Below, piece after piece: positions 1 through 64,000 of a DNA stretch of 64,000 bases. The translations under genes were made by a program, and so were the position numbers. This stretch comes from Eubacterium sp. (GTDB taxonomy: Bacteria; Bacillota; Clostridia; Lachnospirales; Lachnospiraceae). The stretch spans positions 62,001 through 126,000 of the forward strand of contig JAFVAQ010000027.1 of assembly GCA_017480495.1 (NCBI GenBank). Direction: 5' to 3'. Under the pieces are notes generated by a model. The model was not told where the DNA came from. It worked only from the letters and a program-made list of their open reading frames with translations, and made no database searches. The stretch's first letter is position 1. Every line of letters starts with the position of its first letter.

Positions 1-1181
1 ATGCCTTCTGCATATTCTCCATCCTTATAAATATCAACGGATTCTGCATCAGGCGTATCTAATCCATTTGTTTTTAATTCATATAGTAAGTCTGCCGGCT
101 CTAGGCCGCTTTCAGCAAGTGTAAGAGAAGCGAGAATTACTGTGAGAGTATGCGAATGGACAGTATTTATGATCTCTTTAACATTTTCTTTTTCTTCCTT
201 GGCAGAAGGGCAGTTTGAGATAAAGAGAGGGATAAGCTCCTTTTCAAGATCAAGAGTGAGTATTTCCTCTTTTCGCTCATCAGTTATCTTAAGATTGCAT
301 CTTGTTGTTATTAGTAAATGAAATCTATTAGTTCTGAATTCTTTGAAAAATGGTTCCTCTTTTGGAAGTACATTGAAGTTATCTAGTATTATTAGGCTGT
401 CCTCATATAGCTCTTGAAGCGTCTTATAATGAGCATTAAAAAGCTCTTCACTTGTCATATCTGATCTATCATTACTGAATACCATATTGGTTATATCCTG
501 CTTCAGATCGCCTGAGTAGTAGATATAAATAATATTGGTATATTTCTTTCTATTCTTTTCTGCAAAGTATTTTGCAAATTCACTTTTACCTATTCCGGCA
601 ATTCCACCTACAAAAAGTATCCCCTGATCGTTAAGCTTTTTGCTGCATATTTTCTCTTCCTGTTTTCTTCCGACAAAGCCGTCGGCTACGGATGGGAGTC
701 TATTACTAAGAAGTGTATCTGTTAGCATTGGTGACAGAAGAGAAGCATTATCGTGACTGTTATATATAGCGTATCTTATAACGGAGGTAATGAATGCAGC
801 ATCATCTGATTCGGATGTTAACTCATCTGCTTTTTCTTGTCCTATAACATCAATACTGTCTGTAACCAGGCCTATTATTTTCTCTTTAGCGCCAGATACA
901 TTTATCAGGTTTGGGATTATAAGATCCTCAATATCGCATTCCATATCATTAATTCCGTTTGGCTCCTGATATTTATCAAGAATATCCTGTGGAATTGGAC
1001 GTTCTCCCTTTACCCATCTACTGAATTTTATATTATCTTCGACAGCCTCATCAGCATTACTTGCTGATGTTTTTAGGCATGATGAAAAAAGATCTCTTAT
1101 CAGCTGGTTCTGAGTATATGTTTTATTTTTATATTCAAGAAGTACCTGAATCACTTCAGGGAAAGTTAGCCTGTTACGCAT
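1..1181 (-). CDS. STAND/NB-ARC-like P-loop NTPase with HTH-like N-terminus (partial)
   Basis: This reading frame is open from an ATG at 1181 (GGAG 7 bases upstream on the minus strand) to the window edge, so at least 393 residues are present and the C-terminus is missing. Residues 192-200 form a Walker A loop (GGIAGIGKS), LIILDNF around D267 is a Walker B, and TTR at R294 matches the sensor-like arginine of NB-ARC/STAND ATPases. The first 70 residues contain WVKGERPIP, which resembles a small helix-turn-helix or CARD-like adaptor; that reading is weak. STAND proteins are switch ATPases used in transcription control or in phage defence. The sensor or effector part would lie beyond the edge, so the role is open. 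The gene diverges from the xis-int module and probably belongs to the mobile element. Confidence 0.75.
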   Translation of the reverse strand, partial: MRNRLTFPEVIQVLLEYKNKTYTQNQLIRDLFSSCLKTSASNADEAVEDNIKFSRWVKGERPIPQDILDKYQEPNGINDMECDIEDLIIPNLINVSGAKEKIIGLVTDSIDVIGQEKADELTSESDDAAFITSVIRYAIYNSHDNASLLSPMLTDTLLSNRLPSVADGFVGRKQEEKICSKKLNDQGILFVGGIAGIGKSEFAKYFAEKNRKKYTNIIYIYYSGDLKQDITNMVFSNDRSDMTSEELFNAHYKTLQELYEDSLIILDNFNVLPKEEPFFKEFRTNRFHLLITTRCNLKITDERKEEILTLDLEKELIPLFISNCPSAKEEKENVKEIINTVHSHTLTVILASLTLAESGLEPADLLYELKTNGLDTPDAESVDIYKDGEYAEG

Positions 1182-1216
1182 CGCAGTTCTCCGTTTTTAA
1201 TTTGTTTTCTTTCGAT

Positions 1217-1243
1217 GTCAACGTTTGGTCAACTTGGCGTCAA
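1217..1243 (-). promoter_or_regulatory. Three GTCAA/TTGAC direct repeats at 11-bp spacing
   Basis: GTCAA occurs at 1217-1221, 1228-1232 and 1239-1243, exactly 11 bp apart, so all copies face the same side of the helix. They lie 36-62 bp upstream of the start of the leftward NTPase gene. On the minus strand they read TTGAC three times, and the proximal copy, TTGACA, could double as a -35 element. The likely role is an operator for the divergent NTPase gene or the element regulator. No cognate protein can be named. Confidence 0.4.
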
Positions 1244-1286
1244 TGTTTTAATCCCAAAATCATTAGTATCATTTGATCATAACAAG

Positions 1287-1339
1287 TGTAGCCGGAATCA
1301 AAAAAACGGCTACAGTCTCAAATGATTTTGAAATCATTT
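1287..1339. other. Two adjacent short hairpins in the divergent spacer
   Basis: TGTAGCCG at 1287-1294 pairs with CGGCTACA at 1307-1314, and AAATGATTT at 1320-1328 pairs with AAATCATTT at 1331-1339. They sit between the leftward NTPase gene and the rightward xis region. They could be terminators, operators or part of the rightward leader. Confidence 0.35.
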
Positions 1340-1380
1340 AAGGCAAGTATACCACGTAACATCGAAGGAGGTTACAGAAA

Positions 1381-1395
1381 ATGAAAACATTTTAA
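1381..1395 (+). other. Possible four-codon leader peptide (MKTF-stop)
   Basis: An ATG at 1381 follows GGAGG at 1367-1371 with ideal spacing, then reads Met-Lys-Thr-Phe-stop. A strong ribosome binding site for so short a frame, directly before a structured untranslated stretch and xis, suggests a leader peptide or ribosome-parking site. Expression is not shown by the sequence. Confidence 0.3.
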
Positions 1396-1427
1396 TATTT
1401 TACAAATATCTCGGAAACGGGATCATA

Positions 1428-1740
1428 AGCTGTAGGTATGGAAGTCCACTCTGCCATGACAGCTGAAGGATAAAAATGATTAATCCTTTGGAAAGAGCGG
1501 AGTTTAAGGAGTCACGTAAAGTCGGGTCTAGCTCGAGCAGGAGCAACCCGGTGTACCAGAAAGTACCAATTCTAACAGATGAAACGTGGATGCTCTTCTA
1601 AAAAAACGAAGGTAAGGAGTTGATTTGAGTATGGGCACGATGCAGTAGGAATGCTGCCGACATAACCTACGAGTGGAAGCTAAAAAGTTTATCTTTCCCT
1701 TGATAACGCTGAGAAGAAGAGACTGTAAAGGGGGCTGAGT
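1428..1740 (+). ncRNA. Candidate structured RNA upstream of xis
   Basis: These 310 bases lack a credible ORF but hold consecutive helices. AGCTGT 1428-1433 pairs with ACAGCT 1459-1464 (inner ATGG/CCAT). AAGGAT 1466-1471 pairs with ATCCTT 1483-1488. CGGGT 1523-1527 pairs with ACCCG 1546-1550 around GCTC/GAGC. Further short stems continue through 1560-1735. The segment ends right at the xis ribosome binding site (AAAGGGGG). It does not match the group II intron domain V, the S-box or other RNA classes I can recognise. It could be a conserved leader controlling xis-int or a separate element-encoded RNA. Confidence 0.5.
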
Positions 1741-1742
1741 GT

Positions 1743-1961
1743 ATGGGTTATGAAGAATCTAAGAATGAAGCAATCCCGCCATGGAAAAGATATGTCTTAA
1801 CGATAACAGAAGCAGCTGAATACTACCATATAGGTGAGAAGAAACTTCGTAGTATTGCAGATGAGAATCTGAATTCAGACTTTATCATTATGAATGGCAA
1901 TAGGGTGTTGTTTAAGCGAAGACAATTTGAAACCTTCCTGGATAATGCGACATGCATATAA
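1743..1961 (+). CDS. xis: Excisionase of the Tn916 Xis family
   Basis: This 72-residue basic protein follows the Tn916 Xis pattern: an aromatic-basic opening (PPWKRYVLT), a winged-helix DNA-binding segment (ITEAAEYYHIGEKKLRSIA) and the signature IMNGNRVLFKRRQFE near the C-terminus. Xis bends the ends of the element and directs the integrase towards excision. It starts behind AAAGGGGG, lies 118 bp before int on the same strand, and is preceded by a long structured leader that may control it. The length is typical of the family and no damage is visible. Confidence 0.93.
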   Translation: MGYEESKNEAIPPWKRYVLTITEAAEYYHIGEKKLRSIADENLNSDFIIMNGNRVLFKRRQFETFLDNATCI

Positions 1962-2007
1962 AGAAGGCTTTAGATATTAAGGAAAAATAAATGAAAATAA
2001 TTATACG

Positions 2008-2053
2008 AGAGAGTTTAAACTGTGTTAAGATAGGACATGGATTTAAACTCTCT
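2008..2053 (+). terminator. 12-bp perfect hairpin between xis and int
   Basis: AGAGAGTTTAAA at 2008-2019 pairs perfectly with TTTAAACTCTCT at 2042-2053 across a 22-base loop. There is no clean T-run, so it may attenuate transcription, protect the xis message or be a protein-binding site, not a strong terminator. The integrase ribosome binding site follows about 15 bases later. Confidence 0.45.
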
Positions 2054-2079
2054 TCTTATTCTAAGAAAGAGAGGAATTT

Positions 2080-3279
2080 ATGAGCGAAAAAAGGAGAGAT
2101 AACAAAAACAGAATATTGCATGATGGAGAATTTCAGCAGAGTGATGGAAGATACAGATTTTCCTATAGAGATTTACGAGGAGAGAGAAAATGTGTCTATA
2201 GCTGGAGACTTGATAAGAATGATCCTACACCTAAAGGTAAAAAAAGAGATTTGTCTCTTAGAGAAAAAGAGCGTCAGGTAGAACAGGATCTTTTTGATGA
2301 GATAATACCTGAGGGCGGTCATTATACTGTCTTATCCCTATGTGAAAGGTATGTATCACTTAAGACTGGAGTGAGAAAGAGTACAAGAACAGGTTATAAA
2401 ACAGTAATCAACATACTAAAAAAGGATAGCATGGGCAGTAGGAGAATTGATACAGTAAAGCTTTCAGATGCAAAAGCATGGCTGATAAAGCTTCAGCTGG
2501 TGGATGGTAGAAGCTATAGCTCCATCCATACTATAAGAGGTGTACTGAGGCCTGCTTTCCGTATGGCTCTTGAGGATGATTTAATCCGTAAGAATCCATT
2601 TGACTTTGAACTATCTTCTGTAATTGTAAATGATAGTGTTACCAGAGAGGCAATTACCAGGGAGCAGGAAAGGAACCTTCTGAGATTCATAAAAGAAGAC
2701 AGGCATTTTTGTAGATACTATGATGCAATTTATATCTTATTAAATACTGGTCTTCGTATTTCGGAATTCTGCGGTTTGACTAAGTCAGATATCAATTTTA
2801 AAGATATGACAATACGAGTGGAGAGGCAGCTTCAGCGTGGCAGTGATATGCAGTATATTATCGAGAAACCTAAGACGGAATGTGGTAACAGATTTGTTCC
2901 CATGACTCCTGAGGTAGCAGACTGCTTCAAGAATATCATTAAGAATAGGGAAACGCCTAGGGTTGAGCCTATGATTGATGGTGTTGTCGGTTTTCTTTGT
3001 CTTGATAAGAATGATATGCCGATGGTTTCACTTCACTGGGAAAAGTATATGCAGCACATCAGGGAAAAATACAACAGCATTTACAAAATTCAAATGCCTC
3101 GTGTTACCCCTCATGTTTGCAGACATACCTTCTGTAGCAAGATGGCAAAGTCAGGTATGAATCCTAAAACTCTTCAGTATATAATGGGACACTCAGACAT
3201 CAGTGTTACGCTAAATGTCTACACTCACGTAAGTGTGGATGATGCAAAGGAAGAGATGAAGAGGGTAAGTTCTCTGTAA
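2080..3279 (+). CDS. int: Tyrosine recombinase of the Tn916 integrase family
   Basis: At 399 residues this is close to the 405 of Tn916 Int and shares its opening (MSEKRRDNKNRIL). The N-terminal arm-binding domain spans about residues 1-75, the core-binding SAM-like domain about 80-180, and the catalytic domain the rest. Catalytic signatures are visible: TGLRISEF (first Arg), TPHVCRHTFCSKM (His-x-x-Arg) and MGHSDISVTLNVYTHV (His and the nucleophilic Tyr). It cuts and rejoins the ends of an integrative element. It is the last element gene before host-type genes, so the element probably extends left beyond the window. The frame is intact, so mobility may be retained. Confidence 0.95.
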   Translation: MSEKRRDNKNRILHDGEFQQSDGRYRFSYRDLRGERKCVYSWRLDKNDPTPKGKKRDLSLREKERQVEQDLFDEIIPEGGHYTVLSLCERYVSLKTGVRKSTRTGYKTVINILKKDSMGSRRIDTVKLSDAKAWLIKLQLVDGRSYSSIHTIRGVLRPAFRMALEDDLIRKNPFDFELSSVIVNDSVTREAITREQERNLLRFIKEDRHFCRYYDAIYILLNTGLRISEFCGLTKSDINFKDMTIRVERQLQRGSDMQYIIEKPKTECGNRFVPMTPEVADCFKNIIKNRETPRVEPMIDGVVGFLCLDKNDMPMVSLHWEKYMQHIREKYNSIYKIQMPRVTPHVCRHTFCSKMAKSGMNPKTLQYIMGHSDISVTLNVYTHVSVDDAKEEMKRVSSL

Positions 3280-3309
3280 TAGTAGTATTCTTCGAGGCGT
3301 TAAAAAGGC

Positions 3310-3352
3310 CTGTTGTACGGACCTCCGATTTACAACAGATTTTACAACAGAT
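3310..3352. repeat. TTACAACAGAT repeats after int; candidate integrase-binding sites near the element end
   Basis: TTACAACAGAT occurs at 3330-3340 and 3342-3352 as a 12-bp-spaced direct repeat, and CTGTTGTA at 3310-3317 is the inverse of TACAACAG at 3331-3338. Tn916-type integrases bind short direct repeats just inside the element ends, so this is where such sites are expected. The AT-rich stretch 3353-3440 before the next gene probably contains the true element end. The core site cannot be fixed without the other end. Confidence 0.45.
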
Positions 3353-3455
3353 GCCGACAAAAATATGCAAAAATATGCCGATATTTGCAAAAATACGGAT
3401 TTTCGGAAGGGTTGTAAAACCTAATAAATTCAAGGGATTATGAGGAAAATAGCTA

Positions 3456-3932
3456 ATGATAAAAGTACTATTCGTCTGCCACGGCAATATCTGTAGATCG
3501 CCGATGGCGGAGTTTGTTTTTAAAGATATGGTTAAGAAGAGAGGTTTAGAACGAGAGTTCCATATTGAGTCCCGTGCTACCCATACTGATGAGATATGGA
3601 ACGGGCAGGGAAGTCCTGTTTATCCTCCTGCCAAGGCTAAGCTGGCCGAAGTTGGGATATCTTGCAAAGGAAAGACTGCGCAACTTCTTGCGCAGTCTGA
3701 CTATGATGATTATGATTTTATAATTGGTATGGATAGCGAGAATGCTAGGTGGATGCCGAGGATTCTAGGCGGTGATCCAGAGGAGAAGATATCACTTCTG
3801 ATGGACTATACTGATCATCCACGGAGTGTTGCAGATCCGTGGTATACGGGGAATTTTGAGGCAACCTACAATGATGTGATTGAAGGCTGCGAGGGTTTCT
3901 TGGATTATTTGAAGGACAAGAATCTAATATAG
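3456..3932 (+). CDS. Low-molecular-weight protein-tyrosine phosphatase
   Basis: This 158-residue cytosolic enzyme removes phosphate from phosphotyrosine, or from arginine in some Firmicutes homologues. The catalytic P-loop is at the N-terminus: C8-HGNIC-R14-S, with the nucleophilic Cys8 and phosphate-binding Arg14. The general-acid loop DPWY lies near residue 128. Length and layout are normal. The ATG at 3456 follows a weak AGG site. It is the first host-type gene after the integrase, so the element may have landed in its upstream region. No partner kinase is visible nearby. Confidence 0.93.
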   Translation: MIKVLFVCHGNICRSPMAEFVFKDMVKKRGLEREFHIESRATHTDEIWNGQGSPVYPPAKAKLAEVGISCKGKTAQLLAQSDYDDYDFIIGMDSENARWMPRILGGDPEEKISLLMDYTDHPRSVADPWYTGNFEATYNDVIEGCEGFLDYLKDKNLI

Positions 3933-4009
3933 TCGAAAATAAATCTGCACTAATAAAACCTGATATCCTTTCTGAAGATAATTTTATATAATAAAGGAAA
4001 TGTAAACAA

Positions 4010-4059
4010 TTGTTGTACTTATGTTGCGTTTTCTGAGTTATAATACTCCTGTAGTATTA
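4010..4059 (+). promoter_or_regulatory. Promoter with TGTTG direct repeats and a palindrome over the -10 box
   Basis: TATAAT at 4039-4044 is a good -10. Upstream, TGTTGTA at 4011-4017 and TGTTGCG at 4022-4028 are 11 bp apart and sit where a -35 would be. TAATACT 4041-4047 and AGTATTA 4053-4059 form a perfect 7-bp palindrome overlapping the -10 and start site, a typical repressor position. The same TGTTG layout at the same distance from the -10 is found at 39364-39398. Confidence 0.5.
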
Positions 4060-4088
4060 CAATTGGGAAAACTGATGAAAGGAAAAAA

Positions 4089-5036
4089 ATGAAAGCGGTT
4101 TATTTAGAGGCAGATGCGGTAAATAGAGGTGATATATCTCTTGAGCCAATCACATCAATAATGAATACAACGATATATGGAAATACTACTGAAGAGAATA
4201 AGTATGACCATATAGGCGACGCCGAAGTAGTATATGCCAACAAAATAATTTTCGATGAGGAGACCTTTAGCAGACTTCCCAATCTTAAGTATATAGGAAT
4301 CTGTGCCACAGGTTACAATGTAGTTGATGTTGAGGCAGCTAGGCGTCATGACGTGGTTGTGACAAATGTCCCTGCCTACAGTACAGAGTCTGTTGCCCAG
4401 CTGGCGTGGGGCTTCATCATTGAAACGGCCAGTCGTATAGGACAACATAACGAAAGTGTTCATAAGGGCGACTGGGTGAGGTCGGAGACCTTTTGCTACT
4501 GGCTCAGCCCTGTCATGGAACTGGCTGGGAAGACCATTGGAATCATAGGCTACGGAAATATAGGTAGACGAATGGTTGAGATAGCAAAGGCTTTCAAAAT
4601 GAATGTGAAAGTATATACTGCACATCCTGAGAAGTATGGAAATGAGGCAGACTTCGTATCTCTGGAGGAGATATGGGAGAGGTCTGATATTATCAGCCTG
4701 CATTGTCCGATGACGAGTGAAACTGAGAAGATGATTCGTCGAGAGAACATTTCCAGAATGAAGGATGGTGTGATAATAATAAATGTATCTCGCGGTGGAT
4801 TGATAGACGAAAATGACCTGGCGGAAGCCTTGAGGTCTGGAAAGGTGGCTGCTGCGGCTGCGGATGTCGTAACAGTTGAACCGATGCGAGAAGATAATCC
4901 GCTTCTGGCGGCACCAAATATGTGTCTTACACCGCATATAGCTTGGGCGAGTATTGAGGCTAGACAGAGACTAATCAGCGTTGTTGCAGAGAATGTAAAA
5001 GCATATCTAAATGGCGAAGAGAAGAATAGGATATAA
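4089..5036 (+). CDS. D-isomer-specific 2-hydroxyacid dehydrogenase (glycerate dehydrogenase-like)
   Basis: This 315-residue NAD(P)-dependent oxidoreductase has the family layout of a split catalytic domain around a Rossmann domain. GIIGYGNIG near residues 151-159 is the dinucleotide-binding loop. The catalytic residues are recognisable in INVSRGG (Arg), DVVTVEPM (Glu) and LTPHIAW (His). Such enzymes interconvert 2-keto and D-2-hydroxy acids; the sequence looks closest to hydroxypyruvate/glycerate-type members, but substrate is not fixed by motif. It starts an apparent operon: the next gene begins 2 bases after its stop. Confidence 0.88.
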   Translation: MKAVYLEADAVNRGDISLEPITSIMNTTIYGNTTEENKYDHIGDAEVVYANKIIFDEETFSRLPNLKYIGICATGYNVVDVEAARRHDVVVTNVPAYSTESVAQLAWGFIIETASRIGQHNESVHKGDWVRSETFCYWLSPVMELAGKTIGIIGYGNIGRRMVEIAKAFKMNVKVYTAHPEKYGNEADFVSLEEIWERSDIISLHCPMTSETEKMIRRENISRMKDGVIIINVSRGGLIDENDLAEALRSGKVAAAAADVVTVEPMREDNPLLAAPNMCLTPHIAWASIEARQRLISVVAENVKAYLNGEEKNRI

Positions 5037-5038
5037 AA

Positions 5039-6535
5039 ATGATAAAAGATCCAAATGATAATAGTAATAACTATATCTTGCAACCAGTTCTTAAATTTAT
5101 AGAGCAGTATAAGACGTCTGGAAAAACTCGTCTCCATATGCCAGGACATAAAGGAGCGTTCGGTTATGAGGATGATATAACGGAGGTTTCGGGAGCGGAC
5201 AGTCTATATACGGCAGATGGAATAATAGCAGAGAGTGAGCAGGAAACTGCCACTCTTTTTGACGCACGTGCGACATTTTATAGCACAGAAGGTTCGTCGC
5301 AGGTTATAAAGGCTATGTGCTATCTGGCGCTTCAGAACTACTTCAAGTCACGAGACTTTGAGGGTGGAATAAAGAACGGCGCGGAGGCTAATGCACATCC
5401 AACTATACTTGCTACAAGAAATGCTCATAAGTCTTTTATCTATGCTTCGATGCTTCTCGGATTTAAGATAAAATGGCTGAAACCGGAAGGAGATTATTCT
5501 CTATGCAAATGCATGGTTTCGCCAGAGGGTCTTGACGCCGCTATAAAGGAATATAGAGCAGAGTGCAAGAAGAATAGCCAGCAGGCTGATATTGCTGGAG
5601 TGTATATAACATCTCCGGATTATTTGGGAAATATACTAGATATAAAGGGGCTTGCGGATGTAGCACATTATAATGGCCTGATGCTTTTATGTGACAATGC
5701 ACATGGAGCTTACCTTAAATTTATGGAGCCGGACCTTCATCCGATAACACTTGGCGCAGATCTTGCTGCTGACTCTGCGCATAAGACTCTTCCTGTCCTG
5801 ACGGGTGGAGCGTATTTGCATGTTTCGAAGAAGGCTCCTTCGGGAATTGAGACGGATGCAAAGAATGCTCTGCTAATGTTCGGTTCGACCAGCCCTTCGT
5901 ATATGATAATGGAATCGCTGGATGCTGCGCCGGAAAGAGTATCACCTGAAAAGTATAGAGAAACAGCGAAGAGACTCGGAGCGCTTAAGTCTAAGCTGAG
6001 TGAGGCATTTAAAGAGAAATGCGGTAGCCAGGGGCCTGTTATATATGGGGATGAGCCACTTAAACTATGTTTAGATATGAGAGTATGCAAGTTGCGTGCG
6101 GATGTGGTGGCGGATAAGCTTCGTGAGCAAGGTATAGAATGCGAATATTCAGATCCGGATTTTCTGGTGACTATGTGGACTCCATTTAACGAGTATCCGA
6201 CAGACTATGACAGGTTTTTTGAAGCGATAACTGAAGTTCTTCCGGAAATGCTGAATCAGTCGGAGGAACGTGATAGCAAAATAAAACAAACTATCGGCTT
6301 GAAGAAAATATGTTATAATGTACCAGTGGCTCTTTATCAGCCTTATGAGATGCAATTTGTGCCTCATGAGGAGATGCCGGTTTCGGAAGATCTGATAGGT
6401 AAGGTTGCGGCGGATAGTGTGATCAGTTGCCCTCCAGCAGTTTCTCCGATAGTGGCAGGTGAAGTAATAAATAAAGAGACTATAAAAGTGCTGAAATACT
6501 ATGGCGTGAAGACCATAGAAATTGCAAAGCTATAA
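5039..6535 (+). CDS. Orn/Lys/Arg decarboxylase-family PLP enzyme
   Basis: This 498-residue protein is a short member of the fold-type I Orn/Lys/Arg decarboxylase family, like Bacillus SpeA. The PLP-binding lysine is K249 in DSAHKTLPVLTGG. The N-terminal MPGHKGAFG and YSTEGSSQ motifs are family hallmarks, and a small C-terminal domain is present (residues about 340-498). Family members remove CO2 from arginine, lysine or ornithine to make polyamine precursors; specificity cannot be read from sequence. It is 2 bases behind the dehydrogenase and 22 bases before proA, so the three are probably co-transcribed, which suggests an arginine/ornithine/proline-linked role. Confidence 0.88.
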   Translation: MIKDPNDNSNNYILQPVLKFIEQYKTSGKTRLHMPGHKGAFGYEDDITEVSGADSLYTADGIIAESEQETATLFDARATFYSTEGSSQVIKAMCYLALQNYFKSRDFEGGIKNGAEANAHPTILATRNAHKSFIYASMLLGFKIKWLKPEGDYSLCKCMVSPEGLDAAIKEYRAECKKNSQQADIAGVYITSPDYLGNILDIKGLADVAHYNGLMLLCDNAHGAYLKFMEPDLHPITLGADLAADSAHKTLPVLTGGAYLHVSKKAPSGIETDAKNALLMFGSTSPSYMIMESLDAAPERVSPEKYRETAKRLGALKSKLSEAFKEKCGSQGPVIYGDEPLKLCLDMRVCKLRADVVADKLREQGIECEYSDPDFLVTMWTPFNEYPTDYDRFFEAITEVLPEMLNQSEERDSKIKQTIGLKKICYNVPVALYQPYEMQFVPHEEMPVSEDLIGKVAADSVISCPPAVSPIVAGEVINKETIKVLKYYGVKTIEIAKL

Positions 6536-6557
6536 GAATAAATAAGAGGATATACAA

Positions 6558-7889
6558 ATGGTTGTTAGAGACGAAGTAAGAAAAATGAAATCAGTTGCTC
6601 CACTTGTTGCAGCTATGAGTAACGAAGCTAGATGCAAGGCTCTTGAGAAGGTTGCAGAAAAGCTAGTAGAAAAACAGGATGCAATATTCGCAGAAAATAA
6701 GAAGGATCTAGATGCTGCGGCTGAAAATGGTGTAGCGGATGCGGTCGTAAAGAGACTTAAGTTTAACGAAGGAAAACTAAAGGATGTAGTGGCTGGTATC
6801 AAGCAGCTGATCACTCTTGAGGATCCAATCGGAAAGGTTACTCTGGATAGAGAAATGGACGAGGGACTCAGACTCACTCGTATTACATGCCCTATTGGAG
6901 TTATAGGAGTTATCTTCGAGGCCAGACCTGATGCGCTGGTTCAGATATCTTCACTTTGTATTAGAAGTGGTAACTGCCCAGTTCTAAAGGGTGGAAAAGA
7001 GACTACATTTACCAACCGTATTCTCTTCGAGATAATATATGGTGCAGTGCTTGAGACTGGCTTCCCAGAGGGATGCATGTTGCAGGTTGAACAGCATAAT
7101 GAGATAGATGAGCTACTGACCTGCGACGGACTAGTTGACCTTCTTATACCAAGAGGCTCAAATGCATTTGTCAGATATATCATGGATAATACACACATTC
7201 CTGTAATGGGACATGCAGATGGTGTATGCCACATATATGTTGATAAGGATGCTGATATCGAGAAGGCAATTCCTATTATTATTGACGCAAAGACACAGTA
7301 TACAGCTGCTTGTAATGCTGTTGAGACACTTCTCATTCAGAGGGATGAAAATCTGATTGGAAGACTAATGCCAAGACTTACAGCTGCACTTGCTGAAAAT
7401 GGTATCAAACTTAGAGGTACACAGGAAGTGACAGATGTAGTTGACCGTGTAGTGGGCGAGAACAGCGGCGAATCTACAGAGGGCAAAACTCTTGAGTATG
7501 AGTCAATCTCAGAAGACGAATTCAAGGAGTACCTGGCGCTTATCGTTTCAGCTAAGTTTGTAGATAATGTAGACGAAGCTATTGAACATATTAATCTTCA
7601 TGGCTCACATCATACAGATGCTATTATTACAGAGAATGATGAGACAGCCACTCGCTTCATGCAGCTTGTTGATTCTGCGGGAGTATATCAGAACTGCTCC
7701 ACTAGATTTGCGGATGGTTTCCGTTATGGTTTCGGAGCAGAGGTAGGAATTAGTACTAGCAAGATCCACGCAAGAGGTCCAGTTGGTCTTGAAGGACTTG
7801 TAACATACAAGTATAAGATCGTCGGTCATGGTCAGATAGTTGGGGACTATGCTAGCGGAAAGAGTGAGTTTCATTTTAAAGATCTATAG
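6558..7889 (+). CDS. proA: Gamma-glutamyl phosphate reductase (proline synthesis)
   Basis: This enzyme reduces gamma-glutamyl phosphate to glutamate-5-semialdehyde with NADPH, the second step of proline synthesis. The aldehyde-dehydrogenase-type active site is C252 in TAACNAVET, and FEARPDALVQ and GLVTYKYKI are typical ProA segments. At 443 residues it is about 25 longer than usual; the extra length appears around residues 290-325, between TDVVDRVV and EFKEYLAL. No proB or proC is in the window. The stop overlaps the end of the convergent HAD gene by 6 bp. Confidence 0.95.
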   Translation: MVVRDEVRKMKSVAPLVAAMSNEARCKALEKVAEKLVEKQDAIFAENKKDLDAAAENGVADAVVKRLKFNEGKLKDVVAGIKQLITLEDPIGKVTLDREMDEGLRLTRITCPIGVIGVIFEARPDALVQISSLCIRSGNCPVLKGGKETTFTNRILFEIIYGAVLETGFPEGCMLQVEQHNEIDELLTCDGLVDLLIPRGSNAFVRYIMDNTHIPVMGHADGVCHIYVDKDADIEKAIPIIIDAKTQYTAACNAVETLLIQRDENLIGRLMPRLTAALAENGIKLRGTQEVTDVVDRVVGENSGESTEGKTLEYESISEDEFKEYLALIVSAKFVDNVDEAIEHINLHGSHHTDAIITENDETATRFMQLVDSAGVYQNCSTRFADGFRYGFGAEVGISTSKIHARGPVGLEGLVTYKYKIVGHGQIVGDYASGKSEFHFKDL

Positions 7890-8525
7890 GAGTTGGATGA
7901 GCTCCTCAGGTGTCTCAGCAAAGGTTGTGGCGCCTTGCTCTATGAGATAGTCACGGTCTCTGAATCCCCAAAGAACGGAGATGCAAGGAAGGTTGGAGTT
8001 CCTTGCTGTCTGAAGGTCGACCTCAGAGTCGCCGATATAGATGGATTCTTTCTTTGAAGAACCAAGTTCCTTTAGAGCCTGTTCCACCATGTCGGGAGCG
8101 GGCTTTCTTTTTGTTCCAGGTGTTTCGCCTATAGCTACGTCGACATATTCCTTGAAGAACTTTTCATTCAGTTCTTTGACGGCAGAGTCTATCTTGTTAG
8201 AGACAATGGCCATCTTGTAGCCTTTTTCCTTGAGTTTCTTCATGGCATCTAGTATTCCATCATATGGACATGTATTATCCAGACAGTGAATATCGTAGTG
8301 CTCTTTAAATATAGGAAGCATTTCATTTATTGTTTCAGATGGTGTTCCATCTACAACTGCACATTCTAGAGCGTATCTGATGCCACTTCCGAAGTAACGT
8401 CTATATTCTTCAATGGTGTGCTCAGGCATATTGTATTTTCTTAGTACATAATTAACCGAATCTCTTAGATCTATAAGTGTATTTAGGACGGTTCCGTCCA
8501 TATCCCAGACAATTGTAGTGATCAT
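7884..8525 (-). CDS. HAD-superfamily hydrolase, phosphoglycolate phosphatase-like
   Basis: This 213-residue protein has all four HAD motifs: DMDGTVLNT (residues 9-17, nucleophile and acid/base Asp), VSNK (motif II), a downstream Lys in GTKRKPAP (motif III) and GDSEVDLQTA (motif IV). A helical cap between motifs I and II makes it a subclass I enzyme, like phosphoglycolate phosphatase, pyrophosphatase PpaX or beta-phosphoglucomutase. The substrate is not determined. It is convergent with proA, with 3-prime ends overlapping by 6 bp and no terminator hairpin seen. Confidence 0.88.
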   Translation of the reverse strand: MITTIVWDMDGTVLNTLIDLRDSVNYVLRKYNMPEHTIEEYRRYFGSGIRYALECAVVDGTPSETINEMLPIFKEHYDIHCLDNTCPYDGILDAMKKLKEKGYKMAIVSNKIDSAVKELNEKFFKEYVDVAIGETPGTKRKPAPDMVEQALKELGSSKKESIYIGDSEVDLQTARNSNLPCISVLWGFRDRDYLIEQGATTFAETPEELIQLL

Positions 8526-8635
8526 AATTAACCTCGCATGTTTTAATATTTAAAAGATATTAGTTTGTTCCTAACCATGAAGCTTATTCTACCACATCAA
8601 AGTACATATTTCTAAGCATATTATTCTTACTTTGC

Positions 8636-8664
8636 TTGATATGAATCTACCGTTGTACTATACT
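8636..8664 (+). promoter_or_regulatory. Sigma-A-type promoter of the MATE gene
   Basis: TTGATA at 8636-8641 and TATACT at 8659-8664 are separated by 17 bp. The transcript would start near 8671, about 30 bp before the ATG at 8701. Confidence 0.6.
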
Positions 8665-8700
8665 AGTCTCTCAGGGGAAAAATTGATAGGACGAATATAA

Positions 8701-10104
8701 ATGGAAAATTATGATGAAAACACAAAAGTGGAAATGATGGAGGAAGAAGAGGAGGTTGCCCAGGATAACAAGATGGGGACACTACCAGTTAAGCGACTGA
8801 TAGTATCTATGTCTTTTCCTATGATGATATCGATGCTGGTTCAGGCGATGTATAACATCGTGGATAGTATCTTTGTATCACACCTGAGTGAAGATGCACT
8901 GACAGCAGTTACTCTGGCATTCCCGCTTCAAATGATGATTATTTCAGTCGGAAGTGGTACAGGAGTAGGTATAAATGCCCTGCTGTCCAAGGCTCTTGGA
9001 GAGAAGAAACAGAAGAGGGCGAACAAAGCAGCCAATAATGGACTTCTTCTCACATTCATAAGCTTCATTATCTTCGTAGCTGTAGGTATCTTTATTGCTG
9101 AACCTTTTATCAGGTCTCAGACTGATAGCGCTAATATCGCAGATATGGGTACAGTATATCTATATACATGCTGCACACTTTCCATAGGTGTTTTCTTTCA
9201 AATGACATTTGAACGACTTCTTCAGTCAACAGGAAGAACTCATCTCAGTATGATATCTCAGATAACAGGTGCTGTAATAAATATCATATTCGATCCAATA
9301 TTTATCTTTGGTTATTTTGGCATAGAAGGAATGGGTGTTGTTGGTGCTGCTTATGCTACGGTTCTCGGACAGTGTGTTGCGGCGGTTGTTGGTCTTATTC
9401 TAAATGTGAAATTCAATCCTGATATTAAGATATCTCTTAAGAAGATGTTTAAACCTTCGTGGAAGACTATCCGAAGAATATATGCTGTTGGTGTTCCATC
9501 AATACTTATGATGGCAATTGGTTCGATTATGTCTTACTGTATGAACCAGATACTTGGTATCTTCTCGAGTACAGCAGTTGCTGTTTTCGGTGCATACTTC
9601 AAGCTTCAAAGCTTTATCTTTATGCCGATTTTCGGACTTAATAATGGACTGATTCCGGTACTGGCATATAATTACGGCGCACATAGCAAGGACAGAATCC
9701 GTGAGGCAGTTAGGTTCTCTATGAAGCTTGCACTTTCAATAATGGTAATTGGTACGATAGTTTTCTGGAGCATTCCAAAGTTTCTTCTTGGATTCTTTGA
9801 TGCTTCAGATTATATGCTGACGCTTGGTGTTCCGGCACTCAGAATTATCAGCCTGTCATTCCCAGTAGCTTCTCTTTGTATTGCTATGGGCTCTATGTTC
9901 CAGGCCTTTTCGAAAAGTAAATATTCTCTTATAGTTTCTGTAGGCAGACAGTTGGTTGTGCTGATTCCGGTTGCATGGCTTCTGGCTCAGACGGGTGAGG
10001 TGCAAAATGTTTGGTGGGCATTTCCGGTTGCTGAGCTGATGTCCCTTGCACTATCTGTATATTTTTATAAAAGAATTAATCGCAATATAGTTATGAATCT
10101 TTAG
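8701..10104 (+). CDS. MATE-family multidrug/Na+ antiporter
   Basis: This 467-residue membrane protein has about 12 predicted transmembrane helices in two similar halves, with an acidic cytosolic N-terminus of about 25 residues before LPVKRLIVSMSFPMM. FPLQMMIISVGSGTGVG, FQMTFERLLQSTGRT and the repeated NIIFDPIFIFG-type segment fit the MATE family. Members export cationic drugs or metabolites in exchange for Na+ or H+. The gene has its own promoter and lies 27 bp before the next unknown gene. The substrate is unknown. Confidence 0.93.
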   Translation: MENYDENTKVEMMEEEEEVAQDNKMGTLPVKRLIVSMSFPMMISMLVQAMYNIVDSIFVSHLSEDALTAVTLAFPLQMMIISVGSGTGVGINALLSKALGEKKQKRANKAANNGLLLTFISFIIFVAVGIFIAEPFIRSQTDSANIADMGTVYLYTCCTLSIGVFFQMTFERLLQSTGRTHLSMISQITGAVINIIFDPIFIFGYFGIEGMGVVGAAYATVLGQCVAAVVGLILNVKFNPDIKISLKKMFKPSWKTIRRIYAVGVPSILMMAIGSIMSYCMNQILGIFSSTAVAVFGAYFKLQSFIFMPIFGLNNGLIPVLAYNYGAHSKDRIREAVRFSMKLALSIMVIGTIVFWSIPKFLLGFFDASDYMLTLGVPALRIISLSFPVASLCIAMGSMFQAFSKSKYSLIVSVGRQLVVLIPVAWLLAQTGEVQNVWWAFPVAELMSLALSVYFYKRINRNIVMNL

Positions 10105-10131
10105 TATTAATATCTATTAAATAGGAAGAGT

Positions 10132-11976
10132 ATGAATAACAAGAATAACAATCAGAAGAATAAACTCACGACTTTAGATATCGTGAGATATATTATTTTC
10201 GGGATATGTCTTATTCCCGAGTTTGTTATTCTGGTGGCAATTTCTTGTTATGACGCCTATTTGTTTGGAAATGAGGGCCAGTTTCTCCACTCTGATTATG
10301 TTATTGCTGTTGCGATAACTGTCATTACTGCTTTCTTCTTAGCGGTAACAATCATAAGTCTTATAAAAACTAAGCAAAGGTTTAAGGGTGCTATCGTTAC
10401 TTCCATCTCTTATAAGCTTGGGCTTTTCATTATTTTAATGGGTGCAGTAGAAAGTACTGAAGATGTGGCAAGATCGGTGCCTGTCACTTTTGCCGTGATT
10501 GGTGCATTTTCTATATTTATTGCCTTGTTATGTGATATTTCTGTCCTTCGTAATTCCTCAAATGAAAAAAAGAAAAAGCTTGTTGCTAAGGCTAGGCCAA
10601 AGCATTTTGATGGCTATGATATTGATAGACTTTATAAAAGGGCTGAAGAGGAGTATTTATATCTCAATAACCTAAATCGTGAGAATCTCGAGGAAGAGGA
10701 TAGGATACGTATATACGACTATGCGGCGAATGAAATGACATACTTCCTTACGTGGCTTATCCGGAAGGATTATATAAGCTCTAAGCTCCGAAGGAAGCTA
10801 GGAAGCGAAGTGATAAATGGCTTTCAGGAGGAGAGCCAGAATCCGACGATTATAATGCGAAATGTTATCGATTATAAACTGAGATTCAAAGATATATCAG
10901 ATAATATTAATTTTTTTGCGGATGCTTATCTGACGCTTCCTGACTTTAAACGTGATATGTGCTCTAGTAAATTCATGGAAAGATATATATTTGATTATTA
11001 TAGGAACGTTATTCGTAAGAATGAGAATGGGATTCCAATCAAGTACTGTCACACATTTTCCTGGGATATCTATAATAAACTGGAGCGAGTGATAGATGAG
11101 AGGTTTAGAAATCTCTGTGCTGTTATAAGCGAGGGACGTAGTAATCCTAGCTATGAGAAGGGAAGTATATATTCTTCTGTTTACAATATGGATATTAAGG
11201 TTACTGCGAAGCGAGATGTGCCGGATGATTACATCGAGAGGTGCAAGGCTACATTTGATGATTATTCCTTTAGAATAAATGACGAACTGGTTCAGATGGT
11301 TTATAAACTTGTGAAGAAGGATGTCCCAAGCCTGGAATATGTTCGCGACAATCTGAGGCCGTCTAATATAGATATTTTTGTTCCAATGGAGGAGGACGAG
11401 GCATATATTGTGTACGGGCGTTTGCAACTTCCGGATAAGGAACCGGCAGACCATTCTGGAGATGAGTCGGGTTCTGCTGTGGAACATTTTCCTATGATTT
11501 TGAGTTGGGTTGTCCGAAAGGGTGTGCTGCTAAATGTGGATGCCCTGGGTGGTTATATATTGCCGTGGGATTTCGAGGCGGACGTTATATATAAGAAGAA
11601 AGTGGCTGAGAAGAGACTTGCTGATGCTCTTGCGAGGTATAAATATTCGGGACATCAGTCAATAAATGAGGAAATAGTGAATGACCTGGTAAGGGATGGG
11701 GTAGTTGTAAAGGATCAGCTGGTTACACGAGGCTTTAGTGATTATCAGGTCTGCGAGATATATATTCCTGAGGAGATAAAGAAAATAAAGGATTATTACG
11801 TGAGTATGGCGGAGGCTCTAATATGTGAGGGCTTGGCGGACTACTACATCTGCAAACCTGAGTATACGAATAATTCACTGATTCCTACTAAGATAAGAGT
11901 TGAAGCAAGGAAGATGGATGTATATGAGAAGCTTGTTTTCTTAGATAAGGTAGGAATTGCAGTTCGCGACATTTAA
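10132..11976 (+). CDS. Unknown membrane-anchored protein with large cytosolic domain
   Basis: I do not recognise this 614-residue protein. It has four likely membrane helices near residues 18-42, 54-78, 88-105 and 112-137, then a basic linker (NEKKKKLVAKARPK) and a soluble region of about 470 residues rich in charged and aromatic residues. No catalytic motif stands out. Two segments in the soluble part (YEKGSIYSSVYNM and the 460-560 region) could be separate domains. It lies 27 bp after the MATE gene on the same strand, so it may be co-transcribed. Codon use resembles the neighbours. Confidence 0.8.
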   Translation: MNNKNNNQKNKLTTLDIVRYIIFGICLIPEFVILVAISCYDAYLFGNEGQFLHSDYVIAVAITVITAFFLAVTIISLIKTKQRFKGAIVTSISYKLGLFIILMGAVESTEDVARSVPVTFAVIGAFSIFIALLCDISVLRNSSNEKKKKLVAKARPKHFDGYDIDRLYKRAEEEYLYLNNLNRENLEEEDRIRIYDYAANEMTYFLTWLIRKDYISSKLRRKLGSEVINGFQEESQNPTIIMRNVIDYKLRFKDISDNINFFADAYLTLPDFKRDMCSSKFMERYIFDYYRNVIRKNENGIPIKYCHTFSWDIYNKLERVIDERFRNLCAVISEGRSNPSYEKGSIYSSVYNMDIKVTAKRDVPDDYIERCKATFDDYSFRINDELVQMVYKLVKKDVPSLEYVRDNLRPSNIDIFVPMEEDEAYIVYGRLQLPDKEPADHSGDESGSAVEHFPMILSWVVRKGVLLNVDALGGYILPWDFEADVIYKKKVAEKRLADALARYKYSGHQSINEEIVNDLVRDGVVVKDQLVTRGFSDYQVCEIYIPEEIKKIKDYYVSMAEALICEGLADYYICKPEYTNNSLIPTKIRVEARKMDVYEKLVFLDKVGIAVRDI

Positions 11977-12015
11977 ATGACATTTGACGACATATATTTT
12001 TTATTGGAATAAGAA

Positions 12016-12032
12016 TTAAGGTAATCTTAAGG
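12016..12032 (+). promoter_or_regulatory. TTAAGG direct repeat at 11-bp spacing upstream of the exporter operon
   Basis: TTAAGG occurs at 12016-12021 and 12027-12032, exactly one helical turn apart and 110 bp before the exporter start codon. OmpR/PhoB-type response regulators bind such direct repeats, and many Firmicutes MacB-type exporters are induced by such regulators. No regulator gene lies alongside. Confidence 0.4.
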
Positions 12033-12141
12033 AAATTTTTATATTAATTCAATAGAATGGTCTTAATGTATATGATAGTATTATTCAAGTGCTAATTGTA
12101 AAGCTTTTATAATGAAAAAGTGAAAGGAAAAAAGAACTAAG

Positions 12142-13896
12142 ATGAGCGACGCAAAAGAAACAGCAAAGAAGAATGACTGGAATGAAAAGTTCGGCAAGAA
12201 GGACGGTAAGAAAGCAGGCAAGAAGGGCCTGATAATTGGAATCGTTGTAGCCGTAGTTTTCATTGTAGCAGCTATTGGAATATTCAATAAGCTGAAACAG
12301 GGGATGCAGGCTGCGAAGGATGCTCTTGGTGACGGAGCTATCGTAGATGAGTATGGCAAGAAGGATATGTCAACCTACGTTGATGTGACAGGAACTGTTG
12401 AGAGTCAGGAGGTTGTAAATGTAACAACATCTCTTGCTTATCCTGTTGATGAGATAAAGGTTGAGGTTGGAGATCACGTTAAGAAGGGTGACGTTCTGTG
12501 CAAGATAAACACAGACGATATAGATGAGAAGATTGAAGCACTCGAGGCTCAGGCTTCAGATGAAGACAGAATGAAGGCTAAAGAACTCGAGAGTGCAGCA
12601 CATAGCGTAAGTGCTGCTGCCGGCAGCAAGAACAGAGCTGTAAATGAAGCCGGTCGTGCGATTGAGGGCAGTAAGGCAGAGTATGATGCGGCTGTTGCTG
12701 AGTATAACGCTTTGAAAGAAGCCTATGAAGCTGCTTCGGCAGAAAGAACTGCTTATGCTGCAGCTAAAAAAGAGTACGATGATGCTATGAAAGCTAAGGA
12801 AGAAACAACAGAAGCTCCTTCAGAAGAAACACCTGCAGAGGGCGAAACACCAGCGGAAGGCGAGGAAACGACGGAGGCACCTGCACCTGAACCAACTCCA
12901 GATCCAGTTGAGCCTACACCTCCAGCAATGACTGATAAAGAATTTGAGGCCCTTGAGCTTGAGTATCAAACTGCTGCTGCAAAGCTACCTGCAGCGGAGG
13001 CTGCATATAACCAGGCTTCTGGTTCCTACAACGACACAGTTGCTGCTGCGGCTGAGGGTTATCAGACGGCTAAGGATCAGAGTGATCTGACAGTTATTAG
13101 CAACACTCAGAGCTATTCACAAATCTCGGTTGAGCTTGCTAATTGCTACAAGGATAAGAACGACGCAGTTATAATTGCCGAGACAAGCGGTATAGTTACT
13201 TCTATAAATGCAACAGAGGGACTTCCTGCAAATGGTTCCATCATGACAATAGAGAATGATGAGAAGCTCAAGATGGATGTTGACATTAAGGAGAAGGACA
13301 TTTTCTCTGTTAAAGAAGGCATGACTGTTGAATTCAGTAACAGTTCACTTACAAATGTAACTGGTAAAGGTAAGGTTGATAAGGTTATTCAGTTCGCAAC
13401 AACTGGTGCTCCTACAGCAGGTGAAAATGGCCAGATTTCTGCCGGCGATAATGCATTTAAAGCTACCCTTACAATTGATGATTATAAAGATATGCTTCTG
13501 GGCATGAAGCTGAAGGCTCGTATTGCTACAGGTGAAGAACTGACAACAGAGGCTGTTCCATATACAGCTATTATGTCAGATGTAGATGGTGACTATGTTT
13601 ATGTAGCTGAACCTGCTGGAAATGGAATGTATATGGTTTCTAGAAGGTCTATCGAAAAGGGTATGAGCGGTGATTACTATACTGAGGTTACTGACGGTGA
13701 GCTAGAAGACGGCGACCTTGTAATTGCATACCCAAGTACAGTTTCTCTGAACACAGTAATTACAATCAAAGAGGATGATAAGAATTCAGAGTCAAAGGAA
13801 AGCTCAGAAGAGAAGGAAGAATCTGATTCGAAGGATGATTCAGAGTCTAAGGAAAAGGACGATAAAAAGGATAGCAAGGACAAAGACGAAAAGTAA
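12142..13896 (+). CDS. Membrane-fusion (HlyD/MacA-like) subunit of an ABC exporter
   Basis: This 584-residue protein has a basic cytosolic N-terminus, one membrane helix (about residues 30-50), a biotinyl-lipoyl-like half (TGTVESQEVVNV, VGDHVKKGDVLCKI), a long alpha-helical hairpin, the second lipoyl half (AETSGIVTSINA) and beta-barrel domains. It links a MacB-type transporter to the cell surface. The helical hairpin carries a proline/glutamate/threonine-rich insertion (about residues 215-260), and the C-terminus ends in about 45 residues of Lys, Asp, Glu and Ser. Both are unusual and probably disordered or wall-interacting. It heads a three-gene operon; AGGAAA precedes the ATG. Confidence 0.9.
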   Translation: MSDAKETAKKNDWNEKFGKKDGKKAGKKGLIIGIVVAVVFIVAAIGIFNKLKQGMQAAKDALGDGAIVDEYGKKDMSTYVDVTGTVESQEVVNVTTSLAYPVDEIKVEVGDHVKKGDVLCKINTDDIDEKIEALEAQASDEDRMKAKELESAAHSVSAAAGSKNRAVNEAGRAIEGSKAEYDAAVAEYNALKEAYEAASAERTAYAAAKKEYDDAMKAKEETTEAPSEETPAEGETPAEGEETTEAPAPEPTPDPVEPTPPAMTDKEFEALELEYQTAAAKLPAAEAAYNQASGSYNDTVAAAAEGYQTAKDQSDLTVISNTQSYSQISVELANCYKDKNDAVIIAETSGIVTSINATEGLPANGSIMTIENDEKLKMDVDIKEKDIFSVKEGMTVEFSNSSLTNVTGKGKVDKVIQFATTGAPTAGENGQISAGDNAFKATLTIDDYKDMLLGMKLKARIATGEELTTEAVPYTAIMSDVDGDYVYVAEPAGNGMYMVSRRSIEKGMSGDYYTEVTDGELEDGDLVIAYPSTVSLNTVITIKEDDKNSESKESSEEKEESDSKDDSESKEKDDKKDSKDKDEK

Positions 13897-13911
13897 AAGG
13901 ATGTGACTGTA

Positions 13912-14736
13912 ATGGATAAAGTAATTGAAATGCAGCACATCAATAAGAAATACTATGAAGGTATGGAAAATGAGCTGCATATACTTCATGATATAGATCT
14001 TACTGTAAATGATGGCGAGTTTGTGGCGCTAGTAGGTGAGTCGGGTTCTGGTAAATCAACAATGATGAATATTATCGGAGCATTGGATAGACCTACCTCT
14101 GGTCAGTATTATCTGGCGGGAGAAGATATATCTACACTCGATGATGACAGACTCAGTGAGATTAGAAATAAAGAAATAGGCTTCGTATTCCAGAGTGCAT
14201 ATATGATACCTCGTATATCTGCTGTAGAGAACGTTGAGGTGCCACTTATGTATGCTGGAATGTCAAGAGGCGAGAGACGAGATAAAGCTATGTACCTCCT
14301 GGAAATGGTTGGCATGGGCGAGAGATATAAGCACAAGGCAAATGAGCTATCAGGTGGACAGAATCAGAGAGTTGCTATTGCAAGAGCCCTTGCTTGTGAC
14401 CCTTCAATTATTCTGGCGGATGAGCCAACAGGTGCGCTGGATTCTAAGACCGGACACCTTATTATGGATATTTTCCATAGACTGCATGATGAACAGAAGA
14501 AAACAATCGTTCTGATCACACACAGTAAGGAACTGGCGGCGGAGACAGAAAGAATAATTACTATTAGTGATGGTTATATTATAAAGGATGAAAGAAATGA
14601 GCTATTCCAGATGAGAAGGGATGCTCGAAAGATGGATCCAAATGCTGACAGGATGAGTCTTGAAACATCATCTTCGGATGAATCAGATGTTATCCTGAAC
14701 GAAGTTGGTGAGCCTGAGGAAGGAGGTGCTGAGTAA
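13912..14736 (+). CDS. ABC exporter ATP-binding subunit (MacB/LolD type)
   Basis: This 274-residue ATPase has GESGSGKST (Walker A), FQSAYMIPRISAVENVEVPL (Q-loop with the MacB-family pattern), LSGGQNQRVAIARAL (signature), ILADEPTGALD (Walker B) and an H-loop in LITHSKE. It powers the downstream FtsX-like permease. A frame opens at a GTG at 13903, but AAAAGG is only 2 bases from it and 11 from the ATG at 13912, so 13912 is preferred. The C-terminal 45 residues are an acidic extension beyond the usual ATPase. Its stop overlaps the permease start by one base. Confidence 0.94.
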   Translation: MDKVIEMQHINKKYYEGMENELHILHDIDLTVNDGEFVALVGESGSGKSTMMNIIGALDRPTSGQYYLAGEDISTLDDDRLSEIRNKEIGFVFQSAYMIPRISAVENVEVPLMYAGMSRGERRDKAMYLLEMVGMGERYKHKANELSGGQNQRVAIARALACDPSIILADEPTGALDSKTGHLIMDIFHRLHDEQKKTIVLITHSKELAAETERIITISDGYIIKDERNELFQMRRDARKMDPNADRMSLETSSSDESDVILNEVGEPEEGGAE

Positions 14737-16037
14737 TGACATTTTACGAAAACCTCCGACTAGCGTGGTCATGTGTTAAATCTAATAAGATGAGATCGAT
14801 ACTTACTATGTTGGGTATCATTATCGGTATCAGTGCCGTTATTACGATTTCAACTCTTGGTTCCTCACTTAGACAGACAATATCAGGTACTTATTCTGAT
14901 ATGATGACAACAAATCAGCTGGCCTTTATGTGGGTTAATACAAGTGATGATGACTCGGTGGAGGCTCCAGTTAAGTTTGATCTCGAGAATTGCTATGAGT
15001 TCAAAGAGGCATTTACGGGCCAGATATCAGCTGTAATGTTGGATCATTATTTAGGTGTGGGCACCTGCTATAATGGTGATGAGAAGAAGATGGTAAACAT
15101 CGTGGGCTATAGCGAAGGATACTGCGAGTCCAATAAGTATGAGCTTACGATGGGAAGAGATGTTGATTTCCAGGATAGCTTTGAAACGAGAAAGGTGTGC
15201 GTTGTATCTGAAAACTTTGTAAAATACGCTCTTGACGATATTTCTAATCCAATAGGCCAGAAGGTTGAGTTCGAGACTTCTGATGGGACTATAGTTTCTG
15301 CATATATCATTGGCGTTTATAAGATGGATAACAAGCAGTCTAGCCTTACAGGTCAGGCTAAAGTAGCAGAAAAGGATAAAGTTACAGATGTTATCATACC
15401 AGTTACTTATTCATGGGATATCGCTGAGGTTCCTGAAAACAAGAGATTTACTGAACCGCTATATATAAGTGGAGCTCCAGGCGTAGACGGTACTGCCCTG
15501 AAAGAGAATGTTACAAAGTATTTTGAGTCTAAAAAAGAAGCGGGCAGTCCGTATTTCCTCTATATTCAGAGTTTGGAAGAACAGCTTAAAACTATTAGTA
15601 AGGTAATGGATGTTATTACTATAGTTATTTCTATTATTGCTGCTATATCACTTATCGTTGGTGGTATCGGTGTTATGAATATCATGCTGGTATCCGTTGT
15701 TGAACGTACTAAGGAAATTGGTATAAGAAAAGCTCTTGGTGCTAAGAACAAAGTTATTGAAGCACAGTTCCTGGTGGAATCAGTTCTGATATGTGCAATT
15801 GGTGGTGTTGTAGGAATACTTTTAGGACTTCTGAATGGTGGAATAATAGCAATCGTTGCTAAGGTGATTGTGTCACAATCTGAGGATTTTTCATTTATAT
15901 CTGTAAATGTTAGTCCACCTATCATGATGATTGTTATTTCGTTCCTGTTCTCTACACTTGTAGGTGTTGTATTTGGTCTATATCCTGCTCGTAGAGCAGC
16001 GAGATTATCACCTATCGATGCACTTAGATATGAATAA
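14736..16037 (+). CDS. ABC exporter permease (MacB/FtsX family)
   Basis: This 433-residue protein has one N-terminal membrane helix (about residues 22-40, MLGIIIGISAVITIS), a large extracytoplasmic MacB-type domain (about 45-280) and three C-terminal helices forming the FtsX domain, with the conserved RTKEIGIRKALGA loop and the PARRAARLSPIDALRYE tail. With the adaptor and ATPase it forms a MacAB-like exporter for peptides, antibiotics or lipoproteins; the cargo is unknown. Translation is coupled to the ATPase (TAATG overlap). Confidence 0.94.
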   Translation: MTFYENLRLAWSCVKSNKMRSILTMLGIIIGISAVITISTLGSSLRQTISGTYSDMMTTNQLAFMWVNTSDDDSVEAPVKFDLENCYEFKEAFTGQISAVMLDHYLGVGTCYNGDEKKMVNIVGYSEGYCESNKYELTMGRDVDFQDSFETRKVCVVSENFVKYALDDISNPIGQKVEFETSDGTIVSAYIIGVYKMDNKQSSLTGQAKVAEKDKVTDVIIPVTYSWDIAEVPENKRFTEPLYISGAPGVDGTALKENVTKYFESKKEAGSPYFLYIQSLEEQLKTISKVMDVITIVISIIAAISLIVGGIGVMNIMLVSVVERTKEIGIRKALGAKNKVIEAQFLVESVLICAIGGVVGILLGLLNGGIIAIVAKVIVSQSEDFSFISVNVSPPIMMIVISFLFSTLVGVVFGLYPARRAARLSPIDALRYE

Positions 16038-16061
16038 TAATTACTTGATGATATTTACTTG

Positions 16062-16090
16062 TTGACATATACATTAGTGTATTGTATTTT
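16062..16090 (+). promoter_or_regulatory. Promoter of the acyl carrier protein gene
   Basis: TTGACA at 16062-16067 and TATTTT at 16085-16090 are 17 bp apart, 64 bp before the preferred ATG. Confidence 0.6.
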
Positions 16091-16153
16091 ATGTCTTGTA
16101 AATAATACTAATCAGTATTTCCAGATGGAGTATATTTTAAAGGAGACATGATT

Positions 16154-16390
16154 ATGATATTTGATAAGCTTGTAGAGATAATGATGGACCAATTGTCTAT
16201 TCAGCCACAGGATATAACAGTGGATACAGCATTTAAGGATGATTTGGCACTGGATTCACTTGATCTGTATGACCTTATTATGGCACTTGAAGATGAGTTT
16301 AACATCGAGCTGCCGGCAGAGAGACAGGAAGAAATTGTGACGGTAGACGATCTGATAAGAGTTCTTAAAGAACTTGGAGTAGAAGAGTAA
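16154..16390 (+). CDS. acpP: Acyl carrier protein
   Basis: This 78-residue acidic protein has the ACP fold pattern and the phosphopantetheine attachment motif LDSLDLYDL with Ser35. ACP carries growing acyl chains as thioesters. AGGAG at 16141-16145 is only 2 bases from an ATG at 16148 but 8 from the ATG at 16154, so 16154 is chosen. A perfect terminator follows 12 bases after the stop, so it is probably monocistronic. An acyl-ACP thioesterase gene comes next, which fits, though no other fatty acid synthesis gene is near; this could be a second, specialised ACP. Confidence 0.9.
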   Translation: MIFDKLVEIMMDQLSIQPQDITVDTAFKDDLALDSLDLYDLIMALEDEFNIELPAERQEEIVTVDDLIRVLKELGVEE

Positions 16391-16402
16391 TATATAAATG
16401 AG

Positions 16403-16429
16403 CGAGCTACTGAAAGGTAGCTCGTTTTT
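16403..16429 (+). terminator. Rho-independent terminator after the ACP gene
   Basis: CGAGCTAC at 16403-16410 pairs perfectly with GTAGCTCG at 16417-16424 across a 6-base loop and is followed by TTTTT. It lies inside the frame open upstream of the thioesterase, which argues for the later start of that gene. Confidence 0.85.
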
Positions 16430-16484
16430 ATGTGAAAAGAAAAATGTGGAGCATTTTCAAAAGATAAATATAGGTGGAGAAAAT

Positions 16485-17279
16485 ATGTATTCATTTGAAA
16501 CTAGAGTGAGATATAGCGAGCTTGCGGAGGATAGAAGCGCCAGCCTCGTATCAATAATTAATTATTTTCAGGACTGTTGTACATTTGAATCTGAGGATGA
16601 AGAGATAGGACTAGATTGGCTGGCGGAACATGACACAGCATGGATGCTGAAGGGCTGGCAGATTCATATAATAAGAAGCCCAAGGTATTGTGAGAGAGTT
16701 AAGGTCACTACATGGGCTTGCGGCTTTAAGTATTTTGTTGGTAAAAGAAGCTTCACAATAACTACGCTGGAGGGAGAAGTTCTTGTGTATGCTATGTCAG
16801 ACTGGGCATATATGAATGTGAAGAAACAGCTTCCTGAGAAGAACGTACCCCAGAAGGAGCTGGATGTTTATGGAATGGCTGTTCCGATTGAAGAGAGATT
16901 CGAAGAATTTGGAATAAAAGAATTTGTCGAAGCTGACTCAGATAGAACGGTACTTAAAGGAAAGATACAGATTCCGGATGCGAAAGATCCAGATGTTACA
17001 GTTGAGGATTCTCTGGATATGAATGCAGTAACTCCTATACTTGTTACAGCGGATAATCTCGACACTAACCATCACGTCAACAACGCTCAGTATGTCGCAC
17101 TTGCCAAGTCGGTCATACCAGAGGAGATTGATGTAAGACAATTCCGGGCGGAGATAAAGAAACAGTCTGTCCTTGGTGATGTCATTTATCCCGTTCTCTA
17201 CCGAGAAAAATCTCGCCTCGTCGTCGTACTAAACGACGAGAACCGCACCCCAAAACTAATCGCCGAATTCCACATCTAA
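16485..17279 (+). CDS. Acyl-ACP thioesterase
   Basis: This 264-residue enzyme has two hotdog domains and belongs to the FatA/FatB-like family, which releases fatty acids from acyl-ACP. The second domain holds the family motif LDTNHHVNNAQYV, with the catalytic-region Asn and His. The frame opens at 16398, but the ACP terminator occupies that stretch and GGTGGAG sits 5 bases before the ATG at 16485, giving MYSFETRVRYSE, the usual start. In Lachnospiraceae such enzymes may supply free or branched acids. It follows the ACP gene. Confidence 0.9.
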   Translation: MYSFETRVRYSELAEDRSASLVSIINYFQDCCTFESEDEEIGLDWLAEHDTAWMLKGWQIHIIRSPRYCERVKVTTWACGFKYFVGKRSFTITTLEGEVLVYAMSDWAYMNVKKQLPEKNVPQKELDVYGMAVPIEERFEEFGIKEFVEADSDRTVLKGKIQIPDAKDPDVTVEDSLDMNAVTPILVTADNLDTNHHVNNAQYVALAKSVIPEEIDVRQFRAEIKKQSVLGDVIYPVLYREKSRLVVVLNDENRTPKLIAEFHI

Positions 17280-17287
17280 TGAGTAAA

Positions 17288-17349
17288 TATGCAAATAGGG
17301 ACGTTTCTTATTTGCATATGTGCAAAAGAGAACCGTCCCTATTTGCATA
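17288..17349. repeat. Palindromic REP-like element
   Basis: TATGCAAATAGGGACG at 17288-17303 is perfectly repeated in inverse at 17334-17349, giving a 62-bp element with 16-bp arms. The core GGGACGTTTCTTATTT recurs at 26024-26039. Such GGGACG palindromes resemble the REP sequences mobilised by REP-associated tyrosine transposases, but no such gene is in the window. Confidence 0.65.
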
Positions 17350-17353
17350 AGAA

Positions 17354-17384
17354 AAGTCCCTTGGGAGTGATTCCCAAGGGACTT
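17354..17384 (-). terminator. Terminator of the cellobiose phosphorylase gene
   Basis: AAGTCCCTTGGGA at 17354-17366 pairs perfectly with TCCCAAGGGACTT at 17372-17384 (13 bp, 5-base loop). On the minus strand it lies 26 bp past the stop and is followed by TTTTC; it may also stop rightward transcripts. Confidence 0.85.
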
Positions 17385-17409
17385 CTGTTATTATTGTATA
17401 ACGTGATAA

Positions 17410-19860
17410 TTAACCGAGTGTTACAACAACCTTATGAGAAGCACCGTCTCCAGCAACTGGAATAACGTTTCCGTCTACGGCATTTCCGTCAATTGTAAGT
17501 GATACAACACCCTTGCATACATGGTTAGGATTCTTAACCTCAATCTCGTATGTATCTCCACGGAACTGACGAGTAGCTGTGAAGCCATCCCATGCAGCTG
17601 GAATAGAAGGATCAACCTTCAGACCATCCCAGTCAGGTGTGATACCAAGGATGTACTGGCTGATTGCTACGAAGTTCCAAGCAGCAGTACCTGTAAGCCA
17701 TGAGTTTTTAGCTTCGCCCTGACGTCCTGCATCTTTACCAGCAACCATCTGTGCATATACATATGGCTCTGTTCTATGAAGATCTGATATATCCTCAAGG
17801 AATGCAGGAGCTATACGTGAATACCAGTCAAATGCCTTATCGCCCTGTCCTGCGTAAGCGGCAGCACAGATCATCCATGCATTGTTGTGGCAGAATACAC
17901 CAGCGTTCTCTTTATAACCAGCTGGGTATGTTGAAATCTCACCATACTCAATGTAATACTTTGTAAATGCTGGGTTGTTAAGTACAAGACCATACTTGCA
18001 ACCGAGCTTATCTTCAACAGCGTTGATAACCTTCTCAGCCCAACCGTCTTCTTTACCAATGTCTGACATGATACCGAAGCCCTGTGGCTCGATGAAGATC
18101 TGTCCTTCTTCGCATTCCTTAGAACCAACCTTACGTCCAAGGTCATCGTATGCTCTGATGAACCAGTCGCCATCCCAACCATACTGCTTGATGATATCCT
18201 TCATCTTATCTATCTCAGCCTGAGCTGCAGCAGCCTCAGCCTCATCGCCCTTGTACTTGCAAAGTGCAACGTAATCAGGACCTGCATAAGTGAAGAGTGT
18301 TGCTACGAATATTGACTCAGCAACATCTGAGAAGCCCTTATCACCATACTTAGGTGATGTATATGTCTGGAAGCTTTCTCCTGGTGTATCTGACCAGCAT
18401 GAAAGGTTCAGACAGTCATTCCAGTCAGCTCTCATTGAAAGTGGAAGTCCGTGAGGACCTGTTTCCTTAGCGACCTTGTAGAAGGACTGCTTCAGGTGAT
18501 GCATCATTGGCTGTGCAAGTGACTCATCATTTCTATATGGAACCATCTCATCAAGGATTGAGTAATCACCAGTCTCCTTGATGTATGCTGCTGTTGACAT
18601 GATCATCCACATTGGATCATCTGAGAAGTTACCGCCGAGTGTATCATTTCCCTTCTTAGTAAGTGGCTGATACTGATGGAAGCATCCACCATCTTCGAAC
18701 TGTGTAGCAGCCAGATCAAGGATTCTCTCACGAGCTCTATCTGGAATCTGATGAACGAATCCGAGAAGATCCTGGTTAGAATCACGGAATCCCATTCCAC
18801 GTCCGATACCTGACTCGAAGTATGAAGCACTTCTTGACATATTGAATGTAACCATACACTGATACTGATTCCAAATGTTAACCATACGGTCAACCTTCTC
18901 ATCAGGAGTCTTAACTGCGTATTTAGAGAGGAGGTCATCCCACATCTTACGATTCTCTTCAAATGCTGCGTCAACCTTCTCAGCTGTGTCGAACTTAGCA
19001 ATCATTTCATAAGCCTTAGACTTATTCATGCTACCATCTGCATTCCACTTGTCAGCTCCGTTCTCAACATATCCAAGCATGAATACGAGAACTTTCTCTT
19101 CGCCTGGTGCAAGAGAAATCTTAAGTGAATGAGAAGCAATAGGTCCCCATCCATCAGCCTTAGAATTGTTTGACTTGTTAGCAAATACAGCGTCAGGTCT
19201 GTCAAATCCATTGTACAGTCCCATGAAGCTTTCTTTATCGCAATCATATCCATCGATATCAGCATTTACTGTATAGAATGCGAAGTGATCACGACGCTCT
19301 TTGTACTCTGTCTTGTGGAAGAGTGTTGATCCCTCAACCTCAACCTCACCTGTGTTGAAGTTTCTTTGGAAGTTTGTTGAGTCATCCTCAGCATTCCATA
19401 GACACCACTCAAGGAATGAGAAAAGTGTGAAGTTCTTTGGTGAAGTTCCTTCGTTCTTAAGAACTACTTTCTGAATCTCAGCATTCTGGCCCTGTGGTAC
19501 AAAGAATGTAACCTCAGCCTTCAGCTCTTTCTTCTTACCAGTTATGATGGTGTATCCCATACCATGACGGCACTGATAGAAATCAAGCTCTGTCTTAACT
19601 GGAGACCAACCTGGATTCCAAACAGTATCCTCATCATTAATGTAGAAATAACGTCCACCCATATCTACAGGTATATTGTTATAACGATAACGTGTGATTC
19701 TTCTTAGACGAGCATCCTTATAGAAATGATATCCTCCTGCTGTGTTGGAGATAAGTGAGAAGAACCCTTCTGTTCCAAGGTAGTTAATCCATGGATAAGG
19801 TGTTCTTGGGGATGTGATGACATACTCTCTGGCGTCATCGTCGAAGTAACCGAATTTCAT
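17410..19860 (-). CDS. cbp: Cellobiose phosphorylase (GH94)
   Basis: This 816-residue cytosolic enzyme splits cellobiose with phosphate into glucose and alpha-glucose-1-phosphate, conserving energy during cellulose use. Family traits are the N-terminal beta-sandwich ([26 protein letters not shown]), the (alpha/alpha)6 barrel and the general-acid Asp482 in [36 protein letters not shown] is a hallmark region of cellobiose phosphorylases. Length is typical. It stands alone with its own promoter and terminator and no adjacent sugar transporter. A cellodextrin phosphorylase is less likely given length. Confidence 0.94.
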
Positions 19861-19963
19861 AAGTTATACCTTCCCTTTCTTGTATTAATTTAGACAGTAA
19901 AATGGCTGGTTATTGCGTGATAGTGTTTATTTCCAGTCCAACTGTCACAGATACAACAATTAT

Positions 19964-19991
19964 ATTATATATAGTAGTAAAACACAATCAA
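19964..19991 (-). promoter_or_regulatory. Promoter of the cellobiose phosphorylase gene
   Basis: On the minus strand TTGATT (19991-19986) and TATAAT (19969-19964) are 16 bp apart, with about 100 bases of leader before the ATG at 19860. Confidence 0.55.
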
Positions 19992-20026
19992 AAAAATAGA
20001 ATGTAATACTAATTTCAAACTTGTTG

Positions 20027-20088
20027 TTGACATTCAAATGTTACAATGTTATTATGTGATTGTAACAATTTCGTAACAATTTGTAACA
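20027..20088 (+). promoter_or_regulatory. Promoter and GTAACA repeat array before the NlpC/P60 gene
   Basis: TTGACA 20027-20032 and TATTAT 20050-20055 are 17 bp apart. GTTACAAT 20040-20047 and ATTGTAAC 20059-20066 form a perfect inverted repeat centred on that -10. GTAACA recurs in direct orientation at 20062, 20073 and 20083 (11 and 10 bp apart). This resembles the WalR (YycF) box, TGTWAH-N5-TGTWAH, which controls NlpC/P60 autolysins in Bacillus and Staphylococcus. If an activator binds here, a weaker promoter (TAAAAT at 20119-20124) may be the one used. Confidence 0.55.
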
Positions 20089-20162
20089 GAACTTTAAAAT
20101 TATTTAAAATATACGTAATAAAATAAGAACAGTTAATGTTAGAAGAACAAGGAGGCAAAGTT

Positions 20163-21578
20163 ATGCATAGAATAGCTAAGAAATTCGTAGTAGCAATGCT
20201 ATCAGCTGGAATGATAGTATCAGGCGTTGGTTTATCAACAGAAGCAGGTCAGACATATGATGACTCTAATGTAGGAATAACAAATAAGGTTGAGGCTTAT
20301 ATGGCAGCAAATTCTACTGATACAAATGAACTTATAGTAGGAGATGTTACAGAAGTTGCTGAGCCTGAAGAAGAGGAAGTAAAGGAAGAAGCTCCAGCAC
20401 CTGCTGAAGAAAAGGAAGATGTAAAGGCTTCCCTTACAGATGCAGTTGAGTATGAGCAGTTTCAGGATAGAGCAGTTATTACTGCTGATACAAAGGTAAA
20501 TATCAGAGCCGAGGAAAGCACAGAGGCTGAGGTTATCGGTGCAATTGAAAGAGGCGGTGTTTGTCTCGTAGATGAGATCGGTGATGAGTGGACTAAGATA
20601 GAGTCAGGTAGTTGCGAGGGATATATCTCAAATGAGTTCCTTGTATACGGCGACGAAGCAGGAAAGTGGTGCGATGAAAATGGTATCGGTCGTAGAGCTA
20701 CTGTAAATACAGCGACACTTAAGGTTCGTGCAGATATGGATGAGAACAGCGATTGTTTAACACTTATCCCTGAGGGAGAAGATTATTATGTATGTAACAT
20801 AAACGATGGCTGGACAGAGATAGCAGTTGATGATGACATTCGCGGATTTGTTAAGAGCGAATATGTAGATGTAACTTATGATAATCCTAGAGCAGTATCT
20901 GTTGAAGAACAGGCTGAGGCAGATAGAATAGCTAAGGAAGAAGCAGATAGAGCATGGCTTGAGTATCTTGCTCAGCAGGAAGCCCTTCAGCAGGCACAGG
21001 CAGCTGAGGTAGAGCAGACAGTAACAGAAGCTCCTGCGGTTACAGAAACACAGGTTGCAGAGACACAGCCAGTTGAGCAGACAACAGAGGCTCAGCCAGT
21101 AGCAGAAGAGACAACAGTAACAGAGACACCTGCAGCAGAACCAGTTGCTGAGACACCAGTTGAAGAAGCACCTGCTCCAGAACCAGAACCAACACCTACA
21201 GCTGCACCTGCAGGATCTACAGGAGTTGACCTTGTAAATTATGCAATGCAGTTCGTTGGTAACCCATATGTATGGGGTGGTACATCACTTACAAATGGAG
21301 CTGACTGTTCAGGATTTGTACAGAGCGTATATGCTGCATATGGATATTCACTTCCAAGAGTTGCAGCTTCTCAGGCAGGATGTGGTGTAGAGGTTAGCCT
21401 CTCAGATCTTCAGCCAGGAGACCTTCTGTTCTACTCATATGATGGTAGCATCGGACACGTAGCAATCTACGCTGGTGGTGGAACAGTAGTACACGCTTCT
21501 AACTCAAGAGATGGAATCAAGACATCAAGCTACAATTATAGAACACCTGTAAAGGCTTGTCGTATAATTGGACAGTAA
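20163..21578 (+). CDS. Secreted SH3 / NlpC-P60 peptidoglycan endopeptidase
   Basis: This 471-residue protein has a signal peptide (residues 1 to about 28), an acidic linker, two bacterial SH3 domains (about 105-165 and 175-235), a Glu/Gln/Thr/Pro-rich spacer (about 245-350) and a C-terminal NlpC/P60 domain with C382 in GADCSGFV and H432 in IGHVAIYAG. It should cut the D-Glu to diamino acid bond in wall stem peptides during growth or separation. AAGGAGG sits 6-7 bases before the ATG at 20163; the frame is open further upstream but lacks a better start. Upstream GTAACA repeats suggest control by a WalR-like regulator. Confidence 0.93.
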   Translation: MHRIAKKFVVAMLSAGMIVSGVGLSTEAGQTYDDSNVGITNKVEAYMAANSTDTNELIVGDVTEVAEPEEEEVKEEAPAPAEEKEDVKASLTDAVEYEQFQDRAVITADTKVNIRAEESTEAEVIGAIERGGVCLVDEIGDEWTKIESGSCEGYISNEFLVYGDEAGKWCDENGIGRRATVNTATLKVRADMDENSDCLTLIPEGEDYYVCNINDGWTEIAVDDDIRGFVKSEYVDVTYDNPRAVSVEEQAEADRIAKEEADRAWLEYLAQQEALQQAQAAEVEQTVTEAPAVTETQVAETQPVEQTTEAQPVAEETTVTETPAAEPVAETPVEEAPAPEPEPTPTAAPAGSTGVDLVNYAMQFVGNPYVWGGTSLTNGADCSGFVQSVYAAYGYSLPRVAASQAGCGVEVSLSDLQPGDLLFYSYDGSIGHVAIYAGGGTVVHASNSRDGIKTSSYNYRTPVKACRIIGQ

Positions 21579-21594
21579 ATAACCCTCCCAATGG

Positions 21595-21832
21595 GAAAGC
21601 CGTGGCACCGATTATATGTTATAAACACTAAGATTTTCTAAATATATAGGAACAAGTTTCAGTATATACGGCCACTCGCTTTAACTCATAAAAAAAGCTT
21701 CTACTAGATATGCTAGTGAAGCTTTTTTTATTTCGAACAACATCGCTCGTGGCGTATATATTATGAAACTTGTTCCTTATATTTTACGAAAATCCCGTTA
21801 TCATATAACATATAATCGGTGCCGCGGTTTTC
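21595..21832. repeat. 238-bp imperfect palindrome with an embedded terminator
   Basis: The outer 28 bases of each arm (21595-21622 and 21805-21832) match in inverse at all but two positions, and similarity continues inward with gaps for about 80 bases per arm, including GGAACAAGTTTCA. The centre is a terminator-like hairpin. It fills the gap between the NlpC/P60 gene and the convergent epimerase gene. It may be a MITE-type insertion or a bidirectional terminator; no clear target duplication is seen. Confidence 0.7.
21690..21729. terminator. Bidirectional terminator at the centre of the palindrome
   Basis: AAAAAAAGCTTC 21690-21701 pairs with GAAGCTTTTTTT 21718-21729, with an inner ACTAG/CTAGT stem. 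Runs of seven T on both strands would stop both convergent transcripts. Confidence 0.85.
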
Positions 21833-21850
21833 TATTTTCATTGTGAAAGA

Positions 21851-22861
21851 TTATTTGATTTTACTAAATATATGTTCTCTAACCGTCTTAGATTCTCCTG
21901 GTGCAAGCTCCTCGTATCCTGACTCTTCCTTAGGAAGTGGAAGGTTTGGAGCATCAATCATCCAAGTTGATGGCTCAGGACAGAAGTAACCCTTCTCGCC
22001 ACCATCATTCCAGATAACCCAGAACTTGAAGTTGTCGTCAACTTCGTAGCGTATCTCATTTCCGGTTTCAACGTCAGTTACGATGGCACCTCTGAATGGA
22101 AGACCATCCACGTCGTAGGTTTCACAGTTGTATACATCATTGTTGATGATGTGCTTAACTGGAATCATTGAACCTGTGAGGTACTGTCTGTCGTGATTAT
22201 CCAGAGAGATGAAATCACAGGTTGGAAGGTTCCTCTGGTTGAGAGGCCATTTATCACCAATAGTAACGAATAGTCTTGTGTTAAGTGGTTCGCCAGTAGA
22301 AGTGAAAGGACCATTCATTGTTGTGTGGTTGCAAATGCCGTATGGCAGCTGTCTATCAGATGTGTTTGTGATAGTCATCTCGTAATGCATACCCTCGTCA
22401 CTAAGTCTAAAGGTATATTCAGCCTTGAAGCTTACTGGAAATGTTGAGTAGAAAGGATCCTTCTCATCATATGTGTAAGCAGTTTTTGCGATGGCTACAT
22501 TTCCATCTACTGTTGCTTCAACGATTTCATGCTCTCTCTTATGAAGGAAACCATGAAGAGCTGTCTGCTCGTCCTTGATAATAACTGGGAAATGATATTC
22601 AGCGTCGCTGGCTCTTAGGATTCCGTCACGAAGTCTATTGGCATAGAGGAGTGTTGGAAAACCATAAACCTCTGGACTTGCCTGAAGTTCTTCTATAGAT
22701 AGGCTTTCGTCATATCTGAAGAAGTTGATATCATTTTCGATGTCTTTCATATATAGGATGTTACTTCCAAGAAATGGAGCTATCATGGCGGTGTATCTTC
22801 CAGCCTTAAGCTCGATTACATCCTTACCTTTATACTCGGTGATATTAGCTGTATATGCCAT
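21851..22861 (-). CDS. Aldose 1-epimerase (mutarotase) family protein
   Basis: This 336-residue beta-sandwich protein interconverts the anomers of a sugar. Landmarks are LLYANRLRDG, the substrate His in ALHGFLHKREHE, the catalytic His in YGICNHTTMNG and the catalytic-acid region CPEPSTWMIDAPN. This is the galactose-mutarotase-like fold; the exact sugar is unknown. It may serve the glucose or galactose released by nearby carbohydrate enzymes. It lies 51 bp downstream of the HIT gene on the same strand and ends at the large palindromic terminator. Confidence 0.88.
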   Translation of the reverse strand: MAYTANITEYKGKDVIELKAGRYTAMIAPFLGSNILYMKDIENDINFFRYDESLSIEELQASPEVYGFPTLLYANRLRDGILRASDAEYHFPVIIKDEQTALHGFLHKREHEIVEATVDGNVAIAKTAYTYDEKDPFYSTFPVSFKAEYTFRLSDEGMHYEMTITNTSDRQLPYGICNHTTMNGPFTSTGEPLNTRLFVTIGDKWPLNQRNLPTCDFISLDNHDRQYLTGSMIPVKHIINNDVYNCETYDVDGLPFRGAIVTDVETGNEIRYEVDDNFKFWVIWNDGGEKGYFCPEPSTWMIDAPNLPLPKEESGYEELAPGESKTVREHIFSKIK

Positions 22862-22912
22862 TATTCATTCTCCTCATTATATTAGATATCTATTGTAACT
22901 ACATTCTAATGA

Positions 22913-23329
22913 CTATAGTCTAGCAGCAAGCTTTGCGGCAAGCTCAGCTTGGCTCTCTGCATCAGGCTCGCCCTGTGGCCAACCGATTGCAAAATCATCA
23001 TTATCATATCTTGGTATAACGTGTACGTGAAAATGGAAAACAGTCTGACCTGCTGCTGGTCCATTGTTCTGTACAACATTTATTCCGTCACAGTTAAGCT
23101 CTTCCTTAAGTGCGGTTGCTACTTTCTTAGCGAGTGGAAGAACCTTTGCACTTACTTCGTCATCAATCTCGAAGAGGTTAGCGTAGTGCTGCTTAGGAAG
23201 TATAAGTGCATGTCCCTTGTTAGCTGGACTTGCATCAAGTATTACTGTGAAGTCGTCATCTTCATATAATTTATTTGTTGGAAAAACTCCATTTGCAAGT
23301 TTGCAAAAAATACAATCGTCGTTAATCAT
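22913..23329 (-). CDS. HIT-family nucleotide hydrolase
   Basis: This 138-residue protein has the histidine triad HFHVHVIPRYD near residue 97 and the N-terminal CIFCKLANG that can bind zinc. HIT proteins of this group hydrolyse adenosine 5-prime-phosphoramidates and similar nucleotides. Length is typical. It probably heads a two-gene unit with the epimerase. It diverges from metK; a metK-side promoter and SAM riboswitch lie upstream on the other strand. Confidence 0.93.
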   Translation of the reverse strand: MINDDCIFCKLANGVFPTNKLYEDDDFTVILDASPANKGHALILPKQHYANLFEIDDEVSAKVLPLAKKVATALKEELNCDGINVVQNNGPAAGQTVFHFHVHVIPRYDNDDFAIGWPQGEPDAESQAELAAKLAARL

Positions 23330-23464
23330 TTTATCATCCTTTCACATTGTGATTATAGGCTTAGTTTTCAAAACCCTTAAAGTGTTACTAAACACCCAAA
23401 TAATAATACAAAATGACAAAAATGTAAATTGTATCTAAATTAAAAAAACAGACGAATTTTATTA

Positions 23465-23493
23465 TTGACATCTACCTATTAATAATGTAATTT
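23465..23493 (+). promoter_or_regulatory. Promoter of the metK leader
   Basis: TTGACA at 23465-23470 is perfect; TAATTT at 23488-23493 lies 17 bp downstream. The transcript begins just before the SAM riboswitch. A small hairpin (TCGGAGA/TCTCCGA, 23502-23520) precedes the aptamer. Confidence 0.55.
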
Positions 23494-23531
23494 ATAGAAG
23501 GTCGGAGATAAGGTCTCCGAATAATAATAAT

Positions 23532-23644
23532 CTCTTATTAAGAGTGGTGGAGTTACAGGGAACGATGAAGCCACGGCAACCCGGTAGTAACGAGAGTTAC
23601 ACGAAGGTGCCAGCCTGAGCACAGATAACTGTGAGCAATAAGAG
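23532..23644 (+). promoter_or_regulatory. SAM-I (S-box) riboswitch aptamer
   Basis: P1 is closed by CTCTTATT (23532-23539) and AATAAGAG (23637-23644). Inside are the S-box core segments GATGAAGCCACGGCAACC, AAGGTGCCA, CCTGAGC and the kink-turn/pseudoknot parts. S-adenosylmethionine binding should favour the downstream terminator and turn metK off. Confidence 0.95.
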
Positions 23645-23666
23645 GGTTTGAATAACAGCAAGTCAA

Positions 23667-23696
23667 ATCCGATTGTTCTCACAATCGGATTTTTTA
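23667..23696 (+). terminator. Riboswitch-controlled terminator before metK
   Basis: ATCCGATTGT (23667-23676) pairs with ACAATCGGAT (23681-23690) around TCTC, followed by TTTTTT. An antiterminator would use the upstream AGTCAAATC region and the 3-prime strand of P1. Confidence 0.9.
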
Positions 23697-23734
23697 TTTG
23701 TTAAATCCGATGGAGTAAATATTTAGGAGGAACT

Positions 23735-24922
23735 ATGGAGAAAAGATTTTTTACGTCAGAGTCAGTTACTGAAGGGCATCCTGACAAAATATGTGACCAG
23801 ATATCAGATGCGATACTGGATGAGCTTATTAAGCAGGACCCAAACAGTAGAGTGGCGTGTGAGACAACATGTACTACGGGTATGGTAATGGTAATGGGCG
23901 AGATAACTACAAATGCTTATGTAGATATCCAGAAGATTGTCAGAGAAACTGTTCGCGAGATTGGTTACACAAGAGCAAAGTATGGTTTCGATGCAGATAC
24001 ATGCGGAGTAATCACAGCGATTGATGAGCAGTCAGCAGATATCGCTATGGGAGTAGATAAGGCTCTCGAAGCTCGTGAGAATATAATGAGCGATGAGGAG
24101 ATAGAAGCTATAGGTGCTGGTGATCAGGGACTTATGTTTGGATATGCTTCAAATGAAACCCCTGAGCTGATGCCTTATCCTATATCACTTGCTCATAAGC
24201 TTGCTCTTAAGCTTACAGAGGTTAGAAAGAACGGAACACTCGATTATCTTAGACCTGATGGTAAGACTCAGGTTACTATTGAGTATGATGAAAATGGTGA
24301 GCCAGCTAGAATAGATGCGGTTGTTCTTTCAACTCAGCATAGCGACAGCGTAACACAGGAGCAGATTCATGCGGATATAAAGAAGTATGTATTTGATCCA
24401 GTGCTTCCAGCAGACATGATAGATGATGATACAAAGTACTTCATCAACCCAACAGGACGTTTCGTTATTGGAGGACCTCACGGAGATTCAGGTCTGACAG
24501 GACGTAAGATTATAGTAGATACTTACGGTGGATATGCTCGTCACGGCGGCGGAGCATTTTCAGGAAAGGATCCTACAAAGGTTGATAGATCTGCCTCTTA
24601 TGCAGCTAGATACGTAGCTAAGAATATTGTTGCAGCAGGACTTGCTGATAAATGTGAGATTCAGTTATCCTATACTATCGGAGTTGCAAGACCTACTTCA
24701 ATAATGGTAGATACATTTGGCACTGGTAAGATTTCAGATGAGAAGATTACTGAGATTGTAAGAGAGAACTTCGACCTCAGACCAGCAGGTATCATCAAGA
24801 TGCTCGATCTGAGACGTCCTATCTACAAGCAGACTGCAGCTTACGGACATTTCGGTAGAACAGATATAGATGTACCTTGGGAGCATACAGACATGGCTGA
24901 AAAGCTCGCTTCTTACTTATAA
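23735..24922 (+). CDS. metK: S-adenosylmethionine synthetase
   Basis: This 395-residue enzyme joins ATP and methionine into S-adenosylmethionine, the main methyl donor. Visible signatures are [16 protein letters not shown] (N-terminal ATP region), [12 protein letters not shown] (family motif), [21 protein letters not shown] and [16 protein letters not shown] (phosphate-binding loop). Length is normal. AGGAGG precedes the ATG. Expression should be set by the SAM-I riboswitch in the leader, a direct feedback loop. Confidence 0.98.
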
Positions 24923-25021
24923 AAAAATGCAATATATATCATTAAGAGCAGAAAATTATTATTGAAGAAATACTCAAAAAAGTTTAAACTTACATAAGTG
25001 CTAACAAAAGAGGTAAATATA

Positions 25022-25957
25022 ATGAAGAATATGCTAAATTTCAAGAACTTCTCAGCTGAGGAGCTCATGGAAATATTAGAAATAGCTCAGGATATGAAGA
25101 AGAATCCTGAGAAATATGCGCATTCGCTCGAAGGTAAGAAGTTGTACTCTCTATTCGAGAAGACATCAACAAGAACCTTCCTATCGTTTGCGACAGGAAT
25201 TACTGAGCTGGGCGGAAGCTATTTCAATCAGCTTTGGGAGGATTCCAATTTCGTACTTGGTGAGCCAATATCAGAGATCAAATATGTTTGTAGAAATGTA
25301 GATATCATCATGGCAAGACTTGTTAAGAATGAAACAGTTGAGCTATTCGGTGAAAATGTTACTGTTCCATTTATAAATGGTTGTGACAGTTCCTATCATC
25401 CTTGCCAGATACTTGCTGATGCACTTACAATTATTGAGAAGTTTGGTGATCTGAATATCAACTTCATGTATATTGGTGCTAAGAACAATGTATTCAACTC
25501 ACTTGTTGAGTTCTTTGCAAAGATGGAGAAGGGTACTCTGTATGGTCTTACTCCACTTGTTAACAATACTGCATGTGGCGATGATTTCTATGAAGCAGCA
25601 AAGGCTTCTGGCCACTATGTTGAACTCGATCCAACAATGTCTATGGAAGAGGCACATGAATATGCTAAGAAGATGAATGTTATCTATACTGATACATGGG
25701 TAGATATGGAATTCTTCAATAATCCAGCATATCAGCAGCAGAAGGAAGAAACTCTTGCAAAGATGATGCCATACCAGATAAATGACGAATTCCTGGATGG
25801 CAGCGACGCTCTTGTATTCCATGATATGCCTATGCATGTTGGATATGAGATATCTGAAAGCGTTGAAATGAAGCATCTGGATACAATCCTAGATGAGGCA
25901 GAAAACAGACGCCACGCAGAGAAAGCGGTTATGTATTATCTACTTAAAAAATGTTAA
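25022..25957 (+). CDS. Transcarbamoylase of uncertain substrate (OTC-like, divergent active site)
   Basis: This 311-residue protein clearly has the aspartate/ornithine carbamoyltransferase fold. The carbamoyl phosphate site is present as STRTF (usual STRTR), SSYHPCQILADALTI and AENRRHAEKAV. However, the last Arg of STRTR is Phe, the HCLP motif is HDMP (in HDMPMHVGYE), and the ornithine-binding SMG loop is replaced by DTWVDMEFF. It is therefore probably not a standard ornithine transcarbamoylase; the acceptor may be another amine. GAGG at 25010-25013 supports the ATG at 25022 over an upstream GTG at 24998. It precedes pyrB but has its own terminator. Confidence 0.85.
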   Translation: MKNMLNFKNFSAEELMEILEIAQDMKKNPEKYAHSLEGKKLYSLFEKTSTRTFLSFATGITELGGSYFNQLWEDSNFVLGEPISEIKYVCRNVDIIMARLVKNETVELFGENVTVPFINGCDSSYHPCQILADALTIIEKFGDLNINFMYIGAKNNVFNSLVEFFAKMEKGTLYGLTPLVNNTACGDDFYEAAKASGHYVELDPTMSMEEAHEYAKKMNVIYTDTWVDMEFFNNPAYQQQKEETLAKMMPYQINDEFLDGSDALVFHDMPMHVGYEISESVEMKHLDTILDEAENRRHAEKAVMYYLLKKC

Positions 25958-25961
25958 AATG

Positions 25962-26000
25962 AAATGACGTGCAGCACATCCTCGTGCCACACGTCATTTT
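25962..26000 (+). terminator. Terminator after the transcarbamoylase gene
   Basis: AAATGACGTG (25962-25971) pairs with CACGTCATTT (25990-25999), with an inner GCAC/GTGC stem and trailing T residues. Confidence 0.8.
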
Positions 26001-26013
26001 TATAAATAAAAAA

Positions 26014-26044
26014 TGAGTATATGGGGACGTTTCTTATTTACTCA
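26014..26044. repeat. Second copy of the GGGACG REP-like element
   Basis: TGAGTA and TACTCA frame a 31-bp element containing GGGACGTTTCTTATTT (26024-26039), identical over 16 bases to 17298-17313. It lies 30 bp before pyrB, so it may be part of the pyrB leader. Confidence 0.55.
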
Positions 26045-26074
26045 CTTATAACTTGATAAGAGAAGGAGAACTAA

Positions 26075-26989
26075 ATGAGACATTTAATAGATCCAATGGA
26101 TTTATCTCTTGAGGAGTTGGATGAGATTCTGGAGCTTGGGGAGAAAATATATGATAATCCTGAGGCATATTCAGAACTAGCGAAGGGCAAGAAAATAGCA
26201 ACGCTCTTCTACGAACCATCAACCAGAACGAGACTTAGCTTCGAGTCAGCAATGCTCGATCTAGGCGGAAATGTAATAGGCTTCTCATCTGCTACAGATT
26301 CCTCTGTATCAAAGGGCGAGAGCGTAGAGGATACGGTTCGTACTGTAGGCTGCTTCGCGGATGTAATAGCTATGAGACATCCAAATGAAGGTGCCCCTAT
26401 GCTGGCTTCAATGGTTTCACCAGTGCCTATCATAAATGCAGGAGACGGTGGTCACAATCATCCAACGCAGACTCTTACAGATCTGCTTACAATTAGAAAA
26501 GAGAAGGGCAGGCTGGACAACATGACAGTTGGTCTGTGCGGCGACCTTAAGTTTGGTCGAACAGTACACAGTCTTATCAAAGCTCTTTCTAGATATAAGG
26601 GTATCAAGTTTGTGCTGATATCTCCAAATGAACTGAGGGTTCCTGACTATATCATTTCAGATGTAATCGAACCTGCAGGCCTCGACTACGAAGAGGTTAT
26701 ATCTCTCGAAGATAACATTGGAAAGCTCGACATGCTCTATATGACAAGAGTTCAGAGAGAGAGATTCTTCAACGAGGCAGACTATGTAAGACTGAAGGAT
26801 ACATACATACTTGATAAAAAGAAAATGGAACTGGCTAAGGAAGATATGATCATCCTCCATCCACTTCCAAGGGTAAATGAAATATCACCTTCCGTTGATG
26901 ATGATCCAAGAGCCTGCTACTTCCGTCAGGTTAAGTACGGAAAGTTCGTAAGAATGGCTCTTATCTGTAAATTGATAGGACTGAAGTAA
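26075..26989 (+). CDS. pyrB: Aspartate carbamoyltransferase, catalytic chain
   Basis: This 304-residue enzyme makes carbamoyl-aspartate, the first committed step of pyrimidine synthesis. The active-site motifs are complete: [25 protein letters not shown] and [11 protein letters not shown]. Length matches E. coli PyrB. The regulatory chain gene lies 79 bp downstream, so the product is probably the allosteric catalytic/regulatory holoenzyme. AGAAGGAG precedes the ATG. Confidence 0.98.
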
Positions 26990-27068
26990 TAGAACTCTCG
27001 ATAGAGAAGTCCTGTAATCGCACAGAACATGATTGATGCGAAGAATCTTAGATAGAAAGGGTACAAGT

Positions 27069-27491
27069 ATGAAGATAGATAGCATACAAAATGGAATAGT
27101 TCTAGATCATATAACAGCAGGAAATGCTATGAGACTCTACTACGATCTCGGTCTAGACAAGCTGGATTGCAGCGTGGCAATGATGCAAAATGTTAAGTCT
27201 GGCAAGATGGGCAAGAAGGATATAATCAAGGTTGATAAAGATGAGTATGACATCAACCTCGACGTTATCGGATACATTGATCCAGGTGTTACAGTTTGTA
27301 TCATCAAGGATGGAGTTACGGTTGAGAAGAAGAAGGTTGCTCTTCCAAAGAGACTGGTAAATATCCAGAAATGCAAGAACCCAAGGTGCATCACAGCAAT
27401 TGAACCTGGCGTTCCTCACATCTTCAATTTAACTGATGAGAAGAGAAGAATTTATAGATGCATATATTGTGAAGACAGGGCTCGGTCCTGA
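27069..27491 (+). CDS. pyrI: Aspartate carbamoyltransferase, regulatory chain
   Basis: This 140-residue protein binds nucleotides through its N-terminal domain and contacts PyrB through a C-terminal zinc domain, with Cys pairs in CKNPRC and CIYCED. It gives CTP/ATP control of aspartate transcarbamoylase. GAAAGGG lies before the ATG at 27069 (MKIDSIQNG); the frame is open from 27033 but without a better start. The C-terminus EDRARS-stop overlaps the first 13 bases of a direct repeat that flanks a hairpin-rich insertion; the same six residues and a stop are encoded again after it. Confidence 0.96.
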   Translation: MKIDSIQNGIVLDHITAGNAMRLYYDLGLDKLDCSVAMMQNVKSGKMGKKDIIKVDKDEYDINLDVIGYIDPGVTVCIIKDGVTVEKKKVALPKRLVNIQKCKNPRCITAIEPGVPHIFNLTDEKRRIYRCIYCEDRARS

Positions 27492-27599
27492 AAGGACCGA
27501 GGCTCCGTCGAAGACGGATGCGTTCTGCGAAGCAGAACCAAGACTTTCGAAGAAAGGCTTGCATATATGCGGAGCATATATGGCACAAGACAGGGCTCG
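27472..27599. repeat. Five-hairpin cluster flanked by a 13-bp direct repeat
   Basis: AAGACAGGGCTCG occurs at 27472-27484 and 27587-27599. Between and into them lie five tandem hairpins: CTCGGTCCT-gaa-AGGACCGAG (27481-27501), TCCGTC-gaa-GACGGA (27504-27518), GTTCTGC-gaa-GCAGAAC (27522-27538), CTTTC-gaa-GAAAG (27544-27556) and CATATATGC-gga-GCATATATG (27562-27582). Four share the loop GAA. It looks like an insertion that duplicated its target at the end of pyrI. Confidence 0.75.
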
Positions 27600-27639
27600 C
27601 TCATAGACGCTTTGGTATTTAGTTATTTAGGAGTTACAC

Positions 27640-28380
27640 ATGATTAAAGCAAATAATCTGTCGATGGTATACGGCAAAGATTTTAAGGCAGTAGACAATC
27701 TGTCCTTTGAGATAAAGCCAGGCGAGATAGTTGGTTTCGCTGGCCCAAATGGTGCTGGAAAAACCACCGCCATCAAGATGCTTACAGGCATACTGAAGCC
27801 TACCGAGGGTAGTGCGGTGATCAATGGACACGACATTGTACAGGAACCTATTCAGGCGAAGGAAAGCTTCGCGTATGTTGCGGATAATCCGGACATACTG
27901 CTTCAGCTGACTGGAATAGAATATATCAATTACATTGCCAATCTATACAAGGTTCCACTGGATGCGAGAGAGGACAGAATAAATGATCTCGCAGAAAGAT
28001 TTGGAATAAAGGATTCTTTGGGCAGACCTATGAAAGAGTATTCCCATGGTATGCGCCAGAAGACTATGGTTATTGCGGCGCTCATCCATAACCCACCAGC
28101 CTGGATACTGGATGAACCAATGACTGGTCTCGATCCAACAGCAGCTTACGAGCTAAAGCAGATGATGAAGGAGCATGCAGCTAAGGGAAACGCCGTACTT
28201 TTCTCTACTCATGTTCTTGAGGTTGCAGAGAAACTCTGTGACCGTATCATGATCATCAATCACGGAAAGAATCTGTATCAAGGAACTGTCGAGGATCTGC
28301 AGAAAATGCACCCTGGAATGGACCTTGAAGCTATATTCATCGAAATGGTTGGAAAAACTGTGGAAGAAGCTAAGCAGTAA
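27640..28380 (+). CDS. ABC transporter ATP-binding protein
   Basis: This 246-residue ATPase has GPNGAGKTT (Walker A), YVADNPDIL (Q-loop variant with Asp in place of Gln), EYSHGMRQKTMVIAALIH (a signature with SHGMRQ in place of SGGQ) and WILDEPMTGLDP (Walker B). It pairs with the membrane protein 55 bp downstream as a two-component ABC system, probably an exporter of the ABC-2 class. The cargo is unknown. Confidence 0.92.
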   Translation: MIKANNLSMVYGKDFKAVDNLSFEIKPGEIVGFAGPNGAGKTTAIKMLTGILKPTEGSAVINGHDIVQEPIQAKESFAYVADNPDILLQLTGIEYINYIANLYKVPLDAREDRINDLAERFGIKDSLGRPMKEYSHGMRQKTMVIAALIHNPPAWILDEPMTGLDPTAAYELKQMMKEHAAKGNAVLFSTHVLEVAEKLCDRIMIINHGKNLYQGTVEDLQKMHPGMDLEAIFIEMVGKTVEEAKQ

Positions 28381-28390
28381 CGTTAATGTG

Positions 28391-28420
28391 GTGCCATTCT
28401 GAGCCTTGGGCAAAGAATCT
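28391..28420 (+). repeat. Degenerate copy of a GTCATTCTGAGC...GAAGAATCT interspersed repeat
   Basis: GTGCCATTCTGAGC followed by CAAAGAATCT resembles the better copies at 38530-38557 and 62118-62145. It overlaps the leader of the permease gene. Confidence 0.5.
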
Positions 28421-28435
28421 TTTTGGAGGTATATA

Positions 28436-30106
28436 TTGGATATAAGTGGTATTAAAACTCTGACCGGAATACTGTCGAAGAATTCTGAGATGCAGCTACC
28501 GGAGAAGACAGGCTACAAGGTGCTGGCTCTTATTGCAGTGCTCGGAATCATGATCCCATGTACTGCTATTGTGGGATTCATTAGCTATGTTATGACAGAG
28601 GCCCTCATCGAAGTTGAAAATCCTGGCGGTGGTATGCTATTTGAAATGCAGATACTGTCCGCCTTTTCTATGATATTTGGAATACTGGTTATTTTCAGTA
28701 TTCTCTTTTTCTCATCGGATAGAGAGCATTTTGTTACTCTTCCTATTCCTAGTCATCATCTCATGATGGCGAAGTTCACCTATGCTTATTTTGCAGAGAG
28801 TGTTATGGAATTCATGATACTCGTTGCAGTTTTTGTGGGATATTTCATCGCAGTCGGAAGAAATCTGGGACTGTCGGAAGCGTTGAATCCGATTTCAATT
28901 ATTTCTTCAATAATAGGAGTGCTTCTTATTCCACTCGTACCGATGATATACTGCGCTATTTTCAGTGTGATACTGATGGCAGTGCTAAGCGGAGTTAAGG
29001 ATACGAAGATATTCTACAGAATATCGACGGTATTTCTTATGTTATTTGCACTGCTATTCCTCCTTTCATTAAGAGGAATCGGCGATATAAATATGGAGAA
29101 CTATGTGGAGTCACTTGGAAGTGGCAGCAACCTCTTCCTCAAGACGCTGAACATTATTTTCTTCCCGGTTCCGTGGCTGTCAAATGCCATAAGCAAGGGA
29201 AGCATTCTGTGGCTCCTTCTATATCTTCTTGGAAATGTTGTACTGGTTGCAGTTCTGTATTTCGTAGGAAAGGCACTGTATCAGAGAGGTCTCTATACAG
29301 CAGCGTCACTTGGTTCGTCTAAGAAAGCAGAAATAAAGACGCGTGACATCAGCATGGATTCACAGTTCCGTGCAAGCTTTATGAAGGAACTGAGAGTAAT
29401 ACTCAGAACGAAGGCTTTCTCTGGAAACTGTGCATATATAAATGCTCTCTGGCCGGTGGGAGCATTTCTGCTATTCCATTTTAATAAGAATAAGGGCTTC
29501 ATATCTGAATTTATCGCGATGTATGGAGAGGGTAAGGAGAGAGCGGAAATGATTCTGCTCATGGTAGTGCTGGGGATAGCATTTATCGCAACAGCGCTTA
29601 ACTCCCTGGCGTCGACGGCGTTTACAAGAGAAGGACAACATCTTAGTCTGATCAAATATATACCTGTTCCTTATGAGACACAGGTTTATGCCAAGGCAAC
29701 GCTTAGTCTGATTTTTACATTCCCAAGCCTTGTGCTGACAGATATCATCATTAGTTTATATATGGGAACGCCGGTTTATATGTGCATATACTTTATACTT
29801 ACGAGCCTATTGGCACATGTGATCTCGATTGTTATCGGAATGTGGATGGATAGCTCGGCACCTTATGTTGAATGGGATGATGAGTATAGCGCCCTCAGAG
29901 GAAATCTGAATACATTTTTCAATATGGCGGTAATGATGGTCCTATCGATGGTTGTTATACTCTTAGGAGTTATCATATACGAGCTTATGAAGCTCCCTAT
30001 TTTGGCGTTTTATATAATCCTGTTTGTGATACTTACAGGTGTGATGATAAGACTGGTTTATGTAGGAAAGAGACGCATAATCGCCAATATCTCTGAGATG
30101 GGATAA
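28436..30106 (+). CDS. ABC-2-type permease
   Basis: This 556-residue protein has about 12 predicted membrane helices, with clusters at residues 30-65, 80-110, 125-150, 170-215, 250-280, 340-400 and 430-550. It works with the ATPase encoded just upstream; the cargo is unknown. GGAGG at 28425-28429 is 6 bases before a TTG at 28436, giving LDISGIKTLTGILSKN; an earlier TTG at 28406 lacks a site and overlaps the repeat, so 28436 is chosen. The C-terminus ends about 160 bp before murA. Confidence 0.88.
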   Translation: MDISGIKTLTGILSKNSEMQLPEKTGYKVLALIAVLGIMIPCTAIVGFISYVMTEALIEVENPGGGMLFEMQILSAFSMIFGILVIFSILFFSSDREHFVTLPIPSHHLMMAKFTYAYFAESVMEFMILVAVFVGYFIAVGRNLGLSEALNPISIISSIIGVLLIPLVPMIYCAIFSVILMAVLSGVKDTKIFYRISTVFLMLFALLFLLSLRGIGDINMENYVESLGSGSNLFLKTLNIIFFPVPWLSNAISKGSILWLLLYLLGNVVLVAVLYFVGKALYQRGLYTAASLGSSKKAEIKTRDISMDSQFRASFMKELRVILRTKAFSGNCAYINALWPVGAFLLFHFNKNKGFISEFIAMYGEGKERAEMILLMVVLGIAFIATALNSLASTAFTREGQHLSLIKYIPVPYETQVYAKATLSLIFTFPSLVLTDIIISLYMGTPVYMCIYFILTSLLAHVISIVIGMWMDSSAPYVEWDDEYSALRGNLNTFFNMAVMMVLSMVVILLGVIIYELMKLPILAFYIILFVILTGVMIRLVYVGKRRIIANISEMG

Positions 30107-30146
30107 TTTGTTTTTTGCATTAATGTATGGCTAACAGATGGTGGGC

Positions 30147-30198
30147 TGTAACACTTTTGTAACATTTTGCTTTACAAATAAAAAATTTATGTTATAAT
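30147..30198 (+). promoter_or_regulatory. murA promoter with a WalR-box-like direct repeat
   Basis: TTTACA 30171-30176 and TATAAT 30193-30198 are 16 bp apart. Directly upstream TGTAAC occurs at 30147-30152 and 30158-30163 with a 5-base spacer, a full match to the published WalR consensus TGTWAH-N5-TGTWAH and in an activator position. The transcript leader also holds GCGTTA/TAACGC (30214-30234). Confidence 0.65.
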
Positions 30199-30266
30199 AT
30201 ACAAGTTAAATTGCGTTATGTGAACTTTAACGCACTAAAATAAATGACGAGGATGACTATTCTATC

Positions 30267-31586
30267 ATGGCAAGTAATGAAGAACAGTACGTCATACGAG
30301 GTGGTAAACGCCTCGAAGGCGAAGTTGTTATAGCTGGTGCTAAGAATGCAGCATTAGGTATTCTGGCAGCGGCAGTAATGACAGATGATAAGGTTACAAT
30401 TGAAAATGTACCATATGTTTCCGATACCAGAACGCTTCTTAAGGCTATCGAGAATATCGGTGCATCGGTTAAATACTTAGACAAACATACAGTTGAAATA
30501 TGTGGTAAAGGAATAAGAGAGGGACAGCCTGTAGATGATGAGTACATCCGCAGGATCAGAGCTTCATACTATCTGATAGGTGCACTCTTAGGTAAGCACA
30601 AATATGCAAATGTTGCACTACCTGGTGGATGCGACATTGGTTCCAGACCTATCGACCTTCATATCAAGGGCTTTGAGAAGTTGGGCGCAAAGACTGAGAT
30701 AGTTTCAGGCGGAAGCATCATTGCTCAGGCAGAGGAGCTTCATGGAGCTCATATATATCTCGACACTGTATCGGTTGGTGCGACTATCAACATAATGATG
30801 GCAGCAGCGCTGAGCCCGGGCAAGACTACTATTGAAAATGCAGCTAAGGAACCACACATAGTTGATGTGGCAAACTTCCTTAATACCATGGGCGCTAATA
30901 TCAAGGGCGCTGGTACTGATGTTATCAGAGTTCGTGGTGTAGATAAGCTTCATGGTGCAGAATATTCAATCATACCTGATCAGATAGAAGCAGGAACCTT
31001 TATGGCTATGACAGTGGCTACAAGGGGAAATGTACTTATAAAGAATGTAATCCCTAAGCATTTGGAGGCTATCTCTTCAAAGCTTGTGGAAATGGGAGCG
31101 CATGTAATTGAGTATGATGATTCTGTCAGAGTAATGGCTGACGGGATACTGAAGTCAACTCATATCAAGACTCTTCCATATCCGGGATTTCCTACTGATA
31201 TGCAGGCTCAGATGGCAGCAATACTTGCCCTTGCAGATGGAACAAGTATAGTAACAGAGAGCATCTTCGAGAACAGATTCAGATATGTTGCTGAACTGGC
31301 TCGAATGGGAGCAAAGATCAGAGTTGAGGGTAACTCAGCTATAATAACAGGAATTAAGAAGTATAATGGTGCAACACTTAAGGCATCCGACCTGAGAGCG
31401 GGGGCGGCTCTTGTAATAGCGGCTCTTTCAGCAAACGGTGTAAGCACTATACAGGATATTCAGTATATCAAGAGAGGCTACGAGGATTTCGATGAAAAGG
31501 TTTCATCTCTTGGCGGAATGATGAAACTTGCAAAAACTGAACAAGATGTACAAAGAAACAAACTTGAGATGGCTAGTAACTTATAG
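30267..31586 (+). CDS. murA: UDP-N-acetylglucosamine 1-carboxyvinyltransferase
   Basis: MurA adds enolpyruvate to UDP-GlcNAc, the first committed step of peptidoglycan synthesis. The 439-residue sequence has the active-site Cys122 in LPGGCDIGSRPIDLH (fosfomycin target), GAKNAAL near the N-terminus and FPTDMQAQ. The Cys is present, so no intrinsic fosfomycin resistance is suggested. It has its own promoter with a WalR-like site and a strong terminator, so it is monocistronic. Confidence 0.97.
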   Translation: MASNEEQYVIRGGKRLEGEVVIAGAKNAALGILAAAVMTDDKVTIENVPYVSDTRTLLKAIENIGASVKYLDKHTVEICGKGIREGQPVDDEYIRRIRASYYLIGALLGKHKYANVALPGGCDIGSRPIDLHIKGFEKLGAKTEIVSGGSIIAQAEELHGAHIYLDTVSVGATINIMMAAALSPGKTTIENAAKEPHIVDVANFLNTMGANIKGAGTDVIRVRGVDKLHGAEYSIIPDQIEAGTFMAMTVATRGNVLIKNVIPKHLEAISSKLVEMGAHVIEYDDSVRVMADGILKSTHIKTLPYPGFPTDMQAQMAAILALADGTSIVTESIFENRFRYVAELARMGAKIRVEGNSAIITGIKKYNGATLKASDLRAGAALVIAALSANGVSTIQDIQYIKRGYEDFDEKVSSLGGMMKLAKTEQDVQRNKLEMASNL

Positions 31587-31616
31587 ATATATGGATATAA
31601 ATAAAAGACAGTATGG

Positions 31617-31647
31617 AAACCGGTGAGGTGAACCTCACCGGTTTTTT
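31617..31647 (+). terminator. murA terminator
   Basis: AAACCGGTGAGGT (31617-31629) pairs perfectly with ACCTCACCGGTTT (31632-31644) and continues into T residues. Confidence 0.9.
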
Positions 31648-31677
31648 ATGTGCAAATCCGAAAAACACAAAACAAAC

Positions 31678-31706
31678 TTGAAAAGCACTTATAATTAGTA
31701 CATAAT
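31678..31706 (+). promoter_or_regulatory. Promoter of the sigma/WYL island
   Basis: TTGAAA 31678-31683 and CATAAT 31701-31706 are 17 bp apart, about 20 bp before the start codon at 31726. This is a clear vegetative-type promoter just before the accessory gene block. Confidence 0.6.
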
Positions 31707-31725
31707 CGTTTTGGAGGAGGATGTT

Positions 31726-33420
31726 ATGTCTGAGAAGGTGATGTCTGAAAAAGAAATAAATGAACTCATTATTCTGGCTAAAAAGGGTGATAACAAAGCC
31801 TGGGAAAGCCTGACATTAGAATATACGGATTATATCAAAAGATTGGCACGGAAAAAATTGGATAATCTGAATCTCAGTTCCAGGAAAGAAATAGAGAAGG
31901 ATTTATTTCAAGTGGGCTGGATGGGGTTTGCTGATGCTGTAAAAAGATATACTCCAGGTGGAGCGTCCTTAAAAACGTATGCCTGGTACGATATAAATGG
32001 AAGAATGAATAAACAGCTTGATTTCGTTCTTAATCCATTAGGAATCCCACGGGAAGTGAGACAAGAAGATACAGATAAAAATATCGAGAGACATTATCTG
32101 GATGGTGATGATGAAATTTTGCTGGATGAAAAGTCTTCTAAGGAGTTTTGTGAGAGGTACTATGCTGATGAGGAATCCTCGGATGATTTTTCATTAGAGG
32201 TTCAGGAGCAGCCAGGTAACTACAGTCCTGAGAGAGTGACATTGCAGATGCTTGAGACTCTAAAGATAATGACGGATGACGAACACAAAGTCTCCACAGA
32301 AGAATTCAGAAGACTACTTAGATTATATCGCACTGCACGACATAAGAATAGCGGCGAATTAAAAGGCGATAGAACAATCAATAAGAATCTGGCGGAAATA
32401 ATTTCAGAGTTGAATCCAAGTGTTTATTCAGATGATAATAGTTCGAAATATAGAATCAAATACGATGGATACAAGGAGAACTATCTTAGTGATAAGCTTA
32501 AGATGAGAAAAGATAATCCGCTGGTAATAGACCCAAATTCTGCTCCGACGTTAAGTGGACTGTCCTATGTACATTTGTTTGATAATAAGGAACTGGATGA
32601 GCTGATAGAAATCATCTGCCTCACAGATATTCTGTCTGAAGATGAAAAGAATACTTTGGTTAATAAGGTGATTGGCACAGCCAGTGTTCATTATAGTACG
32701 CCATTTAGTGATGGTGAGCATATGCTATTTAATCCAAGGTCAATACACGGTAGATTTTGTGGTAGAGACGATGGGGATAGGGGTAAACTTTCTGATAATC
32801 TAAGATTGATACAGGAAGCCATAAATAATCTGGGTAAGATTAGTTTTAGGTTTAATCGATATACAGAGGAGCATGAGATGGTTCCTGCATCCCATCATAT
32901 TCATCGTCTAAGTCCTTATCATTTGGTAGTGTATCATGACAATTACTATTGTATAGGACTCAAGGATGGCGATTCCCGTATATGGCATTATAGGGTAGAC
33001 CTAATGTCTGATATACAAATTATCCGAAATGATGAAGGTGAGATTATTCCGATAAATCTCAGTGATTTTGATGGACTTCCTATAGCGAATTCCAGTTGGG
33101 ATCCGCAGCGCTACATGTCCGAGCATCTTAATATGGCGTATGATTCTCCTGCACGAGTATTCCTTAAAATAAAAAAGAATGATTATACATTTATCCATGA
33201 TTGGTTTGGGGATAATTATAAAAAACTGGATAAAGTACCTGACATTGTGGAGGGGGTCCAGCTGGATATCAGTAAGTATGATATTGTGGAGGTTGTTACG
33301 TCCCCAAGTATGATAGTGTACTGGGCTCTTCAGTATGCAGAGAAGGTTGAGGTTCTGAATGAGGATATAAGAGAGAAAATGAGAAAAACAATTAGGGGAC
33401 TGGATAAAAAATATGATTAA
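31726..33420 (+). CDS. Predicted sigma-70 region 2 fused to an HTH-WYL-WCX regulator
   Basis: This 564-residue protein combines two regulatory modules. Residues about 9-112 read as sigma-70 region 2: LAKKGDNKAWESLT, DLFQVGWMGFADAVKRY and SLKTYAWYDINGRMNKQL follow regions 2.1-2.4. Residues about 172-245 resemble the winged-helix part of WYL regulators. Residues 286-318 match their linker, 362-432 the WYL domain (LSPYHLVVYHDNYYCIG, HYRVDLMSDI) and 475-555 the WCX domain. No sigma region 4 is visible. WYL domains bind nucleic-acid-derived ligands and often repress defence genes. The start ATG lies 5 bases after GGAGGAGG. It leads an island of unknown genes and overlaps the next by 8 bp. The assignment is by eye. 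Confidence 0.75.
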   Translation: MSEKVMSEKEINELIILAKKGDNKAWESLTLEYTDYIKRLARKKLDNLNLSSRKEIEKDLFQVGWMGFADAVKRYTPGGASLKTYAWYDINGRMNKQLDFVLNPLGIPREVRQEDTDKNIERHYLDGDDEILLDEKSSKEFCERYYADEESSDDFSLEVQEQPGNYSPERVTLQMLETLKIMTDDEHKVSTEEFRRLLRLYRTARHKNSGELKGDRTINKNLAEIISELNPSVYSDDNSSKYRIKYDGYKENYLSDKLKMRKDNPLVIDPNSAPTLSGLSYVHLFDNKELDELIEIICLTDILSEDEKNTLVNKVIGTASVHYSTPFSDGEHMLFNPRSIHGRFCGRDDGDRGKLSDNLRLIQEAINNLGKISFRFNRYTEEHEMVPASHHIHRLSPYHLVVYHDNYYCIGLKDGDSRIWHYRVDLMSDIQIIRNDEGEIIPINLSDFDGLPIANSSWDPQRYMSEHLNMAYDSPARVFLKIKKNDYTFIHDWFGDNYKKLDKVPDIVEGVQLDISKYDIVEVVTSPSMIVYWALQYAEKVEVLNEDIREKMRKTIRGLDKKYD

Positions 33421-34312
33421 AAGTGATAGTGATGAAAAAGCCTGGGAATTTTTTATGGATTGTTATAAGATAAAATCTCCAAAAATTAGTCGGGGGTGCA
33501 AGGTCGGAAAATGGAAATATGTGGATGATTCTGAATCTCAGAAATCTATAGATGTATCCGGAGAGATATGTTTTAATCTTAGGCTTAAGGACAGTAGGAG
33601 TACCACATTTTATGGCAGTATTTTATGTGATGGGAAAAGCCTCAGTCAATGTGGCGAGGCTTTTCAGGAAAAGTTTTTGGAATTAAATAATATACTTGGG
33701 TACCTGCAGACCTCACCTTACAACATATGCATACTTCCGAAACCTGGTGGACTTAATAATATCAAGAAAGGAATCGGAAACGATAGATTTGATACTTACC
33801 TGTGGGCTTTGTACAGATATTATAAAGGTGAGAAAGCATTTATAATAAATGGGTATGCGGTAGCTATGAGTATAGTCAATCGCAAGATACTATGTGACTT
33901 TTTGGATGAGTATAAGTCGACGGGCTCAGACTCAGACAGTGATAATGCTATGGCCTCGCTACTTAGTCTATGCTCGGATCTATATAGTTTTGTTAGGACT
34001 AAAGAGGGGGAAGACGCTAGTCAAACTAAAGAATATAAGCTTATAAAAGACCTGATAAACAATGGAATAAAACCGATTGCTAGTAAGTCTGATTTTCGTA
34101 GATATATAGAATTTGCAATTAGATTCTGGGAGCTGAGGAGAAAAGGGATTTACAGCCATTTAAAAGAAACGCATAAAGAACATTTTGAGAAGGTATGTAA
34201 AAAGTATGAGAAGGATTTTGAAGAGACGAACGAGAAAATAAAAAAAATTAACAAACTTTTGAATACAAATATTTTTGATGATTCGGAAGCAAATTCATTT
34301 AAAGAAAAATAA
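33413..34312 (+). CDS. Unknown cytosolic protein coupled to the sigma/WYL gene
   Basis: I do not recognise this 299-residue protein. It has no signal peptide or membrane helix. The N-terminal half is mixed (SRGCKVGKWKYVDDSES, then a YGSILCDGKSLSQCGEAFQEK segment) and the C-terminal 80 residues are helical and charged, probably a coiled coil (FEKVCKKYEKDFEETNEKIKKINKLL). LPKPGGLNNIKKGIGNDRFDTYLWALYRYYKG may be a conserved core. Its start overlaps the regulator stop by 8 bp, so the two are probably translated together; a terminator follows. Confidence 0.75.
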   Translation: MIKSDSDEKAWEFFMDCYKIKSPKISRGCKVGKWKYVDDSESQKSIDVSGEICFNLRLKDSRSTTFYGSILCDGKSLSQCGEAFQEKFLELNNILGYLQTSPYNICILPKPGGLNNIKKGIGNDRFDTYLWALYRYYKGEKAFIINGYAVAMSIVNRKILCDFLDEYKSTGSDSDSDNAMASLLSLCSDLYSFVRTKEGEDASQTKEYKLIKDLINNGIKPIASKSDFRRYIEFAIRFWELRRKGIYSHLKETHKEHFEKVCKKYEKDFEETNEKIKKINKLLNTNIFDDSEANSFKEK

Positions 34313-34357
34313 CCTATTACAAAAATTTGTAAGTAGAGAAAACCATAATAATAATGA

Positions 34358-34391
34358 GAACGTTGTGAAACGATTTCGCAGCGTTCTTTTT
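34358..34391 (+). terminator. Terminator within the island
   Basis: GAACGTTGTGAAA (34358-34370) pairs along its whole length, with two G-T pairs, with TTTCGCAGCGTTC (34374-34386), followed by TTTTTAATT. It separates the regulator pair from the nuclease pair. Confidence 0.8.
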
Positions 34392-34435
34392 AATTGCGTT
34401 AAAATTCAATTTCCCTAAAGGAGGAGGTGAGAATC

Positions 34436-34558
34436 ATGGGAATCCCAGATGAGATTATCGAGGAATATGACATCGAAACTGAGGCTGAGATGCTGGACTT
34501 CTGGTACGACGAAGTACTTTGCAGCATGGATGATGAGGATAAAGGTGAAGTATTCTGA
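34436..34558 (+). CDS. 40-residue acidic small protein
   Basis: A strong GGAGGAGG site precedes an ATG at 34436 for 40 codons (begins MGIPDEIIEEYDIETE, ends DKGEVF). About a third of its residues are Asp or Glu. Such acidic small proteins can be DNA mimics, antitoxins or leader peptides; the sequence alone does not decide. It lies between a terminator and the nuclease-like gene, 54 bp before the latter. Confidence 0.55.
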   Translation: MGIPDEIIEEYDIETEAEMLDFWYDEVLCSMDDEDKGEVF

Positions 34559-34612
34559 AAAACTAATTCCGAAGAAACTAATGATTTGTAAATGAAGGAA
34601 AGGAATAAAATT

Positions 34613-35440
34613 ATGAAGTTAGAAATAAGAATTAACAATGTAAATGGATTTAATAATACAGTGATAGAAGATGATAGAAAGCACTACATCTATCGAAGCT
34701 ACAAGGACAGACTTTTTGAAATACTGCATGATGCCAAGGATGATATTCCAGATATTTGGTGGCTGCAGGAAATAAGGCCAGGCGTAAAGGAGCATCAGAT
34801 ATTAAATGAGCTTAAGCTTAAGGCTGAAATGCTGGGGCTTACTCTTGTAACAACTGTAGATGAGGCAGACTTTGAAAAACATCCTAAGAGTTTGCTAAAT
34901 GTGCTACTCATAAAAGATGTTAATGAATTTGAGGTTCTAAAAACTCAGAAAGAGATTAGCCTTTATAGAAGGATTAATTATATTCGGGTTAATTTTAAAT
35001 CAGCCCCGAATAGAGATTTCTATATACTCCACATACACGCGCCGCAAATTGACTATTTCCCAGGACATTCTATAAATGATGGATATGTAAGAAGGAGAAA
35101 ATATCTGGAAAGGGAGTTCTATCGGGCTCTCAAATATGAAGTGAGTCAGTTGGTAGAACAAAAGAAAAATGTAATCGTGTTGGGGGATTTTAATAAGTCA
35201 TTACAGTCAGATGATCTAAAGGACCTTATGAAGTCAGGCTTAACGGTGGTGTCAGGTGGAATGGAACGAACATATTATGGACCGGGGAACAATCGAAGTA
35301 AGTCTATAGATCACATTCTTATGGCAAACAACCTTGCTGATGATGAATCATTTAAGTTAATCAGAAGTGTGACTGATAGAAATGTTGTGACAAATAGGCT
35401 TACGGATCATGCAACAATAAAGGTAGGTGTAAATGTATGA
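34613..35440 (+). CDS. Endonuclease/exonuclease/phosphatase-family protein
   Basis: This 275-residue protein has the DNase I-like fold motifs in order: WWLQEI (metal-binding Glu), YILHIHAPQ, VLGDFNKS (Asp/Asn), SIDHILM and LTDHATI (catalytic Asp-His). It should hydrolyse phosphodiester or phosphate ester bonds; DNA, RNA, phosphoinositide or other substrates are all possible in this family. No signal peptide is seen, so it is probably cytosolic. AAGGAAAGG precedes the ATG at 34613. Its stop overlaps the next start (ATGA), so the two products probably act together. Confidence 0.85.
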   Translation: MKLEIRINNVNGFNNTVIEDDRKHYIYRSYKDRLFEILHDAKDDIPDIWWLQEIRPGVKEHQILNELKLKAEMLGLTLVTTVDEADFEKHPKSLLNVLLIKDVNEFEVLKTQKEISLYRRINYIRVNFKSAPNRDFYILHIHAPQIDYFPGHSINDGYVRRRKYLEREFYRALKYEVSQLVEQKKNVIVLGDFNKSLQSDDLKDLMKSGLTVVSGGMERTYYGPGNNRSKSIDHILMANNLADDESFKLIRSVTDRNVVTNRLTDHATIKVGVNV

Positions 35441-36309
35441 GCAAATCTGTTATAGAGAATGGGCGGAATGACAGACTGGATGAAATGGCACTTGAGATGA
35501 TACGGTTCCTAAAAAAGTGGGGGTTGTGGCGTGATGCCACAATCCTTACAAATGGTCATATGTATAGTTATGGCAAAAAAGATAGTGATGCTCTTGATGG
35601 AATAGAGAATGTGAGTTATGCCTGTGATGTTAATCCTGTGGAATATACAAGAGGATTAGTCGAAAGACCAGATGGAAGCAAAGAATGGGAGAGTCTGGCA
35701 AATCCTGAACATCATTTTGATTTGATATATGAAGGACCATTGGGCACGCTTCTTAATTATCATTTATATGAGCCGGATATTAAAGGTGTAAGCGAAGAAG
35801 GATGGGAGACGATTTTTGGAGAAACAGACATTTTGCAGGATTATATAGCGAGCCAGCTTGAAGTAAGTAGTGTGCAGGAGTTAGGAAGAAAAATGTGGTT
35901 AGATATTTTTGATAACTCTGAGATATCGGTCTGGGATCCTTTGGAATATGATACATATGATGAGTATTTAGAGCTAACATATGGCGACTATGATGAGGCG
36001 GATAAAATGACAGCAACATCTATGTTTGAAACTTATGATGAATACAAATCGGCTAGAGAGTATGGCGTAGATTATTTCAATGATTATTATACAGATGACG
36101 TTCAGGCAAAATGGGAAGATGAAATCATGAAAGCCAGATTGTTCTTTATGAAGAACGACTGTAGATGGTGGTATGGAAGCCTGGGGATTCAAGATTATTT
36201 TAATCAGGTAGCATGGATAGTCAAACGAGAGTTTGATGGCATTTTTGAAAAATATGATTTCTGGTATGAGTTGGATTTTGAATCATCTCTCAGCTGCTAC
36301 CGACTTTGA
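35437..36309 (+). CDS. Unknown acidic protein coupled to the EEP nuclease gene
   Basis: I do not recognise this 290-residue protein. It is very acidic and rich in Tyr and Asp (for example YDEADKMTATSMFETYDEYKS and repeated DYxDDY-like runs), with no membrane segment. The 4-bp ATGA overlap with the nuclease-like gene indicates coupled translation, so it could be an inhibitor, immunity or regulatory partner. It ends the island, about 40 bp before the metG promoter. Confidence 0.75.
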   Translation: MSKSVIENGRNDRLDEMALEMIRFLKKWGLWRDATILTNGHMYSYGKKDSDALDGIENVSYACDVNPVEYTRGLVERPDGSKEWESLANPEHHFDLIYEGPLGTLLNYHLYEPDIKGVSEEGWETIFGETDILQDYIASQLEVSSVQELGRKMWLDIFDNSEISVWDPLEYDTYDEYLELTYGDYDEADKMTATSMFETYDEYKSAREYGVDYFNDYYTDDVQAKWEDEIMKARLFFMKNDCRWWYGSLGIQDYFNQVAWIVKREFDGIFEKYDFWYELDFESSLSCYRL

Positions 36310-36349
36310 GGTCGCCTTTATACCGTCTTTGGGGTTAGCTTTTGTTTCC

Positions 36350-36378
36350 TTGTCACATTCCTGGTATTGTGGTAAAAT
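36350..36378 (+). promoter_or_regulatory. metG promoter
   Basis: TTGTCA 36350-36355 and TAAAAT 36373-36378 are 17 bp apart. About 90 bases of leader follow; no T-box signature (no AGGGTGGNACCGCG) is present. Confidence 0.6.
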
Positions 36379-36473
36379 AACCCTTAGCGCTTTATGTACT
36401 TAACCCATGTAACGATAAGTTTCATTCGCGTAAGGAACATAGTGTAAATACATAAACGGAGGGATACACCGAA

Positions 36474-38480
36474 ATGGCAAAGAAACCATATTACATCACA
36501 ACCGCTATTGCATATGCATCAGGTAAACCACATATTGGAAATACCTATGAAATAGTACTGGCGGACAGTATCGCAAGATACAAGAGATTCATCGGCTATG
36601 ATGTTAGATTCCAGACTGGAACCGATGAACATGGACAGAAGATTGAAACAAAGGCTTTCGAGGAGCTGAGTACTCCTAAGGAGTTTGTAGATGAGAAGGC
36701 TGCTGAAATCAAGAGAATCTGGGATCTGATGAATACCTCATATGATAAGTTCATCAGAACTACAGACGAGTATCATGAGAAGCAGGTTCAGAAGATTTTC
36801 AAGAAGCTTTATGACCAGGGAGATATTTATAAGGGTTCATACGACGGACTGTACTGTACACCTTGTGAGTCCTTCTGGACTAAGTCACAGCTGGTAGACG
36901 GATGCTGCCCTGACTGCGGACGCCCTGTTAAGGAGGCTTCCGAAGAGGCTTACTTCTTTAAGATGAGTAAGTACGCTCCTAAGCTTATTAAATATATCGA
37001 GGATCATCCGGAATTCATACAGCCGGAAGCTCGTAAGAATGAAATGGTTAATACATTCCTGAAACCAGGACTTCAGGATCTCTGCGTATCCAGAACCTCA
37101 TTTAAGTGGGGCATACCTGTAGACTTCGATCCTAAGCACGTGGTTTATGTTTGGATAGATGCACTTTCAAACTATATTACCGGACTTGGCTATGATGCAG
37201 ATGGTAATTCAGATGAAATGTATAAAAAATACTGGCCGGCAGACCTGCATCTGATAGGTAAGGATATCCTTAGATTCCATACCATTTACTGGCCTATCAT
37301 GCTTATGGCACTGGGTGAGCCACTTCCTAAGCAGGTATTTGGTCATCCATGGCTGCTGCAGTCTGATGGCAAAATGAGTAAATCCCGTGGTAATGTACTA
37401 TATGCAGATGACATGGTAGACCTCTTCGGAGTTGATGCCGTGAGATATTTCCTGCTTCATGAGATGCCATTTGAAAATGATGGTGTTGTATCATGGGAGC
37501 TTCTTATCGAGAGAGTTAATTCAGACCTGGCTAATACACTGGGTAATCTGGTTAATAGAACTATTTCTATGTCAAATAAATACTTTGACGGAGTAGTAAA
37601 TAATACAGGAATAACTGAAGAAGTTGATGATGACCTTAAGAGAGTGGTAGGCGATACACGTCTCAGAGTAAATATCTGTATGGATAAGCTCCGCGTGGCA
37701 GATGCCATAACAGAGATATGGAATCTCTTCAAGAGATGCAATAAGTACATAGATGAGACTATGCCTTGGGTACTGGCTAAGGAAGAGGATAAGCAGGACA
37801 GACTGAGCACAGTGCTTTACAACCTGATAGAGAGCATTACTATCGGCGCTTCACTGCTTGAGTCATTTATGCCTGATACATCTGCACGTATACTGGCACA
37901 GCTGAATACTCAGAAGAGATCGGTTACAGAAATGGGTCAGTTTGGTTTATATCCAAATGGCAATAAGGTTACAGATACACCAGAGATACTCTTTGCCAGA
38001 ATAGATACTGAGGCTATGCTGGACGAGATAGAGCGTCGCTTCCCATCTAAGGAACCTGAACCACAGCCGGATCCAGAGGAAGAGAAGAAGAAAGCTGAGG
38101 CTAAGGCTAAGGCTGAGAAGAGTGTGCCTGATTCAGTACAGGCTGTTCAGAAGGCTCTTCTGACTATAGATGACTTCGATAAAATGCAGCTCCAGATAGG
38201 AGAGGTTCTATCCTGTGAGGAGGTTCCAAAATCCAAGAAGCTTCTTTGCTCACAGGTGAAGGTGGCTGGAAAGGTTCTACAGATAGTGTCAGGAATCAAG
38301 AATTATTACAGCCCAGAGGATATGGTTGGTAAGAAGGTTGTTGTTATTACAAATCTTCAGCCTGCTAAGCTGGCAGGCGTATTGTCAGAGGGAATGCTCC
38401 TCTGTGCTGAGGATGATAATGGAGACCTCGCTCTGCTTACCGCAGACAAGGACGTGCCAGCCGGCTCTATGATTAGTTGA
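36474..38480 (+). CDS. metG: Methionyl-tRNA synthetase
   Basis: This 668-residue enzyme charges tRNA-Met with methionine. Visible are the class I motifs PHIGN (variant HIGH) and KMSKS, the zinc-knuckle Cys groups (CTPCES, CCPDCG), the anticodon-binding helical domain, a Lys/Glu/Ala-rich linker (about 535-560) and a C-terminal tRNA-binding domain (LLTIDDFDKMQLQIGEV to the end). The C-terminal domain marks the dimeric form. GGAGGG precedes the ATG. Confidence 0.98.
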   Translation: MAKKPYYITTAIAYASGKPHIGNTYEIVLADSIARYKRFIGYDVRFQTGTDEHGQKIETKAFEELSTPKEFVDEKAAEIKRIWDLMNTSYDKFIRTTDEYHEKQVQKIFKKLYDQGDIYKGSYDGLYCTPCESFWTKSQLVDGCCPDCGRPVKEASEEAYFFKMSKYAPKLIKYIEDHPEFIQPEARKNEMVNTFLKPGLQDLCVSRTSFKWGIPVDFDPKHVVYVWIDALSNYITGLGYDADGNSDEMYKKYWPADLHLIGKDILRFHTIYWPIMLMALGEPLPKQVFGHPWLLQSDGKMSKSRGNVLYADDMVDLFGVDAVRYFLLHEMPFENDGVVSWELLIERVNSDLANTLGNLVNRTISMSNKYFDGVVNNTGITEEVDDDLKRVVGDTRLRVNICMDKLRVADAITEIWNLFKRCNKYIDETMPWVLAKEEDKQDRLSTVLYNLIESITIGASLLESFMPDTSARILAQLNTQKRSVTEMGQFGLYPNGNKVTDTPEILFARIDTEAMLDEIERRFPSKEPEPQPDPEEEKKKAEAKAKAEKSVPDSVQAVQKALLTIDDFDKMQLQIGEVLSCEEVPKSKKLLCSQVKVAGKVLQIVSGIKNYYSPEDMVGKKVVVITNLQPAKLAGVLSEGMLLCAEDDNGDLALLTADKDVPAGSMIS

Positions 38481-38529
38481 TACACACTATTTTCATTATG
38501 AACCTTGAAAATTATTATGAATATAATGT

Positions 38530-38557
38530 GTCATTCTGAGCGAAGCGAAGAATCTCT
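38530..38557 (+). repeat. Interspersed repeat GTCATTCTGAGCGAAGCGAAGAATCT
   Basis: Positions 38530-38557 match 62118-62145 at all but one base. The lipoprotein ribosome binding site follows directly. Such CATTCTGAGC...GAAGAATC sequences recur in many bacteria, often between genes. Confidence 0.8.
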
Positions 38558-38568
38558 GAGAGGAAACA

Positions 38569-39285
38569 ATGATAATAAATAAAAATAAAAACCTATACAA
38601 ATTCATATCCCTGCTCTTAGCTTTGACTCTGCTTCTCAGCCTCACAGCCTGTGGTAGCAAAGCGTCAAACTATCAGGCATATGTGAAAAGCTTGATAACA
38701 TCAAACTATCTAGGTGTGACAGGAGACTATGTAAGACTTACTGGCGCTAATGAGGAGGATGCAGAAGCAACCTACCTTCAGAACGTCACAAGACTTGCAA
38801 ATAATCTGTCTTCCTACTATGGGCTGGATATATCTGCGGATCCTAAGCTCGCGCCTGCAATGGTTGATCTTTCTAAGCAGATATATGGAAAGACCAAGTT
38901 CGATGTTGGTAAGGCTTATAAGGATAATAATATAAACTATGTTGATGTAACTATCTATCCAATTGATATTTTAAATCAGACAAATGCTGAAGTTTCAGCT
39001 TACGTAGAAAAGTTTAATCAGGCAGTTGATAATGGCGACTATAATGACTATACCAAGGAAGAATACGAGTATGAGTTCGCTACAGGTATTATCGGAATAC
39101 TGGCCGCTGCTGTAGATGAAATCCAGTATGCTGAGCCAGAGACGGTAACAGTTAGAATTATCACAGCTGATGATACCTATTACATTGGAAATGAAGATTT
39201 TAGAAATATAGATAGATGCATAATTGCGTCGGATGCGTCAGAGACGGCGACACCACTTGATGCCACACCAACTGATGGAGAGTAA
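38569..39285 (+). CDS. Lipoprotein of unknown function
   Basis: This 238-residue protein has a lipoprotein signal peptide with lipobox LTAC (Cys28 in LLSLTACGSK), so it should be anchored outside the membrane. The mature part is predominantly mixed alpha/beta with no catalytic motif seen, resembling Firmicutes DUF5105-type lipoproteins in length and layout; that resemblance is tentative. AGAGG from the end of the interspersed repeat supplies its ribosome site. A terminator follows. Confidence 0.75.
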   Translation: MIINKNKNLYKFISLLLALTLLLSLTACGSKASNYQAYVKSLITSNYLGVTGDYVRLTGANEEDAEATYLQNVTRLANNLSSYYGLDISADPKLAPAMVDLSKQIYGKTKFDVGKAYKDNNINYVDVTIYPIDILNQTNAEVSAYVEKFNQAVDNGDYNDYTKEEYEYEFATGIIGILAAAVDEIQYAEPETVTVRIITADDTYYIGNEDFRNIDRCIIASDASETATPLDATPTDGE

Positions 39286-39295
39286 ATAGTATTTT

Positions 39296-39328
39296 AGGAT
39301 CAGGTCCAATTAGACCTGGTCCTTTTTG
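39296..39328 (+). terminator. Terminator after the lipoprotein gene
   Basis: AGGATCAGGTC (39296-39306) pairs with GACCTGGTCCT (39313-39323) with one mismatch, followed by TTTTT. Confidence 0.8.
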
Positions 39329-39363
39329 TATTATATTTTAAATGATATAATTAGTTATAGTGA

Positions 39364-39398
39364 TTGTTGCGCCTTTGTTGCGCTCTGGGGTGTATACT
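39364..39398 (+). promoter_or_regulatory. Promoter with two TTGTTGCGC repeats
   Basis: TTGTTGCGC occurs at 39364-39372 and 39375-39383, 11 bp apart, ending 9 bp before the -10 box TATACT at 39393-39398. There is no good -35 hexamer, so an activator may be needed. The arrangement copies that at 4010-4044, with the second TGTTGCG exactly 17 bp before the -10 in both. Confidence 0.6.
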
Positions 39399-39468
39399 AC
39401 GAGATAAGAATGCGGATACTATCATCATAATGTAGATGATAAGACTAAATAATATGGAGGAGGAACGT

Positions 39469-42400
39469 ATGCCAAAAAGTGAGTATAATAATGAAGTATT
39501 TAGTCCAGTAAATAATATCAAGTCTAATGATCAGGGATTCCTAAATATTCAACAGAAAATCAGGGATTATTTTCTCCAAAATGAAGAGTATTATGATGCT
39601 ATGGAAACAGGCAAGGCTGCAGACGGAGGGCCGGTTATATCATTTCAGGAGAACAGGAAAAATATTGTAAGAAATATTCAGCTGAGAAATGATATCAATA
39701 ATTATCTTGAGACTAACATGTCTAAGATGACATCGGTAGAGTATCAGTCTGTAGTTCAATCATATGACAGCTTAGTTAAGAAATGCGAAGAAGATTTTCA
39801 GGATTTGGATGGGGAGAAAATATTTGAGGCCCTGGACGAGGATATAAAAAGCCGGCTAAATGACCCGCCAGCGGATATTAATGCTGAGAAGATGTCTAGA
39901 ACCATAGCTACTAGATACTATCTTGCTTCTCTTAAGCGTGAGTATAATGCTGCAGATGAGGCCTCTAAGAGAGGTACAGAGGAAGAGAAACAGGCGGCGT
40001 CTAATTGGAAGGAAAATGTTCTGAAGAAGCTATATTCGGGAACATTTGACGAAGATGTGGACAGGTTTATTAAAGAGGATGAAATAGGTAAAACTGTCTA
40101 TAATTTCTGTAATAAGCGTATTACATATGATATGGCATCGATGGGCCAAGATCATGTGATGATTGGCAGTTTCGATGCGATGCTCTCCAGTCAGTTTACC
40201 CAGATGGCATTGGATAGGATTGATAAAGCCAGAAAATACGAGATAAAAAATGATGCTGACAAGCAGTCAGTTCTTGATCTATTGGCAGAAGCTGAACGAA
40301 TACGAGAGATTAATAATATAACGGTAGGTACGGTAAGTAATAACAAGGTTAATGTTGATACTAAAATGGTCAAAACCACAAAAAACCTTTTTGGAACGAT
40401 TGATAATAGCAAGCTTACCGAAATAAAACAGAGAATGCATGATAAGTATAATGCAGATATAAGGGAGAATCTGGATTCTCAGCTTGCTGATCATGACAAG
40501 AAGTTGGAAGAGGTTAAAAAAGCTAAGAGCAAAGCTGATTCAGATTTTAGTGTTGCCAAGGCTGAATTAGAGAAACAGGAGAAGATATTTTCAAGGGCCA
40601 AAGCCAACTATGATAAGATGAAGAAAATCGGATTCATAGATGACGACGACCGTAAGGTAAATGAGGGAGTATATGATCGTGAATTTAATATCCTAAAGGG
40701 AATTAATGAGAAATACGGCGATGCAGCATCGCGTGCATCACGTCTTGCTTTAGAGGTAGATAGACTGACTGAAGAAAGACGCGTGATGAAGGAGCATTTA
40801 GATGAGGTTTATAAGGAGAAAATTAAGGAGAATCCTTATAATCCAAAGAGTAACAAACTCGTAGAAAATGGATTGGCTAAGACGGTTGAAATGAAGCTCT
40901 CTGATGGAAGCTCGCAGGATATTGTTGAACTGGTATCCCCTGTTGAAGCCAAGACGGCGAGATTAAGACAAATAATTGGATGTATCAAGGTTATGTCCCG
41001 GGAGGAGTTGCCTGAAATACTGAAGATTGAGGAAGCTAATAGTAAGATACTCGAGAATATCGATAAGGATATACCTCTTAAGAATACATTTGGAGAGGTT
41101 ATTGAACCGGGTGCTCTTGCTCTTGAAGAGAGAAACCGGCAGCTTAGTCAGCAGAATGCACAGCCTCCTGTTGAGGAAGAAAAACCAGAGGAAGTGCCAG
41201 TCGAGGACGATAAGGAGCAGGAGGAAAATCTCGAGGGGATACATGAAAATGAAGAGGAGATAAATGATGAGCCTCTTGATATTGATGAAGAGTCACTCCA
41301 GCAGGAATATGAGGCGACTCCGACACGTGAGGCAGAAACACCATCCTATAGTGCGACCCATAAGAGTCTGGTAGGACTCGGCGCAGGTGTAGCAAGCCTA
41401 AAGGCTGCCAACAAGGGTGTATGGGGCGGAAGTAAAGAATTTGATAATATCACAGATTCCCTCAAGGCTATCCAGGATCTTGAAGAATATCAGGATAAGA
41501 ATGCTGATACATTTGAACCTAGTGATATAAATGCCAGGATGACAACTCTTCTGGCGGCCAAGAAACAGCTTGCTGTTCAGATGAAGCATTATCTCTCTCG
41601 GAAGAATGAAGAGAAGGAAGCGGCAGAGGCCAGGGGTAAGGCTGAGAATCAGAATTCAGCATTTCGCCGTGAAACCATGGAGAATGTAATGGGACTTCTG
41701 GAAGAACATATCAAGGCAGATGAGGAGTCCATGGGAATTGATAAGCGAGATAAAATCTATGAGGATATGTCCTATGAGCTTCGTTATCTGGCGGATAAAT
41801 ATAAGAAGGAGCCAAGACTCAAATCGCTTGCGAATACATTTGACCGTATAGAATCAGATATTCCGGAGAATATTCCGGCGGAAGATCTCCTGAGACGTAC
41901 GCAGGAATGCCTGAATTACATGATTTCAACCATATCAAGGACTAAGGATGAAAACGTGAAGAAGGAAATGAAAGAGCTTGTTAATAAGCTCGGAGATCAT
42001 TTCGTGAAGAATATTGCAGAATATAAGCCTGAGGCTCTGGAGGGCATAAAGGAGTCATTTAATAAAAATAACGAACTTCTAGGAACGAGTGTTAATACAT
42101 CTCCTAAGCCTATAACAGAAACCTTTAATTCTTATGATGATGTTAAGGCATATAATCAGAGACAGATGCAGGATGGTATCAAGAAAATCTTCAAGGAAGA
42201 GACTGGCAAGAAGAACTTCATAAATGATTGGGCTCTGTATGATGATTTCAATAACGAAAGAACTTATCAGTTTAGTCTGACTGAAACAGAGAAGAATATA
42301 GAAAAATCCATTGCGACCTTTGCGCTAAAGAGTATATATGCTGATCAGCTAGAGAAGAATAATATTATATTTGATCCTAATACAATCAATGCTAAATGCG

Positions 42401-42858
42401 ATGGATTTGTAAATGAAATGAAGAATTTCAAGACCTTTAACAGCAAGTTCATGAAGCATTTGTGCAGTGATATAAAGACGGTAGAAACTTCTGATGATCC
42501 ATTAAGCATAAATATGTCATCTGAGAAGATTACACAGGCTAAGAATGCTGCTTTCCAAGAGACGGTTGTAGGTGAGCTTAGCAAGCTTACTGCAATGATG
42601 AAGGAGAACAAAGGAAAGGAAGAGATTCAGTCTAGTCTGGATAATCTGAACAAGCTTGAGAATCTGTCGAAAATGGTAGGAACTCAGGAGATTTATAATA
42701 ATAAGATAAAAGTTAATGGACAAGAGATAGAAATAAAAGAGTTAAAGAATCTTGCCGTTAAGAAAGCTCAGAAACGGCTGGCTCCAAAACAGGCAGCAAA
42801 GAGGAATGAGCAGGTAAAGGAAAAAAACGAAGTAAAGGGACCAGCTCCTAAGATTTGA
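39469..42858 (+). CDS. Large coiled-coil protein of unknown function
   Basis: This 1,129-residue protein is dominated by charged helical segments, with long coiled-coil stretches around residues 300-430 and 1060-1129. An acidic Glu/Pro-rich linker (about 575-640) divides it. After the linker comes a Gly/Ala-rich start to a second helical domain (SLVGLGAGVASLKAANKGVWGG). No signal peptide, membrane helix or catalytic motif is seen, so it is probably a cytosolic structural or scaffold protein. GGAGGAGG precedes the ATG at 39469; an earlier in-frame ATG at 39436 lacks such a site. Its promoter carries the TTGTTGCGC repeats. Confidence 0.75.
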   Translation: MPKSEYNNEVFSPVNNIKSNDQGFLNIQQKIRDYFLQNEEYYDAMETGKAADGGPVISFQENRKNIVRNIQLRNDINNYLETNMSKMTSVEYQSVVQSYDSLVKKCEEDFQDLDGEKIFEALDEDIKSRLNDPPADINAEKMSRTIATRYYLASLKREYNAADEASKRGTEEEKQAASNWKENVLKKLYSGTFDEDVDRFIKEDEIGKTVYNFCNKRITYDMASMGQDHVMIGSFDAMLSSQFTQMALDRIDKARKYEIKNDADKQSVLDLLAEAERIREINNITVGTVSNNKVNVDTKMVKTTKNLFGTIDNSKLTEIKQRMHDKYNADIRENLDSQLADHDKKLEEVKKAKSKADSDFSVAKAELEKQEKIFSRAKANYDKMKKIGFIDDDDRKVNEGVYDREFNILKGINEKYGDAASRASRLALEVDRLTEERRVMKEHLDEVYKEKIKENPYNPKSNKLVENGLAKTVEMKLSDGSSQDIVELVSPVEAKTARLRQIIGCIKVMSREELPEILKIEEANSKILENIDKDIPLKNTFGEVIEPGALALEERNRQLSQQNAQPPVEEEKPEEVPVEDDKEQEENLEGIHENEEEINDEPLDIDEESLQQEYEATPTREAETPSYSATHKSLVGLGAGVASLKAANKGVWGGSKEFDNITDSLKAIQDLEEYQDKNADTFEPSDINARMTTLLAAKKQLAVQMKHYLSRKNEEKEAAEARGKAENQNSAFRRETMENVMGLLEEHIKADEESMGIDKRDKIYEDMSYELRYLADKYKKEPRLKSLANTFDRIESDIPENIPAEDLLRRTQECLNYMISTISRTKDENVKKEMKELVNKLGDHFVKNIAEYKPEALEGIKESFNKNNELLGTSVNTSPKPITETFNSYDDVKAYNQRQMQDGIKKIFKEETGKKNFINDWALYDDFNNERTYQFSLTETEKNIEKSIATFALKSIYADQLEKNNIIFDPNTINAKCDGFVNEMKNFKTFNSKFMKHLCSDIKTVETSDDPLSINMSSEKITQAKNAAFQETVVGELSKLTAMMKENKGKEEIQSSLDNLNKLENLSKMVGTQEIYNNKIKVNGQEIEIKELKNLAVKKAQKRLAPKQAAKRNEQVKEKNEVKGPAPKI

Positions 42859-42865
42859 TTCTGAT

Positions 42866-42900
42866 GCCGTAGATATGTTATAATATCTACGGCTTTTTTA
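42866..42900 (+). terminator. Terminator after the coiled-coil gene
   Basis: GCCGTAGATAT (42866-42876) pairs perfectly with ATATCTACGGC (42883-42893), followed by TTTTTTAT. Confidence 0.9.
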
Positions 42901-42929
42901 TTTGGAGGAAAAAGCTTTGGAAAGCTTAA

Positions 42930-43190
42930 AAAGCTTAGCGCCACAGCGCTCGATTTCTTTGAAATCAAGCCGACGAGGTAAGGAGTTATCGAAACGTGAA
43001 GCCACAGTGCTTCTCGAAAAAATTCGGCGGATGCTCCTTCGGATAAGCACATTCGTTATCTATATTTTTAAAAACTGTGGGTGACCGCAGAACAGAGGAA
43101 TATAGAAAGTGCGTGATACCTTTATGCCTGCTAGAAGTGCAGGTAGTTTAATCACAGCTCAGGGATGGTTTACTAAGGGCAAACTATATC
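42930..43190 (+). ncRNA. glmS ribozyme/riboswitch
   Basis: The leader of glmS holds the ribozyme core: the cleavage site just before GCGCC (42938-42942), the P2 hairpin, GACGAGGT, GGAGTTATCGA and the TTCGGCGGATGCTCC segment (about 43022-43036), then GTGACCGCAGAACAGAGG and the P3/P4 arm with a CCTGC/GCAGG hairpin near 43126. Glucosamine-6-phosphate acts as cofactor and the RNA cuts itself, lowering glmS message. Exact ends are approximate. Confidence 0.9.
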
Positions 43191-43228
43191 TTGAGTAATT
43201 ATGGCGTGCACGAAAGGAGAAAAAAACA

Positions 43229-45046
43229 ATGTGCGGAATTATTGGATATACAGGTCAGGAGCCTGCAAAAGACATACTTATTAATGGACTTAAGCAGCTT
43301 GAATATAGAGGATATGATAGTGCTGGTATCGCAGTGCTTGATCCTAAAACAGGAATAGTTCTGAAGAAGAAAACTGGTAAGGTTGAAGAGCTTGCAAAGG
43401 CTGCTTCAGAAGATAGTACCGATGCAACATGCGGTATAGGTCATACAAGATGGGCAACTCATGGTGGTGTTACAGAGGCAAATGCACATCCACATCGTCA
43501 GGGAAATGTAACCATCTGTCATAACGGAATCATAGAAAATTATAAAGAGCTTACAACTGAGTATGGACTGAAGAACTCTCTTAAGTCTGAAACAGATACA
43601 GAGGTTGTAGCTGCACTTCTGGATAAGTTCTATGAGGGCAATCCCTTTAAGACAATTAAAAAGGTTGTAGATCTGCTGGCAGGTTCATTTGCACTCTGCA
43701 TTATTTTTGATGACCAGCCGGGTAAAATATTTGCTATCAGAAATGTCAGTCCAATGGTGGCTGCTTCCTTTGAGGGAGGTTCAATTATTGCGTCAGATCT
43801 TACTGCAGTTATCAATTTTTCTAAGAAATATTTCGTAGTTCCAGAGTATCATGTACTTGAACTCTCGCAGGAGGGTATAAAGGTTCAGGACCTTAAGGGC
43901 AGAACTGTTGAGCCTGAGATACTTGAGGTTAATTGGGATATAACATCAGCGCAGAAGGGTGGATATCCACATTATATGCTTAAGGAGATTAACGAGCAGC
44001 CTGAGGCTATCGAGAGAACAGTTTCTCCTAGAATAAGTGATGGTCTCCCATATCTTGAGGAGGACGGAATCGATGATGAAGTCCTCGCGAATCTGAAGGA
44101 TATAGTTATAGTTGCCTGCGGTACTGCTATGCATGCTGGAATGGTGGGTAAGTCACTTATAGAGACAAAGCTTAGAATTCCTGTGACCGTTGAAATAGCG
44201 TCAGAGTTTAGATACAAGGACCCTATCATAGATAGCTCTACACTTACTATCGTAGTTTCACAGTCTGGTGAGACAATCGATACACTTGAAGCTCTTCGTC
44301 TGGCTAAGCAGAAGGGGAGCAAGGTTCTATCTATTGTAAATGTTAAGGGGTCAACAATTGCTCGTGAGAGTGATTATGTGCTTTATACACATGCAGGCCC
44401 AGAGATAGCTGTTGCAAGTACCAAGGCTTATACAGTTCAGATAGCTGCTATGTACATTTTCGCGGCGAGACTTGGACTTGTGAAGGGTGTTATGTCTGAG
44501 GACGAAGCAAGAGAGTTTATGACTAGACTGTCTGGGGTAGGGGAGCTGATGCAGAAGACTATCGAAGCATCTGATGATATTCGTAGAATTGCAAATCATA
44601 TCAAAAATGCTCCTGATGTATTCTACATCGGTAGAGGAATCGATTATACACTCAGCCTTGAGGCTTCTCTCAAGCTGAAGGAGATATCCTATATTCATTC
44701 GGAAGCATATGCTGCTGGTGAGCTGAAGCATGGAACTATCGCTCTTATAGCTGAACAGGTTCCAGTTATCGCAATCGCTACAGAGGAGCATGTGTATGCA
44801 AAAGTTATTTCAAATGTAAGAGAGGTTAAGTCTCGTGGAGCATACGTTATTCTTATCTGTCCAGAGGGCAAGGTTGAGAATAAAGAAGTGTGCGATAAAC
44901 AGATATTTATTCCGCAGGTTGATAGCACATTTGGAGTGTTTGCGACAGCGGTTATTTTGCAGCTCATTGCGTACTATACATCGGATGCAAAGGGACTTGA
45001 TGTGGACAAGCCAAGGAACCTTGCAAAGTCTGTTACAGTAGAATAA
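43229..45046 (+). CDS. glmS: Glucosamine-fructose-6-phosphate aminotransferase
   Basis: This 605-residue enzyme makes glucosamine-6-phosphate from fructose-6-phosphate and glutamine, feeding peptidoglycan synthesis. The N-terminal glutaminase starts with the catalytic Cys (MCGIIGYTG), followed by HTRWATHG, and two SIS sugar-isomerase domains (SQSGETIDT, SLEASLKLKEIS) end in KPRNLAKSVTVE. AAAGGAG precedes the ATG. The upstream ribozyme should give feedback control. Confidence 0.98.
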   Translation: MCGIIGYTGQEPAKDILINGLKQLEYRGYDSAGIAVLDPKTGIVLKKKTGKVEELAKAASEDSTDATCGIGHTRWATHGGVTEANAHPHRQGNVTICHNGIIENYKELTTEYGLKNSLKSETDTEVVAALLDKFYEGNPFKTIKKVVDLLAGSFALCIIFDDQPGKIFAIRNVSPMVAASFEGGSIIASDLTAVINFSKKYFVVPEYHVLELSQEGIKVQDLKGRTVEPEILEVNWDITSAQKGGYPHYMLKEINEQPEAIERTVSPRISDGLPYLEEDGIDDEVLANLKDIVIVACGTAMHAGMVGKSLIETKLRIPVTVEIASEFRYKDPIIDSSTLTIVVSQSGETIDTLEALRLAKQKGSKVLSIVNVKGSTIARESDYVLYTHAGPEIAVASTKAYTVQIAAMYIFAARLGLVKGVMSEDEAREFMTRLSGVGELMQKTIEASDDIRRIANHIKNAPDVFYIGRGIDYTLSLEASLKLKEISYIHSEAYAAGELKHGTIALIAEQVPVIAIATEEHVYAKVISNVREVKSRGAYVILICPEGKVENKEVCDKQIFIPQVDSTFGVFATAVILQLIAYYTSDAKGLDVDKPRNLAKSVTVE

Positions 45047-45128
45047 TTAGCAAAAATTAAAGGTGCATATTACCCCGTCGTGTGATATACTATCAGTTAG
45101 GATTTTTTTAAGTGAAAGGGGAACATTA

Positions 45129-45992
45129 ATGGAGTTAGATATTAAGACAGTGTCCTTTGGAGGATATGATAAAAGGGCTACAGAAACATATGTATTAGAG
45201 CAGCAGAAGCATTATGAGGATGAAATATCTAAACTCAAGGACGATGCTACAAAGCTTAGTGAAGCCGTTAAGGGACTTCAGCAGATGCGTGAAGCTAATA
45301 TGTCAGAGTCCAAGAGTACTATAGATAATCTCAAGACTGTAAATGAGCAGCTCGAGAGAGAGGTTGAACAGCTCAAGGTAGATCTTGAAGGATACAAGAA
45401 GAGAGAGATGGAATCAGCTTCTAGATATGAGTCTATTTCCAGAACACTCCTATCAGCTAGAGAATCAGCAGATGCTCTTACACAGAAGACAACTGCTGAA
45501 TGTGAGGCTAAAACACTTGAAACTACTGAACAGTGTAAGGCTATGATCGAGGAAACAAATGCACGTTGTGAACAGCTTAAGGCTGCTACAGAGTCAGAGT
45601 GCGACAGACTTCTGTCACAGACTCAGAGTAGCTGTCAGGAGAAGCAGGAAACAACCTATGCTGAGTGCGAGAACCTGAAGAGAACAACTAAGGAAGAAAC
45701 TGACAGAATGAATGCTGAGACACAGCAGAAGTGTGAGAATCTGAAGGCTCAGACAGAGGCAGCATGTGAGAGACTTAAGGAAGATACTATTGCTGAATGC
45801 GAGAAGAATAAGGCTGAGGCTAGAGAGGAAATTCGTCAGAATAGAACTGTTGTTAAGAGAGAGTTCGATTCAATTGGTGGATTTATGGCACAGCTTCAGG
45901 CTGCACTTGCAGATGTAAACTCAGCTGTTAATGAAACAAAGAGAATTACAGATAGTGCATTTTCAGATTTGGATAATTCTAAAGCAGAATAA
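45129..45992 (+). CDS. DivIVA-like coiled-coil protein with Cys-bearing 11-residue repeats
   Basis: The N-terminus (MELDIKTVSFGGYDKRATETYV) resembles the DivIVA/GpsB start, with Gly-Tyr and a following helix; these proteins sense curved membranes and organise division or growth sites. The rest of the 287 residues is coiled coil. From residue 125 to 224 there are ten 11-residue units, nine of which begin with Cys (125, 136, 147, 158, 169, 180, 202, 213, 224; Thr at 191), roughly C-E-x-L-K-x-x-T. The ATG at 45129 follows GAAAGGGG. It precedes a PAS/GAF gene and mreB on the same strand, so a role in cell shape or division is likely. Confidence 0.75.
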   Translation: MELDIKTVSFGGYDKRATETYVLEQQKHYEDEISKLKDDATKLSEAVKGLQQMREANMSESKSTIDNLKTVNEQLEREVEQLKVDLEGYKKREMESASRYESISRTLLSARESADALTQKTTAECEAKTLETTEQCKAMIEETNARCEQLKAATESECDRLLSQTQSSCQEKQETTYAECENLKRTTKEETDRMNAETQQKCENLKAQTEAACERLKEDTIAECEKNKAEAREEIRQNRTVVKREFDSIGGFMAQLQAALADVNSAVNETKRITDSAFSDLDNSKAE

Positions 45993-46021
45993 TAGTGTCT
46001 TATAGAACAAAACAATTAATG

Positions 46022-46049
46022 ATCGGGTAGCTTTTATATGCTACCCGAT
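46022..46049 (+). terminator. Hairpin between the DivIVA-like and PAS/GAF genes
   Basis: ATCGGGTAGC (46022-46031) pairs perfectly with GCTACCCGAT (46040-46049). The T-run is poor (TGTGTAT), so read-through is possible. Confidence 0.55.
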
Positions 46050-46083
46050 TGTGTATGTATACGTTTTAGAGAGGAGATGTTGG

Positions 46084-47832
46084 ATGAAGGAATTCGAGTA
46101 TGTTCAAGCTGCACTTGAAACCGTTGGGCTAGTAGTTGTTGTTAGTTCAATCTCTAAGTCCGCCTCTTTGAATCGTAGAAAGCTAGAGTATATATCTCCT
46201 AATGCGGAGATTTTGGGAATAAATGCTGAAGCCCTTAAACAGGGCTATAGGCTGATTGATGATTATGTTCATCCTGATGACAGAGATAAGTTTAATGAAG
46301 CTGTTACTATGTCTCTATCCCAGGATGAGAATTTTTCTTATGAGGTTAGAAATATCGGTGATGATGGATGCGTTCGAAATGTAAACGTTGATATCATTCA
46401 CCTTCCAGATAGAGATGGATATAAGTTCCTTGAGTTCATTATTAGGGAGATTCCAAAGGCTTCGCAGGTAGCGGAGGTAAGGAGTATTCAGGAACCAAGA
46501 ATGGATGGCATGAAGAAGATAAATGCCGAATTCCTCAGAGATCAACATATAGATGATATAGTTAACAACTTTGCATCTGTTTGTGAACTGTATAGTGTTG
46601 TTCTAGATATAAATGGTAAGAAGTTGGTTGAACCAACTGGACCTGCTACATATCTTGGCGAGTTCTATGAAATGGTATTTAATCCAAAATACCGTAAGTT
46701 ATATGAGGATGTTGTTAACTGTATAGCGGATTCTGGTCAGGCTATGTATTCAGAAATAGATGATGGAAATCCTGATAGTAGACTTGCTGCTGCGCCAATT
46801 TTTGTGGATGGCAAGTTCTTTGCGACCTGGATACTATATGCGCACACAAAGGGACAGAATCAGAAGCTGTTTAAGGCATTTGAGCATTTCTCTAAAAATG
46901 CTGAGATTCTTTCTGATACTATTACGAGACTCTATGTTGGCTCGGTAGCATCTGGAGAAGAGGAGACTATCAAACACGAGCTGGATTTCGAGAGAAATGC
47001 TAAGGAAATCATGGGTAAGGTGCTTAAGGTCGTTGCGGCTGGAGATAGGACAAATATCCTTGAGCTCTATGAAAATGTTGGTAAGCTTCTCGATGTTGAT
47101 TATATAGTTTACTATGCTGTAGATAGACAGCGTGTAGGTCATATGAATCTCGTTGATTACTGGTCAAGAACTGGTAAGGGTGAAGAAGCCGAGGCGGTGT
47201 TCGGCTGGGAAAGTGATCACTATGATGTAGAGCTTCAGAACAAGATTAAGACAGAAGGTCTTGTGATTGATAAAAAGAATATGACCAACCAGATGAGAGT
47301 TGAGATATTCAAAGGAAACGCTAGAGCAGTTATGGTATTCCCTATTAAATATGAGGGTACCTACATTGGAAGGCTCATTTTCATAGAGAATTCAAGAGAG
47401 CGTATCTGGAGCAAGCGAGAGGTTTCCTTTGCTAGAGATATAGCGGCTATGATTTCTACAGATATAGCTATTCGTAAGAGGATTCACAAGAGTCGTCGTG
47501 GTAGCAAGGTGATTCTTGATATATTTGATTCATTGCCTGTATACTTATTTGTTAGAAATGTTGAGTCAGGTAAGGTTATATATGCAAATCCTATGCTTAA
47601 GAAGAAGATGGGATTTGATATAACTGGACAGGACAGCTTCACCATGATACCTAATGTTCAGGAAGAATATGAAGGTATGAATGAAGCGATGAATGATGCC
47701 ATTTATAATGGTAGTGAGAAATATAAGAGATATATCGACAAACTCGATGGAATATATGACGTGACAGAATATTTCATGACATGGAACGATGGAAGTAAAG
47801 TATCAGTCCTTGTTATGACACCGGAAGAGTAA
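46084..47832 (+). CDS. PAS / PocR-like / GAF / PAS sensory protein without output domain
   Basis: This 582-residue cytosolic protein appears to have a PAS domain (about residues 10-130, with VHPDDRDKFNEAV), a PocR-like sensory segment (about 145-300, with VVLDINGKKLVEPTG), a GAF domain (about 310-470) and a second PAS-like domain (about 480-582). No kinase, GGDEF, phosphatase or DNA-binding domain is present, so it probably acts by binding partners. GAGGAG precedes the ATG at 46084. It sits 18 bp before mreB, a strong hint of a link with the cytoskeleton or cell-shape control. Confidence 0.8.
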   Translation: MKEFEYVQAALETVGLVVVVSSISKSASLNRRKLEYISPNAEILGINAEALKQGYRLIDDYVHPDDRDKFNEAVTMSLSQDENFSYEVRNIGDDGCVRNVNVDIIHLPDRDGYKFLEFIIREIPKASQVAEVRSIQEPRMDGMKKINAEFLRDQHIDDIVNNFASVCELYSVVLDINGKKLVEPTGPATYLGEFYEMVFNPKYRKLYEDVVNCIADSGQAMYSEIDDGNPDSRLAAAPIFVDGKFFATWILYAHTKGQNQKLFKAFEHFSKNAEILSDTITRLYVGSVASGEEETIKHELDFERNAKEIMGKVLKVVAAGDRTNILELYENVGKLLDVDYIVYYAVDRQRVGHMNLVDYWSRTGKGEEAEAVFGWESDHYDVELQNKIKTEGLVIDKKNMTNQMRVEIFKGNARAVMVFPIKYEGTYIGRLIFIENSRERIWSKREVSFARDIAAMISTDIAIRKRIHKSRRGSKVILDIFDSLPVYLFVRNVESGKVIYANPMLKKKMGFDITGQDSFTMIPNVQEEYEGMNEAMNDAIYNGSEKYKRYIDKLDGIYDVTEYFMTWNDGSKVSVLVMTPEE

Positions 47833-47850
47833 TTTAAGGAGAGTAATATA

Positions 47851-48843
47851 ATGGCAAATCTAGATATTGGTATCGATCTTGGTACATCTAATATCCTTGT
47901 ATATGTGAGAGGTAGAGGCGTGGTTCTTAAGGAGCCTACAGTTATCGCTTATGATAAGGATTCAGAGAAGATAGTTGAGATAGGTGAAGAGGCTAGACTC
48001 ATGCTGGGAAGAACTCCTGGTAACCTTATAGCTATCAGACCTCTGAAGCATGGCGTTATCTCAGATTATACAAAGGCTGAAGAGATGATTAAATACTTCA
48101 TCAAGAAGGCCATCGGTCGTAACTTCTTTGGACGTAGACCACGTATATCTATCTGTGTTCCTTCTGGAGCTACAGAAGTTGAGAAAAGAGCGGTAGAGAC
48201 TGCTACATATAATGCGGGAGCAAGATACGTTAATATCGTTGAAGAACCAATAGCAGCAGCTATAGGTGCAGGTATCGATATAGTTCGTCCTGTTGGAAAT
48301 ATGATAGTTGATATTGGTGGAGGAACTACTGATATAGCGGTTATTTCTATGGGCGGTGCAGTTGTTACTTCTTCTATCAAGACTGCTGGTGATGATTTCG
48401 ATGATGCCATTATTAAATATATTAGAAAGAGACACAACCTTCTGATAGGCGAGAGAAGTGCTGAGGAGGTTAAGATAAATATCGGAACTAGCTATAAGAG
48501 ACCAGAGAACATTTCCATGGATGTAAGAGGACGTAATCTGGTTACTGGTCTTCCTAAGACTGTTACAATTACCTCTGATGAGACAGAGGAAGCTCTGAGA
48601 GAGCCAACAGGACAGATTGTTGAAGCAATACATGCTGTTCTTGAGAAGACTCCTCCTGAGCTTGCAGCAGATATTGCTGATAGAGGAATTGTTCTGACAG
48701 GTGGTGGAGCGCTGCTTCACGGACTTGAACAGTTGGTTGAGGAAAAGACAGGAATAACTACAGTAACTGCTGAGGATCCTATGTCAGTCGTAGCCGTAGG
48801 AACAGGTAAGTATATCGACTATCTGGCTGAACAGGATATGTAA
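47851..48843 (+). CDS. mreB: Rod-shape actin homologue MreB/Mbl
   Basis: This 330-residue protein forms membrane-bound filaments that guide cell-wall elongation. The actin-type phosphate loops are visible: DIGIDLGTSNILVY, IVDIGGGTTDIAVIS and VLTGGGALLHGL, along with the MreB-specific EEPIAAAIGAG. Length is typical. mreC and mreD are absent from the neighbourhood, so this may be an Mbl-type paralogue. It is 18 bp behind the PAS/GAF gene. Confidence 0.95.
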   Translation: MANLDIGIDLGTSNILVYVRGRGVVLKEPTVIAYDKDSEKIVEIGEEARLMLGRTPGNLIAIRPLKHGVISDYTKAEEMIKYFIKKAIGRNFFGRRPRISICVPSGATEVEKRAVETATYNAGARYVNIVEEPIAAAIGAGIDIVRPVGNMIVDIGGGTTDIAVISMGGAVVTSSIKTAGDDFDDAIIKYIRKRHNLLIGERSAEEVKINIGTSYKRPENISMDVRGRNLVTGLPKTVTITSDETEEALREPTGQIVEAIHAVLEKTPPELAADIADRGIVLTGGGALLHGLEQLVEEKTGITTVTAEDPMSVVAVGTGKYIDYLAEQDM

Positions 48844-48865
48844 TAAGCTAAAGAACAGGTACAAG

Positions 48866-51184
48866 ATGATACTTGAAGGATATGTTAGTAAAATAATCTA
48901 TCAAAATGAAGATAATAGTTATACAGTATTTGTAGTTGAGACAGCAGATGGGGACGAGGTCATGGTGGGCCAGGTTCCAGGAATAGCAGAGGGAATGTTT
49001 ATTCAGGCAGAGGGTGACTATGTGCATCATCCTCAGTACGATCTGCAGTTTAAGATTACATCAAGCGAGCTCAGTATGCCTAGTGATACAGAAGGCATAC
49101 TGAGATTTTTAAGTTCTGGGATAATTAAGGGCGTAGGAGAGGTTTTAGCTAAAAGAATCGTTAAAAAGTTTGGCGAAGATACGCTTAGGGTTATGGAAGA
49201 GGAACCGGAGAGGCTGGCGGAGATAAATGGTATCTCAGAGCGAATGGCCATGAAAATCGCGGTTTGCTATAACGATAACAGAACTTATAGAAATGTTATC
49301 ATATTCCTTTCTCAGTACGGTATCAGCGTTAATCAGGCGCTGAAGATATATCATGAATTTGGAGATGGAATATACGATACGATAAGGAAGAATCCTTATG
49401 AGATAGCGGGAAAGGTTCCAGGTATAGGCTTCAAAATAGTTGATAGAATGGCTATGCAGACAGGTATAGCTGTTGATTCTGAATATAGAGTTGAAGCGGC
49501 AGTTATTTTTAGTCTAAATCATGCGATGTTAGAAGGTCATCTCTATCTTCCAGAACCTATACTAGCTACGGATATTTTTGGACTATTAGATTCAGAAATG
49601 TCCTTTGAAGATTTTTCTGAAAGACTAAGTGGCATACTTTCGAAGATGGAGCTTGATAAGAAGGTTATCATCAAGGAGAAGGATGACAGTAGAATCATCT
49701 ATATCAGATGGAACTACTTTATGGAACTGGATAGTGCAAGACGCCTTCTGAATCTCAAGTTTGAAAGTGAGATAGACGGACACGAAGTGGATGAAGCTAT
49801 CTCTAGTATCGAAGAGGAAATGAGCATAAAGCTCGCGGCAGAGCAAAGAATCGCTGTATATAATGCGGTCAAGTCAGGAGTGTCTATTATTACTGGTGGT
49901 CCAGGAACAGGAAAAACCACGATTATAAATGCTATTATCAGATATTTTGAATATAGAGCGGACAAGGTTATGCTCGCTGCACCCACAGGAAGGGCTGCAA
50001 AGAGAATAACAGAATCAACAGGCTACAAGGCGAAGACTATTCATAGACTCCTTGAGTTTTCGGGAGAGCCTACAGAGGATGGCTCCAGGATGGGACTCAG
50101 ATTCCAGAAGAATGCTGATAATCCGCTGGACGCAGATGCGATTATTATAGATGAGGCATCTATGCTGGATTCTAGTTTGTTCCACTCGCTACTGAAGGCA
50201 ATCGTTACTGGTACAAGACTAATACTTGTGGGAGATACAGATCAGCTTCCTTCTGTAGGAGCTGGAAATGTACTTCATGACATAATAGATAGTGAATGTT
50301 TTCCTATTACTACCCTCGATCAGAATTTCCGTCAGTCTGGGGATAGTAGCATTATCGAAAATGCACACAAGATCAAGAAGGGCGTGCATCTTGAGATAAG
50401 CAATGCTTCGAAGGACTTCTTCTTCATGCAGATGATGAATAGTCGGGAAATAGCTAAAGAATGTACGGTGCTAGTTAATCATGATCTGCCTAAGTTTTTA
50501 AATGTATCTCCTCTCGATGTAGAGGTGCTCACGCCAACAAGACAGTATGAGCTGGGGGTTGAAGGCCTAAATAAGGTGCTCCAGAAGGTAATAAACCCTG
50601 CTTCCTCTAAAAAGAAAGAAAAGGAAAAGGGCAGTGTTATCTTCAGAGAAGGTGACAAGGTCATGCAGATCCGCAACAACTATAAGCTGGAATGGAAGGT
50701 CTTCAGTGGAAGCACCCGTAGTGGCATTCTTGATCAGGGTGTTGGAGTTTTTAATGGAGATATGGGTATCATTTCTCAAATAAATGATTTTGATGAGAGG
50801 GTGGTAGTTACCTTCGATGACGGCAGAGTTGCTGAATATGAATATTCACAGCTGGATGAGCTGGAGCATGCTTTTGCTATCACCATACATAAGTCACAGG
50901 GCTCGGAATATCCTGCAGTTGTTATTCCGCTTCTAGGAGTCCCTGCTAAAATGATGAATAGAAATCTGTTATATACAGCGGTAACTAGAGCTAAGAATCT
51001 GGTTGTGATAATAGGCGACAGCAGGATAGTTAACAAGATGATAGATAATGTATTCGAGCAGGAGAGATATACTTCTTTTAAGGATAGGATTCGGGAGTTT
51101 GCATGCGAATCAGAACAGGAAGAATACATGAGTCTTTTTGATGAGGATATAGAATTTGAAGGACTTCGCGACGAAGATGATTGA
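48866..51184 (+). CDS. recD2: RecD2-type ATP-dependent DNA helicase
   Basis: This 772-residue protein has an N-terminal OB-like domain, helix-hairpin-helix motifs (IKGVGEVLAKRIVKKFG, INGISERMAMKI), and superfamily 1B helicase motifs: TGGPGTGKTT (Walker A), DEASMLDS (motif II), GDTDQLPSVGAG and HKSQGSEYPAVV. It unwinds DNA 5-prime to 3-prime in repair or replication-fork handling without RecBC. Length and order match Firmicutes RecD2. The comF gene starts inside its last codons. Confidence 0.95.
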   Translation: MILEGYVSKIIYQNEDNSYTVFVVETADGDEVMVGQVPGIAEGMFIQAEGDYVHHPQYDLQFKITSSELSMPSDTEGILRFLSSGIIKGVGEVLAKRIVKKFGEDTLRVMEEEPERLAEINGISERMAMKIAVCYNDNRTYRNVIIFLSQYGISVNQALKIYHEFGDGIYDTIRKNPYEIAGKVPGIGFKIVDRMAMQTGIAVDSEYRVEAAVIFSLNHAMLEGHLYLPEPILATDIFGLLDSEMSFEDFSERLSGILSKMELDKKVIIKEKDDSRIIYIRWNYFMELDSARRLLNLKFESEIDGHEVDEAISSIEEEMSIKLAAEQRIAVYNAVKSGVSIITGGPGTGKTTIINAIIRYFEYRADKVMLAAPTGRAAKRITESTGYKAKTIHRLLEFSGEPTEDGSRMGLRFQKNADNPLDADAIIIDEASMLDSSLFHSLLKAIVTGTRLILVGDTDQLPSVGAGNVLHDIIDSECFPITTLDQNFRQSGDSSIIENAHKIKKGVHLEISNASKDFFFMQMMNSREIAKECTVLVNHDLPKFLNVSPLDVEVLTPTRQYELGVEGLNKVLQKVINPASSKKKEKEKGSVIFREGDKVMQIRNNYKLEWKVFSGSTRSGILDQGVGVFNGDMGIISQINDFDERVVVTFDDGRVAEYEYSQLDELEHAFAITIHKSQGSEYPAVVIPLLGVPAKMMNRNLLYTAVTRAKNLVVIIGDSRIVNKMIDNVFEQERYTSFKDRIREFACESEQEEYMSLFDEDIEFEGLRDEDD

Positions 51185-51896
51185 TGCCCTTTTTCCGCCG
51201 CGGTGCGCTATTTGCGATGAAGTGGTAGAGATAGGGAAAACTATATGTGACAACTGTAAAAAGGAACTGCCATATATTAGTCAACCGGTTTGCCTAAAGT
51301 GCGGCAAGGAGGTTGAACTGGAAGAACAGGAATATTGCAAAGACTGTGCGGCAAGAAAGAGAAGCTTCCTTAGGGGTTACCCGGTTTTCTCATATATTCC
51401 GCCAATTGTTGATTCTTTGATGGCATACAAGTATAATGGTCGACAGGAATACTCTCTATTCTATAGCGAGGAAATAATTAGTAGATATGGAAATGAGTTT
51501 AAGACTCTTGCTATAGATGCAGTAATTCCTGTTCCTATACATAGTAAGAAATATACTACCAGAGGCTATAATCAGGCGGAACTTATTGCTACCCCTGTTG
51601 CCAAATGGCTTGGCGTTCCGGTTATTTCTAATCTTTTGTCCAGAGACTACGATACTCCTCCGCAGAAGGAGCTCGGTAAGGGCGAACGAGAGAAAAACAT
51701 GAAGGGCGCCTTTAGCATAAATGAAGAAGTTCTAAAGGATATAGTCGACGAAGGCGGCAGGCTTCGTACGGTACTTATTATTGATGATATATATACGACT
51801 GGAGCGACTATTCAGGCCTGCACTGAACTGCTACTCGGGAGTGGGAGTGAGCGGGTTTACTATACGTCCGTTGCAATCGGCAAGGGCGTCAGTTAG
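51156..51896 (+). CDS. comF: ComF-family phosphoribosyltransferase-like protein
   Basis: This 246-residue protein has an N-terminal zinc-binding set of Cys pairs (PPRCAIC, CDNCKK, CLKC, CKDC) and a C-terminal phosphoribosyltransferase-like domain with VLIIDDIYTTGATI. ComF is needed for DNA uptake in competent bacteria and may help ssDNA processing. A TTG at 51156 with GAGG upstream gives the usual 10-residue lead before LFPPRC; the ATG at 51177 is an alternative. It overlaps recD2 by 8-29 bp. No other late-competence gene is in view. Confidence 0.88.
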   Translation: MKDFATKMIDALFPPRCAICDEVVEIGKTICDNCKKELPYISQPVCLKCGKEVELEEQEYCKDCAARKRSFLRGYPVFSYIPPIVDSLMAYKYNGRQEYSLFYSEEIISRYGNEFKTLAIDAVIPVPIHSKKYTTRGYNQAELIATPVAKWLGVPVISNLLSRDYDTPPQKELGKGEREKNMKGAFSINEEVLKDIVDEGGRLRTVLIIDDIYTTGATIQACTELLLGSGSERVYYTSVAIGKGVS

Positions 51897-51965
51897 TTTT
51901 AGAACTTGGGTAGAAGAAGAAATATTACTGATTAAATAATCAGCTAGAGGTATTAGGAGGAAATC

Positions 51966-53063
51966 ATGAGTAAGATTCAACTAGCATTATTATTTGGAGG
52001 ACAGTCCAGCGAGCATGATGTGTCCTGTGTGTCGGCTACAACAGTGGCGGGTGCGCTGGATAGAGATAAATACGATATAACATATATCGGTATAACAAAG
52101 GCGGGCCACTGGATACTTGTTGAGAATCCAGAGACTATAAGTAATCTTGAGTGGGAGAAGAATATAAATAGTGATACCCCAAGAGCTATTCTATCTCCTG
52201 ACACGGATCATAAGCTTATTATCAGAAGAGGAGAGAACTTCGAGGTTAGAGAGCTGGATGTTGCATTTCCAGTGCTGCATGGTCTTTTTGGAGAGGACGG
52301 AACTATTCAGGGACTCTTTGAGATGGCGCATATTCCATATGTGGGATGCGGACATTTGTCCTCTGCTATTACAATGGACAAATTCTTTACTAAGGTTATA
52401 GCTGATAGCATAGGAGTTGTTCAGGCAAAGTATGTTGGTGTTAGAGACTTTGAAACAGCAGATGATAAAATAGATGCAACAGTTGCTAGAATTGAGGCTG
52501 AGAGAGAATATCCAATGTTCGTTAAGCCTTCCTGTGCAGGTTCATCTATGGGTATAACTAAGGCTCATAATAGAGAAGAGCTTGTAGCAGGTCTCAAGCT
52601 TGCGGCTCAGCACGATAGCAAAATATTAGTTGAGGAAACTATAGTTGGACGAGAGATAGAGTGCGCTGTATTCGGTTATGGTGATACGGCATTTGCGACA
52701 GGAGTTGGTGAAATACTTGCAGCGGCAGAGTTTTATGATTTTGATGCAAAGTATAATAATGCAGATTCCCAGACAGTCCTTGATCCAGATATACCTCAGG
52801 ATAAGGTGGAGGAGATTAGAAAGACTGCAGTAGCCATCTATAGAGCGTGTGACTGCTTTGGACTTTCAAGAGTTGATTTCTTCCTTGAGAAGGATACTAA
52901 TAGAGTTATATTCAATGAGATAAATGCTATTCCAGGACATACTTCCATCAGCATGTATCCAATGCTTATGGCTAATGCAGGCCATAGTATGGAGGAATAC
53001 GTTGAAGAGTTAATAGAGATGTCCTTTAAGAGACATGGTTTTTATACTTCTGCAAGAGTATAA
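51966..53063 (+). CDS. ddl: D-alanine-D-alanine ligase
   Basis: This 365-residue ATP-grasp enzyme joins two D-Ala for wall precursors. Motifs are LLFGGQSSEHDVSCVS (first D-Ala site), VKPSCAGSSMGITK, and EFYDFDAKY, where the Lys-Tyr of the omega loop matches D-Ala-D-Ala rather than D-lactate ligases. FNEINAIPGHTSISMYP closes the active site. A VanG-like D-Ser specificity is less likely but cannot be excluded by eye. AGGAGG precedes the ATG. Its 3-prime end overlaps the convergent CPBP gene by 38 bp. Confidence 0.95.
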   Translation: MSKIQLALLFGGQSSEHDVSCVSATTVAGALDRDKYDITYIGITKAGHWILVENPETISNLEWEKNINSDTPRAILSPDTDHKLIIRRGENFEVRELDVAFPVLHGLFGEDGTIQGLFEMAHIPYVGCGHLSSAITMDKFFTKVIADSIGVVQAKYVGVRDFETADDKIDATVARIEAEREYPMFVKPSCAGSSMGITKAHNREELVAGLKLAAQHDSKILVEETIVGREIECAVFGYGDTAFATGVGEILAAAEFYDFDAKYNNADSQTVLDPDIPQDKVEEIRKTAVAIYRACDCFGLSRVDFFLEKDTNRVIFNEINAIPGHTSISMYPMLMANAGHSMEEYVEELIEMSFKRHGFYTSARV

Positions 53064-53856
53064 CTATAGCTGATATCATGATAGTGATTGAAAGGGTTCC
53101 GACAAGTACAGCATTTTGAATGCTGAAGAATACATTTTCAGGAATCAGATATAGGCTTCCGTTGATTGCAGCGTGAAGCAGGATAGAAGGAACTAGGGAT
53201 TTTGATTTAACAGCGAGAATTCCTAGTAGGATTCCAAATATAAATGCATAAACTGCCTGGACGATATTTCCGTGATATAGACCAAACAGAGCTGCCTGAA
53301 TCAGAACTGATAGAAGGGCGGCTCTTTTTCTATTCTCGAAGCCCTTAAGTAGAAGCTCTAGTGTGACGCCTCTGAAGATAAGTTCTTCGGCGATAGGTCC
53401 AAGAGTAAAGGTTGTGATAATAAAGAGTGGGGAGTGGCTTCCCGAAAAAGTTTCCATCATATGCTTGTAGGAAGCAAAGGTGGTTGGGAAGGCTGTTCCA
53501 AGTATGTATAGAACTGCGTCTGTTCCGAGCTGAATAGTAAGACCTGCCAGTAGGAACAGGATGAGATTAAGTGGTTTAATAACAAACTTAAATGAGTCCT
53601 TTACACTTTCTCTTCTATCAGATGCTCCATCTGAATAGTAAATGATTCTATAGAAGATGCATCCAAAGATAACTATTATGAAGAGATAACGGACAACGTT
53701 AAAAATACCCTGATTAACCAGAGCGCTTTCTGTTTCCAGAACATTAACGCCGCCTGTCATAACAGTTATGGCGAAGGCGGCGAAATACGATATTACATTT
53801 AAAATAGTTGCAATCAGAACCGATGCAAATGCAAATATAATATATTTTAGTTTCAT
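53026..53856 (-). CDS. CPBP-family intramembrane glutamic endopeptidase
   Basis: This 276-residue protein has about eight membrane helices and the CPBP (Abi/CAAX-like) motifs EELIFRG, FGLYHGN and a later HAAINGS. Members cleave prenylated or other membrane peptides; bacterial ones are often linked to bacteriocin immunity or stress response. It forms an apparent unit with the two genes upstream on the minus strand (3-base gap to the next). Its end overlaps ddl by 38 bp. Confidence 0.9.
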   Translation of the reverse strand: MKLKYIIFAFASVLIATILNVISYFAAFAITVMTGGVNVLETESALVNQGIFNVVRYLFIIVIFGCIFYRIIYYSDGASDRRESVKDSFKFVIKPLNLILFLLAGLTIQLGTDAVLYILGTAFPTTFASYKHMMETFSGSHSPLFIITTFTLGPIAEELIFRGVTLELLLKGFENRKRAALLSVLIQAALFGLYHGNIVQAVYAFIFGILLGILAVKSKSLVPSILLHAAINGSLYLIPENVFFSIQNAVLVGTLSITIMISAIVILLQKYKNHVS

Positions 53857-53859
53857 AAT

Positions 53860-54456
53860 TTATACAGTGATTTTCTTCTCACGTTCTCTCTTCTTCTTTT
53901 CAGCGGCTTTCTGTTTCTTAGCTTCTTCCTTTGACTTCTTGGTAGCTATTTCATAGTCAAGCTGCTTCTGGTAGCTTGCCTGCTTGCTCATAAGTCTTTC
54001 ACGTAGAGACTTCTTACGCTTCTTGCCACTGGCTGCTTCAGCTTCCTGCATCTTCTTGGTTTTCTTGTGAAGTGTCTTAACGCTGGTAATATAGATTCCG
54101 CTGAGCATAACCTTTACTTCACCGTGCTGTGGTACGTCATCATAGATTCCCTCATCACAGATGAGTGTCATGATCTGTGGACCAACCTTAGCCTTTACTA
54201 CAGGAATCTTAGCTCTCTGATAACGCTTTGGAGCCTGATCCATTACCATCTTAGGGAGCTTGGCATCCTTCATAGGCATTATCTTCTTATCGATAATGAA
54301 AAGTGTGGCTGGCTGAGAGGCAGCATCAATCTGTTCTCTCTGGGCCATTTGCTTTTCCTGAAGCTTATTTCCGAAAAAATATAATGCAACTAGTATGGCA
54401 ATCATTACCACTAGCACTATTATACTTATTATTACGGCCTTACTTAATAGTATCAT
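53860..54456 (-). CDS. Single-pass membrane protein with basic coiled-coil tail
   Basis: This 198-residue protein has one N-terminal membrane helix (residues about 5-28), an unknown central domain (about 50-130, ATLFIIDKKIMPM, IYITSVKTLHKK), and a very basic Lys/Glu/Ala helix to the end (KKRKKSLRERL onwards). I do not recognise the family. It lies between a CPBP protease and plsC genes, within 3 and 19 bp, so it may function in membrane or wall maintenance. Confidence 0.75.
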   Translation of the reverse strand: MILLSKAVIISIIVLVVMIAILVALYFFGNKLQEKQMAQREQIDAASQPATLFIIDKKIMPMKDAKLPKMVMDQAPKRYQRAKIPVVKAKVGPQIMTLICDEGIYDDVPQHGEVKVMLSGIYITSVKTLHKKTKKMQEAEAASGKKRKKSLRERLMSKQASYQKQLDYEIATKKSKEEAKKQKAAEKKKREREKKITV

Positions 54457-54475
54457 AATTTCCTCCTTGGTTTAT

Positions 54476-55210
54476 CTATTTGTGTGTATCCAGCATAGCC
54501 TGAATACGAGTAGGGATTTCATCATATGCGTCGCGCCTATCCTTCTTATCCAGCTCGTGAGGATAGAAAGGCTTGCTGAACTCGACAATTACATGTCTTT
54601 TTCTAAGTGCGAGAGGCTTATTATTCTCTAATATATCGTCGCAACCTGTAAATGCTACTAGAACCATAGCGCTCTCTGATTCTTCGGCCATTCTGTAGCC
54701 GCCCTTTTTGAAAGGCAGAAGCTTTCCATCGTGGCTTCTTGTTCCTTCAGGGAAGAGTCCAAGGGATAGCCCATTCTTCATATAATCAGTACCCTGCTTG
54801 ATAGTTTCAAGGCCGGCTCTGACATTTTTTCTATCTAAGAAGAGGCTTCCAAGATCTGCAACCCACCAGTTGAAGAGTGGGACACGCTTGAATTCCTTTT
54901 TGGCTATGAAGCCGATAGGTCTATCAACGATAGTCTGTAGAATAATGACATCGAAGAAGCTTGTGTGATTTCCGACAAATAGGATTCCCTTATCTGCAGG
55001 AACCTCACTTAGATTTTCGATTCCGCGTAGCTCTATGTCTGAACCAGATATTTTAATCAGTCCGTTGAAGAATCCTCGAATGAATTTCCAACTTTTGGTC
55101 CAACCCTTATATGGGTTTTTCTTGATGCTGAGCCATAATACTAAATGAACTGGCAGACATAAAATAACGGCTAAAACGGCGTAAATGCCCGCGATTACTA
55201 ATTTGATCAT
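54476..55210 (-). CDS. plsC: 1-acyl-sn-glycerol-3-phosphate acyltransferase
   Basis: This 244-residue enzyme transfers an acyl group to lysophosphatidic acid in phospholipid synthesis. The NHTSFFD (HxxxxD, catalytic) and FPEGTRS motifs are present, with an N-terminal membrane helix (about residues 5-28). A second acyltransferase specificity cannot be excluded. It is 19 bp upstream of the basic-tailed protein on the same strand. Confidence 0.93.
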   Translation of the reverse strand: MIKLVIAGIYAVLAVILCLPVHLVLWLSIKKNPYKGWTKSWKFIRGFFNGLIKISGSDIELRGIENLSEVPADKGILFVGNHTSFFDVIILQTIVDRPIGFIAKKEFKRVPLFNWWVADLGSLFLDRKNVRAGLETIKQGTDYMKNGLSLGLFPEGTRSHDGKLLPFKKGGYRMAEESESAMVLVAFTGCDDILENNKPLALRKRHVIVEFSKPFYPHELDKKDRRDAYDEIPTRIQAMLDTHK

Positions 55211-55255
55211 ATTATATTCTCCTACATTTTACTTGAACAGGAGTGCCGATTGCTT

Positions 55256-56809
55256 TTAGCGACCGAACATCTTTGCGGTTTCATACAGTCTACTCGAGAG
55301 GTGTTCGGTAAGTGCTTCCTGCTTATATCTCCAGGACCAGTTTCCTTCTCCTACACCAGGAGTGTTGAATCTTGCCCATGAATCAAGTTCCAGTATATCC
55401 TGCATAGGTACGATTGCCATAGTGGCAACAGAACCGAAGCAGGCTCTTATCATTACCCAGCAAATATCGCTGGCGTCAGTACTGAAGTATCTTCTCAGCT
55501 TATCTCTTGATTGTTCGAAACAGTTCTTGTACCAGCCGAGAGTAGTATCGTTATCATGTGTACCTGTGTAGCATACACAGTTTCTTACATGGTTATGTGG
55601 AAGGAAGTTATTCTCGTTTGGATTCTCAAATGCGAACTGAAGTATCTTCATTCCAGGGAAACCGAATTTGTCTCTTAGGGCAACTACTGAGTGGTCAATC
55701 TCTCCGAGGTCTTCTGCGATAATAGGCATATGATAACCGAGTGTAGATTCGAGCATAGTGAAGAAGTTTTCTCCAGGTGCCTTCATCCATTTACCATTTA
55801 CTGCTGTAGGCTCTCCATAAGGAACAGCCCAATATTTATCAAAACCTCTGAAGTGGTCTATTCTGAGATAGTCTGTCAGCTGAAGCTGATGCTTGATACG
55901 AGCGAACCACCATTCATATCCAGTCTTCTTGTGCTCTGGCCACTTATAAAGTGGATTGCCCCATAACTGTCCAGTGGCTGAGAAATAATCAGGTGGAACT
56001 CCAGCTACAACTGTTGGATATCCCTTTGTATCGAGATTAAAGAGTTTCTTGTTAACCCAGACATCTACGCTGTCCCAGGCAACGAAGATTGGAATATCAC
56101 CAACTATTTTGATACTTTTTTCATTTGCATATTTCTTCAGCTTCATCCATTCGTAATCGAAGAGGAACTGAAGGAATTCATAGTATCCAATTTCAATCTC
56201 AAGCTTCTTTTCCCATTTAGCTCTCTGAGCGGCGGTAGGATTCTTTAAATCGTCTTCCCACATGTACCATGGAGCGCCCTTGTGATAATCCTTTCCTGCC
56301 ATGAATAGAGCGTAGTCTCTTAGCCAGGTGCTATTTTCCTTGAAGGTATTATATTGCTCCATGAGTTCGCTGTTTGTAGAGAGTCCATCATGGATATTTT
56401 CATCAAGAAATCTCTCGTAAGCTTTCTTGAAAAGTCCTGTCTTGAATTCAATTACATCACCATAGCAAATGTCCTCTGGATTCCATTGTGGCATTTCTGT
56501 AAAGTCATCATCATAGAGAAGGTTTAGTTCTCTTAGGTGATCAATGCTTATGATGAGGGGCTGGCCTGCGAAGGAAGAAAAAGGCTGATAAGGTGAATCC
56601 CCGAAACCTGTGTGTCCCAGTGGAAGCACCTGCCATAGCTTCATTCCTGACTGTGCCATAAAGTCTATAAATTGATATGCCTCTTTTCCAAGATCTCCGA
56701 TTCCGTATGGTCCAGGAAATGAAGTTGGATGAAGGAGTATTCCGGCAAGTCTCTCCGGTCCCATATCCACCCCAGCGGTGATATCAATAGTCATGCTTGT
56801 GTTATCCAT
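55256..56809 (-). CDS. malQ: 4-alpha-glucanotransferase (amylomaltase, GH77)
   Basis: This 517-residue enzyme moves alpha-1,4-glucan chains between maltodextrins. Features are HPTSFPGPYGIGDLG near the N-terminus, YLRIDHFRGFDKYWAVP (catalytic Asp nucleophile), IAEDLGEID (acid/base Glu) and GTHDNDTTLGW. Length is normal for a bacterial MalQ. No other maltose or glycogen gene is adjacent, apart from a phospho-sugar mutase at the right edge. Confidence 0.97.
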   Translation of the reverse strand: MDNTSMTIDITAGVDMGPERLAGILLHPTSFPGPYGIGDLGKEAYQFIDFMAQSGMKLWQVLPLGHTGFGDSPYQPFSSFAGQPLIISIDHLRELNLLYDDDFTEMPQWNPEDICYGDVIEFKTGLFKKAYERFLDENIHDGLSTNSELMEQYNTFKENSTWLRDYALFMAGKDYHKGAPWYMWEDDLKNPTAAQRAKWEKKLEIEIGYYEFLQFLFDYEWMKLKKYANEKSIKIVGDIPIFVAWDSVDVWVNKKLFNLDTKGYPTVVAGVPPDYFSATGQLWGNPLYKWPEHKKTGYEWWFARIKHQLQLTDYLRIDHFRGFDKYWAVPYGEPTAVNGKWMKAPGENFFTMLESTLGYHMPIIAEDLGEIDHSVVALRDKFGFPGMKILQFAFENPNENNFLPHNHVRNCVCYTGTHDNDTTLGWYKNCFEQSRDKLRRYFSTDASDICWVMIRACFGSVATMAIVPMQDILELDSWARFNTPGVGEGNWSWRYKQEALTEHLSSRLYETAKMFGR

Positions 56810-56869
56810 AAAGCAAAAATCCTCCAGTAATAAGTTTTATCCCCCAATAAAACTTTAACCCGTTAAGCT

Positions 56870-58057
56870 TTAGAAATTATATGCTTTCTCAAATAGTGGG
56901 ATAGCCTTCTCAATCATTTCAGTAGGTACACAGTAGGAGATACGGAAATGTCCCGGACACTGGAAGCTGTCTCCAGGTACTGTTATAAGTCCGAGCTCTC
57001 TAGCTGCCTTCCAGCACCATTCATTTGCATCACCATTTTCGGATGGTACTCTTGGCATCATATAGAATGTACCCATTGGCTTAACTACCTTGTAACCAAT
57101 CTCTGTAAGTGCATTATATAGAAGGTTTGCATTCTTTTCATATATACTTAGATCACTTGTTTCGTCGATTACTCTCTCGATTGCAAGCTGCATAAGAGCA
57201 GTAGGACAGTTGTGACCTGTGAATCTTGATATCTGACCTGCCATAGGAACTATGTAGTCTGCATCCTTTGCTGCAGGATTAACAGCCATGTAACCTATAC
57301 GCTCTCCTGGAAGTGATAAAGACTTACTGAAGGAGTAGCAGCAGATAGAGTTATCATAGAACTTTGAAGGGAAAGGTGAATCAACACCTTCAAATACTAT
57401 CTCTCTATAAGGCTCATCTGTGATGAGGAAGATTTCGTGACCATATTCATTTTGCTTAGCATTAAGTATATCTGCAAGCTTCTTGATTGTTGCAGTGGTA
57501 TATACGATTCCTGATGGATTGTTAGGTGAATTGATAAGAACTGCAGCAACATTTTCATCCAGCATCTCTTCGAATTTCTCGAAATTTATCTGGAAGGTGT
57601 CATAGTCGGCAGGTACAACCTTAAGCTCAGCACCTGAACCAGTAACATAAGGTATGTACTCTGGAAAGTAAGGAGCAAATGTAAGGATAATATCCCCTTC
57701 GCCAGCAACACATCTGATTGCATGGGCAAGTGCTCCTGCAGCACCTGATGTAGGGAAGATGTGTCCTGCAGTGTAGTTCATACCGAATCTTCTGTTAAGA
57801 GAATCGGCGATAGCCTTCTTAGTCGAATCCTGTCCAAGTGTTGGACTGTATCCATGAATCTTTACAGGATCCCCCTTTTCTGTAATATCTATAATCGCAT
57901 CTGTGAAACTTTGAGTTGTTGGAACAGAAGGGTTTCCGATAGAAAAGTTGAATACACTTTCTGGTCCCATTTCAGCAGCGCGAGCTCTTGCAAAGTCGAA
58001 AAACTGACGTATTACGGATTCTTTTCCGGTCATTTCCTTGTAGAATTCTGATATCAT
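56870..58057 (-). CDS. Class I/II pyridoxal aminotransferase
   Basis: This 395-residue enzyme belongs to the aspartate/aromatic aminotransferase-like family. The PLP lysine is in SFSKSLSLPGERIGY, INSPNNPSGIVY and TDEPYREI carry the Asn and Asp/Tyr contacts, and FRISYCVPTEMI has the substrate-binding Arg. The substrate pair is unclear. It has its own spacer on both sides; malQ follows 60 bp downstream on the same strand. Confidence 0.92.
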   Translation of the reverse strand: MISEFYKEMTGKESVIRQFFDFARARAAEMGPESVFNFSIGNPSVPTTQSFTDAIIDITEKGDPVKIHGYSPTLGQDSTKKAIADSLNRRFGMNYTAGHIFPTSGAAGALAHAIRCVAGEGDIILTFAPYFPEYIPYVTGSGAELKVVPADYDTFQINFEKFEEMLDENVAAVLINSPNNPSGIVYTTATIKKLADILNAKQNEYGHEIFLITDEPYREIVFEGVDSPFPSKFYDNSICCYSFSKSLSLPGERIGYMAVNPAAKDADYIVPMAGQISRFTGHNCPTALMQLAIERVIDETSDLSIYEKNANLLYNALTEIGYKVVKPMGTFYMMPRVPSENGDANEWCWKAARELGLITVPGDSFQCPGHFRISYCVPTEMIEKAIPLFEKAYNF

Positions 58058-58235
58058 AAAAAGCCTCCATTTCCTTCTTAAGTGAATACTTTATATGTGG
58101 CAGAAAATATGGTATAGTACATCAGTGTATTTGTTCCTGATGGGGCATTATTTTCAGCCGAGTACACAAAGTAGTATTATAGCTGATTTGGCTTGATAAT
58201 ACAAGGTAAAGATAGGATAGAAAACGGTGTAAATT

Positions 58236-59012
58236 ATGATATTTGACACGCATGCACATTATGATGATGATCAGTTCGATGCAGATAGAGATTATCTTCT
58301 GGATAAATGGCTAAAGGAGAAGGGGGTAGCCAAGGTAACAAACATTGGTTGCGATATTCCGACTTCCCGTATGACAGATGAACTAACAAAGAAATATGAT
58401 TATATATATGGAGCAGTTGGCGTTATACCTCACCACGTGGGAGATATGACAGATTCGGATCTAGAGGAACTCAGACGTTTAGCGACTACTAACGACAAGA
58501 TAGTTGCAATCGGAGAGATAGGGCTGGATTATCACTACGATGAACCATCTCGCGAACTTCAGCATAAATGGTTTAAGGCGCAAATGAATCTGGCTCGCGA
58601 GCTAGGGCTACCTATAGTTATTCACAGTCGAGATGCAGCTCAGGACACAGTTAATTTGATGAAGGAAGCTCACGCGGAGGAGATAGGCGGAGTTATTCAT
58701 TGCTATTCGTATTCAGAAGAGCTTTCAAGAGAATTTATTAAAATGGGATTCTTCTTTGGTATAGGCGGCGTAGTGACCTTTAAGAATTCTAAGAAGCTAA
58801 AGAGGGCAGTGGCTTCTATTCCTATTCAGTCTATTGTACTAGAAACAGATAGCCCATACCTCGCACCTTCACCTAATAGAGGTAAACGAAATGACTCTGG
58901 ATATCTAAATCTGGTTATTGAAGAGATTGCACATATTAAAGAAATGACCCCGGAAATGGTAGAAGAAATAACGTACGAAAATGCACTGACGTTATATGGA
59001 CTTAAGGGATAG
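58236..59012 (+). CDS. tatD: TatD-family metal-dependent DNase
   Basis: This 258-residue TIM-barrel hydrolase has DTHAHYDDDQFD (metal ligands), AIGEIGLDYHYD, VIHSRDA, GVIHCYS and LETDSPYLAP motifs. TatD acts as an exonuclease in DNA repair and degradation. It is followed by rsmA, the common Firmicutes order tatD-rsmA. Confidence 0.95.
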   Translation: MIFDTHAHYDDDQFDADRDYLLDKWLKEKGVAKVTNIGCDIPTSRMTDELTKKYDYIYGAVGVIPHHVGDMTDSDLEELRRLATTNDKIVAIGEIGLDYHYDEPSRELQHKWFKAQMNLARELGLPIVIHSRDAAQDTVNLMKEAHAEEIGGVIHCYSYSEELSREFIKMGFFFGIGGVVTFKNSKKLKRAVASIPIQSIVLETDSPYLAPSPNRGKRNDSGYLNLVIEEIAHIKEMTPEMVEEITYENALTLYGLKG

Positions 59013-59019
59013 TAATAAG

Positions 59020-59871
59020 ATGGATAAAGAAAAAATGCTCAGTAACCCACAAGAAACTATAAGGGTTATAAAGGAAAACAATTTCACATTTCGAAAGAAT
59101 TATGGACAGAACTTCCTCATAGATTCCCATGTAATTGAGAAGATAATAGATGCGGCCGAGATAGACAAGTCTTCTGAGGTTTTGGAGATAGGTCCGGGAA
59201 TCGGAACCTTGACGCAGTATTTGGCGGAAAATGCTGGAGCGGTCAAGGCGGTTGAGATAGATGATAAGCTGATTCCAATACTTGAGAAAACGCTCGCTGA
59301 ATACGACAACGTTGAGGTTATTCACGGCGATATTCTAAAGCAGGATATAGGTGCGATGTTCGGGGGTAGGCCATTTAAAATTGTTGCAAACCTTCCTTAT
59401 TACATTACGACACCTATAATAATGGGGCTCCTTGAATCTCGCGTGCCGGCAGAGTCAATTACGGTTATGATTCAGAAGGAAGTGGCGGATAGAATGAAGG
59501 CTACACCTGGCAGCAAGGATTATGGTGCTCTGTCACTTGCGGTTCAGTACTATGCTGATCCATATCTTGCTGCAAATGTACCGCCAAACTGCTTCATGCC
59601 TCGTCCGAATGTAGGCTCTGCGGTTATCAGACTGAAAAGACTTGAAACACCTTCGGTAGAAGTGAAGGACGAACAGAAGATGTTTAAACTGATTAGAGCG
59701 GCATTTAATCAGAGACGTAAGACATTGGCAAATGCAATAAAGAATTTCGAAGGTTTGTCATTTAGTAGAGAAGAAGTTGAGGCTGCGCTTACTTCAATTG
59801 GACTTGATGTAAGAGTTAGAGGTGAGGCACTGAGTCTAGAAGAGTTTGCAAAATTGAGTGATAATCTGTAG
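59020..59871 (+). CDS. rsmA: 16S rRNA dimethyladenosine transferase
   Basis: This 283-residue methyltransferase modifies two adjacent adenosines near the 3-prime end of 16S rRNA. LEIGPGIGTLTQYLA is the SAM-binding loop, NLPYYITTP the catalytic NxxY-type motif, and the C-terminal helical domain carries FNQRRKTLANAI. AAGGGA sits 10 bases before the ATG at 59020, which lies 8 bp after tatD; a longer frame from 58996 overlaps tatD. Loss of RsmA gives kasugamycin resistance. Confidence 0.97.
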   Translation: MDKEKMLSNPQETIRVIKENNFTFRKNYGQNFLIDSHVIEKIIDAAEIDKSSEVLEIGPGIGTLTQYLAENAGAVKAVEIDDKLIPILEKTLAEYDNVEVIHGDILKQDIGAMFGGRPFKIVANLPYYITTPIIMGLLESRVPAESITVMIQKEVADRMKATPGSKDYGALSLAVQYYADPYLAANVPPNCFMPRPNVGSAVIRLKRLETPSVEVKDEQKMFKLIRAAFNQRRKTLANAIKNFEGLSFSREEVEAALTSIGLDVRVRGEALSLEEFAKLSDNL

Positions 59872-59946
59872 TTTTTTCTAGGACTGGGAGACAGGACGCT
59901 AGAATTAAATATACTCAGAGATAGCTTGGAATTAAGGATAGGGGTT

Positions 59947-60444
59947 ATGCAAAAGGATATAGATAATGTAATGGAAACGGATGCAATCCTTGAGGAACAA
60001 CTGAAATATATGAGCCAGGCCTATGAACTGGCTAAAAAGGCTGCTTCAAAGGGCGATGTTCCAATTGGCTGCGTTATAGTGCGTAACGGAAAGGTGATAG
60101 CCAAGGGGTATAATCGACGTAATAAGGATAAGCAGGTCCTTGCTCATGCTGAAATTATGGCAATCAAGAAGGCTTCGAAGGTAGTAGGAGACTGGAGACT
60201 TGATGACTGCGCTATGTATGTCACACTCGAACCCTGTCAAATGTGTGCGGGTGCTATAGTTCAGGCAAGAATTCCTGAGGTCGTAATTGGATGTATGAAT
60301 CCAAAAGCGGGATGCGCTGGTTCAGTCATAAATCTGCTAGATATGGCAGGCTTTAACCATAGAGTAAAGGTGGTTAAGGGAGTGATGGAGAAGGAATGCT
60401 CAGAGCTTCTGAAGAGATTTTTCCGCGAACTTCGGAGTACTTGA
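59947..60444 (+). CDS. tadA: tRNA-specific adenosine deaminase
   Basis: This 165-residue zinc enzyme converts A34 to inosine in tRNA-Arg. HAEIMAIKKA holds the zinc His and catalytic Glu; PCQMC holds the two zinc Cys. The ATG at 59947 is preferred to an upstream TTG at 59926. The -35 box of the SRP RNA promoter overlaps its stop codon. Confidence 0.95.
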   Translation: MQKDIDNVMETDAILEEQLKYMSQAYELAKKAASKGDVPIGCVIVRNGKVIAKGYNRRNKDKQVLAHAEIMAIKKASKVVGDWRLDDCAMYVTLEPCQMCAGAIVQARIPEVVIGCMNPKAGCAGSVINLLDMAGFNHRVKVVKGVMEKECSELLKRFFRELRST

Positions 60445-60469
60445 CGAATTTTTTTGTATTATGTATACT
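60441..60469 (+). promoter_or_regulatory. Promoter of the SRP RNA
   Basis: TTGACG 60441-60446 and TATACT 60464-60469 are 17 bp apart, ending about 19 bp before the RNA. The -35 overlaps the tadA stop codon. Confidence 0.75.
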
Positions 60470-60487
60470 CTAAGAGTTATAAAATTT

Positions 60488-60750
60488 CCGTGCAGCCGGG
60501 GAGTTAGCGGTGCCCTGTACCTGCAATCCGCTATAGCAGGGGTGATGACTGGCCTCGAACTGTTCTTTGCGAGGCTGCCCTTAGTAAGTGATGTTGATAT
60601 CCAGGTCTTACGCGACAGGAATCTATGAACCGTGTCAGGTTGGGAACAAAGCAGCACTAAGTAGAACCTCTCTGTGCGCCGTGAGGCAGCCTGGATTGAG
60701 TTAACTGCTAAGGTAACGCTCGTTGAGACTTTGCAAAGCTGGTCGCACGG
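60488..60750 (+). ncRNA. ffs: Signal recognition particle RNA, long Firmicutes type
   Basis: The closing helix CCGTGC (60488-60493) pairs with GCACGG (60745-60750) and is followed by TTTT. The 5-prime part has the Alu-domain loops, and the S domain holds GTCAGGTTGGGAACAAAGC then AGCACTAAG, the conserved Ffh-binding hairpin and its flank. It guides membrane-protein ribosomes with Ffh and FtsY. Length, about 263 nt, fits the Bacillus-like scRNA. Confidence 0.93.
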
Positions 60751-60857
60751 TTTTAAAAAAAAGTAGCATTATCCTATGGAAAGTGTTATTATAATATAGT
60801 GTTTTGGGACTATATGGATTTATAGTTTTTTACTAAAATGTTAGGGGTTAAAAGAGT

Positions 60858-61448
60858 ATGGATTACTCAGAAGTAATAGAGTTTGTAAAGAAGACCACTT
60901 CTGAAAATGTCAGATCTGATCAGTATCCATTCAGGAATGCATACGACCATACTATGAGAGTTTATAGATGGGCTATCAGACTTCAAGCTAAGCTTGGTGG
61001 TGATCTTGATGTGGTTGTTCTGGCGGCTTTGCTTCATGATATTGGTTGGGAGAAGGATAGACCAGTAGGTGAGGTCAGTGCCGAGGTTGCAGTAGAATAT
61101 CTTGATAGCATTGACGTGAGTCCAGAACTCATAGTTAAGGTTGGAGAGATTATTCTTGCTTGTGATGAAATGGATACAGATAAGGACCTATCCATAGAGT
61201 GTCAGATAGTTATGGATTCGATTCTCTTAGATGAGGTTGGAGCGGTTGAAATCATGCGTGACTGTATGGTGGCTGCTGACGATGATGAGGCTAGCTATAA
61301 GAGAGCTTATTATCGTATCAAGGAGAACTACAGACAGAACAAACCGCTTATCAGATGTTGCAAGACAGAAACTGCAAGAACTGAATATAACAAGAGAATG
61401 CAACTCATTGAGAGTTATATATATCAGCTTGAAAGAGAAATCTTTTAG
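60858..61448 (+). CDS. HD-domain phosphohydrolase
   Basis: This 196-residue protein has the metal-binding HD motif pair: NAYDHTMRV and AALLHDIGWEKD, with a later Asp in ILACDEMDTD. Family members hydrolyse nucleotides or other phosphates; the substrate is unknown. No signal or membrane segment is seen. It follows the SRP RNA and has its own upstream AT-rich region with a TATAAT-like stretch near 60792. Confidence 0.85.
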   Translation: MDYSEVIEFVKKTTSENVRSDQYPFRNAYDHTMRVYRWAIRLQAKLGGDLDVVVLAALLHDIGWEKDRPVGEVSAEVAVEYLDSIDVSPELIVKVGEIILACDEMDTDKDLSIECQIVMDSILLDEVGAVEIMRDCMVAADDDEASYKRAYYRIKENYRQNKPLIRCCKTETARTEYNKRMQLIESYIYQLEREIF

Positions 61449-61488
61449 AGTCATAAAACGTTTTTAAATTAAAGGAGATATAAAAATT

Positions 61489-62034
61489 ATGGCTAACAAA
61501 ATTGGTAGAATTATTATTGGTATTGTTGTAGTTTGTGCATTGGCTTTCGTGATTTATATGGTTCTTCCTGGACAGTATAAGAATCCACTTAAGGCAACTC
61601 TTCAGAGTAAGACAAATAGTAATTACGAAGATGTTGTGGGAAAGGTTAAAGGTTCTCTTGTTCTTAAGAATAAGGAATTCACTTATGAAGATATGATGAT
61701 ATCTGCTACTGCAAATCCAGCATGGACGATGGAAGAGATTTCTGTTGATGATAATGGTAATGGTGCATATGATGTATATGCAGATGGATATAAGACAACA
61801 GTTTCTTTTGAAAATGAAGATAATAGTGATGGAATGGTTACACATACAAATGCTCATGTTAGACTTGTTTTCCATGTTACAAAAGATGGTAGCGATGTTA
61901 AAATTGGTGATCAGGTAATAGAACCTGATATGCAGATTGCTCCTGAACAGATTGAGGTTGCTACATCAACTTACAAGAAGTCGGATTCATCAACATATTT
62001 CCAGAAGTCACTTGATGCACTTTGCGGAAAGTAA
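61489..62034 (+). CDS. Membrane-anchored extracytoplasmic protein of unknown function
   Basis: This 181-residue protein has one N-terminal membrane anchor (about residues 6-26) and an extracytoplasmic domain of about 150 residues, mainly beta by its alternation pattern. I do not recognise the family. AAAGGAG precedes the ATG; it lies 40 bp after the HD gene, probably in one transcript ending at the terminator downstream. Confidence 0.75.
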   Translation: MANKIGRIIIGIVVVCALAFVIYMVLPGQYKNPLKATLQSKTNSNYEDVVGKVKGSLVLKNKEFTYEDMMISATANPAWTMEEISVDDNGNGAYDVYADGYKTTVSFENEDNSDGMVTHTNAHVRLVFHVTKDGSDVKIGDQVIEPDMQIAPEQIEVATSTYKKSDSSTYFQKSLDALCGK

Positions 62035-62066
62035 AAGAAATATAATAGCTTTCAAAAACATTTAAA

Positions 62067-62093
62067 AACAGCTTCCAACCGGAAGCTGTTTTT
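62067..62093 (+). terminator. Terminator after the anchored protein gene
   Basis: AACAGCTTCC (62067-62076) pairs perfectly with GGAAGCTGTT (62081-62090) and runs into TTT. Confidence 0.88.
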
Positions 62094-62117
62094 ACTTTTA
62101 TAAACACTAAATCGAAT

Positions 62118-62145
62118 GTCATTCTGAGCAAAGCGAAGAATCTCT
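62118..62145 (+). repeat. Interspersed repeat, second good copy
   Basis: Positions 62118-62145 repeat 38530-38557 with one change (A for G). The copy lies between convergent genes, 13 bp from the murG stop. Confidence 0.8.
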
Positions 62146-62158
62146 TTTTATACAAGCT

Positions 62159-63214
62159 TTATACAAGTGAATCGATTATACTTGTAATACTCTCAATAGA
62201 GTCACTCAGTTCACTCTTATTCATTGTGTCTATATATTTATCTCTTCTGTCAAAAACCTCGGTGATAGCTCCGAGTAGAGATTCCTTGGTTACATCCTCT
62301 TCTTGAATTACGAAGCTATAACCACTCTTTTCGAAGGACTCTGCATTTAGTATCTGGTCTCCACGGCTTGCGTTCTTTGAAAGTGGAATTAGGATATTTG
62401 GCTTTCTAAGAGCGAGTAGCTCACAGATGGCATTTGCGCCAGCTCTTGAAATAACGATATCAGCAAGAGCAAAGAGATCTGCTAGCTCATCCTTTATGTA
62501 TTCATATTGTACATATCCTTCTCTGTCGTAGGAGGAATCTTTCTTGTCCTTACCGCAAAGATGAATGACATTGAACTTTTTGACTAGTTCATCGAGACAT
62601 CCCCAAACGGCTTTATTAACTGCGACACTTCCAGTGCTTCCTCCCATAACAAGTACGGTTGGTTTATCTTTTTTGAATCCACAGAACTCTATTGCTTTTT
62701 CCTTGTTGCCACTAAAAAGCTCTTGTCTGATAGGAGTACCTGTTATAGTTGCTCTATCAGAGAACAAGTCCTTTGTCTCAGGAAAGTTACAACATATCTT
62801 AGTCGCATGTGGAAGTGCAATCTTGTTAGCAAGTCCTGGCGTCATATCTGATTCGTGTATAACTATAGGTACTTTATGTATGGAAGCTGCAAGTACGACG
62901 GGTACTGTAACAAAGCCGCCCTTTGAAAAGATAACATCTGGAGAAAGTCTTCTCATCAAAAGGTTCGCCTGATCGAAACCACGTATAATTCTGAAAGGAT
63001 CAGTGAAATTCTTTATATCATGATAACGTCTTAGCTTACCAGAAGATATTCCGTAGTAGGGTATTCCTATTTCTTCGATAAGCTTTCTTTCGATACCTTT
63101 TTTAGTTCCTATGTAACTTATCTCGTATCCCAGTTCTTTGAGCCTTGGGATAATGGCGATATTAGGTGTTACATGTCCGGCTGTACCACCACCGGTTAGA
63201 ATAATCTTTTTCAT
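62159..63214 (-). CDS. murG: UDP-GlcNAc:lipid I N-acetylglucosaminyltransferase
   Basis: This 351-residue glycosyltransferase converts lipid I to lipid II on the inner membrane face. TGGGTAGHVTPN is the N-terminal glycine loop and GGSTGSVAVNK and SRAGANAICELLAL are donor-site motifs. AGGAG sits 7 bases before the ATG at 63214; the frame is open for 16 codons further upstream without a ribosome site. It diverges from the phospho-sugar mutase gene. It stands apart from a mur/fts cluster here. Confidence 0.97.
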   Translation of the reverse strand: MKKIILTGGGTAGHVTPNIAIIPRLKELGYEISYIGTKKGIERKLIEEIGIPYYGISSGKLRRYHDIKNFTDPFRIIRGFDQANLLMRRLSPDVIFSKGGFVTVPVVLAASIHKVPIVIHESDMTPGLANKIALPHATKICCNFPETKDLFSDRATITGTPIRQELFSGNKEKAIEFCGFKKDKPTVLVMGGSTGSVAVNKAVWGCLDELVKKFNVIHLCGKDKKDSSYDREGYVQYEYIKDELADLFALADIVISRAGANAICELLALRKPNILIPLSKNASRGDQILNAESFEKSGYSFVIQEEDVTKESLLGAITEVFDRRDKYIDTMNKSELSDSIESITSIIDSLV

Positions 63215-63403
63215 TTTATAACTCCTAAATAGTGCCAGATTAAAACTGGCCCTTTGTGACAACCTCTATAATACCAAAAAAATTAGAATATGGCACTATA
63301 TTTTTGTAGCAGTTAATTTACGAAAATGATATAATAACACTATCTATTGTGTATTAAACTATACATTATATTTTACATACTTATTAAGGAGGACTTTATT
63401 TAG

Positions 63404-64000
63404 ATGAGTAGTTATATGGATGAGTATCTGAAATGGTTAGAAGATTCATATTTTGATGATGAAACAAAAGCAGAACTCGAATCAATTAAGGGTGATGAAA
63501 AGGAAATAGAGGATAGATTTTATAGAAGTCTTGAGTTTGGTACAGGTGGTCTGAGAGGTGTCAGAGGTGCTGGTACAAATAGAATGAATATTTATACAGT
63601 ACGTCAGGCGACTCAGGGGCTTGCAAACTATATTCTGGCTAATAATGGACAGGATAAGGGAGTTGCAATTGCACATGATTCACGTATCATGTCTCCTGAA
63701 TTTGCAAGAGAGGCTGCTAGATGCCTGAATGCAAATGGTATCAAGACATATCTGTTTGAATCACTTCGTCCTACACCAGAACTCAGCTTTGCTGTAAGAG
63801 AGTTTGGTTGTATAGCAGGAATAGTGGTTACAGCCAGCCACAATCCAAGAGAATACAATGGCTACAAGGTTTATTGGGAGGACGGCGCACAGGTTACACC
63901 TCCTCACGATACAGGAATCATGGCTGAGGTTGCAAAGGTTGTTGATTTCTCACAGGTTAAGACAATGGATGAGGACGATGCTAGAGCAGCAGGCCTGTTC
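63404..64000 (+). CDS. Phospho-sugar mutase (PGM/PMM family), partial
   Basis: The frame is open from the ATG at 63404 (AAGGAGG at 63386-63392) to the window end, giving 199 residues of a longer protein. TASHNPREYNGYKVY holds the phosphoserine loop and FGTGGLRGVRGAG is the N-terminal signature of the long phosphoglucomutase/phosphomannomutase form, like PgcA. It interconverts glucose-1- and glucose-6-phosphate, a fitting partner for cellobiose phosphorylase. The metal and sugar loops lie beyond the edge. Confidence 0.92.
   Translation, partial: MSSYMDEYLKWLEDSYFDDETKAELESIKGDEKEIEDRFYRSLEFGTGGLRGVRGAGTNRMNIYTVRQATQGLANYILANNGQDKGVAIAHDSRIMSPEFAREAARCLNANGIKTYLFESLRPTPELSFAVREFGCIAGIVVTASHNPREYNGYKVYWEDGAQVTPPHDTGIMAEVAKVVDFSQVKTMDEDDARAAGLF

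Follow-up and report, generated by a model that had tools for sequence, protein, structure and literature searches.

We describe here a 564-residue protein (G1; 31726..33420, + strand) in which a sigma-70 region 2 is fused to a WYL regulator. Its gene leads an accessory island in the window, the whole 64,000-nucleotide stretch of Eubacterium sp. DNA that was analysed. The cargo genes of related islands are preceded by a promoter in which the palindrome CTTCAAAATTTTGAAG is followed after exactly 11 bp by CATAATA, without a -35 box, and this promoter is linked to G1. With moderate confidence, we favour the reading that G1 is a ligand-gated, single-chain alternative sigma factor with a private regulon, on whose promoters it would act directly as the sigma factor.

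The G1 fusion and its accessory island

Profile matches and an alignment of 25 relatives identify G1 as a hybrid of sigma-70 region 2 and a WYL regulator, probably of the HTH-WYL-WCX type. Region 2 occupies about residues 6-112 (31741..32061, +; core DLFQVGWMGFADAVKRYTPGGASLKTYAWYDINGRM), as delimited by a profile of 26 N-termini and by PHROG. Searches with G1 alone gave E 2.5e-4 for Sigma70_r2 PF04542 (21.2 bits, just short of the cut-off of 24), 2.7e-5 for the TIGR02937 sigma-70 model (under its cut-off), 6.4e-11 for a PHROG sigma factor (residues 3-148) and a weak 0.066 for Sigma70_ECF. The 26 aligned N-termini found 1l0o_C 'sigma factor', which we take to be sigma-F, as their top match in the PDB (E 2.3e-11). 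This search returned 84 matches at E <= 1, the best 60 of which were all sigma factors, with one listed as WhiG; FliA was also among the best solved-structure matches. Three of nine scanned family members (L025, L023 and L009) passed the Pfam region-2 cut-off, the match in L025 spanning positions 1-69 of the 71 in the profile (E 6.9e-10). Region 2 is conserved throughout the 25 aligned relatives, which were chosen as full length and as having both the sigma and the WYL parts.

No region 4 was matched in the window G1 by Pfam or TIGR, nor by Pfam in L004, L009, L018, L020, L021, L023 and L025. G1 has a degenerate linker after region 2 (32062..32220, +), and a region-4-like segment lies at the same place in the relative L028, where TIGR02937 covers residues 6-174 of the N-terminal 180 (46.1 bits against a cut-off of 42.9). 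Region 4 of L028 is weak when tested by itself (Pfam r4 E 0.09; best PDB E 0.093); the TIGR02937 match supports the view that L028 retains region 2 through region 4 ahead of its WYL domain. With 1l0o and FliA as best solved matches and no region 4, G1 does not show the pairing of an ECF-type region 2 with region 4.

The WYL domain and its C-terminal, WCX-like extension (32797..33405, +) were matched by PF13280 (E 2.1e-7, over its cut-off) and by the PADLOC WYL model (E 3.3e-16, residues 355-558). A presumed winged HTH with linker (32221..32580, +) corresponds to a block conserved in 26 sequences, and we infer its fold from its position and from the palindromic operator described below; Pfam gave no significant HTH match in G1, the HTH_16 rows falling on region 2 instead. 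The Pfam WCX model did not match the window G1, was sub-threshold in L018, L020, L021 and L025, and exceeded its cut-off solely in three WYL-only relatives scanned. A sequence-only reading of this DNA had proposed a sigma region 2 followed by a full HTH-WYL-WCX regulator, an architecture that it did not know as a described family. Pfam, TIGR02937, PHROG and the 26-sequence PDB profile search bear out the fusion, and searches of an open-access library listed no account of such a sigma region 2/WYL fusion. The WYL part of the proposal stands as well, the HTH part lacks a significant Pfam match and the WCX part is reached only through the PADLOC match.

The island lies between murA and metG (31653..36383, edges approximate, about 4.7 kb) and was delimited by empty-site and sister-locus comparison. 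Since murA and metG adjoin, with a gap of at most 300 bp, at 25 of the 30 genus murA loci examined, the island is an insertion. Its right edge was drawn by comparison with an empty site (L062, murA 97%) and its left edge is common to the sister L060/L002. We also read a truncated signal-peptidase-like ORF as retained to the left of that edge in L060/L002. DNA identity to L002 is 98% for G1, G3 and G4, 94.8% for both G2 and murA, and 95.4% for metG. The block had been read as an accessory island between housekeeping genes, and it is indeed not kept at this locus in all relatives. All five predicted ORFs were recovered, including the ATGA overlap of G3 and G4.

G2 (33413..34312, +) overlaps the G1 stop and has no convincing family; Pfam returned only two rows at E <= 1, both at 0.026 and under cut-off, and PHROG was likewise unconvincing. 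The first round of an HMM built from five island proteins and run on 397 proteins scored the L002 ortholog of G2 at 4.9e-5, G2 itself at 0.0016 and an unrelated G4 protein at 0.011; later rounds include the ortholog in the seed. This is suggestive of G2 as a possible divergent DUF6994-like partner; in the same comparison BLASTP was not significant and the hhalign probability was 1.4%. An acidic 40-aa ORF with a strong Shine-Dalgarno sequence follows in the ORF listing (34437..34558, +; DNA 99.2% identical in L002), for which Pfam, TIGR and PADLOC gave no family. G3 (34613..35440, +; alternative start 34592) is an enzyme of the endonuclease/exonuclease/phosphatase (EEP) superfamily (Exo_endo_phos PF03372, E 2.3e-9), in agreement with the DNase I fold originally assigned to it. 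The sequences LQEI, GDFN, DHI and TDH are visible in G3 and presumably have the motif roles of the superfamily. G4 (35437..36309, +) is an acidic protein for which Pfam, TIGR, PADLOC and PHROG found no convincing family, and PDB searches with G3 and with a G4 alignment gave no match.

G4 often accompanies G1, with relatives at 13 of 29 sigma-WYL loci. It occurs in three of 299 family genomes, two of which are the sole two having a full-length G1. A 9.4 kb contig (L135, genome G086) carries G4 with neither G1 nor the promoter motif on that contig, which argues against a strict link; an EEP-looking ORF on the same contig was not confirmed by Pfam. The only tblastn relatives of G2 and G3 lie in the near-identical L002. 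This distribution makes it unlikely that G4 is a mere inhibitor of G3.

Geometry of the island promoter

In the window, the operator palindrome TTACAAAAATTTGTAA (34317..34332, +; seven of eight pairs), located by palindrome and -10 scans, is followed by the -10 element CATAAT (34344..34349, +) at exactly the 11 bp spacing of the consensus sites in related islands. This site is a variant of the consensus upstream of the nuclease operon. It has no second copy in the window (0 of 100 shuffles) or, at <=3 mismatches, in its own genome (G000), and together with the leader it is 99.2% conserved in L002. The matrix score of the window site is 15.8, compared with 16-18 for two sites in L020 and at least 25 for the 45 consensus sites; as a diverged variant, its assignment to the promoter class rests on layout. 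The suggestion that the block is regulated gains strong support from this dedicated promoter, which stands upstream of both the nuclease operon and the cargo of related islands.

A palindrome-first scan of 29 loci found 48 palindromes, of which 39 have a -10 on the same strand at a single, fixed offset (CATAAT 36, CATATT 2, CATAAA 1). TATAAT was found at this offset in none of the 48, and no other offset has more than one CATAAT. The matrix gave 64 loose matches in 418 kb and none in the reversed DNA. Genome-wide, the promoter was found in 18 of 20 host genomes, with 32 of 35 matches inside an island and none in the reversed control. Twelve of 298 other family genomes contain one match each; with six in the reversed control, these may be chance matches. 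Outside the 20 hosts, the matrix scores were 44 for L137 (G252), the one such site with TATAAT, and 23 for L127 (G127); two weak sites lie in L138 (G368). No site was seen in L013, L014, L018 and L027, among which L013 and L014 end at G1 and L027 begins within it; the genome of L018 has one site on a different contig. Neither visual inspection nor a perfect-palindrome scan revealed an operator in the WYL-only relatives L031 and L032.

With 16-18 bp spacing, 42 of the 45 consensus sites match TTGACA at two or fewer of six positions, so that an ordinary sigma-A promoter is unlikely. G1 itself has a candidate sigma-A-like promoter without the island operator (31678..31706, +; TTGAAA, 17 bp, CATAAT; 10 of 12 consensus positions). 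This call is weak because the scan gave 23 sites where 20.3 were expected. The palindrome and matrix scans list no operator site upstream of G1. CATAAT fits the sigma-A -10 consensus at five of six positions, and it is the -10 of this G1 promoter too.

Many of the promoters are associated with a hairpin. A terminator-like hairpin in the window, with 15 pairs followed by a T run (34356..34391, +; z -3.0; three of 200 shuffles fold as well), begins at the expected transcription start. We classified 47 sites at p <= 0.02, namely the 45 consensus sites, the window site and the two sites of L020, minus L029 at a contig end. In the 12 class A sites the -10 region forms the 5' arm and adds significantly to the stem, so only transcripts from upstream could form the hairpin and be stopped by it. 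The 11 class B sites, which include the window site, have the hairpin within the leader, where it should halt the promoter's own transcripts unless overcome; the remaining 24 belong to neither class. These classes replaced an earlier idea that leaders mask the Shine-Dalgarno sequence in read-through RNA, which fits only a subset: across 27 short leaders the mean unpaired Shine-Dalgarno value is 0.40 in read-through against 0.51 in initiated transcripts (no start was found for three of the 48 sites).

Cargo of the islands

The identifiable cargo includes metallophosphatases, NT5C, Swiss-Army-Knife HAD, KptA and EEP proteins. KptA, HAD_SAK_2, AAA_33, Metallophos and NT5C are spread over different islands, and the window has just the EEP enzyme. 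Much of the cargo is without recognisable function. Pfam gave no RtcB or RtcA model for the cargo scanned, and an EEP-like fragment in L020 falls under the Pfam cut-offs. A PHROG 'RNA ligase' row (E 2.1e-11) for L005:14928-15749, a metallophosphatase, covers just 88 of 737 profile positions.

The block had been suggested, as an inference, to be a regulated phage-defence nuclease system with an inhibitor or sensor. That picture was not supported; for the five proteins of the window PADLOC returned WYL models and nothing else, and the identifiable cargo is largely made up of phosphoesterases and RNA-end families. An anti-phage role in the broader sense, as an inducible nuclease/phosphatase island switched on at infection, is less likely than not. 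WYL domains are tied to defence systems (PMC4012209), the cargo is sparse and swappable, and two cargo rows are of CRISPR type, a sub-threshold Pfam Cas_TM1802 row for one protein (E 0.0014) and a weak PADLOC Cas10 row (E 0.006). Set against this, the 10 cargo proteins scanned with PADLOC gave no solid defence match, and the cargo looks like end-healing and nucleotide enzymes. A phage origin was ruled against, as no exact motif match was found in IMG/VR, no G1 relative was confirmed among 35 pattern stretches there, and tblastn against phage records gave no match; two plasmid records have partial WYL-type matches. The cargo points to nucleic-acid repair or stress rather than proven defence.

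Mechanism and comparison with known systems

Recruitment of the housekeeping holoenzyme is the principal alternative for the promoter itself, and we consider it unlikely. Here G1 would be a WYL activator on a palindrome that replaces the -35 box, sigma-A region 2 would read CATAAT, and the fused region 2 would be a docking piece or a relic. There are precedents in PafBC, which wedges between promoter DNA and sigma-A domain 4 (PMC11804915), and in DriD, whose sites overlap the -35 element (PMC12340889). The five-of-six fit of CATAAT to TATAAT and its presence in the sigma-A-like promoter of G1 also agree with such a role. However, a relic would be expected to drift and region 2 is kept in the 25 aligned full-length relatives, and L028 keeps region 4. 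The island -10 at the fixed offset is also CATAAT and never TATAAT, which is unusual for sigma-A.

It is improbable that G1 represses the promoter from the palindrome until a ligand frees it. The palindrome does overlap the -35 position, and PMC4012209 cites a WYL protein as a negative regulator of a CRISPR-Cas system, but 42 of 45 sites lack a -35 box for basal transcription and G1 carries a fused sigma domain. That palindrome and -10 are unrelated and merely share islands is highly improbable: the islands are related by descent and their sites are not independent, yet the gene families behind the sites differ, L017 has sites on both strands, the spacing is exact and shared, reversed controls gave no site, and the palindrome-first scan contradicts such a coincidence.

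In the favoured mechanism, region 2 of G1 would bind core RNA polymerase and read the CATAAT -10. The winged HTH, in a dimer arranged by WYL and WCX, would bind the palindrome centred near -31.5, the normal place of sigma region 4, and so stand in for -35 recognition. A nucleotide- or nucleic-acid-derived WYL ligand probably turns G1 on. G1 and G2 would be transcribed from an ordinary promoter, and G1 would drive the 40-aa ORF, G3 and G4 from 34317-34349. In related islands the same promoter would serve varying cargo, with several phosphoesterases and RNA-end enzymes; a shared promoter before changing cargo makes the island a candidate private regulon of swappable, insulated units, which probably serves nucleic-acid damage or stress. 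We see even chances that this is a new sigma class, in which a sensor's DNA-binding domain replaces region 4, so that sensing, operator choice and promoter opening reside in one polypeptide serving exchangeable cargo units with their own promoter copies, often with a hairpin.

Known WYL activators use a housekeeping sigma factor, and the G1 family appears to merge such an activator with a one-chain sigma factor. If so, 'sigma adaptation' would have a covalent, evolved state, the -35 specificity of a sigma factor could change by domain replacement, and a compact ligand-switchable transcription unit would be at hand. The promoter rule is simple enough for predicting regulated genes in a genome, and could provide a route to the function of several unknown gene families of rumen and gut Lachnospiraceae, namely G4, DUF6994 and the clusters c5 and c6.

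Like the Rtc/RtcR RNA repair operons, the islands place a ligand-sensing regulator beside RNA-end enzymes (HAD_SAK_2 and KptA); unlike them, they show no RtcB or RtcA model in the cargo scanned, and RtcR is sigma-54 dependent (PMC4012209). DriD of Caulobacter is a homodimeric WYL activator that works with the sigma-73 holoenzyme and contacts polymerase via a three-helix bundle; G1 has a fused sigma domain, and none is mentioned for DriD in the excerpted text of PMC12340889. PafBC is activated when its WYL domains carry ssDNA, and inserts at sigma-A domain 4 (PMC11804915). G1 would resemble this mycobacterial sigma-adaptation system as a putative HTH-WYL-WCX activator that occupies the promoter on its -35 side. 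It differs in having region 2 in the same chain and a symmetric palindromic operator, whereas PafBC acts as a heterodimer together with sigma-A.

In the known one-chain sigma factors a regulator is added to a protein that still has both promoter-reading regions, and the extended ECF sigma factors retain region 4 for the -35 box. G1 shares with ECF41 (SnoaL_2), ECF42 (TPR) and CorE, which carry C-terminal regulatory extensions, the fusion of a sigma factor and a regulatory domain in one chain (PMC8103513). Unlike these, G1 has no region-4 match, and in that place it carries a WYL regulator that would read an operator of its own.

Palindrome-CATAAT sites at sigma-WYL loci

By reading the DNA around G1, the gene for the sigma-70 region 2/WYL hybrid regulator (31726-33420), and its relatives, a repeated layout was noticed upstream of the cargo genes (the other genes of the related islands), consisting of a palindrome, an 11 bp gap and a predicted -10 element, CATAATA. 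A first scan for palindromes followed by CATAAT-like sequences gave 35 rows; the gap was exactly 11 bp in 24 of them and scattered in the rest (11 rows). A matrix scan of 418 kb at a loose threshold gave 64 matches, with none in the reversed DNA, and forty-five distinct sites scored at least 25. The 33 seeds of this matrix had been preselected for CATAATA or CATATTA and hence match by construction, so the test was redone from the palindrome alone. Allowing up to two mismatches, 48 palindromes were found in the 29 sigma-WYL loci, with at least one in 23 loci, against four in the 216 kb that other loci contributed. Of the 48, 39 carry CATAAT (36), CATATT (2) or CATAAA (1) at offset 12 on one strand, and none carries TATAAT there. 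No other single offset has more than one CATAAT.

The pattern was found in 18 of twenty G1-carrying genomes (the window's, G135 and 18 of the 28 loci from a contig scan), with 35 matches and none in the reversed control. By coordinates, 32 of these matches are inside the G1-bearing stretch; by reading, two of the other three are upstream of cargo-like genes (L095 and L102) and the third (G368:C176) is beside genes without known function. The two genomes lacking the pattern, those of the window and L002, have in common the variant TTACAAAAATTTGTAA-N11-CATAAT, present as a single copy in each at three mismatches, and the window's predicted site (34317-34349) is this single variant. Thirteen of 299 family genomes have a match, one of which is G135; for the 12 among the remaining 298 genomes, chance is a possible cause because the reversed control gives six.

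If CATAAT is the -10 element, the palindrome would be centred at about -31.5 and cover the usual -35 position. A -35 box is mostly missing, with at most two of six positions matched in 42 of 45 sites and three of six in the other three. The motif was not found upstream of G1 itself by reading or matrix scan. Two sites (L020:520 and L020:3333) keep CATAATA but differ in the operator preceding it, which would fit a joint change of operator and HTH.

Gene layout and predicted hairpins

A gene overlaps the G1 stop by 4-14 bases in the window (G2, 33413-34312), L002, L003, L005, L018, L022 and L023. The predicted promoter lies 29-166 bp past G1 in 14 other loci, and L013, L014 and L024 terminate at G1. 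In L018 the post-G1 place is occupied by a DUF6994-like gene (Pfam 6.5e-16), and the corresponding gene of L023 was grouped by clustering with DUF6994-like members of L019 and L028. G2 may be a diverged DUF6994-like member; pairwise and profile-profile tests of this link fail, and its HMM match is close to noise.

Comparison with shuffles at 47 sites found 12 with a stem using the -10 region as its 5' arm, ten of them followed by a run of five T; such stems are predicted to form only in read-through RNA. At 11 sites, including the window's, the hairpin is entirely past the start and should attenuate the transcript of its own promoter. Neither type was found at the remaining 24 sites. In the window (34356-34391) and at the other sites of the second type, a terminator-like hairpin is positioned at the expected transcription start, upstream of G4 (an acidic protein) and of cluster c5 genes in several islands. 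Such a hairpin could give rise to an RNA of about 35 nt or attenuate the gene.

The murA-metG island and its cargo

The sequence-only reading took the G1 block for an accessory island, which agrees with its absence from the murA-metG gap in most of the genus loci inspected. murA was found in 56 of 61 genus genomes, and among the 30 loci inspected, metG is within 300 bp of murA in 25, G1 follows murA in two (the window and its sister L060) and neither is within 1.5 kb in three (L061, L072 and L073). L062, where murA is 97% identical and the island is absent, represents an empty site. The gap (31587-36473 in the window) varies in content across the genus, and the three loci contain other sequences, by reading a signal-peptidase/pilus-like stretch in L061 and, in both L072 and L073, an arabinofuranosidase-like gene. 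A truncated signal-peptidase-like ORF was observed left of G1 at the island's left edge (L060 and L002), so a pilus-like locus of the sister species may have given way to the island. The L028 island is flanked by two copies of the gene pair c34 and c35 (L028:5848-7346 and 15405-17522), which may be mobile-element ends.

DNA identity between the window and L002 is 98% for G1, G3 (the gene for an EEP-superfamily enzyme) and G4 and 99.2% for the promoter-leader, against about 95% for G2, murA and metG. G2 and its ortholog (L002:8674-9573) are 94.8% identical, near the level of the flanking housekeeping genes, whereas the remaining island is at least 98% identical. This pattern is compatible with strong constraint as well as with most of the island having been exchanged recently.

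Relatives of G4 occur in 13 of the 29 sigma-WYL loci and in three of 299 family genomes, two of which are the sole genomes with full-length G1. The third (G086) has a 9.4-kb contig with G4, HAD_SAK_2 (Pfam 2.2e-7) and metallophosphatase-cluster relatives, and both G1 and the motif are absent from this contig. Recurrent cargo clusters include Metallophos (c2 and c3, with Pfam confirming one L005 member of each), NT5C (c4, likewise confirmed for one member) and two without assigned family (c5 and c6). One-off cargo includes HAD_SAK_2 (8.5e-21), KptA (3.5e-45), NrtR-type NUDIX, AAA_33 and GNAT, and L020 has an EEP-like fragment under the Pfam threshold. Judged by family assignment, the cargo suggests roles in the processing of nucleic-acid ends or in nucleotide signalling, although two weak CRISPR-type rows and the many cargo proteins without a family run counter to this reading. 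Cluster c32 (L019:13167-14069 and L028:10329-11213) looks like part of DNA gyrase/topoisomerase IV subunit A, its L019 member matching PF00521 above cut-off (E 3.3e-8). In L019 the cargo genes are followed, at 14073-17000, by genes for proteins that read as leucine-rich-repeat-like (c7).

Domains, distribution and likeness of G1

All five ORFs proposed earlier were found at their coordinates, and the sigma region 2 and WYL domain read in G1 were both matched by profile. In the window G1 protein alone, WYL is above the Pfam cut-off and region 2 slightly under it, and residues 3-148 match a PHROGs sigma factor at 6.4e-11. A profile built from 26 N-termini (window G1 and 25 relatives) matched the solved sigma factor 1l0o, which we take to be sigma-F, at 2.3e-11, and sigma factors make up all of the best 60 of its 84 matches. 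Twenty-five of the 29 loci entered the alignment, which left out L002 (near-identical), L013 and L024 (cut at contig ends) and L027 (without N-terminus). L025 has WYL and Pfam region 2 on one chain (positions 1-69 of 71, 6.9e-10). Residues 1-180 of L028 exceed the curated cut-off of the general sigma-70 model, with a match that spans regions 2 to 4, and are followed by WYL; region 4 by itself matches weakly (Pfam E 0.09; PDB E 0.093). The other proteins appear to have lost region 4 or to keep it in eroded form, because it was not found in the window G1 protein or the seven relatives scanned. By its domain G1 is of the WYL class. Since no region 4 was matched in it, it does not count as a standard sigma factor; it may still act in a sigma-like manner via region 2.

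By their titles, related records belong to Lachnospiraceae and other Clostridia. One scan of genome contigs gave 28 loci (L002-L029), and L030 was obtained from the 299-genome family sample; these loci are related by descent rather than independent, and many are MAG contigs. The full-length gene was found only in the window genome (1.89 Mb, 41 contigs, completeness 65.6%) and G135 in the family sample, and in the window genome alone in the phylum sample (299 genomes, E 1e-25), where two other matches cover only the WYL part. The gene is therefore rare in both samples.

No description of a sigma-WYL fusion was found among the titles and abstract openings listed in searches of an open-access collection, and the WYL fusions listed in section 8 of the CARF/WYL paper (PMC4012209) include none with a sigma domain. 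The closest cases to the mode of action proposed for G1 are PafBC (PMC11804915) and DriD (PMC12340889), and a third is provided by the ECF sigma factors bearing C-terminal regulatory extensions (PMC8103513).
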